This document shows, one piece after another, positions 1 through 39,974 of a stretch of 39,974 nucleotides of DNA. The notes beneath the pieces are model-generated. The model had not been told where the DNA came from, did not search any database, and worked only from the letters and a program-made list of their open reading frames with translations. The stretch's first letter is position 1, and every line of letters starts with the position of its first letter. The stretch is taken from the NCBI GenBank assembly GCA_028376655.1, contig JAONAZ010000001.1, forward strand, positions 104,784 to 144,757, read 5' to 3'. The translations under genes and the position numbers were made by a program. Source of the DNA: Acidimicrobiia bacterium. Lineage in GTDB: Bacteria; Actinomycetota; Acidimicrobiia; Actinomarinales; Actinomarinaceae.

Positions 1-1
1 T

Positions 2-451
2 GCATCAAAACCGGTACCTGAACTTATTATTTGTGATGAAGAATCTTTTGATCAAACAGTTGATCTAATAATGAACTCTCGTATTCAGATTATTTCTTCA
101 AAAAGCGGACTCGCAGAAGTTAACGCTCGAATTAACTCACTCCTCGGAGATACCAATTCTGAAAAAATTGAGTTTAAGGATCTAATCATCAACCTTAAAA
201 CATACGAGGCAAAAGCAGGAAATAAACTACTGGACTTAACATTTATGGAATATGAACTATTAAAATTTTTTATCGAACATCAAGAAAATGCCTGGTCTCG
301 TGAACAGTTATTGGAAAAAGTTTGGGGCTATGACTATTTTGGTGGAGCAAGAACAGTTGATGTTCACGTAAGAAGATTAAGAGCTAAACTTGGTGAAAAA
401 AGATCTGACTGGATTAAGACTATACACTCAGTAGGTTATAAATTTAACTAA
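2..451 (+). CDS. OmpR/GlnR-type DNA-binding response regulator, 5' truncated by window edge
   Basis: Frame is open to the window start (ASKPVPELIICDEESFDQTVDLIMNS...). C-terminal winged helix: LTFMEYELLKFFIEHQENAWSREQLLEKVWGYDYFGGARTVDVHVRRLRAKLG..IKTIHSVGYKF. Confidence 0.9.
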   Translation, partial: ASKPVPELIICDEESFDQTVDLIMNSRIQIISSKSGLAEVNARINSLLGDTNSEKIEFKDLIINLKTYEAKAGNKLLDLTFMEYELLKFFIEHQENAWSREQLLEKVWGYDYFGGARTVDVHVRRLRAKLGEKRSDWIKTIHSVGYKFN

Positions 452-791
452 AGCTGTTGCCGCAACCACAAGTTCTTGAGACATTTGGATTATCAATAGA
501 GAATCCTGTTTCCATTAATCCCTCTTTATAGTCTAAAGTTGCACCTCTAATGTGGTCAACACTCTGGCCATCTACAACAATGGAAACTTCCCCATACTGT
601 TCTGTAAAGTCATTTTCATATTTTTCTGTATCAAAAAACATTTCATAAGATAAACCTGAACAGCCTCCTGGTTTAACGCCCATCCTTAAAAAGCTACCCT
701 CAGAATTTTCTGAAGCTTTAAGCTCTTTAAGTTTGCTTATAGCACTGTCTGTTGCGAGTACTACTCTTGATGATTTTATTTGTAAATCCAT
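444..791 (-). CDS. erpA: HesB/IscA/ErpA-type iron-sulfur cluster carrier
   Basis: Conserved three-cysteine pattern GGCSGLSY ... CGCGNSFS; 115 aa. Confidence 0.9.
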   Translation of the reverse strand: MDLQIKSSRVVLATDSAISKLKELKASENSEGSFLRMGVKPGGCSGLSYEMFFDTEKYENDFTEQYGEVSIVVDGQSVDHIRGATLDYKEGLMETGFSIDNPNVSRTCGCGNSFS

Positions 792-867
792 GATTCATTA
801 TACCAAAGATAATTTTATTCAATAAATTAATAATTACATGTTTTAATAAAGACTTTAAAATGGCCTT

Positions 868-1995
868 ATGATACAAAATGATATTCTACTAAAACACCTA
901 TCAACCATAGTTGATCCAGAACTTGGGGTAGATATTGTTGAACTAGGTATGGTGAAAGATATAAGCTTTAAAGACTCTACTGTGGTAATAAAATTGGCTT
1001 TAACCATTGCTGAATGTCCTATGAGGAATCAGATTGAAACTGAAATTAAAAGAAAGCTTCTTCTCATGGAAAATATTGACACTGTAAAGATTGATGTGAC
1101 AGCTATGAATAAAGAAGACAGAAGTGCTGTGATGGAGAAGGCAAGAAAAAAAGCTAGAGATAATGCTCCTGAGACAAGAATTGATCCTCAAACTAGAGTT
1201 ATTGCAATTGGTAGTGGTAAAGGTGGTGTTGGTAAATCTACAATATCTACAAACATTGCCCTAGGTTTAGAAAAACAGGGATATAAAACTGGACTATTGG
1301 ATGCAGACATATGGGGATTTTCGATTCCGCGTCTTTTAGGCATTAAGGCTCGTCTTGAGGCTGATGAAGATAAAAAAATTATTCCTTATAAAAAGGGAAA
1401 TCTTGAAGTTGTCTCTACAGGGTTAATAACTGAAGATGAAGACACAGCTCTTATGTGGAGAGGTTTAATGTTAAGCAAGGCTTTAGAGCAATTCTTAAGA
1501 GATGTTTCATGGGGTAAATTGGATTACTTAATTATAGATCTTCCTCCCGGAACTGGAGATATTCAAATGGCCCTAGGGAGACTTTTGCCACAAGCTGAAT
1601 TAATAGTAGTAACAACCCCACAGGTAACTGCCCAAAAAGTTGCAACAAGGGTTGCTGATATGGCAAAGAGAAGCTTCATACCTCTTCTAGGTGTAATAGA
1701 AAATATGTCATATTTTGAAACCAATACTGGTGAAAGGTACGAGATATTTGGCCAAGGTGGTGGAGAAAATCTAGCTGAACAATTTGCAATTCCACTTTTG
1801 ATGAAAATTCCGCTAAGTGAAGGTACAACTACTGAAGCTGATAAAGGAATACCTCTTATTGAACAAGAGAAAGATACTCCAACAAAATCATCTCTCCAAG
1901 CATTAGTTGAAAAAATAACTACAGCACTTCCACCAATTATTGATGAAACCTGCACTGGTAGGATTGCAAAAGTTTTTGAGGAGTTGGGTAACTAA
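868..1995 (+). CDS. mrp: Mrp/NBP35 (ApbC) family Fe-S carrier ATPase with N-terminal DUF59/MIP18 domain
   Basis: GSGKGGVGKSTISTNIALGL deviant Walker A, LPPGTGDIQ motif, N-terminal DUF59-like IVDPELGVDIVELGMV. Confidence 0.93.
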   Translation: MIQNDILLKHLSTIVDPELGVDIVELGMVKDISFKDSTVVIKLALTIAECPMRNQIETEIKRKLLLMENIDTVKIDVTAMNKEDRSAVMEKARKKARDNAPETRIDPQTRVIAIGSGKGGVGKSTISTNIALGLEKQGYKTGLLDADIWGFSIPRLLGIKARLEADEDKKIIPYKKGNLEVVSTGLITEDEDTALMWRGLMLSKALEQFLRDVSWGKLDYLIIDLPPGTGDIQMALGRLLPQAELIVVTTPQVTAQKVATRVADMAKRSFIPLLGVIENMSYFETNTGERYEIFGQGGGENLAEQFAIPLLMKIPLSEGTTTEADKGIPLIEQEKDTPTKSSLQALVEKITTALPPIIDETCTGRIAKVFEELGN

Positions 1996-2000
1996 CTTTC

Positions 2001-3296
2001 ATGGATAATATATCTGTAAATACACTGGTAGATTCCTATGAAAATCCACTACCTAGAGAGATTCAACTAAATATTGCAAAGAATATTTCAAACGAGTCTT
2101 TGGGTAAATCAGAGTCCTTAAAGGAGTATATTAAAAAAATTGATAGTCTAGTTTTGAGCCAACAAAAGAGAGTAATTAATTGTACTGGCACACTATTACA
2201 TACAAACCTTGGAAGAGCACAAAGCAATATCTCGTTTACAGGGTATGCCACAAATATAGAATATGATTTAGAAAAACAGGAACGTGGGGTTCGTAACGCT
2301 TATTTGACATCAAGTATGAATATACTTTTAAATTCTGAGGATGTTTGCTTTGTAAACAACAATGCGTCTTCGTTGTTCTTGACTCTACAGTCCTTAAAAA
2401 AAGAAAATACTACTGATGCAGTAATCATCTCGAGAGGGGAAATAATTGAAATTGGTGGATCATATAGACTTCCAGAAATTATCCAGGAAACAGGTATGCA
2501 ATTGATTGAAGTGGGAACAACTAACAAAACTCACCCAAAAGACTATAGAAAAGCATTAAGAGAAAATCCAAATGCTCTTGTCTTAAAAGTTCATAGATCT
2601 AACTTTTCACTCTCAGGGTTTGTTGAAGAGGTTTCTATAAAAGAATTAAAAACTATCACTGATGAATTTGAAGTATTGTTAGTTCATGATTTAGGGAGTG
2701 GATTAGTTATTGATAGAAAATTTTTAGAAATGCAAAATATTACTTTTTTCAATAAAGAAATCAGCGTTCAGGAGTCTTTAGAAGAAGGTTCTGATGTTGT
2801 TTTATTTTCTGGGGATAAATTATTTGGATCAATGCAGGCTGGAATAATTGCAGGCTCAAAAGATATAGTTACAAAAATTAAAGGGCACCCTCTCTTTAGA
2901 ACATATCGTTGCTCACCAATGGTGACCTATGAGCTGCAGAAAACTACTGAGATCTATTTGTCCAAAGACGAAAAGAAAATACCTTTCTGGGCATTTATAA
3001 GTATGTCCCTAGAAGAATTAGATAAACGAGTTACTAAAATGTCAAAAAAACTCACACTTGAGCACACAATTCTTGAAGATTTCTCTCTTGTTGGAGGTGG
3101 AACTATGCCTGATGTTAAAATACCCTCGCCTGTCATCTGCATAAATAATAAAGAAAACAACCAGATACAGAGTGTTTTAGCAAAATTAGATGTACCTATA
3201 ATTCCAAGAACAAGAGAAGATAACATTCTCTTTGACTTAAGATCCGTATTTATTGATGATGATATTCATATTATTGATGCCCTAAATAGTCAATGA
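2001..3296 (+). CDS. selA: L-seryl-tRNA(Sec) selenium transferase SelA
   Basis: SelA hallmarks: RVINCTGTLLHTNLGRAQ, IEYDLEKQERGVRN, GTTNKTHPKDY, VHRSNFSLSGF, PLP-lysine segment FSGDKLFGSMQAGIIAG, KGHPLFRTYR. Followed directly by selB. Confidence 0.92.
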   Translation: MDNISVNTLVDSYENPLPREIQLNIAKNISNESLGKSESLKEYIKKIDSLVLSQQKRVINCTGTLLHTNLGRAQSNISFTGYATNIEYDLEKQERGVRNAYLTSSMNILLNSEDVCFVNNNASSLFLTLQSLKKENTTDAVIISRGEIIEIGGSYRLPEIIQETGMQLIEVGTTNKTHPKDYRKALRENPNALVLKVHRSNFSLSGFVEEVSIKELKTITDEFEVLLVHDLGSGLVIDRKFLEMQNITFFNKEISVQESLEEGSDVVLFSGDKLFGSMQAGIIAGSKDIVTKIKGHPLFRTYRCSPMVTYELQKTTEIYLSKDEKKIPFWAFISMSLEELDKRVTKMSKKLTLEHTILEDFSLVGGGTMPDVKIPSPVICINNKENNQIQSVLAKLDVPIIPRTREDNILFDLRSVFIDDDIHIIDALNSQ

Positions 3297-4963
3297 CCGT
3301 AATAGCTACTGCCGGCCACGTTGATCATGGTAAATCAACTCTTGTAAGCTTTTTAACAGGACAAGAAACAGATCGACTGGCAGAAGAAAAAAAACGTGGC
3401 TTAACAATAAATCTTGGATACACCTATTACGAATATAAAGATCAAATAACCTCAATTGTCGACGTTCCAGGACATAGAGACTTCTTTAAAAATACTGTGG
3501 CGGGTTTTTCAAATGCTGATGCAGTCTTGTTCGTAATAGATAGTACACAAGGTTGGTCTGAACAATCTGAGCAGCACTTAAAAGCTCTTGTTGGTTTATC
3601 AAAACTTAATATCATTTTTGTATTTACAAAATTAGACTTGAAAGAATCTAACAGTGATGAAAAATTCCTAATTGATAAAGTATCTTCGATTAAGAATCTG
3701 AACTACAAAATTACAAAATTTGATAAAAGTTCTACAAGCAAATCTTCAATGATTGAGGAGATACAAACATTTTTATCAACATGTACAAGTGACTATTCAT
3801 CTCTTTGGATTGATAGAAGTTTTGTAATTGATGGAATTGGCCGAATAGTAACAGGAACTGCTGGTCCAGGATTTTCAGTAGATAATATAATCCATTCATC
3901 AAGTGGTCAAAAGTTAGAAGTAAAAAGTATTGAAAGTGTTAATAAAGAATACTCCCAAGAAAATTCATCTCAGAGAGTTGCTATATCTCTTAAAAAATCA
4001 AGTGGTCCAGTTCCGAAAAGAGGTGACTTATTGTCGAATATAACATTTGCTATATCCAATCATTTATTCATTGAAGTAGGAACTGAAAACTTTCAGAAGA
4101 TTAAAAAAAATACAATGAAACTCTATGCTGGGACAACAAATAAACTTGTTGAGAAAATTTTTCCTCTAAATGTAAATGCGCGATCCTATGCAGTTGTTAG
4201 GTTGAATGAAGCCATTGCAGTTCCAGAAGGTGAAAAAGTTGTATTACATAATATTGATACTGATGAATTTATTGCCTGCAAGTTCATAATGGCAATAAGT
4301 AATAACAGCCTTATAAAACACTTGATTAAGAATTCAAGGGATAAAGTCTCTCACAGTAATTTAGTAGACTTACTTTATTTTTTACCTTTTAAATACGATG
4401 ATAGTTTTTTTAAAGTAGGAGAAGTTTTCACTAATAAATCTACCTTGGACCAAATAAATAAGATGCTAAAGGTCGAAGTGGAAAGTATTAATAAATTCGG
4501 CATTCAAAAATATCTATATCAAACATTTTTTGTTGAAGAAGACAATATAGACTCTCTTTTTTCTAACTTTGAAGATATCTTAATTAAAGAAAATCAGATT
4601 AGATTAAATTCTGACACCACTGAGGATAATATAAAAACACTTGAGCTTATAAATACAGAACTCGGGGCAGAGTTAAGTGTTCCTGATATAAATCTACAAA
4701 AGTTTGATAGAGAGGTTATTAAAAATTTATTCCTAGAGGATAAGTTAATAAGGGTTGCAAAAAATATTCTTTATACTGAGGTTCATTTTAAAAAAATAGT
4801 AAGCATTATTGAACTCCTGCCAAATATTTTTACAATTGGTGAATTCAAATCTCTGAGTGGTCTCTCTAGAAAATACACAATTCCATTGTTGGAATATTTA
4901 GATAGTAAACAGATTATAAAAAAGATAGACTCTGAAGGAACTAGAGAAAAACTACTCAGCTAG
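3293..4963 (+). CDS. selB: Selenocysteine-specific elongation factor SelB
   Basis: GTPase motifs ATAGHVDHGKSTLVSFLTGQETDRLAEEKKRGLTINLGY, DVPGHRDFFKN, FTKLD; C-terminal winged helix FTIGEFKSLSGLSRKYTIPLLEYLD. Overlaps selA by 4 nt (ATGA). Confidence 0.93.
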   Translation: MTVIATAGHVDHGKSTLVSFLTGQETDRLAEEKKRGLTINLGYTYYEYKDQITSIVDVPGHRDFFKNTVAGFSNADAVLFVIDSTQGWSEQSEQHLKALVGLSKLNIIFVFTKLDLKESNSDEKFLIDKVSSIKNLNYKITKFDKSSTSKSSMIEEIQTFLSTCTSDYSSLWIDRSFVIDGIGRIVTGTAGPGFSVDNIIHSSSGQKLEVKSIESVNKEYSQENSSQRVAISLKKSSGPVPKRGDLLSNITFAISNHLFIEVGTENFQKIKKNTMKLYAGTTNKLVEKIFPLNVNARSYAVVRLNEAIAVPEGEKVVLHNIDTDEFIACKFIMAISNNSLIKHLIKNSRDKVSHSNLVDLLYFLPFKYDDSFFKVGEVFTNKSTLDQINKMLKVEVESINKFGIQKYLYQTFFVEEDNIDSLFSNFEDILIKENQIRLNSDTTEDNIKTLELINTELGAELSVPDINLQKFDREVIKNLFLEDKLIRVAKNILYTEVHFKKIVSIIELLPNIFTIGEFKSLSGLSRKYTIPLLEYLDSKQIIKKIDSEGTREKLLS

Positions 4964-5209
4964 AACTAGGTTTCTCTTTCTTTCAACTTCATTCATTCCG
5001 CCCCAAACTCCAAATGGTTCTGAAATCTCATAAGCCTCTTCTAAACAATCAAATCTTACTGGACAACCATTGCATACTGATTTTGCTTTTACTTCTCTTT
5101 TTTCTCTATCCTCTTTTTTTTCAAACGTAGCAGGTGGGAAGAAAAGATTACTGCTATGTTGTCTGCAAAGTGCATCGTACTGCCATGTCGAAGTGCTTAT
5201 TTGTAACAT
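4952..5209 (-). CDS. WhiB-family Fe-S transcription factor
   Basis: Four Cys (C..CNGCPVRFDC) and the GVWGG turn followed by a basic tail; 85 aa. Convergent 12-nt overlap with selB. Confidence 0.92.
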   Translation of the reverse strand: MLQISTSTWQYDALCRQHSSNLFFPPATFEKKEDREKREVKAKSVCNGCPVRFDCLEEAYEISEPFGVWGGMNEVERKRNLVLAE

Positions 5210-5268
5210 ACATAGACGATATTTAAGAAATAAGAAATGGCAAAAGGTTTTTTTCGCGAAGTTTTACT

Positions 5269-6426
5269 TTATATTGTTAGATTTCCATCATTTTCTTTAA
5301 TTTTATACGACTTGCCTTTGACATATTTTTTTTCGGAATCAGATTCAACGCGTATCTCATTTTCATCTATATTTACTAGTACAGCATTTCCATCTAATTG
5401 TTTTACAAAAACAGCTTCAGTGTCTACATAGGATGTCATAGCGCTTGTATCAGTTGTTAAACGTGAACGAATAACTGTTGGGATGGCTATAAAATAAAAG
5501 AAGGCTAGCCCGACGGAAATAAATCCTAGTAAAAACTTATTCACATTGATGACATAGTCACTAAACATAACAATTGATGAGAGAACAAGAATTCCAAAAG
5601 CAACAACTCCTAAAAAAGAAAAATATCCTCTTGAAAGTATTTTTAAATATATAAGATAAGCGATTAAAAATATTCCAATTCCAATGTAGTTAATACCAAA
5701 TTCTTGAAATGGCAGTGAGGATATAATTACTAATAGCCCACCGATGAAGGCCATTATCCCTGGACCAATAGCAAATAATTCAAGACCAATGAGAGCAAAT
5801 CCTAGAACAAAAAACATGTATGTAAAAATTGGTTCTGAAATTGAAATATAAAATCTCTCCATAAGTGAAGGCTTTAAGAAGTTAATTGATTCAAAGGTAT
5901 CCTCTTTTATTGAAAGCTGTACGTCATTAGAAAAACTTTCTGAATCGTTAATATTTTCTAAGAACGCCCCTATAGATCCAACAACTAAATAGTCACTAAA
6001 AATACCCTCCTCATCAACAATGGTAATTTTTTGTTCTGAAATATTACAAGTATGTAACGAGCAAAATTTCTCTTCTAACTCTGTAGAAAATGGAACATTA
6101 ATTATTTCTGTTCCCGGAACATATCCAAGAATGTCAAATCCAGTAGTGATTGCATAATCTATCTCAATGGAATAAGGGCCAACCCACATAGCTTTTACAA
6201 AATTTTGATCTGTTATTAGTTCTTCAAAGTCAGATACTGCTTTATCGCTATATTTAGTAGAGCTATATTGAATCACCAGTAAGTCATTTTGGCTATATTG
6301 GGTATCTTCAATATGTCGTTCTATCGAACGTACGTGTGCTGAGGAAAAAACTCCATCTATTTCAAATATATTAAGCTGGCTAACGCTTATTACAAGAAAC
6401 ACAATTGAAGATATTATATTAATCAT
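5269..6426 (-). CDS. NfeD-like membrane protein with degenerate ClpP-type N-terminal domain
   Basis: Glycine-rich TM segment FALIGLELFAIGPGIMAFIGGLLVIISSLPF, C-terminal OB-like domain EAVFVKQLDGNAVLVNIDENEIRVESDSEKKYVKGKSYKI; N-terminal signal/TM and PGTEI motif. Confidence 0.72.
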   Translation of the reverse strand: MINIISSIVFLVISVSQLNIFEIDGVFSSAHVRSIERHIEDTQYSQNDLLVIQYSSTKYSDKAVSDFEELITDQNFVKAMWVGPYSIEIDYAITTGFDILGYVPGTEIINVPFSTELEEKFCSLHTCNISEQKITIVDEEGIFSDYLVVGSIGAFLENINDSESFSNDVQLSIKEDTFESINFLKPSLMERFYISISEPIFTYMFFVLGFALIGLELFAIGPGIMAFIGGLLVIISSLPFQEFGINYIGIGIFLIAYLIYLKILSRGYFSFLGVVAFGILVLSSIVMFSDYVINVNKFLLGFISVGLAFFYFIAIPTVIRSRLTTDTSAMTSYVDTEAVFVKQLDGNAVLVNIDENEIRVESDSEKKYVKGKSYKIKENDGNLTI

Positions 6427-6461
6427 TCTTATTCCATTTTAAAATTACAGGATACTATTCT

Positions 6462-6797
6462 TTGAAAACTGTGAAGATTTTTATAATTACCGATAATAAC
6501 TGGGTCAAGGAATCAGTAGAGAAATACCTCGATTTTGAGAATTCCATAAATACAAGTACAGAGATTGAAGATCTTAAAGATGTTTATGACTTCATATTCG
6601 TTGACATGCAGGTTAAAAGTAATGGTGGTCCATCTCTCATTAGGGAGCTAAAAAGAAATGATCTTACTAAGAATTCTAAATTTATTTTGCTTGCTGATAG
6701 AGAAGATGACGAATTTCAAGCTAAAAGAGTCGGTGCAGATTATTTCATAGTAAAACCAGTGTCTAAAGCAGCTATGAACCTGGTTTTTAGTAGTTAA
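6462..6797 (+). CDS. Stand-alone response-regulator receiver-like protein
   Basis: Receiver fold pattern: VKIFIITDNN ... DFIFVDMQV (phospho-Asp) ... FILLADREDDEF ... GADYFIVKPVSKAAM; no output domain. Confidence 0.75.
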   Translation: MKTVKIFIITDNNWVKESVEKYLDFENSINTSTEIEDLKDVYDFIFVDMQVKSNGGPSLIRELKRNDLTKNSKFILLADREDDEFQAKRVGADYFIVKPVSKAAMNLVFSS

Positions 6798-7356
6798 TAA
6801 TCTTTTTTAACCTTTCAAAAAATTCCTTTTCATACTCACCAAATTCTCTTGATGTTAAGTCATAAACAAAAAATCTATTTAATAATACAGCAAATTCTAG
6901 TGCAAGCCTCTGAGCAGTCGCATCATCCTTAATTCCCACCTCTTTAAGAAGCTTTGAAAGTATTTTATTTTTAAATAATTTAAACCTTGCTTTGTAATTA
7001 ACAATAAAAAACTGTGAATAAAGATTCAAGCATAAAATTTTGTTTTCTTTCATCAACTTTATATAAATTTCATAGAAATAAACAATTTTTTCTTTGGGGT
7101 CATCTGGTTCATTTTGATTAAACTCATTGAGAACGTAATTTCTTAGATGAACTAAAAGATCATAGTAAAAAAGTTCTGGACTGCTATTGAAATGGTTATA
7201 AATACTTGTTTTAGAGACTTTTGTATATTTAGCTAGTGAATTTAAAGATAAACTTGAAATAGGCTTGGTGCTAAGGAGTTTGATACCAGCTTCTAGTAGT
7301 TCTTTATGAACTTCATCATATTTTTGTTGAGCTCTTACTACTCTTTCATCAACCAT
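6787..7356 (-). CDS. TetR/AcrR-family transcriptional regulator
   Basis: N-terminal HTH: LLEAGIKLLSTKPISSLSLNSLAKYTKVSKTSIYNHFNSSPELFYYDL. Confidence 0.87.
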   Translation of the reverse strand: MVDERVVRAQQKYDEVHKELLEAGIKLLSTKPISSLSLNSLAKYTKVSKTSIYNHFNSSPELFYYDLLVHLRNYVLNEFNQNEPDDPKEKIVYFYEIYIKLMKENKILCLNLYSQFFIVNYKARFKLFKNKILSKLLKEVGIKDDATAQRLALEFAVLLNRFFVYDLTSREFGEYEKEFFERLKKIINY

Positions 7357-7457
7357 AAACTCGCCATTGTTAGATTAGTTTGAATTAATTAAAACCCAAA
7401 GTTATATAATGAATTTAAAAAAAACTCCCTATTTAAACAAATATGCTTTAAAATCTA

Positions 7458-8723
7458 ATGTATAAATTGAGTACAAACTTAGACATCATTCTTTATATAT
7501 TAATTATTATCTGTTTAGTATTTTCTGCCATGCTTTCTGGGTCTGAAACAGCAATTACCTCAGTACCAAGAGAAAAGATACATCAACTTGATGATTCAAA
7601 GAAAAATAAGAGAATAAAAAGAGCAAAAGATGACATTGAGAAGACAATAGGGGGTATTTTAGTTGCAAACAACTTTGTTAATATCCTGATGGCATCATTA
7701 GCAACAATTCTTTTTGTTAGAAGATTTGGAGAAAGTACTGGAAGCATCTTGGCAACACTCTTTATTACCATCCTTGTATTAGTTTTTGGTGAAGTTACTC
7801 CAAAAACTATTGCAACTAGGAAGCCTATTGAGTTTATTTCTCGAACTTCAATACTGATTGATTACCTTGCAAGAATTTTTGCCCCATTTACAAATTTAAT
7901 AACAAACTCTATAAATAGATACGGATCTAAAGGACCTGGAGATATAGATGGTGATGGAGAAATAACTGAAGCTGATATTCAGGCTCTAACTGCACTCGGA
8001 GAACAAGAAGGGCAGATTCTACCTGCAGAGAGAGAAATCATAGACTCTCTATTGGAGTTCTCTGACAGACCTATAAAAGAAATAATGACACCACGTGTTG
8101 ATGTTTTATTCGTTTCCCTTCCTCTCTCTATGAAAGCGATAACAGACATAGTGAATGAAAAAAGAATTTCAAGAGTTCCTGTATCTAAGACAGAATCACT
8201 TGATGATACTTTTGGTGTTGTGTATGTCAAAGATTTAATCAATTCAAGCACCACAACAGAAAGTATCGAAATTGAAAATTTGATAAAGGATGCAATTTAC
8301 CTTCCTGAATATACAACTGTTCTGTCTGCTTTGAATATTCTTAGAGAAAACAAATCAAGTTTTGCTTGTGTGATTGATGAAAATGGTGGCATTGAGGGTG
8401 TCGTAACTATTAAGGATGTTCTCTCAGAGTTTGTTGGAGATCTTCCAGATGAACATGATCAGAGATTTTCTGGAATCAGAAGACTTGGTCCAGGACAATG
8501 GCGTATTGATGGTAAAACTGATATTGATGATTTTGAGGAATTTTTTGGCCTTGAAGAAAATGATAAAGATGTGGCAACCGTTGGTGGGTTATATCTAAGT
8601 CATAGTGAACAATTACCATCCGAGGGTGAAAAAATTACTATAAATGGACTCGAAATAACTGTTGTTGAATTAGACAGCAGGAGAATAGAGTCAGTTGTTG
8701 TTAAAAAAATAGCTAAGAAATAA
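7458..8723 (+). CDS. CNNM/HlyC-CorC-type membrane protein (DUF21-CBS-CBS-CorC_HlyC)
   Basis: MLSGSETAITSVPREKI, VFGEVTPKTIATRKP, CBS domains (IMTPRVDV, FACVIDENGGIEGVVTIKDVLSEFVGDL), C-terminal CorC_HlyC domain. Confidence 0.93.
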   Translation: MYKLSTNLDIILYILIIICLVFSAMLSGSETAITSVPREKIHQLDDSKKNKRIKRAKDDIEKTIGGILVANNFVNILMASLATILFVRRFGESTGSILATLFITILVLVFGEVTPKTIATRKPIEFISRTSILIDYLARIFAPFTNLITNSINRYGSKGPGDIDGDGEITEADIQALTALGEQEGQILPAEREIIDSLLEFSDRPIKEIMTPRVDVLFVSLPLSMKAITDIVNEKRISRVPVSKTESLDDTFGVVYVKDLINSSTTTESIEIENLIKDAIYLPEYTTVLSALNILRENKSSFACVIDENGGIEGVVTIKDVLSEFVGDLPDEHDQRFSGIRRLGPGQWRIDGKTDIDDFEEFFGLEENDKDVATVGGLYLSHSEQLPSEGEKITINGLEITVVELDSRRIESVVVKKIAKK

Positions 8724-8750
8724 TCAAAAAAAATCCACTAAAGTTGAAGT

Positions 8751-9032
8751 ATGAGAGAACTCTATGCACTTATCCCACTTCTTGGCGGTTGGTTGGTTTA
8801 TGGGCTAATAGCCTCACTATTCCTTAAAAGAGCCAATAGTAGGGATTACTTACTATTGATCTCATCAGGGCTCATAGGAGGGCTCATAGGGGGTTCTATT
8901 GGAGCCGGAATGGATATTCCTCAAAACCTATGGTGGATGAGAGAATTACTTAAAATTGCTGTCACAATAGTTGCGATGTATACAATACAGATAATCAGAC
9001 TACAAGTCTATAACTATAGAAACAGAGATTAA
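8751..9032 (+). CDS. Small integral membrane protein of unknown function
   Basis: 93 aa, several hydrophobic helices with glycine-rich segment GLIGGLIGGSIGAG; 27 nt after the previous CDS. Confidence 0.6.
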   Translation: MRELYALIPLLGGWLVYGLIASLFLKRANSRDYLLLISSGLIGGLIGGSIGAGMDIPQNLWWMRELLKIAVTIVAMYTIQIIRLQVYNYRNRD

Positions 9033-9307
9033 TTCTTAGGAATCCTTGCTGCCTTTAGAAGATTCCCATTTTCATCAAGAAGCCCGCATCTTTTAGATAA
9101 AAGTTTTGTATTGAATGCAAATAAGTTTTTTCTCCACGTAGCAATATATCCATATCCACCGGCTTCATCAAGTTTTTCAAATGCAGCATCAAGATCTTTT
9201 GTTGATTCAGCAATTACCACGGGTAGTGATTCGTAGATTGCATCATAAGTTTCAGATGGTTCAATCTTTGAAGAAAGTAATAATGTATCAAGAAGTGAGC
9301 TACTCAT
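9029..9307 (-). CDS. Small protein of unknown function in the HPr/mannitol operon
   Basis: 92-aa ORF overlapping the HPr stop by 8 nt on the same strand; no family recognised. Confidence 0.6.
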   Translation of the reverse strand: MSSSLLDTLLLSSKIEPSETYDAIYESLPVVIAESTKDLDAAFEKLDEAGGYGYIATWRKNLFAFNTKLLSKRCGLLDENGNLLKAARIPKN

Positions 9308-9584
9308 TATCTAACAACTCCTCGAATTTAGAAAAATACAAATCTTCATCATCTCCATCTAATGTAAGAGTGAATGGTTTATCTTTTCCGATTCCTAAGC
9401 TTAGAATTCCAATCATACTTTTCCCATCTTTTTCGACAAGTTCTTCTTCACCTGTTTGAGGATTTTTTTTATTAAATTTTACTGTTACTGTCCCATTAAA
9501 TTCTTGAGCAATTTTGACAAATAAACTTGCAGGTCTTGCGTGCAAGCCTACCTCATCTGTAACAACTAATTCTTTCTCTAACAT
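9300..9584 (-). CDS. ptsH: PTS phosphocarrier protein HPr
   Basis: Phospho-His motif GLHARPASLFVKIAQ and KDGKSMIGILSLGIGK. Confidence 0.93.
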   Translation of the reverse strand: MLEKELVVTDEVGLHARPASLFVKIAQEFNGTVTVKFNKKNPQTGEEELVEKDGKSMIGILSLGIGKDKPFTLTLDGDDEDLYFSKFEELLDNE

Positions 9585-10664
9585 TTACGAACCCAGCCTT
9601 TCAATGTAGTTCTCACTATAATTTTCTAATTCCCAAAAGTCATTATATATATTACTTTTACCCTTTTCTAATACGTCTTTTTTAAAGTTACTAAAACCTT
9701 CAACCTTGGGAAAGTTTCCTGAGGTAATAATATTTAGGATTTGACTAAAAGTTTCAACATTTTTATTATTGTCGATCAGTAGTCTAAGAGGATATTCAAA
9801 TCTTTCATTTTTTGAAAATTTTATTTCCGGATTTCTGGCAATACGTGTTACTTCATCTTTTATTTCTGGAAGTGCGAATCTATTAATAATTGTTTTGCTA
9901 AATTCATCTAATACTTCTTCTGAATTTGATAGAAGTGTATACGCTAGTGCTAAGCTCTTGACTGCTTCCTCTCCAAACTCTCTTCCATCTTTATTTGAAA
10001 TAACTTCATCAATATATGTATGGTCATTAGCTAGTCCGTAATAGGCAAGTTGTAGGTGAAGTCCGTTTAGAAGCCAAAGTTTCTTATAAAACTCATTGTC
10101 ATAATTTCTATAAGAAACAATTTCTGACACATCTAATGGTTGTAACTCTGCTGTTTCATCCAAAATGATTGATCCATATGTTTCTACAACCACATCCAAG
10201 GTTTTTGTTGATTGAGGAGGAACAATTTTATCAACTACAGCATCGATAATTTTTAAATTCTCATTATAAGAATTAATTTCTGAGCTCGCACTACTAGATG
10301 CTCTGTACATATTTTCAAAGGCTACAAAGATTTGGTCTTTCTGATTTTCCAGTGTTGCGATTTTTTCGTAGACACCTTTTACAAATTTAGGCCCAACTGA
10401 AGTGGTGATAATGTCAGCATCAAGAAGTATTTTATTTAAGGTATCTGTATCATTTAATTCAACTGCGTTGACATCTTTGACTTTTTGTTCAGTTGTTCCC
10501 TCTATGCTTAGGGATTTAACAGTATATGAACCTTCATCATTAATTTGTTTTATGACATCCGTGTTTACATCAATAAAAGTTACTTGATAATTATTTGCTT
10601 GTAGTGTTGGAGCTATAAATCCACGTCCTATATTTCCAGCACCAAAGTGAACAGCTCGTTTCAT
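9585..10664 (-). CDS. mtlD: Mannitol-1-phosphate 5-dehydrogenase
   Basis: MKRAVHFGAGNIGRGFIAPTLQANNYQVTFIDVN; next to mannitol-type EIIA/B/C. Confidence 0.92.
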   Translation of the reverse strand: MKRAVHFGAGNIGRGFIAPTLQANNYQVTFIDVNTDVIKQINDEGSYTVKSLSIEGTTEQKVKDVNAVELNDTDTLNKILLDADIITTSVGPKFVKGVYEKIATLENQKDQIFVAFENMYRASSSASSEINSYNENLKIIDAVVDKIVPPQSTKTLDVVVETYGSIILDETAELQPLDVSEIVSYRNYDNEFYKKLWLLNGLHLQLAYYGLANDHTYIDEVISNKDGREFGEEAVKSLALAYTLLSNSEEVLDEFSKTIINRFALPEIKDEVTRIARNPEIKFSKNERFEYPLRLLIDNNKNVETFSQILNIITSGNFPKVEGFSNFKKDVLEKGKSNIYNDFWELENYSENYIERLGS

Positions 10665-11104
10665 AGACTCATGGATAAAAGATTAAAAATATTCTCTGTA
10701 GAAGTTTCTTCCCACAGTTTTTTAGCATCTTCCTCTTCTTCAATTGCATCAGCTAATGCAGATAATACACCCATGTGATCATCAGAGTTTGCTGCAATGC
10801 CAACGATAACATATGCTACTTCCTCATTCCACTGAACACCCTCAGGAACCTGCATAACGCTAATTCCCGTATGTTTTACATACTTTGAGCCTTCCGCCAT
10901 GCCATGAGGTATAGCTACACCATTGCCTATATATGTTGCAAATGATTGCGTTTCGAGTTTTTCGAGCATAGAGTCAATGTATTCTTTCTCAACATAACCA
11001 TTGTTAAAAAGAATTTCGCCAGCCATAATCGTGGCTTCTTCTTTTGATGAAAAAGATTGCTCAGTAAGTATAGATTCTTTAATTAAAACTTCATACTGGT
11101 TCAT
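10661..11104 (-). CDS. mtlF: PTS mannitol-type EIIA
   Basis: Phospho-His motif GNGVAIPHGMAEGSKYV; 147 aa; 4-nt overlap with mtlD. Confidence 0.9.
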   Translation of the reverse strand: MNQYEVLIKESILTEQSFSSKEEATIMAGEILFNNGYVEKEYIDSMLEKLETQSFATYIGNGVAIPHGMAEGSKYVKHTGISVMQVPEGVQWNEEVAYVIVGIAANSDDHMGVLSALADAIEEEEDAKKLWEETSTENIFNLLSMSL

Positions 11105-11421
11105 GAAGAAGAGATTTCATTACCCTCTGATAGATCTGAGATAAGCTTTTTTAATGACGGATCATTCATAAACATTGTAAATTGAACTATTACAGCATTT
11201 TCAGGTGCTGCAGCTTTTGCCGCTCCAGAGAGTCCAGTGTGACAAACGACTATATCTGAATCACTTGGTATCTGGGTTGCTGGAGCATGGACAATTTCTA
11301 CATCTAAGCCTGCTTTTTTTGCTTTTTTGATTAATCCATTTTTAACCATCAAACTTGAACCTGCCCCTGCTTCACATGCTAAGCATATTTTTTTTACTTC
11401 TGATGCTTGTATTGAATTCAT
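11101..11421 (-). CDS. PTS mannitol-type EIIB (separate protein)
   Basis: IIB P-loop cysteine KKICLACEAGAGSSLMVK. Start placed at ATG 11421, preceded by GGAGG; the ORF track start at 11463 is probably too early. Confidence 0.88.
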   Translation of the reverse strand: MNSIQASEVKKICLACEAGAGSSLMVKNGLIKKAKKAGLDVEIVHAPATQIPSDSDIVVCHTGLSGAAKAAAPENAVIVQFTMFMNDPSLKKLISDLSEGNEISSS

Positions 11422-11488
11422 TTTTCCTCCAAAAAAAATTGACCTGGGACTTTTACATCCCAAGCCAATTATAACTTAATAGTTTATG

Positions 11489-12550
11489 TTAAACAGTAGG
11501 TATATTGCTTTCGATAGTAGCTTCTACACCTGCGTCTGTTTCTTTGATTGGACGAGCTTTTAGTAAAATAACACCGACTACAGCAGATGCTGCTGTTGCG
11601 ATTGCTACTCCACCTAGAACTGCGAATGCCCCACCCTTTGGAAGCATTGCAATATATGCAAAGATACTTCCTGGTGATGGAGGTCCTACAAGGCCTGCTC
11701 CGGTTGCTACGAACCAAAGGTCAGCTGAAATTCCACCAGCCCACATTGCAATGATCATAATTGGATGACCAAGAACATATGGGAAATAGATTTCGTGAAT
11801 TCCTCCAAAGAAATGGATAATTATTGAGCCAGGAGCGGATTCTTTCCACATTCCTGTACCAGCAAACCAATATGCAAGTAACAAACCAAGACCTGGGCCT
11901 GGGTTAGTTTCTAGCAAAAAGTAAATTGATTGACCAGTTTCTGCTGACTCAGCTGCTCCAAGAGGTGTTAACACACCTTGGTTGACAGCATTGTTTAAGA
12001 ACAATACTTTTGCAACTTCAATAGGAATGTCAGCTAACGGAACTAGACCACTGTCTACTAACGCTGCTGCACCATTTCCTAATGCATTTGTTATTGCATC
12101 AAGTATTGGACTGATAATGTTAAAAGCTAAAACAGCTAGACCCCAACCCAAAATACCAAGTGAAAAGTTATCATATAACATTTCGAAACCTTCTGGTATA
12201 TTGTCTTGTAATCTACTATCTATTTGCTTAAGTATCCAAGCTGCTGCTGGACCAATGGCCATAGCACCTAAGAACTGTGGTGAAGACGTTGCAACAATTA
12301 TTGCTGTTGTAACGATAGCACCAATCACACCACCTCTATGACCATGAACCATTTTTCCACCTGTGTAACCTAACAGAAGCGGAAGAAGAGTAAGTATCAT
12401 AGGACCAACCATTGTTGACAATTCTTCATTTGGCAGCCAACCAGTTGGTATATAAAGTGCTGTAATCAAACCCCAAGCGATGAAAGCACCAATGTTCGGA
12501 ATAACCATTCCTGACATAGCACCGCCAACGCGTTGTATGGATTCTTTCAT
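11489..12550 (-). CDS. mtlA: PTS mannitol-type EIIC
   Basis: IQRVGGAMSGMVIPNIGAFIAWGLITALYIPTGWLPNEELSTMVGPMI, GGIHEIYFPYVL; AGGGGG ribosome-binding site upstream. Confidence 0.93.
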   Translation of the reverse strand: MKESIQRVGGAMSGMVIPNIGAFIAWGLITALYIPTGWLPNEELSTMVGPMILTLLPLLLGYTGGKMVHGHRGGVIGAIVTTAIIVATSSPQFLGAMAIGPAAAWILKQIDSRLQDNIPEGFEMLYDNFSLGILGWGLAVLAFNIISPILDAITNALGNGAAALVDSGLVPLADIPIEVAKVLFLNNAVNQGVLTPLGAAESAETGQSIYFLLETNPGPGLGLLLAYWFAGTGMWKESAPGSIIIHFFGGIHEIYFPYVLGHPIMIIAMWAGGISADLWFVATGAGLVGPPSPGSIFAYIAMLPKGGAFAVLGGVAIATAASAVVGVILLKARPIKETDAGVEATIESNIPTV

Positions 12551-12577
12551 ATTACAATCCCCCTAACGATCGTTTGT

Positions 12578-12590
12578 GTTGATTTTCAAC
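12578..12590. promoter_or_regulatory. Inverted repeat GTTGA-TTT-TCAAC, candidate operator of the mannitol operon
   Basis: Perfect 5-bp arms, 28 nt upstream of the mtlA start. On the minus strand it lies a few nt downstream of a -10-like TATACT. Confidence 0.4.
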
Positions 12591-12734
12591 TATCTAAGTA
12601 TAAAAGTACTTTTTGGTGTTTCACTTTGACTTTTGTTAACCTAAAATTAAGTATGTAACTAAATAAATCATTTACGGTCGTTTTTTATGTAATTATTAGT
12701 TAATAAAATATTAACATTAGAAAAAGAGGTTTTT

Positions 12735-13121
12735 TTGAAAAATGCTGCAATTTCATTGATTTTATTAGCTTTTTTAGCTTTATTGTCTCTTGGTGCAACA
12801 GGTTCTTTAGTTACAGGGACTTCTGGAGTATTTAATAAAGTCCAAGGTGAAGTTTTTCAAGAAACTTCTAGTGAAGTTATCCTAGAAGATAATAAATTAT
12901 TCATATCTATAAACAAAAAAGAGAAAGAGAACTCAGAAAAAGCAGTTATTGATTGTTTAAATTTTTACTCTGCAAAATATCCTGAACTTACAGAGTACAC
13001 CTGTGATTTAGTAGTCAGAACAAATATTATTATTGACAATAGTTGTAATTACCTTACTGGAGTGCTGGTTAAAAAAGATTCTGAAGAGTCAATAACTTTA
13101 GATTACAACAGCAGCTGTTAG
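12735..13121 (+). CDS. Exported protein of unknown function (TTG start)
   Basis: N-terminal hydrophobic segment MKNAAISLILLAFLALLSLGATGSLV; start is TTG preceded by AGAGGT; contains several Cys. Confidence 0.6.
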   Translation: MKNAAISLILLAFLALLSLGATGSLVTGTSGVFNKVQGEVFQETSSEVILEDNKLFISINKKEKENSEKAVIDCLNFYSAKYPELTEYTCDLVVRTNIIIDNSCNYLTGVLVKKDSEESITLDYNSSC

Positions 13122-13390
13122 TCAAATAGTGAACCAAGTAGACTGTCACCTTCAACCTCTATCTCCGCAAGCGTCTCTCCAACATTAACCATTGAGCCTT
13201 CTTCGGTGTTAAGTTTTATTATTTTCCCATCATAAGGACTGTCCAGATCCATATCTACTTTATCTGTAGCGATCTCAGCTATAACATCACCTTTTTTTAC
13301 TTCATCTCCCACACTTACTTTCCAGGTTAAAAGCTCTGCTTCTGTCATTTGATCAGACATTGCAGGTAAAATAATATTTTCATTACTCAT
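13118..13390 (-). CDS. Stand-alone biotinyl/lipoyl-domain carrier protein
   Basis: Lipoyl domain IILPAMSDQMTEAELLTWKVSVGDEVKKGDVIAEIATDKVDMDLDSPYDGKI; 90 aa with no E2 catalytic domain; overlaps E1 beta by 8 nt. Confidence 0.9.
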   Translation of the reverse strand: MSNENIILPAMSDQMTEAELLTWKVSVGDEVKKGDVIAEIATDKVDMDLDSPYDGKIIKLNTEEGSMVNVGETLAEIEVEGDSLLGSLFD

Positions 13391-14375
13391 TATCGATCAT
13401 CTCCTTTATTTTTATTACAATATCCTCTTCCTGAGGAATTACTGTTGTCTCTAAATGTTTAGCGGAAGGCATGGGACTATGTAAACCTGCCAAAAGTTTT
13501 GGTGGTTTTTTCAAAGAATTAAATGCACGAGAGGAAACTACTTCTGAAATTAAAGTTGTACCGATAGAACTGCTGCCTGGTGCCTCTTGGCACATTAAAA
13601 GTTTATGAGTTTTTTCCACAGAAGTGATTACTGTTTCCGTATCGAGTGGTGAAAGTGTTAACAAGTCAATTACTTCTATAGAGTAGTCCTTAAGAGAGTC
13701 ATCTTTAACGGCATTCAAAACTGTATTTACCATATTTGAGTATGAGGCAATTGTGATATCACTTCCCTCCAGAACAACTTTTGAGTTTCCGAGTATAGAG
13801 GAATCTTTGGGTAGGGGTCCAAGTGTGACTTCAGATTTCAGTTTATAAATTAACTTATGTTCCATGAAAATTATCGGATTAGGATCAACGAATGAAGCAA
13901 GAAGCAAATCATATGCATTTTGTGGATTTGATGGGGTCACTACTTTTAAACCAGGTACGTGACAAAACCATGATTCCAGAGATTGACTATGTTGAGCGGC
14001 GGCACCCGTTCCGGCCCCACTTGCTCCTCTAACAATCATCGGAACGTTAACTGCACCCCCATACATAAAATGTAATTTTGCAGCTTGATTAACAATTGGA
14101 TCCATCGCATTAACAATGAAATCGCTAAATTGCATTTCGACAATTGGTTTTGAACCTGTAATTGCTGCACCTACAGCTAACCCAGCTATTACATCTTCTG
14201 AAATTGGTGTATCTTTTATTCTCTCTTCACCGTATTTTTCTAATAATCCATCAGTAACACCAAATGCTCCTCCATATACGCCAATATCTTCACCTGCAAT
14301 GAACGTGGTGTTGTTGCTATCAAGACACAATGAAAGTGCCTCTTTTATTGCTTGGCCAGTCGTCATTTCAGGCAT
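13383..14375 (-). CDS. 2-oxoacid/acetoin dehydrogenase-type E1 beta subunit
   Basis: GQAIKEALSLCLDSNNTTFIAGEDIGVYGGAFGVTDGLLEKYGEERIKDTPISEDVIAGLAVGAA; MVRGASGAGTGAAAQHSQSLESWFCHVPGLKVVTPS. Confidence 0.92.
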   Translation of the reverse strand: MPEMTTGQAIKEALSLCLDSNNTTFIAGEDIGVYGGAFGVTDGLLEKYGEERIKDTPISEDVIAGLAVGAAITGSKPIVEMQFSDFIVNAMDPIVNQAAKLHFMYGGAVNVPMIVRGASGAGTGAAAQHSQSLESWFCHVPGLKVVTPSNPQNAYDLLLASFVDPNPIIFMEHKLIYKLKSEVTLGPLPKDSSILGNSKVVLEGSDITIASYSNMVNTVLNAVKDDSLKDYSIEVIDLLTLSPLDTETVITSVEKTHKLLMCQEAPGSSSIGTTLISEVVSSRAFNSLKKPPKLLAGLHSPMPSAKHLETTVIPQEEDIVIKIKEMIDNE

Positions 14376-15321
14376 AAGAGTCTTCCTCCAGGTTGGTTTT
14401 AGGACTTTCAGGAGACTGAAGTGCTTTTTTTACAGAGTCTCTAATTACTTCTCTTACCTCTGATTCAATCTCTTTTAATGTCTCTATTTCTACACCTTCT
14501 TCTGTTAGCTTTCCGATAAATCGTTTTAAAGGATCTTTTTCCTCTTTCCAAAATTCAATTTCCTCTGATGTCCTATAAAGGTTACGGTCAGACTTCGAAT
14601 GCCCTCTGTATCTGTATGTCACAGATTCAATAAACATAGGTTTTCCAGAACTTTTTATCGTTTCTTTAAATTCTAAAACTGAATTGTAGACCTCTTCTAC
14701 ATTGTTTCCATCAATAGAAATACTTTTGATACCATAGGACTCGGCTCTTTGAGCTATAGATCCACCGGCAACAGCATTCTCTGATGCCATGGACATGCCA
14801 TACTGGTTATTCTCACAAACAAATAGAACAGGTAAGTCCCATAAAGATGCCAGGTTTAATGCTTCATGAAAAGATCCTTCGTTAACCGCTCCATCGCCAA
14901 AAAAACAAAGAACAATATTATCTTGTTTTTGTATCTTGAGTGATAAAGCTGCGCCGACAGAAATTGTTAAACTTCCGGCTACAATTCCATTTGCTCCTAA
15001 ATTTCCATTCGATAGATCTGCAATATGCATAGACCCGCCTCTTCCACGACAGTAGCCGTCTTCTCTTCCAAGTAATTCGGCAAACATTTTATAGGGGTCT
15101 GCACCTTTTGCTAAACAGTGACCATGTCCTCGATGCGTTGAAGTAATTAAATCTTCTCTCTCTAGAGCAAGGCAAGCACCGGTTGCCGTAGCTTCCTGGC
15201 CAATAGATAAATGCATTGTCCCGTGTAATAGACCTCTAGAGAACATTTCTTCTAAAGCTTCTTCAAATAAACGTATTAGAAGCATCATTCTATAAAGTTC
15301 TAATTTATTTTCTTTATTCAC
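14368..15321 (-). CDS. TPP-dependent E1 alpha subunit, acetoin-dehydrogenase-like
   Basis: STHRGHGHCLAKGADPYKM, GRGGSMHIADLSNGNLGANGIVAGS, TPP motif GDGAVNEGSFHEALNLASLWDLPVLFVCENN. Confidence 0.92.
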   Translation of the reverse strand: MNKENKLELYRMMLLIRLFEEALEEMFSRGLLHGTMHLSIGQEATATGACLALEREDLITSTHRGHGHCLAKGADPYKMFAELLGREDGYCRGRGGSMHIADLSNGNLGANGIVAGSLTISVGAALSLKIQKQDNIVLCFFGDGAVNEGSFHEALNLASLWDLPVLFVCENNQYGMSMASENAVAGGSIAQRAESYGIKSISIDGNNVEEVYNSVLEFKETIKSSGKPMFIESVTYRYRGHSKSDRNLYRTSEEIEFWKEEKDPLKRFIGKLTEEGVEIETLKEIESEVREVIRDSVKKALQSPESPKTNLEEDSYA

Positions 15322-15332
15322 ATGAACCTTTT

Positions 15333-16583
15333 TTAATTATTTTGTTTATTACGTAATTTATTTATTAAATTATCTGGTAACTCGATAGAGTCTCTTGGAA
15401 TTGGCTCACCTTGTTTTATTTCACCAACTACTGTTGCTCCTTCAACTAAACCAAGAGGAGCTAATCCTTCAGTTTCGGAATAAGGATAAGCAACCCCGTA
15501 AGAAGAGAAGCCTCCAATACCATCAATCTTATCTCCTGGTTTCAAATCTTTTTTTGCATGGCCTATGACTTCTGATATCCATGTTGTTGGCTGGAGTCCA
15601 GCTTCATTATTTATTATTGCCATTCCTACACTACGAGGAGCCTCAACAGAGGCAAGGTGATAGGGCCTGTAGAGAGTGTAATAAGGCCCCTCTCCCATTG
15701 AGAGATACTCCATCTCTTCTATAATTGTTGGGTTGTCAGTTGTGACAATTGAAAAAACACCTGGCGCTGGTCCGAAGGCGAAGTCAACTCTTCCTGATTC
15801 TTTTAAAACCCCTCCATCTGATTCGGGTATCAAATTTTTGTTTAGTTCTGAAACTTCACTGATAGGACCGTTCATTCCTACTTTATCCAAAGGCATTCCT
15901 ATACCATTTGATAGAGCTGTCATCTCAATCATAGTTTTACTTCCATCTACAAAGCTTGCAAGCATTTTTGGATTCATATTTTTCTGCATAGCTCTATCTT
16001 TTAAAGATTCGGGTGTAGCAGTTTGATCTAATGGATTATTCTTACCCTTCCCAATACATACCACTTCAAAGCCTATATCAACAGAGAAGTCGTATAGCTC
16101 TTTACAAGCAACAGGCTCATCACCATTTGCAACACTATAAACAATTCCTTTTTCTTTTGCTTGTTCGGCAAGGTAAAGTCCAATTGTTATATCAGTTTCA
16201 ACATTTAACATTAAAATATGCTTTCCAGCCTCTATACAACTTGAAGCAACCTCAGCACCTACCCAAGGAACACCTGTAGCTTCAAAAACAATGTCTATAG
16301 GGAGTTCTGCCAGGTCTTTTGCATTGCTTACAATTCCACCATGACCATTTGAGATGGAGGTGCTTGCATCTTTATCGTGACCAATACTTGTCATTCCAGC
16401 AAGACGTAAGGCATTTTCTGCCCTTTTTTGATCTATGTCTGCACAAGCAACTAATTCCATGCCAGGTATACGACCAATTTGCGCAGCTAACCCAGAACCC
16501 ATTTGCCCGGCACCTGCAAGTCCAATACGAACAGGTCTACCAAGTTCTTTTTGTCTCTTAATAAGTTCTTTTGTAAAATTCAT
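15333..16583 (-). CDS. COG4091-family oxidoreductase (homoserine-dehydrogenase-like, C-terminal SAF domain); family includes DRL/DXR-II
   Basis: Rossmann motif VRIGLAGAGQMGSGLAAQI; IDIVFEATGVPWVGAE; VGKGKNNPLD-like segment CIGKGKNNPLDQTATPE; FVDGSKTMIEM; C-terminal SAF-like AKKDLKPGDKIDGIGGF. Confidence 0.82.
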   Translation of the reverse strand: MNFTKELIKRQKELGRPVRIGLAGAGQMGSGLAAQIGRIPGMELVACADIDQKRAENALRLAGMTSIGHDKDASTSISNGHGGIVSNAKDLAELPIDIVFEATGVPWVGAEVASSCIEAGKHILMLNVETDITIGLYLAEQAKEKGIVYSVANGDEPVACKELYDFSVDIGFEVVCIGKGKNNPLDQTATPESLKDRAMQKNMNPKMLASFVDGSKTMIEMTALSNGIGMPLDKVGMNGPISEVSELNKNLIPESDGGVLKESGRVDFAFGPAPGVFSIVTTDNPTIIEEMEYLSMGEGPYYTLYRPYHLASVEAPRSVGMAIINNEAGLQPTTWISEVIGHAKKDLKPGDKIDGIGGFSSYGVAYPYSETEGLAPLGLVEGATVVGEIKQGEPIPRDSIELPDNLINKLRNKQNN

Positions 16584-16940
16584 TTAATTAATCTCTATCC
16601 TGTCATCTATTTTTATTTCAGGTACATTTGTATAGCTACAGCTAACATCACCTGGTAATGCTGCTTCTGTTGCTGAGTCCAACTTTAAAACAAGGTGTCC
16701 TAAATTAACAAAATTTTCATTTGCTACAGGTCCAACAGCTGTAACTATTAGTTCTTCACCAGATAAATTTATTTTTGTTCCAACCACAATTTCTCCAACT
16801 ACCTCTTTTAGTTCATGAACGACGGCTACATCTTGAAGTTCTTCAGGAGCATTATCTCCAAAAAAGACAACAATTCCCTCTTCTAAAAATAAGTGTGCTT
16901 GATCACCAATTTTTACTATTTTTGAAGAGTATACGACCAC
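16584..16940 (-). CDS. srlB: PTS glucitol/sorbitol-type EIIA
   Basis: 118 aa; small beta-rich SrlB-like protein (ILVTAVGPVANENFVNLGHLVLKLDSATEAALPGDV); directly downstream of the SrlE-like IIB domain. Confidence 0.82.
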   Translation of the reverse strand: MVVYSSKIVKIGDQAHLFLEEGIVVFFGDNAPEELQDVAVVHELKEVVGEIVVGTKINLSGEELIVTAVGPVANENFVNLGHLVLKLDSATEAALPGDVSCSYTNVPEIKIDDRIEIN

Positions 16941-17317
16941 TATATTTCAGTAATCTGCTCTTCTGATACTCCTGAAACAAAGTTTTCTTCTCTTATGAAT
17001 TGAGCTAATGGGCCAGCAGGTGAAGTATCGTGAATATCTATAGTTGGGACACCTTTCATTGGATAAACCCCAATTCTTGCAGTCCCTCCACAATCAATTA
17101 CAGCACATGCCATTGCTTTAAAACCACCTTCAGGGGATGATTTGAAGCCATCAAAAGCTTCTGCACCTGTCATGTCAGCAATTTTTTGAGCTACTGGATG
17201 AATGCCTCCACCGGTGATACAAACTACATATTTTCTCTCATCTGTAGGTTTAACCTCTAAAGGTCCTCCCCAGCCACCTCTGCCTCTTTCAATTTTTACT
17301 TTTTTATATTCTGCCAT
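16940..17317 (-). CDS. srlE: PTS glucitol/sorbitol-type EIIB (SrlE N-terminal domain as a separate protein)
   Basis: SrlE N-terminal pattern KVKIERGRGGWGGPLEVKPTDERKYVVCITGGGIHPVAQKIADMTGAEAFDGFKSS. Confidence 0.87.
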   Translation of the reverse strand: MAEYKKVKIERGRGGWGGPLEVKPTDERKYVVCITGGGIHPVAQKIADMTGAEAFDGFKSSPEGGFKAMACAVIDCGGTARIGVYPMKGVPTIDIHDTSPAGPLAQFIREENFVSGVSEEQITEI

Positions 17318-17337
17318 TTTTACTCCTTAAATTATCT

Positions 17338-17367
17338 GTGACGCTCTGGTTTTACACAAAGCGCCAC
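17338..17367 (-). other. Intercistronic hairpin between the split srlE cistrons
   Basis: Minus-strand RNA 5'-GUGGCGCU-N14-AGCGUCAC-3', 8-bp stem including one G-U; in the only sizeable gap (77 nt) of an otherwise overlapping operon. Confidence 0.45.
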
Positions 17368-17394
17368 AAAAAATATAATTGTTGTCTTAGAAGT

Positions 17395-17919
17395 TTACAA
17401 TCCTAATGCAAACAAATAACCAACAACAACTGAAATGGGTCCAGTAATCATTCTACTTGTTAGAACGGCTGGTACACCAATCTCTACTGTTTCCGGCTCC
17501 GCCTCACCTAATGCGAGACCAACTGGAACGAAGTCACAACCAACTTGTGGGTTGATTGCAAACAATGCCGGTAGTGCCATAGAAACATCAATATTTCCAC
17601 GTCCAATCTCAGTTCCAACTAGTACACCAACTATTTGAGCTATTACGGCTCCTGGTCCTAGTAATGGAGACAAGAAAGGAATTGAACATACAATACAGAC
17701 AATCATCAAGCCAGTTAAGCTAGATGCGAATCCTTTAATTCCTTCAGCTATGAAATCGCCAACTCCTGTTGAAAGGATTAATCCAATTACACCGGCAACG
17801 AATGCCATGAATGGAATTATTGTTTGGATACATAACTGTACAGCATCACGACCCGCTTGAAATAATTTTCCAACTACTCCACCAACGGACCTACCTATTT
17901 TTTCGATCATACTTTGCAT
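17395..17919 (-). CDS. srlE: PTS glucitol/sorbitol-type EIIC2 (SrlE C-terminal domain as a separate protein)
   Basis: Membrane segments and conserved SrlE C-terminal motif NPQVGCDFVPVGLALGEAEPETVEIGVPAVLTSRMITGP. Confidence 0.87.
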   Translation of the reverse strand: MQSMIEKIGRSVGGVVGKLFQAGRDAVQLCIQTIIPFMAFVAGVIGLILSTGVGDFIAEGIKGFASSLTGLMIVCIVCSIPFLSPLLGPGAVIAQIVGVLVGTEIGRGNIDVSMALPALFAINPQVGCDFVPVGLALGEAEPETVEIGVPAVLTSRMITGPISVVVGYLFALGL

Positions 17920-18461
17920 TATTCAGCACCGGCCTTTCTTGATGACATTATTGAATAGATGATATCTGTTGTGACACCTCTAATCAAAATAACAACAAGC
18001 CCAGCAAGTAAGTATCTTACTGCTAACGGCGTTACTAATTCTGGAGCTGCAATCTCAACTCCAGCTGCGATTCCCAACCATACGAATAACTCTCCACCAT
18101 TTGCATGTGGAAAGATTCCTGTAATTGGATGAACAAAACTAACAGCAGCATCGTAAAATGCTGGTTTGTTTTTTTCTGGTAAGAATGTTCCGAATGTATA
18201 GCAAACTGGGTTTGTCAGCATAAACACAGCTACAAACGGTAGCAATGTATATCGAACCGGAACGTACATCCAGCCCTCCTGAGCAGCCCACTTGGCAAAG
18301 TTTTCAACCTTATCTTCACCAATGAATTTGACTAATGCATTTACTGCAGTCAAAAACACTACTATCAACGGGATAATACCAGTAGTCAAGCTAACAAATA
18401 CATCTGCTGATGTTCTAAAAACACCAATAAATGCATCGGCCATACTAACTAACGTGTCCAT
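17919..18461 (-). CDS. srlA: PTS glucitol/sorbitol-type EIIC1
   Basis: SrlA-like: VNALVKFIGEDKVENFAKWAAQ, YTLLPFVAVFMLTNPVCYTFGTFLPEKNKPAFYDAAVSFVHPITGIFPHANGGELFVWLGIAAG. Confidence 0.9.
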   Translation of the reverse strand: MDTLVSMADAFIGVFRTSADVFVSLTTGIIPLIVVFLTAVNALVKFIGEDKVENFAKWAAQEGWMYVPVRYTLLPFVAVFMLTNPVCYTFGTFLPEKNKPAFYDAAVSFVHPITGIFPHANGGELFVWLGIAAGVEIAAPELVTPLAVRYLLAGLVVILIRGVTTDIIYSIMSSRKAGAE

Positions 18462-18482
18462 TTTTCCCCCTTCTTTTTATTT

Positions 18483-18869
18483 CTAATTAGAAACACTCTC
18501 TGAATCTTCATTAATTTTTTTAATTAACGTGTCAGCAGCCATAGCTGCAGCATCATAAAGTGGATCCTTTCCATTAGAGTCCGTAAACTCTAATAAACTT
18601 TTATTAATCAACTCTTCAACTTGTTGTCCTTTTGCAAAAACAGTTGTTCCTTTTAGAGTGATCGCATCAACAATTATTTTTTGAGGATTTGCAGACATAG
18701 CAAGGTAAACTCTTTTTCTTCCCCATTTCGGTTGATTGGTTCCAATAGCGACAGTTAAGTTATCTCCGTGAAGTTCTTTAACTACATTCATAAAGCTGAC
18801 TGCTTGTTTTTTTCCAAGTTGCATTTGCAAAACCCACATTCCAGCAAGACCTAAAAATAATGCTCCCAT
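18483..18869 (-). CDS. gutM: GutM/SrlM-like membrane protein (glucitol operon activator family)
   Basis: Short N-terminal TM then cytoplasmic domain (MQLGKKQAVSFMNVVKELHGDNLTVAIGTNQPKWGRKRVYLAMSANPQKIIVDAITLKGTTVFAKGQQV); adjacent to srlA. True start may be ATT at 18893. Confidence 0.75.
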   Translation of the reverse strand: MGALFLGLAGMWVLQMQLGKKQAVSFMNVVKELHGDNLTVAIGTNQPKWGRKRVYLAMSANPQKIIVDAITLKGTTVFAKGQQVEELINKSLLEFTDSNGKDPLYDAAAMAADTLIKKINEDSESVSN

Positions 18870-18934
18870 TGCAATTGGTGATTCTAAAATAATGTTTTTT
18901 CCTTACTTCCTATGTCCATTTTATATGTGAACTC

Positions 18935-18962
18935 TTTTGGTTTGCAATTTTTACAACCAAAA
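18935..18962. promoter_or_regulatory. Inverted repeat upstream of the gut/srl-DRL-E1 operon, candidate operator
   Basis: TTTTGGTT-N12-AACCAAAA; not followed by a T tract in the minus orientation, followed by a TATAAA-like -10 element. Confidence 0.35.
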
Positions 18963-19014
18963 ATATCATTTATTGTGTAACCGGTCAGAGTAAAAATGGT
19001 ATAGGTAAAAGAGA

Positions 19015-19707
19015 CTATTCTTGAGTGATAATTTTTTCAAGCTCAAAGATATCTTCAATGAAAGTAACTTTCATATTTTTTGGATCTCCTGGAACAATGA
19101 CTGCTTCTCTTCCAACATATTTGGATACACATTCTGTTGTATCGACTGCTTGCCAGTTATCTATTTTTGCTAATTCATATGACTTCCATAATTCATCTGC
19201 TGGAAAAACCTGTGGGGTTTGAATTTCTACAATCGTTTCTTCTTGCCCATTCTTTGTATCTGAACTATTTTTAACTGATAAATTTTTAGAGTTGAAACCA
19301 GGTGCTGATGCTCCATTTCTTTTTGCCACATTTATTAACTCATCAAGTAAATATAAAGGCAACAATGGCCTAGCTCCATCGTGAATTAGGATTAGATCAT
19401 CTTCTGATACCTTTCCTGAATCTTTTAAATAAATGAGGCCTTGGTATTCACTTTCATGCCTTGTCTTGCCACCTACTGTTATTCCAATTAACTTCTCGGT
19501 TTCTACAAGCTCAATAACTCTATTAGTTTTTTCCCAATCCTCTTCACGAATAACAAGAAGAATTGAATCTACTAGTCCTGAGTTTTCCAAAGTTTCTAGT
19601 GGCCAGCAGAGCGCAGGTTTTCTTCCAACGGGAAAATAAACTTTGTTCTCTTCGTCTGTAAATCTATGGCTAGAACCACCAGCTAATAGGATGGCATGGG
19701 TCTTCAT
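19015..19707 (-). CDS. ispD: IspD-like cytidylyltransferase (2-C-methyl-D-erythritol 4-phosphate cytidylyltransferase family)
   Basis: HAILLAGGSSHRFTDEENKVYFPVGRKPALCWPLETLE, LILIHDGARPLLPLYLLDELI, EIQTPQVFPADELWKSYELA, TTECVSKYVGREAVIVPGDPKNMKVTFIED. Confidence 0.85.
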   Translation of the reverse strand: MKTHAILLAGGSSHRFTDEENKVYFPVGRKPALCWPLETLENSGLVDSILLVIREEDWEKTNRVIELVETEKLIGITVGGKTRHESEYQGLIYLKDSGKVSEDDLILIHDGARPLLPLYLLDELINVAKRNGASAPGFNSKNLSVKNSSDTKNGQEETIVEIQTPQVFPADELWKSYELAKIDNWQAVDTTECVSKYVGREAVIVPGDPKNMKVTFIEDIFELEKIITQE

Positions 19708-21335
19708 ATTTTTAAATCGTTTATTAAATCTTTAACTTCTTGACTGTTTTTTGTTTTAAGAATTCTAGATTTTAAATTTTCACTATCTAAAGATTTTAAT
19801 TTAATTAATTTTTCAAAAACGAAAGGAGCAGCTGAAGGAGACATACTAAACTTTCGTAATCCTAATATGTAAAGAACTAATGCTGAAACTGGATCAGAAG
19901 CCATTTCTCCACACACAGATACTTCTTTATTTTGTTCTTTGCTTACACTAAAAACATTTTCTAAAACTCTTAAAACAGCAGGATGAAGTGGATCTTGATA
20001 TTCCATTAAGTTTGGGTTCCCTCTATCTGCAGCCATAATATATTGTGTTAAATCATTCGTACCAATTGAGAAGAAATCTACATATTCTGCAAAATCTTCT
20101 ATAAGAATAGTTGAGGATGGCGTTTCAATCATGATGCCGACTTCTGGTAATTCTTTATTTAAGTTTTTAGCAATTTCTATAATTATGTTTTTACTTCTTA
20201 TGAAGTCTTCAATTGTTGAAATCATAGGGAACATAATCTTTACTCTGTTTGAGTCTCTAGACGTAAGAATTGATTCGATTTGAGATCTAAAAAGTTCCTC
20301 AATTTGTAAAGATAAACGGATACCTCTAACACCTAAAAATGGATTTTCTTCAACCGGTAAACTTAAATAATCTACTTGTTTATCTCCACCTATATCAAGA
20401 GTTCTATACGTAATTGCTCCACTAAATTTATCTTGTATTTTTTCCAATGTATCTCTTTGTTCTTCAATGGTTGGAATAGATGACCTATCTAAGTAGATAA
20501 ACTCAGATCTAAAAAGTCCAATTGAATTTAAGAAATCATGATTGAAAGACTCTATTTCTTCTCCAGAACCAACATTGATTAAAAATTCAAAATCTTGTGC
20601 TTCATATTCAGACATCGTAAAATTATTTCTAATTTCTTCTTCTTGTTTTTTACTTTTATTCATGTTTGCGATAACTTCTTTATCTGGATTTATATTTAGA
20701 TCGCCGCTCGATCCATCTAAAGCGATTAAATCATCATTCTGAATCTCTCTAATACTATCCCCAACGCCGATAACACAAGGGATGCCTAGATTTTTTGCAA
20801 CAATTACTGCATGGGAAGTTGGTCCACCATCTTTAAGAATAATACCAACTACATTTCCCATATTCATAGAGGAGGTGTCAGCAGGTGTTAAGTCATCCGC
20901 CACCAATATAGAATTTTCATTTAATTCAACAGTTACTTCTTTTTCTTGCATGGTGTTAATTAAATGTTTACCTACGGAAGTGATATCTTCAGCTCTTTGT
21001 TGAAAGTACTCATCTTCCATACTTGCAAGAATATTTGCACTGGTTTCAAAAATATTATAGACCTCTTGCACGGAGGATTCATTCTCTTCAGTAATCTGTC
21101 CTGTAATTTCTGGATCCTTAAGAATTAAAATATAAGCATCCAATACATCAGCTTCTTCATTTCTATTACTATTTTTGAAAGCTTCTATTTGTGCTTCAAA
21201 CTTTGCTGTAAGCTTTTCAGTAGCATCTTGGAATACAATTTTACTATCTGTCTTTAGGTCAATTTTATTTTGGTATACAAAGGCATTGCCAATGCAGCTA
21301 CCTATAGAGACACCTTTTCCATTAACACTTTTCAT
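19704..21335 (-). CDS. ptsI: PTS enzyme I
   Basis: Phospho-His region KDGGPTSHAVIVAKNLGIPCVIGVGD; PEP-binding GLFRSEFIYLDRSSIPTIEEQ, FLGVRGIRLSL, IGTNDLTQYIMAADRGNP, VCGEMASDP. Confidence 0.95.
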   Translation of the reverse strand: MKSVNGKGVSIGSCIGNAFVYQNKIDLKTDSKIVFQDATEKLTAKFEAQIEAFKNSNRNEEADVLDAYILILKDPEITGQITEENESSVQEVYNIFETSANILASMEDEYFQQRAEDITSVGKHLINTMQEKEVTVELNENSILVADDLTPADTSSMNMGNVVGIILKDGGPTSHAVIVAKNLGIPCVIGVGDSIREIQNDDLIALDGSSGDLNINPDKEVIANMNKSKKQEEEIRNNFTMSEYEAQDFEFLINVGSGEEIESFNHDFLNSIGLFRSEFIYLDRSSIPTIEEQRDTLEKIQDKFSGAITYRTLDIGGDKQVDYLSLPVEENPFLGVRGIRLSLQIEELFRSQIESILTSRDSNRVKIMFPMISTIEDFIRSKNIIIEIAKNLNKELPEVGIMIETPSSTILIEDFAEYVDFFSIGTNDLTQYIMAADRGNPNLMEYQDPLHPAVLRVLENVFSVSKEQNKEVSVCGEMASDPVSALVLYILGLRKFSMSPSAAPFVFEKLIKLKSLDSENLKSRILKTKNSQEVKDLINDLKI

Positions 21336-21371
21336 TATTTCTTCAAGTTACACGGAAAAAAAGGTTTTTGC

Positions 21372-21398
21372 AATGTTGGATTACTTCAAAACAACATT
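21372..21398. promoter_or_regulatory. Inverted repeat AATGTTG-N13-CAACATT between divergent ptsI and ORF155
   Basis: Perfect 7-bp arms in the short divergent intergenic region. Confidence 0.35.
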
Positions 21399-21409
21399 AT
21401 TTTTATTAT

Positions 21410-21874
21410 ATGAAATATTTACTTTTAAATTTCAAAGGTATACCAACTTATGGTTGGGTTGAGTATTCTGATAAAAATGGTCTTGAACTATCTGAACAAA
21501 TAAGTTTTAACAACTACCAGCAAATTAGTCACTTGGCCAAAAATGAAATATGTATAGTAATTGATAATCATGCTGCAGATGAACCAACTCTTTCAATCTC
21601 TCTAGAAAACATTCTTAAAGCAAAATACTCCATAACAACACAAAAAGTAACCAATGCTTTAAAAAAAATTGATGCATCAGGAAAAGTTGTAAAACATCTT
21701 GATAGAGAAAGTTACCAAAGGCTTTCAACTCCCCTTAAGGCTACTACTGATTCAATTAGTGAGTACTTTGCTGAAAATTCGTCATGGGATTTTGAAAAAT
21801 ATCTAAAGTTAAACAATCATTCATACGAAGACTATCAGACTATTGATGCTGTTTTAATCCTAGATTCAAAGTAA
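21410..21874 (+). CDS. Protein of unknown function, divergent from ptsI
   Basis: ORF with probable start at MKYLLLNFKGIPTYGWVEYS (21410); no family recognised; 3' end overlaps a convergent EamA gene by 40 nt. Confidence 0.6.
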   Translation: MKYLLLNFKGIPTYGWVEYSDKNGLELSEQISFNNYQQISHLAKNEICIVIDNHAADEPTLSISLENILKAKYSITTQKVTNALKKIDASGKVVKHLDRESYQRLSTPLKATTDSISEYFAENSSWDFEKYLKLNNHSYEDYQTIDAVLILDSK

Positions 21875-22686
21875 ATCTGACCCATACCTACAAAAAGAAC
21901 TAAAACAAAACCAACCAACTGCTTTGTCGTGAGTGTCTCATTCAGTAAAAAAGCACCTAGCATAACTCCAGTAACTGGTTCTAGATAAGAAATTGTACTA
22001 ACAGCTATAGGTTTTATTATCTTCACGACATACCAATATGTTGTAAGACCAATGCCTGTTAAAAAGAAGCCTAAGAAAATACTTACGGCAATGTTATCAA
22101 TTAACCACTCTTTTGAGTCATAGGTAAATTTAATAAGAATTAATGAAGCAACGAGTAGCTGGGAGAATGCAACTTTTAATCCTCCAAGTTGCGAACTAAA
22201 TCTTTCCCCAATAGTGATAATTAAAGACAAGCTAATAGCACTTATTAATCCATAAAGAACCCCTTCTAAAGAAGTTATGTTTGAAATATCTAATAGATAA
22301 TACAGACCAATAAAACCTACAAGTATCAAAAATACTTGATAACTTTTGGGTTTATTGCCTCGCAGGAATTCGATTAATAATACAAAAAGTGGGTATGAAA
22401 AAACTAAACCTATTCCAACAGCAATTGAGTTTAATTCAATTGATTCAAACATTGTTACCCAGTGAATTGCCAGTAATGGGCCTAGAATTAATCCTGGTTT
22501 GATTAGCTCTTTTATATTAAAATCTTTTCTTATCAACAGTGTTGCCAAGAAAAATGTCCCCAAAAATGTTCGGATACCAACTAATTCAATAGAGGTAACT
22601 TCTGATGTTCTTATTATTAACGGTATTGTTCCCCAAGAAATAGTTAATAAGATTATTCCAGAATAGGCTTTTGTTGTTGGCTTCAT
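21835..22686 (-). CDS. EamA/DMT-superfamily permease
   Basis: About 10 hydrophobic helices with duplicated EamA pattern; SYLEPVTGVMLGAFLLNETLTTKQLVGFVLVLFV. Confidence 0.87.
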   Translation of the reverse strand: MKPTTKAYSGIILLTISWGTIPLIIRTSEVTSIELVGIRTFLGTFFLATLLIRKDFNIKELIKPGLILGPLLAIHWVTMFESIELNSIAVGIGLVFSYPLFVLLIEFLRGNKPKSYQVFLILVGFIGLYYLLDISNITSLEGVLYGLISAISLSLIITIGERFSSQLGGLKVAFSQLLVASLILIKFTYDSKEWLIDNIAVSIFLGFFLTGIGLTTYWYVVKIIKPIAVSTISYLEPVTGVMLGAFLLNETLTTKQLVGFVLVLFVGMGQIYFESRIKTASIV

Positions 22687-24042
22687 TTACCCAGATTGTT
22701 TTGAGTAATTTGTAAATTGTGTATATTCCTTACTGAAATAGAGATCTACTTTACCAGTAGATCCTGATCTGTTTTTAACAATATTGATTTCTGCAACACC
22801 AGGTTTTTCAGTTGCGGGATTGTAGTAGTCATCTCTATAAATCATCATAACAATATCAGCATCTTGCTCAATTGCACCTGACTCTCTTAAGTCTCCAAGT
22901 CTTGGTCTTTTGTCTTCTCTAGCTTCTGCTGCTCTATTTAGTTGTGAAAGAGCAATAATTGGAACTTTTAATTCTCTAGCTAACCCTTTTAAGTTTCTGC
23001 TGATTTCTGCAATTTCTTGTTGTCTATTATCACCAGAATTACCTTGCATTAACTGAATATAATCAACGACTATTAAATCTAAACTCTTAGATGCTTTTAG
23101 CCTTCTTGATTTAGCTCGAATATCTGTCACAGTACTGACAGAAGCGTCATCAAAATAAAGTGGCATTGTATTTACTTTGGAAGCTGCTTCGACGACTCTT
23201 GACCATTTTTCAGGACCGAGTTGACCTTTTCGTGCATCGCCAGAAGCTACTTTTGCTTCTGAAAATAAGACTCTTTGCACTAACTCTTCTTTGGTCATTT
23301 CAAGTGAAAAGAATGCAACCGTTTTACTTTCTTTTGCTGCATTAGTCGCAATGTTTAGAGCTAAGGATGATTTACCCATACTTGGACGAGCAGCAATGAT
23401 GATTAGATTACCATCTTGTAGCCCAGCTAATGTGTTATCAAGATCTACAAAATGAGTTGCTAGGCCCGAAAGTCCTGTACCTTGATTTTCGATTTCTTCA
23501 ATTTGTTCAATAGCTTCGTTTAAGAAATCTGAAACACCTATCAAGCCATCCCCGATTGCATCATCTGATGCATTAAAAATTGACTGCTCGGACTCATCCA
23601 TAACTGATGAGATATCTTTGTCTAGTGCGTATGCAAGAAGTTCTATTCTCCCACTAGCTTTTAATAATTTTCTTCTGTTGGAGTGTTCTAATACAATCTC
23701 AATATATCTTTCAAAGTTTGCTGAGCTAGGTACATTCTCGACTAAGCGAGCTATGTATGATGCATTTAAGCTAGTTGTATTCTTACCCTTAAAAACAATT
23801 TCGGAAACTGTAACACTATCAATAGGCTTTCCAGAATCAAACAATTCCTTCATGGCATCAAATATTTTTTCATTATTTGGACTGTAGAAATCTCTTGGCT
23901 TTACTGCCTCCATCAATCTGTTTGAAGCGTCTCTTGACAAAAGTGCGCTACCTAAAAGAGCTTCTTCAGCCTCAATACTATTTGGTGGAGCTTTTCGAAC
24001 TCCAAGCGAGTCGCCGGATGAAACTGCTTCTGGTCCAGCCAT
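22687..24042 (-). CDS. dnaB: Replicative DNA helicase DnaB
   Basis: PPNSIEAEEALLGSALLS; AARPSMGKSSLALNIA Walker A; DLIVVDYIQLMQG; DLRESGAIEQDADIVMMIYRD. Confidence 0.97.
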   Translation of the reverse strand: MAGPEAVSSGDSLGVRKAPPNSIEAEEALLGSALLSRDASNRLMEAVKPRDFYSPNNEKIFDAMKELFDSGKPIDSVTVSEIVFKGKNTTSLNASYIARLVENVPSSANFERYIEIVLEHSNRRKLLKASGRIELLAYALDKDISSVMDESEQSIFNASDDAIGDGLIGVSDFLNEAIEQIEEIENQGTGLSGLATHFVDLDNTLAGLQDGNLIIIAARPSMGKSSLALNIATNAAKESKTVAFFSLEMTKEELVQRVLFSEAKVASGDARKGQLGPEKWSRVVEAASKVNTMPLYFDDASVSTVTDIRAKSRRLKASKSLDLIVVDYIQLMQGNSGDNRQQEIAEISRNLKGLARELKVPIIALSQLNRAAEAREDKRPRLGDLRESGAIEQDADIVMMIYRDDYYNPATEKPGVAEINIVKNRSGSTGKVDLYFSKEYTQFTNYSKQSG

Positions 24043-24494
24043 TATTTTGTTTCAGGAACTATTTCCAAAGTTACGTCAAAATTGACGTCTGAACTTAGTT
24101 GTATTTTTATTGTGTGTAAACCAATCTCTTTAACCTGATTCTCTACAATAACTTGCTGCTCTTCTAATTTAAATGTTGAGAATTTCTCAATCGATTCAAT
24201 TATTTGAGCATTGGTTACGGCTGCATATAGTGTTCCTTCATCAGTTGAGGTTTGAGATATAACTAAGTGCGCATCAGCTAATGCCTGTTGAATAGAATCC
24301 GCAAGTTCACTACTTTCTTCAAGTACAGCTTGCCGTTTTTGTTGCATTCTTTCAGCCATTGTTACGTTTTTAGTTGTGGCTACCATTGCCATATTCTTTG
24401 GTATTAAATAATTTCGACCATACCCTTTAGCAACATTTACTATATCGCCCTTACGACCCAACTTAGATATATCTTCTTTAAGTATTAACTTCAT
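24042..24494 (-). CDS. rplI: Ribosomal protein bL9
   Basis: MKLILKEDISKLGRKGDIVNVAKGYGRNYLIPKNMA. Confidence 0.97.
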   Translation of the reverse strand: MKLILKEDISKLGRKGDIVNVAKGYGRNYLIPKNMAMVATTKNVTMAERMQQKRQAVLEESSELADSIQQALADAHLVISQTSTDEGTLYAAVTNAQIIESIEKFSTFKLEEQQVIVENQVKEIGLHTIKIQLSSDVNFDVTLEIVPETK

Positions 24495-24781
24495 CGTCTG
24501 TTGTAGGATTGTTTGTAAGTACTTGTTGTAACGTAAGGAAGTAAAGCTAGTTCTCTAGCAACCTTTACAAGACGTGCTACTTTTGCTTGTTCTTGTTTAG
24601 TGATCCCAGTAATCAAACTTGATCGTATTTTTCCTCTATCTGATACAAATTTTTCTAATAACTTAACATCTTTATATGTAGCTCTTGAAATTTGTTCTTT
24701 TGTAACTCTTCTTGGTTTAGGTGCATCATATTTTGAAGACTTAAACTTTGGAGCTCTTTTTTGACCTTGTGCTTGTCCCAT
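24491..24781 (-). CDS. rpsR: Ribosomal protein bS18
   Basis: YKDVKLLEKFVSDRGKIRSSLITGITKQEQAKVARLVKVARELALLPYV; position between ssb and rplI. Confidence 0.95.
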   Translation of the reverse strand: MGQAQGQKRAPKFKSSKYDAPKPRRVTKEQISRATYKDVKLLEKFVSDRGKIRSSLITGITKQEQAKVARLVKVARELALLPYVTTSTYKQSYNRR

Positions 24782-24792
24782 TTACATACCTC

Positions 24793-25218
24793 CTAAAATG
24801 GTGCTTCATTCTCTTCAAAATTATCTCTAGCTTTTGGCATATCTGAAGATCCTGAAGAGCCTGAATCTACACTTGCTGTTGCCCATTTTAAAGCTGGTCC
24901 AACTTCATCAATCACAATTGAAACTTTTGATCGATTTCCACCTTGTTGATCTTCCCATGTAGAGTAATTAAGTTTTCCAACGATTATTACTCTCATACCT
25001 TTGGTTAAAGATGAACTAACGTTTTCTGCCTGTTGACCAAAAACTACGCCACTAAAGTACTGTGGATCATCGTCAACGTTTTGCCATTCACCATCTGTAA
25101 ATCTTCTTTTCTTTGGTCCCGCAAAGTTGATATCTAAAACAGACATACCTGAATTAGTTGTTCTAAGTTCGGGATCCATTGTAATGGTTCCTACTATTGT
25201 TACTGTATTATCTACCAT
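24793..25218 (-). CDS. ssb: Single-stranded DNA-binding protein
   Basis: OB-fold SSB pattern; VVFGQQAENVSSSLTKGMRVIIVGKLNYSTWED; acidic tail ending EENEAPF. Confidence 0.93.
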   Translation of the reverse strand: MVDNTVTIVGTITMDPELRTTNSGMSVLDINFAGPKKRRFTDGEWQNVDDDPQYFSGVVFGQQAENVSSSLTKGMRVIIVGKLNYSTWEDQQGGNRSKVSIVIDEVGPALKWATASVDSGSSGSSDMPKARDNFEENEAPF

Positions 25219-25228
25219 GTTCCTACCT

Positions 25229-25516
25229 CTAGCTTTCCATCTTTAAGACTTTGTGTCTAATAACATCATCAGATATTTTTAGCACTCTATCTAATTCACT
25301 TGGTACTGTTGGGGGTGCTTCGAAAGTTGTAATTGAATAGATACCTTCATTAAAAGTTTCTATTTGATAGGCTAGTTTTCTCTTTTGCCATACAGCTTGC
25401 TCTGAAATTGAACCACCATTAGTAGTAATAATTTCAGTTATACTTTTGTGGATTTCTTCAACAAGACTGTCGTCTGCTGTTGGTCTAACAATTGAGACCA
25501 AGTCATATTTAGTCAT
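25229..25516 (-). CDS. rpsF: Ribosomal protein bS6
   Basis: YDLVSIVRPTADDSLVEEIHKSITEIITTNGG..AVWQKRKLAYQIE.FNEGIY. Start set at ATG 25516 preceded by GGAG. Confidence 0.93.
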   Translation of the reverse strand: MTKYDLVSIVRPTADDSLVEEIHKSITEIITTNGGSISEQAVWQKRKLAYQIETFNEGIYSITTFEAPPTVPSELDRVLKISDDVIRHKVLKMES

Positions 25517-25587
25517 TTTTTCTCCTATGGACACTTGTACGTGGCTTCTTTTGAAGCAGGTACTTACAATTTAATACTAGAAATGGC

Positions 25588-26451
25588 TTATGACAGAATT
25601 TTTTTAATTTCTTTTTTCCATTCTTCAAGGGATTCTTGCAAATCTGCCCCCATGGCATAAGAATGATTTTCTGTTGGAAATTTTTTATTTTGTACTTCTG
25701 ACTTATAACTCTTGAGTGCTTCTACGGTATCCTCATATTGTTTGGAGTACCTTTTCACAAATTTAGCATCTACATATTCCTTTGATTTCATTCCTAATAT
25801 GTCATGTAAGACAAGTACTTGTCCATCTGTTGATTTTCCAGCACCAATTCCTATTGTTGGTATTTCAAGTGCTTCAGATATAGATTCAGCAACTATAGAT
25901 GGAACACCTTCAAGGACCATTGAAAAACAGCCTAGTTCTTGTATGAGAAGTGCATCTTCAAACAATTTCTTTGCTAGCTCGAGAGTTTTACCTTGTACTT
26001 TGTAGCCTCCCATCATATTTTTAGACTGGGGAGTTAGTCCTAAGTGACCCATCACTGGTATTTCTGCATTTACCAAAGCTTGAATAGTCTCTCTTCTCTT
26101 TGATCCGCCTTCAACTTTAACGGCATCAGCTTTTCCTATTTGAATAAACTTAGCTGCATTTCTCAATGTGTCCGCTAAATCTACGTGATAGGACATATAT
26201 GGCATATCTGCAACTACGAGGGGCTTAGGTTTTGCATTAGTTACAGCTTTTACATGATGCAACATTTCTTCAACCGTGACAGAAAGAGTATCTTCATGAC
26301 CTAAGACAACTTGAGCAAGTGAGTCTCCAACTAAAATGATATCAATATCTGCTTCTGAGGCTGCTTTTGCTGAGGGATAATCATATGCAGTAACCATAGA
26401 GATGATTTCTTTATTTTTTAAATTTACAATATAAGGTACTGTTTTTTTCAC
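25588..26451 (-). CDS. panB: 3-methyl-2-oxobutanoate hydroxymethyltransferase
   Basis: ISMVTAYDYPSAKAASEADIDIILVGDSLAQVVLGHEDTLSVTVEEMLHH; VMGHLGLTPQS; IGIGAGKSTDGQVLVLHDILG. Confidence 0.96.
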   Translation of the reverse strand: MKKTVPYIVNLKNKEIISMVTAYDYPSAKAASEADIDIILVGDSLAQVVLGHEDTLSVTVEEMLHHVKAVTNAKPKPLVVADMPYMSYHVDLADTLRNAAKFIQIGKADAVKVEGGSKRRETIQALVNAEIPVMGHLGLTPQSKNMMGGYKVQGKTLELAKKLFEDALLIQELGCFSMVLEGVPSIVAESISEALEIPTIGIGAGKSTDGQVLVLHDILGMKSKEYVDAKFVKRYSKQYEDTVEALKSYKSEVQNKKFPTENHSYAMGADLQESLEEWKKEIKKILS

Positions 26452-26596
26452 TTTTTCCTCTCTCCGCTTTAAAAGTCGAAGGATTATTCTAATTTTATTA
26501 TTTTTGTCTAATTAAGCAACTCTTTATTTACAAACTAAAGCAATTATTATTTTTTGTAGTTTACGATACGAATTATTATCCAATAACATTCTTTAT

Positions 26597-27235
26597 ATGA
26601 AGTTTTTAAAAATCACACTCTTATTAATATTGATATCATGCACAGCAACATTAGAAACTGCTGAGGAAGAGATAACTATGAAAACCCAAAATGATGAATT
26701 GAATAATACTGAAAACCAAAAAGCATATTTTGCTGGTGGGTGTTTTTGGTGTATGGAGCCACCATTCGAAGCATTGGAAGGTGTTCTTGGTGCAACTTCT
26801 GGGTACATGGGTGGAACAATGGATAATCCGACTTATGAAGATGTTGTAACTGGCGAAACAGGACATGCTGAGGTTGTCGAAATATTGTATGATCCAAACG
26901 TTGTGTCTTATGAAGAATTACTTGAAGTGTTTTGGAGAAACATTGATCCAACTGCTTTAAATTATCAGTTTGCAGATGTAGGTTCTCAATATAGAACTGA
27001 AATTTTCACTGTAGGAGAAAATCAAATGCAGTTGGCAGAAACATCAAAGAAAGAATTGGGAGATTCAGGAAAGTTTGACAAACCAATTGTTACTGCAATC
27101 TCAGCTGCCCCGATGTTTTATATTGCTGAAGAATATCATCAAGATTTCTATAAAAAGCAGGCTATGCGTTATGAGATGTACGCAAAGGCAAGTGGACGAA
27201 AAGGGTATATTGAGGAAACTTGGGGTAATGACTAG
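26597..27235 (+). CDS. msrA: Peptide methionine sulfoxide reductase MsrA with lipoprotein-like signal
   Basis: AYFAGGCFWCMEPPFEALEGVLGATSGYMGG, TGHAEVVEI, YQFADVGSQYRTEIF, YHQDFY; N-terminus MKFLKITLLLILISCTAT has a lipobox-like LISC. Confidence 0.95.
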   Translation: MKFLKITLLLILISCTATLETAEEEITMKTQNDELNNTENQKAYFAGGCFWCMEPPFEALEGVLGATSGYMGGTMDNPTYEDVVTGETGHAEVVEILYDPNVVSYEELLEVFWRNIDPTALNYQFADVGSQYRTEIFTVGENQMQLAETSKKELGDSGKFDKPIVTAISAAPMFYIAEEYHQDFYKKQAMRYEMYAKASGRKGYIEETWGND

Positions 27236-28197
27236 TTACGAATAGTTTTATATAGCGTTTCTTTCCACTCACTACTATTAATCTCCCAAATAACATTTAT
27301 ATTTCTTTTTGTATGGCTCCAATGCTCGTCAATATGGGGATCGCTTTCACCAACATGTAGTTGATCAACGATTGTCATCCCTCTAGCTGGGCCATCAATT
27401 ACAACTTGTACATTGTGTCTTGAAGCTTTTGTAGTTACCTCTGGGTTTAGAGCTACTGCCATGGCTACTGGATCTGGTAATCCAAGACCAGGATCACCTA
27501 ACCAATTTTGACTTGAATCAAGAGCATGTTTGTTACAATCAATAGTGAAGTCTGCTTTTTCTGTCTTAAAACTATACGCTAAATCCATTTCCTCTTCTGT
27601 TAAATTTGCTTCGCCCCTACAAAGTTCCCAACCAACCATTGTTATGTCATGATGATTAGACTTAAAAACTATATCTGCTGCTTCGGGGTCACACCAAATG
27701 TTGTACTCAGCTGCTGGAGTAACGTTCCCAACTGTATTAGAAGCTCCCCCCATGATGACAATATTTTTTAATCTTAAAAAAGATTCTGGATATTTTTTTA
27801 TAAAGTTAGCTACATTAGTTAGTGGCCCTAAGGTAACTAATGTTACCTCGTCGAGATTTTGATTAATGTGATTATTTAAAACCTCAATAAAATCTTCGTC
27901 TGTTTCTTGAAGACTTGGTGCTGGGTAATTCATATTGCCCATTCCATCTGGCCCATGAAACCAATCAGCATGTTCTCTTTTTTTTACTAAAGGGGCGTCC
28001 GCTCCAACGTATACTGGTACATCTTTCTTACAAAGTTCAACTGTGTACCTTGCATTAATACTTCCTTGCTGAACTGACATATTTCCTGAAACAATACTGA
28101 TTCCCAACACTTCAACATCATCCCACTCAAGAGCCATTAATAATGCAACCGCGTCATCAGAAGCTGTATCAGTATCTATAAAATATTTATTTTTCAT
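27232..28197 (-). CDS. IunH-family nucleoside hydrolase
   Basis: FIDTDTASDDAVALLMAL; VTLGPLTNVANFIKKYP; IVIMGGAS...AAEYNIWCDPEAADIVF. Confidence 0.93.
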   Translation of the reverse strand: MKNKYFIDTDTASDDAVALLMALEWDDVEVLGISIVSGNMSVQQGSINARYTVELCKKDVPVYVGADAPLVKKREHADWFHGPDGMGNMNYPAPSLQETDEDFIEVLNNHINQNLDEVTLVTLGPLTNVANFIKKYPESFLRLKNIVIMGGASNTVGNVTPAAEYNIWCDPEAADIVFKSNHHDITMVGWELCRGEANLTEEEMDLAYSFKTEKADFTIDCNKHALDSSQNWLGDPGLGLPDPVAMAVALNPEVTTKASRHNVQVVIDGPARGMTIVDQLHVGESDPHIDEHWSHTKRNINVIWEINSSEWKETLYKTIRN

Positions 28198-28266
28198 ATG
28201 CTATTAAAGGATATCAAAAGTAAGTAAAACAATCTTTTAAATTGATAAGTAGTTTTAAATTATAGA

Positions 28267-29124
28267 TTACGAACTTTTTGCATATTTTAAATTTATAAAA
28301 TTTGCAAATATAATTAAACCCGCACCAATATAAATAAAAACATCACCTGGTTCTGAATAAAAAACTACTCCTATCAAAACTACAATCGGTAATCTTAGTA
28401 AGTCAATCGGCGCAACTACAGTTGGTTCTGCAAGAGAAAGAGCAGTAGTTATACAAAAGTGCGCACCTAACCCAGCAAAGCCAATTACTACTATCCAAGC
28501 AATATTTTCAGTAGTTGGTAAATCTAACTTGCCATCAATAAGTGATGCTACGAGTCCAAATACTAATTGAATAGTTGTTAAGAAAAATAGGATTGTGAGT
28601 GTTGATTCCGTGCTAGTGAGTCTTCTGGTGTAAATGTTTGTAAGAGCAAAAACTACTGCTGAAATTGCTGCAGCAACTATTCCTAAATTAATACTTTCAA
28701 TATCTGGCCTAACAGTTATTAGAACACCAACTAAACCGATAAGTACAGATAAAATTTTGTACTTATTTAATTTTTCATTCAGCATCAAAAATGAAAAAAG
28801 AACTATCCAAATTGGCATTGTAAATTCTAATGACGTAACCTCAGCAAGAGTTATAGAGGCCAATGCATATAACCAAAGATTTTGTCCTGTGAAGTGAGCA
28901 ATATTTCTTTTCATATGAGTTCGTATCTCTTTTAAATTTATTTCTTTAAGTAAGTTCTTCCTTATTAGAAAAAATAAAATAATAGATACACCTATTACAC
29001 TTCGAAAAAATAATATTTCAAAAGTATCTATCTGAAGTGAAATTTCTTTTCCTGCCACAGCCATGGAGGTAAGGCAAAAAACTCCTCCAACCATCCAAAG
29101 AGAGCCTCTGATATTATTTGTCAC
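28267..29124 (-). CDS. EamA/DMT-superfamily permease
   Basis: Multi-TM with duplicated EamA domain (MPIWIVLFSFLMLNEKLNKYKILSVLIGLVGVLI). Confidence 0.87.
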   Translation of the reverse strand: MTNNIRGSLWMVGGVFCLTSMAVAGKEISLQIDTFEILFFRSVIGVSIILFFLIRKNLLKEINLKEIRTHMKRNIAHFTGQNLWLYALASITLAEVTSLEFTMPIWIVLFSFLMLNEKLNKYKILSVLIGLVGVLITVRPDIESINLGIVAAAISAVVFALTNIYTRRLTSTESTLTILFFLTTIQLVFGLVASLIDGKLDLPTTENIAWIVVIGFAGLGAHFCITTALSLAEPTVVAPIDLLRLPIVVLIGVVFYSEPGDVFIYIGAGLIIFANFINLKYAKSS

Positions 29125-29127
29125 AAC

Positions 29128-29703
29128 CTAAAGAGTCCCACAATATTTTCTCAAAACCCCTTGGGGATAGTTGTCACTTACAACAAAATCTGGATCAGGT
29201 GTGAGTGTGTTTTGTGATTTTGAGGATAAAAGATCTCTGTATTCGTCTGAAGTTCTCCAATATTTAATGCTGTAATCTTGATTATCATCCCACCATTGAA
29301 CTTCATCTTGAATAGTCCAAATATTATTAATTGAAATTAAATGCTTTTCTAAAGCGGTGTTTGCATTCTTTGAATCTTGAAAATTATTATAGAAACCATC
29401 AATAACACTCTCTAAATCTAAATTTTTAATTTCATAGTTAGTAATAATACTATCTAAACCGTCAAGGCCGATTTTGTTTATCCTCAGAGCTTCGTTTACG
29501 TAATCTAACTTGGTTGCATCAATATACGAATAAGTTCTATAAATTTCACTTTCATATGCTTCAATTTGAATCTCATCAAATACTCTTTCAATTTCATCTG
29601 CTAACTGAATACAGTCATCTATCTTTTCTTCGGAAGAGGATTCGAGGTCTGAGCAGAATGCAAAAAGTAAAAAAACAACTAAATACTTTTTATTGCTCAT
29701 CAT
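29128..29703 (-). CDS. Putative lipoprotein of unknown function
   Basis: MSNKKYLVVFLLFAFCSDLESSSEE: short signal with lipobox-like LFAFC. Confidence 0.6.
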   Translation of the reverse strand: MMSNKKYLVVFLLFAFCSDLESSSEEKIDDCIQLADEIERVFDEIQIEAYESEIYRTYSYIDATKLDYVNEALRINKIGLDGLDSIITNYEIKNLDLESVIDGFYNNFQDSKNANTALEKHLISINNIWTIQDEVQWWDDNQDYSIKYWRTSDEYRDLLSSKSQNTLTPDPDFVVSDNYPQGVLRKYCGTL

Positions 29704-30868
29704 GCCACCCTCTATTAAAGGGTAGGAGGAAAATCGGAGTAATGGTGAAGACTAGGAATAGATTTTGAGCTGTATTTAATGAAAAGGTCTCAATAAAATA
29801 ACCTGTAACTGTAGATCCAATAGCAATGCCTGAACCAACTGAACTAGCCAACCAAGAAAAAGCTTCTGTTAACTTCCCACTTTCGGTGACATTTGAGACG
29901 TAGCTATTAGCGAGTAAAAATATAGGACCTATTCCTAGTCCACATAAGAAACCAGAAAAAATTATAAGATTTCTGGTATCAAAAAAATAAAATGTTGAAA
30001 CTGATAAAGCTAAAAATAAAAATACATAATTATAATTTTTTAAGCTGGTTGTGTTTTTAAAGTAATATCCATATAACAATGCACTTATAAGTGCCGTGGA
30101 ACCATTAACAAGATAATAAAAAGCAGTTAAATTTCTTATGTTTCCAATATCTTCTTTTGCAACAACAAATACTGAAATAGTGCTTAGGCAAGCACCAAGG
30201 AAAACTAATGAAACTAGGAGCACTGTCTTATTTTTTGAAAACCATACGGACGTATTTTTAGAGGCCATCTCTTTCAGGTTACCGATATCAATACTATTAA
30301 AAAACACAACTCCAATGGTCCCAGTAATGGAGCTTATTGCTGCAATATATAATGCAACTATTGGGTTTATATAATTTGATACGGTTGCAAATACCGATGG
30401 TCCTATTAAAAAGTTTAACTCATCAATAGAAGACTCTATAGCTTGTACTTTTTGATTATCTTCTTCTTTTGTTATCGCTTTCCAATTTCTACGTGTATAT
30501 GTGCCAATGTTTGGAACTGAGACACCGAGAAGTACTGAAAGAAAAATATACACAAATTTACTTTGAAAGTCGCCAAGTGTTATTAAGAGAGATGCTGTTG
30601 TAAATCCAGTTAATAAAATAGTTACAATTTTTTTTTGACCTAGCTTATCAACCAATCTTCCATTTATGGGTTGAATTAAAGCATTTGAAATACTAAAACT
30701 TGCTGCCATTGCCCCACCTATTGCATAAGAGCCAGTTTTATAATTTCCGAATATAACCATTCCGACTTGTAGCATTGAGTAGGGAGCTCTCCCTAGTGCG
30801 CCAAAAAATATTAAATTCTTTGCTCCATTAAGACTTACTAATTTTTTATAAGTTGCTTCAGCAGTCAT
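29690..30868 (-). CDS. Major facilitator superfamily transporter
   Basis: 12-TM-like hydrophobicity; INGRLVDKLGQKKIV motif-A-like loop. Confidence 0.83.
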   Translation of the reverse strand: MTAEATYKKLVSLNGAKNLIFFGALGRAPYSMLQVGMVIFGNYKTGSYAIGGAMAASFSISNALIQPINGRLVDKLGQKKIVTILLTGFTTASLLITLGDFQSKFVYIFLSVLLGVSVPNIGTYTRRNWKAITKEEDNQKVQAIESSIDELNFLIGPSVFATVSNYINPIVALYIAAISSITGTIGVVFFNSIDIGNLKEMASKNTSVWFSKNKTVLLVSLVFLGACLSTISVFVVAKEDIGNIRNLTAFYYLVNGSTALISALLYGYYFKNTTSLKNYNYVFLFLALSVSTFYFFDTRNLIIFSGFLCGLGIGPIFLLANSYVSNVTESGKLTEAFSWLASSVGSGIAIGSTVTGYFIETFSLNTAQNLFLVFTITPIFLLPFNRGWHDEQ

Positions 30869-30913
30869 TACTACATTGTTGTAGATAAATAAATATACCT
30901 GCCAAAAAGTTAA

Positions 30914-31900
30914 TTAACTTAATAAATCCATGAGCATGTTCATAAATTTTTTATTGCTAGATTTAGTAACTACCCGAGTATTCTTGTTTTTATTTTCAAC
31001 ATTAAAATAATCGACTATTGTCTGACCTCTTGTAATCCCATCTCTTGTGTCAATTATCACATGGAGGTCTTGTGACTCTTCAATTATGGAATTATCCAAA
31101 GCAATTGCCATAGTTATTGGGTCGGGTAAGTCAAAACCGTAAAAGTCATACCATTCTTTTGTTAGGTTTATTAGAACTTTTTGAATATCAACAGAAAAAT
31201 CAGCCAACTTTGAATTTAAAGCTCTTAGTTTTTTAATCTCATCTTCCTTAAGCATTGCGTACTTGTAAGAGTTATCCCAACCAACCATCGTAATTTTTAA
31301 TCCTGAATCGAAGACTCGTTTTGCCGCTTCAGGATCAACCCAAATATTAAATTCTGCAGCAGCCGAAACATTTCCCGTTCCATCAGATGTGCCGCCCATA
31401 ACATAGCAGTGTTTAATTTTTGTTGATATTGAAGGATCTTTTTCTAATGCTAAAGCTATGTTTGTCAATGGACCCAATGTAACAAGGGTTATTTCATCAG
31501 GATTCTTATTAATTGTTTCTACCAAGAAATCTATTGCATTCTTTTCTTCATATTCTGAAAATTTTGATGTAATGCCAATATCGCCCATTCCATCAATACC
31601 ATGTACCGACTGAGCACTTGCTGACACTGGACTTAAAGACTTAACATGCTCCGTGAAATCTGAAAGACTGTGAATCTCAATGTAATCACGTACCAATGGT
31701 TTATGCGCACCAGCATAAACTTTAATGTTTTGTTCTGTAGCTTCAATTGTTGAGAGAGTATTAATTATTCCTTGTTGAAGGGGGACGTTTCCCGAAACAA
31801 CCGTTATCCCTAAAACATCGACTTGTGGGTCTTGTAGAGCAAGTAAAATTGCGACAGCATCATCTGAACCCGTATCTGCATCAATAATAAATTTTTTCAT
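30914..31900 (-). CDS. IunH-family nucleoside hydrolase (second paralogue)
   Basis: FIIDADTGSDDAVAILLAL; HGIDGMGDIG; VTLGPLTNIALALEKDP; AAEFNIWVDPEAAKRVF. Confidence 0.94.
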   Translation of the reverse strand: MKKFIIDADTGSDDAVAILLALQDPQVDVLGITVVSGNVPLQQGIINTLSTIEATEQNIKVYAGAHKPLVRDYIEIHSLSDFTEHVKSLSPVSASAQSVHGIDGMGDIGITSKFSEYEEKNAIDFLVETINKNPDEITLVTLGPLTNIALALEKDPSISTKIKHCYVMGGTSDGTGNVSAAAEFNIWVDPEAAKRVFDSGLKITMVGWDNSYKYAMLKEDEIKKLRALNSKLADFSVDIQKVLINLTKEWYDFYGFDLPDPITMAIALDNSIIEESQDLHVIIDTRDGITRGQTIVDYFNVENKNKNTRVVTKSSNKKFMNMLMDLLS

Positions 31901-32884
31901 TTAATACATAGTGGTAATTGTTAAATGGTGCGGTCTGTGTGTAGAGTGATACTGCTTCCAAAGTCTGTAGTCAAGTTGAGGAATGATTATAGATTTTTCA
32001 ACAGGTCTTCTCTTATTAATCTCCTCAGTAAGTTTTGCAGTTACATACAAACTTGTTGCCCTAATCTCAATCTCTTCAAGAGAGTTTTTAGCTAGAAGTA
32101 TTCCATTCATAATTTTACTTTCTAACTCATCACCATATTTAACAATTTTCATGACCTCTAAAGCGACTGGCACAATGTAATCTGCAAATGCACTCATCGA
32201 TTCCATGTCTTCAATAAAAAATTCTTCACTCCCTGCGAGTTCTGCGTGCATTCCCCAAAAAGCAAGTTGTGCAAGCTTATAAAAATGTATATCATTTTTT
32301 TCATTATGTCTAGATGTATCATCAAATCTTGGAAATTCTGTGATTAGCCTCTCAATAAGACCTTCTCCGTTGTGATAAAGTTTTTCAGGACCAGCATTAA
32401 TAAAATTCATCCAATCGCCTTCATAGTCATCTGAAAGCTTCGTCCCAACATCTAATAATATCTCTAACCTCTCTGCCATCATTGGCATCTCTATGTTTCC
32501 AGTAAATATTTTTTTAAGCTGCTTGTCATCTAAGCTAGTTAATATATTCCCATCGTATAGCTTTATCCCTGAGGAAATTGCTTCTTGAATTTGAGTAAAC
32601 ATAGCCTCACTATCTGAAAGCTCTTTACCTTCGCGTACTATTTCGTACTTAATACCACTTTCAAAATCAGTAAAAGCAAAATTAAGTGTATTAATTAACA
32701 TTGTTGTTCTTATGTACTCCTCCGGATTATTTTTAGAAATATTCTGTTCTGGAGGTGGGAATTCTTCATACGCAATCCAATCAGCAACATTTATAATTTC
32801 ATGTTCGTTAAGTCTTATATTTTGAAGATTGTCAATAACTGGGTCTAGTGATTTAAGCACTTTAGAATCCCAATTAATATCCAT
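31901..32884 (-). CDS. DUF2419/Qng1-type queuosine salvage protein (queuosine 5'-phosphate N-glycosidase family)
   Basis: Family pattern by eye: LINTLNFAFTDFESG; PMMAERLEILLDVG; EFPRFDDTSRHNEKNDIHFYKLAQL; MSAFADYIVPVALEVMKIVKYGDELESKI; EIEIRATSLYV; DYRLWKQYHSTHRPHHLTITTMY. Confidence 0.85.
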   Translation of the reverse strand: MDINWDSKVLKSLDPVIDNLQNIRLNEHEIINVADWIAYEEFPPPEQNISKNNPEEYIRTTMLINTLNFAFTDFESGIKYEIVREGKELSDSEAMFTQIQEAISSGIKLYDGNILTSLDDKQLKKIFTGNIEMPMMAERLEILLDVGTKLSDDYEGDWMNFINAGPEKLYHNGEGLIERLITEFPRFDDTSRHNEKNDIHFYKLAQLAFWGMHAELAGSEEFFIEDMESMSAFADYIVPVALEVMKIVKYGDELESKIMNGILLAKNSLEEIEIRATSLYVTAKLTEEINKRRPVEKSIIIPQLDYRLWKQYHSTHRPHHLTITTMY

Positions 32885-32933
32885 AGGTAAAATGATACTA
32901 GCGAAAAATAGTCATGAAAGATATACTTTCAAC

Positions 32934-33800
32934 ATGAAATCAAAAATTTGTGTTATTGGTAGTTCTAATATTGATCAAATAGCTTATACACAAAATATTC
33001 CTGCCGATGGTGAAACCCTATTTGGAGATTCATTCCAAATGGGTTTTGGTGGAAAAGGAGCTAACCAAGCTGTTATGGCTGGATTACTTGGGGCAGATGT
33101 ATATATGATTACATGTTTAGGTGATGATGTTTATAAAGAAATGACAGTAACTAACTACCAAACAAATAATGTGAATACTGATCATATACAAATGGTACAA
33201 GGGTCCAGTGGTGTTGCTCCTATTTGGGTTGATTCCACTGGACAAAATAGAATAATTGTTATACCTGGAGCAAATAATAAAATAGATGCACAGAAAGCCA
33301 TTTCTTCAATGGAGGACATTGGAGATATCTCAGTTTTAGTTGGACAATGTGAAATCCCAATGGAGGTCAATAATGAAGTATTTCAATTTGCAAAAAATAA
33401 TTCAATAACAACAATTTTTAATCCTGCACCAGCTAGAAGTCTTGAAAAAGAATTTTTAGATCACGTCAGCTGGTTAATCCCGAATGAAAATGAGTTTCAA
33501 GTTATAAGTGGTATGGAACCAAATAATGAAAACTTTTTAAAATTTAAGAAAAATATTCCATGTAATTTAATAGTCACTCTTGGCGAAAAGGGAGCAGTTC
33601 TAGTTGAAGAAAGTGAAATTCATTATTTTGAGGCTCCAACTGTAGAGGCAGTCGACACCACTGGAGCTGGTGACTCATTTATAGGAACCTTTGCATACGA
33701 ATTATCGTTATCTAATACTCCACAGGAGTCTATAAAAATGGCGGTATCAAAAGCTAGTCAGTCAGTGACAAAAAAAGGTACTCAATCTTCTTATAGTTGA
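32934..33800 (+). CDS. rbsK: PfkB-family sugar/nucleoside kinase (ribokinase-like)
   Basis: KICVIGSSNIDQIAYTQNIPADGETLFGDSFQMGFGGKGANQAVMAGLLGA; NPAPAR; VDTTGAGDSFIGTFAYEL. Start moved to ATG 32934. Confidence 0.92.
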   Translation: MKSKICVIGSSNIDQIAYTQNIPADGETLFGDSFQMGFGGKGANQAVMAGLLGADVYMITCLGDDVYKEMTVTNYQTNNVNTDHIQMVQGSSGVAPIWVDSTGQNRIIVIPGANNKIDAQKAISSMEDIGDISVLVGQCEIPMEVNNEVFQFAKNNSITTIFNPAPARSLEKEFLDHVSWLIPNENEFQVISGMEPNNENFLKFKKNIPCNLIVTLGEKGAVLVEESEIHYFEAPTVEAVDTTGAGDSFIGTFAYELSLSNTPQESIKMAVSKASQSVTKKGTQSSYS

Positions 33801-33818
33801 TCTATGCAGCAATAACTT

Positions 33819-34589
33819 TTACTGGTCTATGGTTAAGCTTGATTCCAAAATAATATTTGTTGCGTTACTAACTGCATCCAAATATGTCTCTTTGTTTAAA
33901 GCTTCTTTTCTTGATTGGTCACCATAGATTACAAGTAGTGCTCCAGTTCTTACACGTCTGTAGTTTCCAACAACAAATAGGGCTGAAACTTCCATTTCCG
34001 AACATAGTACTCCACCCCGAACCCAGGCTTCCCATTTTTGATTTAGGTCATATGAAACTGGCTTGGAGTCAGGGTCGTGTTGCCCATAGAAGGAGTCTTT
34101 TGTTTGGACAACTCCGATATGGTATGTACTTCCTTTTTCTTTTGCAGCTTGTTCCAATGCAAAAATCATATCAGCTGAACCAACGGCTGGATATTCGATG
34201 GGCATGTATTCTAAAGACGTACCCTCTTGTCTAACAGCACCATTAGCTATTACTAAATCTCCTACTCTTGTGTGTTCTTGCATAGCTCCGGAAGTTCCAA
34301 GTCTTATCATTGTTTTTACACCAATGTTTGCTAATTCTTCTACACCTATTGCTGTGGAGGGGCAACCCATTCCAGTTGACATCACGCTTACTGGTCTTCC
34401 TTTATAGGTTCCTGTGTATGTTTTGTACTCTCTATTAAAAGCAACTTCTCTTGCCTCGTCAAAATGTCCCGCAATAAACTCAACCCTTCCTGGGTCTCCT
34501 GGCAAAATTACAAAATCAGCAACATCATCAGGTTCTAATCCAATATGGTATTGTTTTTGTCCGTCTAGCATAGATTTTTTTTCTGTCAT
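33819..34589 (-). CDS. udp: Uridine phosphorylase / purine-nucleoside phosphorylase family
   Basis: FVILPGDPGRVEFIAGHFDEAREVAFNREYKTYTGTYKGRPVSVMSTGMGCPSTAIGVEEL; CSEMEVSALFVVG; DQSRKEA. Confidence 0.94.
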   Translation of the reverse strand: MTEKKSMLDGQKQYHIGLEPDDVADFVILPGDPGRVEFIAGHFDEAREVAFNREYKTYTGTYKGRPVSVMSTGMGCPSTAIGVEELANIGVKTMIRLGTSGAMQEHTRVGDLVIANGAVRQEGTSLEYMPIEYPAVGSADMIFALEQAAKEKGSTYHIGVVQTKDSFYGQHDPDSKPVSYDLNQKWEAWVRGGVLCSEMEVSALFVVGNYRRVRTGALLVIYGDQSRKEALNKETYLDAVSNATNIILESSLTIDQ

Positions 34590-34679
34590 GATTGAAATAA
34601 TATCAAATGATTAATAAAAGGTCACTAAAATTTTTTGGAAATTTGTAGAAATCACTGTTAAAAGTTATAGTTTAATGAT

Positions 34680-35879
34680 ATGAATATTCCTGAAATTAAA
34701 TTCCCAAATTTAGATCCTCAGTTTATTGAAAACCCTTATCCGCATCTAAAAACTTTAAGGGAGTCATCCCCATTACACAGAGATATAAATAGTGATTTGG
34801 TTCTTGTTACAAGATTTGAGGGTGTAAAAGGCGTACAAACAAGTAAATCTTTTTCTTCATCTGAACCAGAAGACTTACATACTTTTAAAAAAACAAGTGA
34901 AAGCGGAGAAAATTATCCCTATTTTTGGAAAACAGAGGAATTCTCACTTTTAAATCTTGAAGGTGAGCTCCATGGAGATTTAAGAGGATTAGTTGCAAAG
35001 GCTTTCTCAACAAGACAAGTTCAAGAACTTAGACCATTTATGGAAGAAAAATCCACTGCGCTCTTAAGCAATTTACAAGGAAGTAGTTTTGATTTATTAG
35101 CAGACTACGCTCAACCATATTCAGTTTCAGTAATTGGTAAATTATTAGGAGTTCCTGAAGAACAGTATGAAAATTTCCTAGATTGGTCTAACAAAATAGT
35201 AAAGATGTACGATCTTGAAGTTTCAAATGAAAGCTCTAAAGAAGCTGAAATCGCTGCTAAAGATTTTTATTACTATATAAGTGAATTGATTGATCAAAAA
35301 GTCAAAAATCCTGATGATGACATGATTTCAAGACTTTCACAAGTGACAGAAAATAATCAAAAACTTACAAAAGATCAAATTATCTGTACTGTCATCCTTC
35401 TTTTGAACGCAGGACATGAAGCAACTGTAAATACAATTGGAAATTCTATTGTTGCATTGAGGAAAAATAATATTGATACTAAAGATCTTGATAAAAGATA
35501 CGAAATGAAAAAGATTATTGAAGAGCTAATACGTTGGGATAGTCCTCTTCAATTCTTTCAAAGATGGGTTTTAGAAGATACAGATTTAGGTGGCTTCGAA
35601 TTAAAAAAGAATTCAAAAATTGCAATCTTATTAGGATCTGCAAACCGAGATGAGTTAGCTTTTAAAAATGGTGAAGAAATTAACTTTGAAAGAGATAACT
35701 TGAGTCATACTAGCTTTGGAGGAGGTGTCCACTTCTGTCTCGGAGCGCACTTAGCAAGACTTGAATTAGAAGTTTCCTTCACAAGTCTTTTTAAGAACCA
35801 AATAGATTTAGTTCAAGAGCCAGTTAGAACAGGTGCCTTTGGAATCAGAGGTTATAAAGAAATTGTCGTTTCTACTTAA
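34680..35879 (+). CDS. Cytochrome P450
   Basis: I-helix LLLNAGHEATVNTIGN; ELIRWDSPLQFFQRWVLEDTDLGG; heme-binding FGGGVHFCLGAHLARLELE. Confidence 0.96.
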   Translation: MNIPEIKFPNLDPQFIENPYPHLKTLRESSPLHRDINSDLVLVTRFEGVKGVQTSKSFSSSEPEDLHTFKKTSESGENYPYFWKTEEFSLLNLEGELHGDLRGLVAKAFSTRQVQELRPFMEEKSTALLSNLQGSSFDLLADYAQPYSVSVIGKLLGVPEEQYENFLDWSNKIVKMYDLEVSNESSKEAEIAAKDFYYYISELIDQKVKNPDDDMISRLSQVTENNQKLTKDQIICTVILLLNAGHEATVNTIGNSIVALRKNNIDTKDLDKRYEMKKIIEELIRWDSPLQFFQRWVLEDTDLGGFELKKNSKIAILLGSANRDELAFKNGEEINFERDNLSHTSFGGGVHFCLGAHLARLELEVSFTSLFKNQIDLVQEPVRTGAFGIRGYKEIVVST

Positions 35880-36301
35880 GAATCTATTGTCTTAATTACC
35901 CCTAAGAGATCACCAATATTGTTTATAGTTGAACTAAACATTCCAGCTGTAAATAAATTGCGGTACCTTCGTTCCTCAGCGGTAATAGCGATTACAGGTT
36001 TATTATTTGCATACATATATCCAATTTCTGATGCTGTTCCTGAATCTATATCTTGACCAGTCACTAATGCAACAACTAAATCTGATTCATTCAATGCTTT
36101 GATATCAGTTTGAAAGATAATATCTTTTGTGGATTGAGACATATCGTTACCTTTTAACTCGTCTGGATCAATACCTGTCTGATCTCTATGTGGCAGGAAA
36201 CAATCATATCCCGCTTCTTCTAAAACTGCTGCTATGTCTTCAAGATATTTTTTTTCATGTACGTTAAATAGTGGTCCTGCGATGTATATTTTCTTAATCA
36301 T
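35876..36301 (-). CDS. Nucleoside 2-deoxyribosyltransferase family protein
   Basis: IYIAGPLFNVHEKKYLEDIAAVLEEAGYDCFLPHRD; DIKALNESDLVVALVTGQDIDSGTASEIGYMYANNKPVIAI. Start placed at ATG 36301. Confidence 0.9.
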   Translation of the reverse strand: MIKKIYIAGPLFNVHEKKYLEDIAAVLEEAGYDCFLPHRDQTGIDPDELKGNDMSQSTKDIIFQTDIKALNESDLVVALVTGQDIDSGTASEIGYMYANNKPVIAITAEERRYRNLFTAGMFSSTINNIGDLLGVIKTIDS

Positions 36302-36392
36302 ATTATTTAAACTAAAAGCTTTTCGCTGAATCAACAAGTTAAAAAAGTAGTATTTTTCTACCAATTATCTCAATAAGTCTTAAACTCTTTTT

Positions 36393-37559
36393 ATGGGTAA
36401 TTCTAAAAAATTTGGTATGAATACCAAAGCTATTCATACCAAAAAAAGAGTTGAGCTTCCAACAGGTGACGTGATGCCTCCAATACATCTATCTACAACC
36501 TTTGAAAACTCTCAACCTGGTGAATACGAATACTTCTATGGAAGGAGTGGTAACCCAACTAGAGAACTATTTGAAAGAACAATGGCATCTCTCGAAGGGG
36601 TAGAAGATTTTGAATCTATGCACTCATTTGGAATGGCCTCTGGAATGGCTGCTGTAACACTAATTGGTGAGTTGGTCGAACCTGGTGAAAATGTTGTGAT
36701 TACTAGAGATGTATACGGAGGTACTACTAGGTTTTTTTCACAGGTAATGACAAAAAGGGGTATTGAAGTAAACTTTTGCGATCTTTATGATGAAGAAAAA
36801 CTAACCTCTCTAATCAATGAAAAGACAAAGTTGGTATGGTTTGAGTCCCCCTCTAATCCAAGAATAAACATTTTCGATATTGCCAAATATGCAGACATAG
36901 TGCACAAAAGTAATGCCTATTTAGTTGCTGATGGTACATTTACCTCCCCATTTATAACAAGACACCTCGAGCATGGTGTAGATATTGTGTTTCACTCAAC
37001 AACAAAATATATAGGTGGGCATAGTGACACTCTAGGTGGTGTTGTGACAACAAATAATGAAACGGTCTGGGAAGCCTTATTCGAATATCAAAAAACAAGT
37101 GGTGCAATTATGTCACCATTCGACGCTTATCTTTGCCAAAGAGGTTTATATACATTAGGACCTAGACTTGCAATGCACTCTGCAAATGCACATAAGTTGG
37201 CTGAATACCTAGAAAACTCTGAACATATTAAAGAAGTATTTTATCCGGGACTACAAAGTAATCCCCATTACTTAATAGCTGAAAAACAAATGGACATGTT
37301 TGGTGGAATGCTAAGTTTTAATGTTGAAGACCATATAAATCTCAAATTATTTTGGGAAAATTTAGAACTTTTTAAATTAGCGGTAAGTTTAGGTGGAGTT
37401 GAATCATTAATTGAATTGCCTAGGCTAATGACTCATGATTCTGCTGAAGGAACTGAAGCGTCAATTGATGATGATCTTGTAAGAATCTCTGTGGGATTAG
37501 AAAATACAGAAGACCTTATAAATGATTTAGAATCTGCATTAAATGCTGCAAAGAAATAA
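36393..37559 (+). CDS. Cys/Met-metabolism PLP enzyme (cystathionine gamma-synthase/lyase family)
   Basis: YGRSGNPTRELFERTMASLEGVE; PSNPRINIFDI; HSTTKYIGGHSDTLGGVV (PLP lysine). Confidence 0.94.
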   Translation: MGNSKKFGMNTKAIHTKKRVELPTGDVMPPIHLSTTFENSQPGEYEYFYGRSGNPTRELFERTMASLEGVEDFESMHSFGMASGMAAVTLIGELVEPGENVVITRDVYGGTTRFFSQVMTKRGIEVNFCDLYDEEKLTSLINEKTKLVWFESPSNPRINIFDIAKYADIVHKSNAYLVADGTFTSPFITRHLEHGVDIVFHSTTKYIGGHSDTLGGVVTTNNETVWEALFEYQKTSGAIMSPFDAYLCQRGLYTLGPRLAMHSANAHKLAEYLENSEHIKEVFYPGLQSNPHYLIAEKQMDMFGGMLSFNVEDHINLKLFWENLELFKLAVSLGGVESLIELPRLMTHDSAEGTEASIDDDLVRISVGLENTEDLINDLESALNAAKK

Positions 37560-38502
37560 ACTAAATCCTTTCTCTCTCTCTTTAATAAGTATTTTCACTA
37601 CGTTTTTACTATTTGCATTCTTTGGTTATAACGGCTGGGGACCAGCAGCACCAAATGAGCAAGCTATTGGTGAGATTTCTAGATGGTGTGAACGTGTAAG
37701 CAGTGGATTCTTTAGAGAACCAGCAAATACCTTAGGAAACTTAGGATTTGTAGTTGTTGGCTTGTATATGTTTTTCAAACTTTCAAAAGATGCAACACAG
37801 GGAAATACCCCCCTATTTGGATCATTCAAGATTGCGCTTCTTTACGCCTCAGCATCAACTTTTTTAGGACCAGCTTCAATGGCTATGCATGGAACTCACA
37901 CTAGATTTGGAGCGTGGTTAGACAATGTTTCGATGATTTCTTATGTTCTTATTTTATGGATTTACAACTTAAAGAAACTCACTAAATTCTCTTCCCGGAC
38001 ATTCTTCATAACATATTCAACTCTTTTAGCATATTACGCCTATAGCTATTGGTATCTTGATAGCGGATTAGGGATTGGTGTTGACTTATTTGAACTTAGT
38101 ATTGGTTTGTGGATTGCCACTGAGGTACTAGTAAAAATACCAAATATTTATGGGAGACTACTTTCTGGTTTAACTGTCTTATTAACTCAACAGCTATTTG
38201 GTAGCTCCGTAATTGATTCATTACAGAATCTACAAGAAAACTGGGAGATGCTTTTATATTTTATTCCAGCATTGATTCCTAATTTAGAGGGAGGTACTAA
38301 AAGAAAGTACACTCCGTGGTTCTTTATTGGTGTTGCTTCATTCTTTGGGGCACTTATAATCTGGGAAACCGGCGTTCCAGACCATCCATGGTGTGAACCA
38401 GATTCATGGCTACAGGCACACATGGTTTGGCATTTACTTTGTGCAGCAGCAACATTAAGTTTCTTTAATTTTTTTAGAACTGAAAAGTCTATTAAGGCCT
38501 AA
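37543..38502 (+). CDS. Multi-pass membrane protein, CREST/alkaline-ceramidase-like hydrolase
   Basis: REPANTLGNLGFVVVGLYMFF; GPASMAMHGTHTRFGAWLDNVSMISYVL; C-terminal LQAHMVWHLLCA (metal-ligand-like His/Asp pattern). Overlaps previous CDS by 17 nt. Confidence 0.7.
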   Translation: MLQRNKLNPFSLSLISIFTTFLLFAFFGYNGWGPAAPNEQAIGEISRWCERVSSGFFREPANTLGNLGFVVVGLYMFFKLSKDATQGNTPLFGSFKIALLYASASTFLGPASMAMHGTHTRFGAWLDNVSMISYVLILWIYNLKKLTKFSSRTFFITYSTLLAYYAYSYWYLDSGLGIGVDLFELSIGLWIATEVLVKIPNIYGRLLSGLTVLLTQQLFGSSVIDSLQNLQENWEMLLYFIPALIPNLEGGTKRKYTPWFFIGVASFFGALIIWETGVPDHPWCEPDSWLQAHMVWHLLCAAATLSFFNFFRTEKSIKA

Positions 38503-38588
38503 GGTACATTAAATCTTTTTGGTTTAATTTAACAATCACCCGTTTAAAAAATTTTTTCATGACCCCCCTTTTTCTATTAGATTAGGTC

Positions 38589-38993
38589 TTATAAGTTAAG
38601 ATTGTCTATCCAGTTGGATATTTCTTTTACAGTATTTTTGTAAACTACTAATGCATGCTCATCAGACTCGTAAGAAGACCTACTGGGGTCAACAAAAGAA
38701 TTGTGTAATCTATTTTTACCATTGGGGAAAACTGGACACGTCTCTTGCGCTGAGTTGCAGACAGTAAGTACGTAATCAAACTCCTCATGGATGAAGTCAT
38801 TAACTAATTTTGGATACTGTTTACTGATATCATATCCGACTTCGGCCATTGCTTGAACTGCATAAGGATTCACTTGTATTTCAGGATGTGTTCCTGCCGA
38901 GTAAATTTCAGCTTCTGGATACTTGCTTTTAAGTAAACCTTCTGCAATTTGTGACCTACAAGTGTTTCCAGTACAAATTACTATTATTTTCAT
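38589..38993 (-). CDS. arsC: Low-molecular-weight phosphatase / arsenate reductase ArsC-type
   Basis: MKIIVICTGNTCRSQIAEGLLK (CX5R), C-terminal Cys pair TVCNSAQETCPVFP. Confidence 0.9.
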   Translation of the reverse strand: MKIIVICTGNTCRSQIAEGLLKSKYPEAEIYSAGTHPEIQVNPYAVQAMAEVGYDISKQYPKLVNDFIHEEFDYVLTVCNSAQETCPVFPNGKNRLHNSFVDPSRSSYESDEHALVVYKNTVKEISNWIDNLNL

Positions 38994-39027
38994 GAGGCTA
39001 GTTTAAATGAAAAATTAGAATAATAAT

Positions 39028-39324
39028 GTGAATATGCAAGCCAACAAAGAACGTAAATTTACCCAAGCTATGGAAAAGTGGATTATGTATTTTATGTATG
39101 CATTGTTTGGAGGTTTGTTTTTATTAATTTCGATACAGGGGGACTGGCGTGAAAGTTTAGTTTTGTTTCCTGTAGCGGTTATATCTTTATCACTTACTAA
39201 ATGGGGAATGAAGTGGCAAAATGAGAGATATCTTAGAAGTGCTGAAAACCAAGATGAGATTGAGTATTTAAAAAAGAAAGTTGATAATTTAGAAAAAAGA
39301 ATTTCTAATTTGGAGGAAGAATGA
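39028..39324 (+). CDS. Small membrane protein with C-terminal coiled coil
   Basis: Two hydrophobic segments, then EIEYLKKKVDNLEKRISNLEEE heptads; 4-nt overlap with next gene. Confidence 0.6.
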   Translation: MNMQANKERKFTQAMEKWIMYFMYALFGGLFLLISIQGDWRESLVLFPVAVISLSLTKWGMKWQNERYLRSAENQDEIEYLKKKVDNLEKRISNLEEE

Positions 39325-39809
39325 TAAGTATTGAACTATTACTAAAACATATGGCCTGGGCTAATCAGGAAATTTATAAAGAAGTACAGAAGCTAGACCC
39401 AAAGGTGTTTGATTATTATGTCATAGACCCCGAATGGACGGTTAAAACAATAATGGTTCATATTGCAGGGGCTTCACATTTATACGCTCAAAGGTTGGAT
39501 GGTGCTTCCTTTTCCCCTTTTAAACTTAAAAATACTGAAGGCTCTGAAATGATTGATGAACTACTAGTGGAACTTGAGAGAATTGACCAAGGTTTACTTA
39601 AACATGGGCGAAGAGAAGACGAAGAAATTACTTATATGACTTCAAAAGGTGAAGCATCGGGTAAAGTTTCTACAATACTTTCCCAACTACTTTTTCATGC
39701 TGGTGAACATAGAGCTCAAATTGTTGCAGCGTTGGACAAACATAATGAAAGATCAATTAACCTAGATAAATATTCTGTGTGGGGGTTTTCTTTAAGTACT
39801 GGTGAGTAA
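39321..39809 (+). CDS. DinB-family protein
   Basis: LLKHMAWANQEIYKEVQKL; WTVKTIMVHIAGASHLYAQRL; LSQLLFHAGEHRAQIVAAL (metal-binding His pattern). Confidence 0.88.
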   Translation: MISIELLLKHMAWANQEIYKEVQKLDPKVFDYYVIDPEWTVKTIMVHIAGASHLYAQRLDGASFSPFKLKNTEGSEMIDELLVELERIDQGLLKHGRREDEEITYMTSKGEASGKVSTILSQLLFHAGEHRAQIVAALDKHNERSINLDKYSVWGFSLSTGE

Positions 39810-39813
39810 AAAG

Positions 39814-39974
39814 TTATAAATCCATACCTAATTCTTCAGAAGTAAACTGCCACAGTTTATCTCTTAAATCTTGACTATACGCAAGTTTGTTGTGTTTCTT
39901 GGTTGTGGGCTTACCATATATGCCCAAAATTCTAGGAGCAAATGTTTTGTATGCTGAAACTTTTGATCTACTAA
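39814..39974 (-). CDS. C-terminal end of a short-chain dehydrogenase-like protein, cut by window edge
   Basis: Minus-strand translation ...SKVSAYKTFAPRILGIYGKPTTKKHNKLAYSQDLRDKLWQFTSEELGMDL*; tail LRDKLWQFTSEELG resembles SDR C-termini. Confidence 0.45.
   Translation of the reverse strand, partial: SRSKVSAYKTFAPRILGIYGKPTTKKHNKLAYSQDLRDKLWQFTSEELGMDL

Follow-up and report, generated by a model that had tools for sequence, protein, structure and literature searches.

Does the oxidoreductase gene at positions 15333-16583 serve isoprenoid synthesis, or does it belong to a catabolic route fed by the PTS genes beside it? An earlier note on this DNA had posed these as alternatives for a COG4091/DRL-like protein encoded within a PTS operon of the window (the whole 39,974-nt stretch analysed here). 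We therefore give the family of the protein, the make-up of its operon, the isoprenoid genes of the genus and the recurrence of the gene cluster in other bacteria.

A DXR-II/DRL protein in a PTS and dehydrogenase operon

The open reading frame was confirmed on the minus strand, which had been left unstated, and encodes 416 aa; the opposite (plus) strand is riddled with stops. Pfam searches returned DRL_cat (PF21135, E 1e-60) and, as had been suspected of the C-terminus, a SAF domain (PF08666) above cut-off, while the Rossmann-type NAD-binding domain fell slightly short (NAD_binding_3, 23.4 bits against a cut-off of 24). The segments GKGKNNP and FVDGSKTM, already singled out in the earlier note, are the two best-conserved stretches of the DRL family, and they served as patterns for scanning GTDB genomes for relatives. 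The protein matched Brucella DRL (3UPL/3UPY, E 5e-96) with 40% identity to 3UPL, and structural modelling, as had been proposed, gave a high-confidence prediction (pLDDT 95.9) with a TM-score of 0.95 to 3UPL, far above canonical DXR and other dehydrogenases in the same structure comparison.

In DXR-II, Lys191, Lys193 and Thr229 are fosmidomycin/substrate contacts and Arg320 is a dimer residue, with Thr229 and Arg320 marking the divergence from the DLO families (PMC3847144). All four were present in the DRL of the genus, both in the form found in the window (form A) and in a second form (form B), and two distant homologues carried N/K/M/R and N/K/V/K at these positions. His250 and Val351 are kept in most DXR-II members (PMC3847144); form A has Asn and Ile there and form B His and Asn, and Tyr, Ile and Thr also occur at these positions elsewhere within the DRL clade. 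Phylogeny, which might have placed the protein well outside any DRL clade, grouped it with Brucella DRL and 96 others, apart from an outgroup of only two, long-branched rows. On domain content, predicted structure and residues, the window gene is a member of the DXR-II/DRL family.

The operon reads EI-IspD-GutM-SrlA-SrlE-SrlB-DRL-E1alpha-E1beta-lipoyl, with every gene on the minus strand and tightly packed. The PTS genes had been recognised before; IspD, both E1 subunits and the lipoyl protein had not, and it is these that decide the interpretation. The first gene encodes PTS enzyme I (EI, ptsI; 19704-21335; assigned by BLAST against relatives, where its position is conserved) and overlaps by 4 nt an IspD-family cytidylyltransferase, the single one of the genome (19015-19707; PF01128, E 3e-32), which scored under the TIGR00453 equivalog cut-off (132.9 vs 181.3 bits), yet resembled IspD more closely than it did ribitol-5-P cytidylyltransferase (79.5 bits). 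After 145 nt follow a GutM-family regulator (18483-18869; PF06923, E 4e-15), the glucitol-type PTS IIC SrlA (17919-18461; PF03608, E 9e-66; NF049923 above cut-off), SrlE as two separate genes, namely a C-terminal membrane half (17395-17919; NF049924 profile positions 157-329) and an N-terminal IIB half (16940-17317; PF03612, E 2e-52), and the IIA protein SrlB (16584-16940; PF03829, E 1.5e-31). The Pfam matches of IIC, IIB/IIC2, IIA and GutM were all above their cut-offs. The split of SrlE, in which the gene for the membrane half precedes that for the IIB half, is common to Chloroflexi and many Actinomycetota loci, and the protein is fused in Bacillota. SrlB and DRL abut directly (0 nt, rather than the 1 nt noted earlier). 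No sorbitol-6-phosphate dehydrogenase was recognised in the operon, DRL taking its place. Beyond the operon lies a mannitol PTS set (IIC, IIB, IIA, MtlD and HPr).

Eleven nucleotides downstream of DRL begins the alpha subunit of a TPP-dependent dehydrogenase (E1alpha, 14368-15321; PF00676, E 6e-81; HSKSD at residues 241-245), followed, each with an 8-nt overlap, by E1beta (13383-14375; PF02779/PF02780) and a stand-alone lipoyl-domain protein of 90 aa with a TDKVDMDL lipoyl-lysine motif (13118-13390; PF00364, E 6e-20). Neither this protein nor the operon contains an E2 catalytic domain. The E1 missed the PDH E1 cut-offs (TIGR03182, 354.6 vs 393.85; PRK09212, 320.3 vs 321 bits), and since the window genome encodes a PDH elsewhere, together with E2 and LipB-LipA, the operon's E1alpha/beta is not needed for pyruvate. 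Next to those PDH genes, a single 542-aa ORF seems to hold LipB and LipA as a fusion (locus L062, 2206-3834).

In the E1alpha tree, DRL-linked enzymes, although not forming one supported clade, fell with acetoin enzymes and away from the PDH of the genus. All 36 DRL-linked E1alpha sequences carry GHS[K/R]SD with either K or R; at this site acetoin enzymes read HFEGD, and PDH either HSMSD or HAGHD. This K/R is a candidate phosphate contact, as would be expected for a phosphorylated substrate. The operon's E1alpha is not inside the acetoin clade, being separate from the acetoin enzymes of loci L195 and L196 and carrying HSKSD, not HFEGD, which leaves unaffected the claim that it would work like acetoin dehydrogenase. 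The HSKSD motif was also seen in a C. difficile plasmid E1alpha that groups with DRL-linked enzymes; its locus (L192, 5995-9027) holds E1-E1-E2-E3, a SorC-like regulator and an MFS transporter, with no DRL nearby.

Isoprenoid genes across the genus

The genus was sampled through 42 genomes (~1 Mb, GC 35%; some tests on 41 or 10), mostly incomplete MAGs; absence calls hinge on profile thresholds, and split enzymes may score low. DRL was found in 33/42, including 8/8 of those at least 90% complete. Canonical DXR, for which the earlier note had suggested a search, was detected in 0/42 (DXP_redisom_C, PF08436) as against 36/37 other genomes of the class, and DXS above cut-off (TIGR00204) in 0/41. 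IspG was present in 36/41, IspF in 39/41 and IspD as one copy in 10/10 genomes tested; in the window's own genome, which is 79% complete, no IspF was detected. From MEP onward the pathway is thus general in the genus, with its first two canonical enzymes absent. With canonical dxr missing genus-wide, DRL is the only DXR candidate there, and an isoprenoid role is likely, given the single-copy IspD in the same operon.

Two other candidate sources of DXP were examined and rejected. The TIGR00204 matches inspected in the genus (at most 74 bits, cut-off 466) were PDH E1, transketolase and the E1 subunits of the operon itself, not a DXS in disguise. In RibB, the positions matching E. coli G108 and D113, mapped by offset, hold unmutated G and D, which speaks against suppressor mutations of that enzyme.

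Form A has PTS and E1; EII-GUT is present in 13/41 genomes. At form B loci IspD-DRL is kept, usually with EI, and there is neither PTS nor E1; no GUT PTS was found elsewhere in form-B genomes. PTS-less members of the genus retain IspF and IspG as well, with no DXS, DXR or operon-type E1. Forms A and B join in the DRL tree (91%), beside actinobacterial DRLs from PTS/E1/IspD clusters, and the simplest reading is that form B arose by loss of PTS and E1, leaving the isoprenoid pair IspD-DRL, a reading based on one quick tree in which the form-B branch is long.

The absence of dxr, the single-copy IspD inside the operon and the bare IspD-DRL pair of form B would all suit a DRL that works only in biosynthesis, as an MEP synthase (DXR-II), with PTS and E1 as incidental neighbours, as would an Oscillospiraceae MAG in which ispD-ispE-DRL are consecutive in a purely biosynthetic-looking setting (L111, 7797-11260). 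That explanation leaves the E1/lipoyl genes and the PTS unaccounted for, and the PTS-DRL-E1 cluster recurs across phyla, also in genomes without ispD or dxs; we regard it as quite unlikely. Less probable still is that E1alpha/beta stands in for DXS, making DXP from pyruvate and GAP, so that E1-DRL-IspD would form another route into the MEP pathway. The lack of DXS throughout the genus would fit, and a mutated PDH E1 (aceE) can supply DXP in E. coli (PMC3424233), but form-B genomes have neither DXS nor operon-type E1, the E1 is accompanied by a lipoyl protein or E2, neither of which DXS needs, and genomes lacking ispD also carry E1-DRL clusters, all of which makes this proposal very improbable.

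Recurrence of the cluster and a predicted methylerythritol module

The GTDB scan yielded 572 relatives, 80 of which were fetched for locus comparison. A cluster of DRL, glucitol-type PTS and E1alpha/E1beta/E2 was found in Chloroflexi, Bacillota, Actinomycetota, Spirochaetes and Alphaproteobacteria. When the comparison was limited to the 43 DRL loci flanked by 4.5 kb or more on each side, 22 had both glucitol PTS and E1alpha/beta, 15 had neither, five only PTS and one only E1 (Fisher p 2e-6 for co-occurrence, uncorrected for kinship). Other recurrent families, those lacking a reference match being named by reading their sequences, were SorC regulators (39 loci), E2 (30), HPr (26), EI (22), IspD (13), FGGY kinase (9) and dihydrolipoamide dehydrogenase (7). 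When plasmids were searched with E1alpha and C. difficile was set aside, 31 of the 32 top records, mostly rhizobia, carried DRL as well, by hand count nearly always within 200 bases of E1alpha. Rhizobium K1/93, for instance, has GutM-SrlA-SrlE-SrlB-PtsP-regulator-DRL-E1alpha-E1beta-E2 followed by thiamine genes, and in Priestia E1-E1-E2-E3 is accompanied by an MFS transporter, DRL and FGGY kinase.

DRL and IspD stand together in the window operon and in other actinobacterial clusters. Two Acidimicrobiia genomes with canonical DXR and DXS have SrlA/E/B-DRL-HPr-EI with divergent E1alpha-E1beta-E2 and SorC-type regulators, and carry their only IspD in this DRL cluster. A 1.6-Mb actinobacterial MAG with EI-GutM-SrlA-E-B-DRL-IspD gave no DXR or DXS match; DXS is present in a relative. 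The window operon was also seen, at 97-100% protein identity, in a GTDB record with the label 'uncultured Bacteroidetes', probably a mislabelled or contaminated bin.

Outside the genus, 19/40 cluster carriers have canonical DXR. In seven carriers, six of which have the E1, neither DXR nor IspD nor an above-cut-off DXS was seen; unless incomplete assembly accounts for this, DRL there cannot serve the MEP pathway, and its role is not isoprenoid synthesis by that route. That the cluster occurs both beside canonical dxr and in genomes without dxs, dxr and ispD supports the earlier suggestion that DRL acts on the PTS product. In Fervidicola, Thermovorax, Tissierella and Anaerosalibacter, IspD is present and DXR absent, and a dual use of DRL is possible.

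We consider it somewhat probable, from gene content and family membership, that the operon is a utilisation module for the sugar alcohol 2-C-methyl-D-erythritol (ME). The glucitol-type PTS would import ME, yielding MEP, and DRL would interconvert MEP and DXP. E1alpha/E1beta, resembling acetoin dehydrogenase, would use TPP to split DXP, an acyloin, giving glyceraldehyde 3-phosphate and acetyl-lipoyl, and the acetyl group on the lipoyl protein would pass to acetyl-CoA, probably via the E2 of the separate PDH. IspD would draw MEP to CDP-ME and on to isoprenoids, and in this genus without canonical DXS and DXR, DRL would also be the sole candidate MEP synthase. Since DRL and IspD share one metabolite, MEP, the catabolic and isoprenoid roles that had been set against each other are compatible, and the original either/or was too narrow. 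The chemistry of DXR is reversible and favours MEP formation, so the catabolic direction would need pull from E1. As for the substrate, the sorbitol PTS of Salmonella transports 2-C-methyl-D-erythritol, according to a citation of Testa 2004 in PMC3994034.

Several observations point against an ME module: Asn250 and Ile351 in form A, the missing E2 catalytic domain, the PTS-less genus members that keep IspD-DRL without DXS, and DRL modules with other partners, which could serve another polyol. In Eubacterium, class II aldolase and TIM replace E1 beside DRL and glucitol PTS (L125, 4957-6516); in Ligilactobacillus, Fsa and transketolase do so (L191, 13913-16572); and in Listeria, DRL accompanies a PTS with no other partner recognised. 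Such stand-ins would suit a module for a different polyol (a branched C5 such as apiitol, or a pentitol), with DRL yielding some ketose 5-phosphate that is not DXP, and E1 acting on this product or on pyruvate derived from it; the published annotation, too, calls the PTS sorbitol-specific (PMC7771536). Against this stand the conserved DXR-II active-site residues, the IspD-family gene inside the operon and an acetyl-forming E1/E2 that suits a methyl-ketone acyloin, not xylulose 5-phosphate, and we judge it rather unlikely.

The ME module remains our preferred reading. No description of methylerythritol catabolism or methyltetrol degradation was found in the open-access literature. More tentatively, and with considerable doubt, a widespread undescribed ME catabolism may explain the patchy and redundant distribution of DXR-II, with PTS-carrying members of this streamlined marine genus, which would have lost DXS and DXR, taking isoprenoid precursors partly or wholly from imported ME.

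Implications and comparison with known systems

Methylerythritol is a plant metabolite and a product of isoprene aerosol; an ME-catabolic role, if true, would tie its external supply to carbon use by marine and soil bacteria, and would suggest that a genus can form isoprenoids with neither DXS nor DXR. It would also provide a testable function for several DRL genes now labelled 'homoserine dehydrogenase' or 'SAF domain protein', and for the linked 'PDH' genes. DXR-II is known in bacteria without MEP enzymes, its role there not being given, and its retention beside canonical DXR or without the MEP pathway (classes C and E, Chloroflexus, Finegoldia) has been left unexplained (PMC3847144); ME catabolism would, if true, answer why it is retained.

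Compared with known DXR-II/DRL enzymes (Brucella DRL 3UPL; PMC3847144), the window protein is alike in domain architecture, fold, sequence and the Lys/Lys/Thr and dimer Arg residues, but the family is known for isoprenoid biosynthesis, whereas the window DRL sits in a PTS/E1 operon and has Asn for the usual His250. With the glucitol/sorbitol PTS the operon shares every subunit (SrlA/SrlE/SrlB) and GutM, differing in the split SrlE and in DRL instead of sorbitol-6-phosphate dehydrogenase. The E. coli aceE/ribB suppressor routes (PMC3424233) likewise supply DXP without DXS, but RibB of the window genome is unmutated at 108/113 and the window E1 is of the alpha/beta type. Acetoin dehydrogenase (AcoA/AcoB/AcoC) is the nearest reference group in the E1alpha tree and has the same TPP E1 alpha/beta with a lipoyl carrier, which would cleave an acyloin to acetyl; the window enzyme differs in its HSKSD motif in place of HFEGD, its linkage to DRL and PTS, the absence of a full E2 and a substrate predicted to be phosphorylated.
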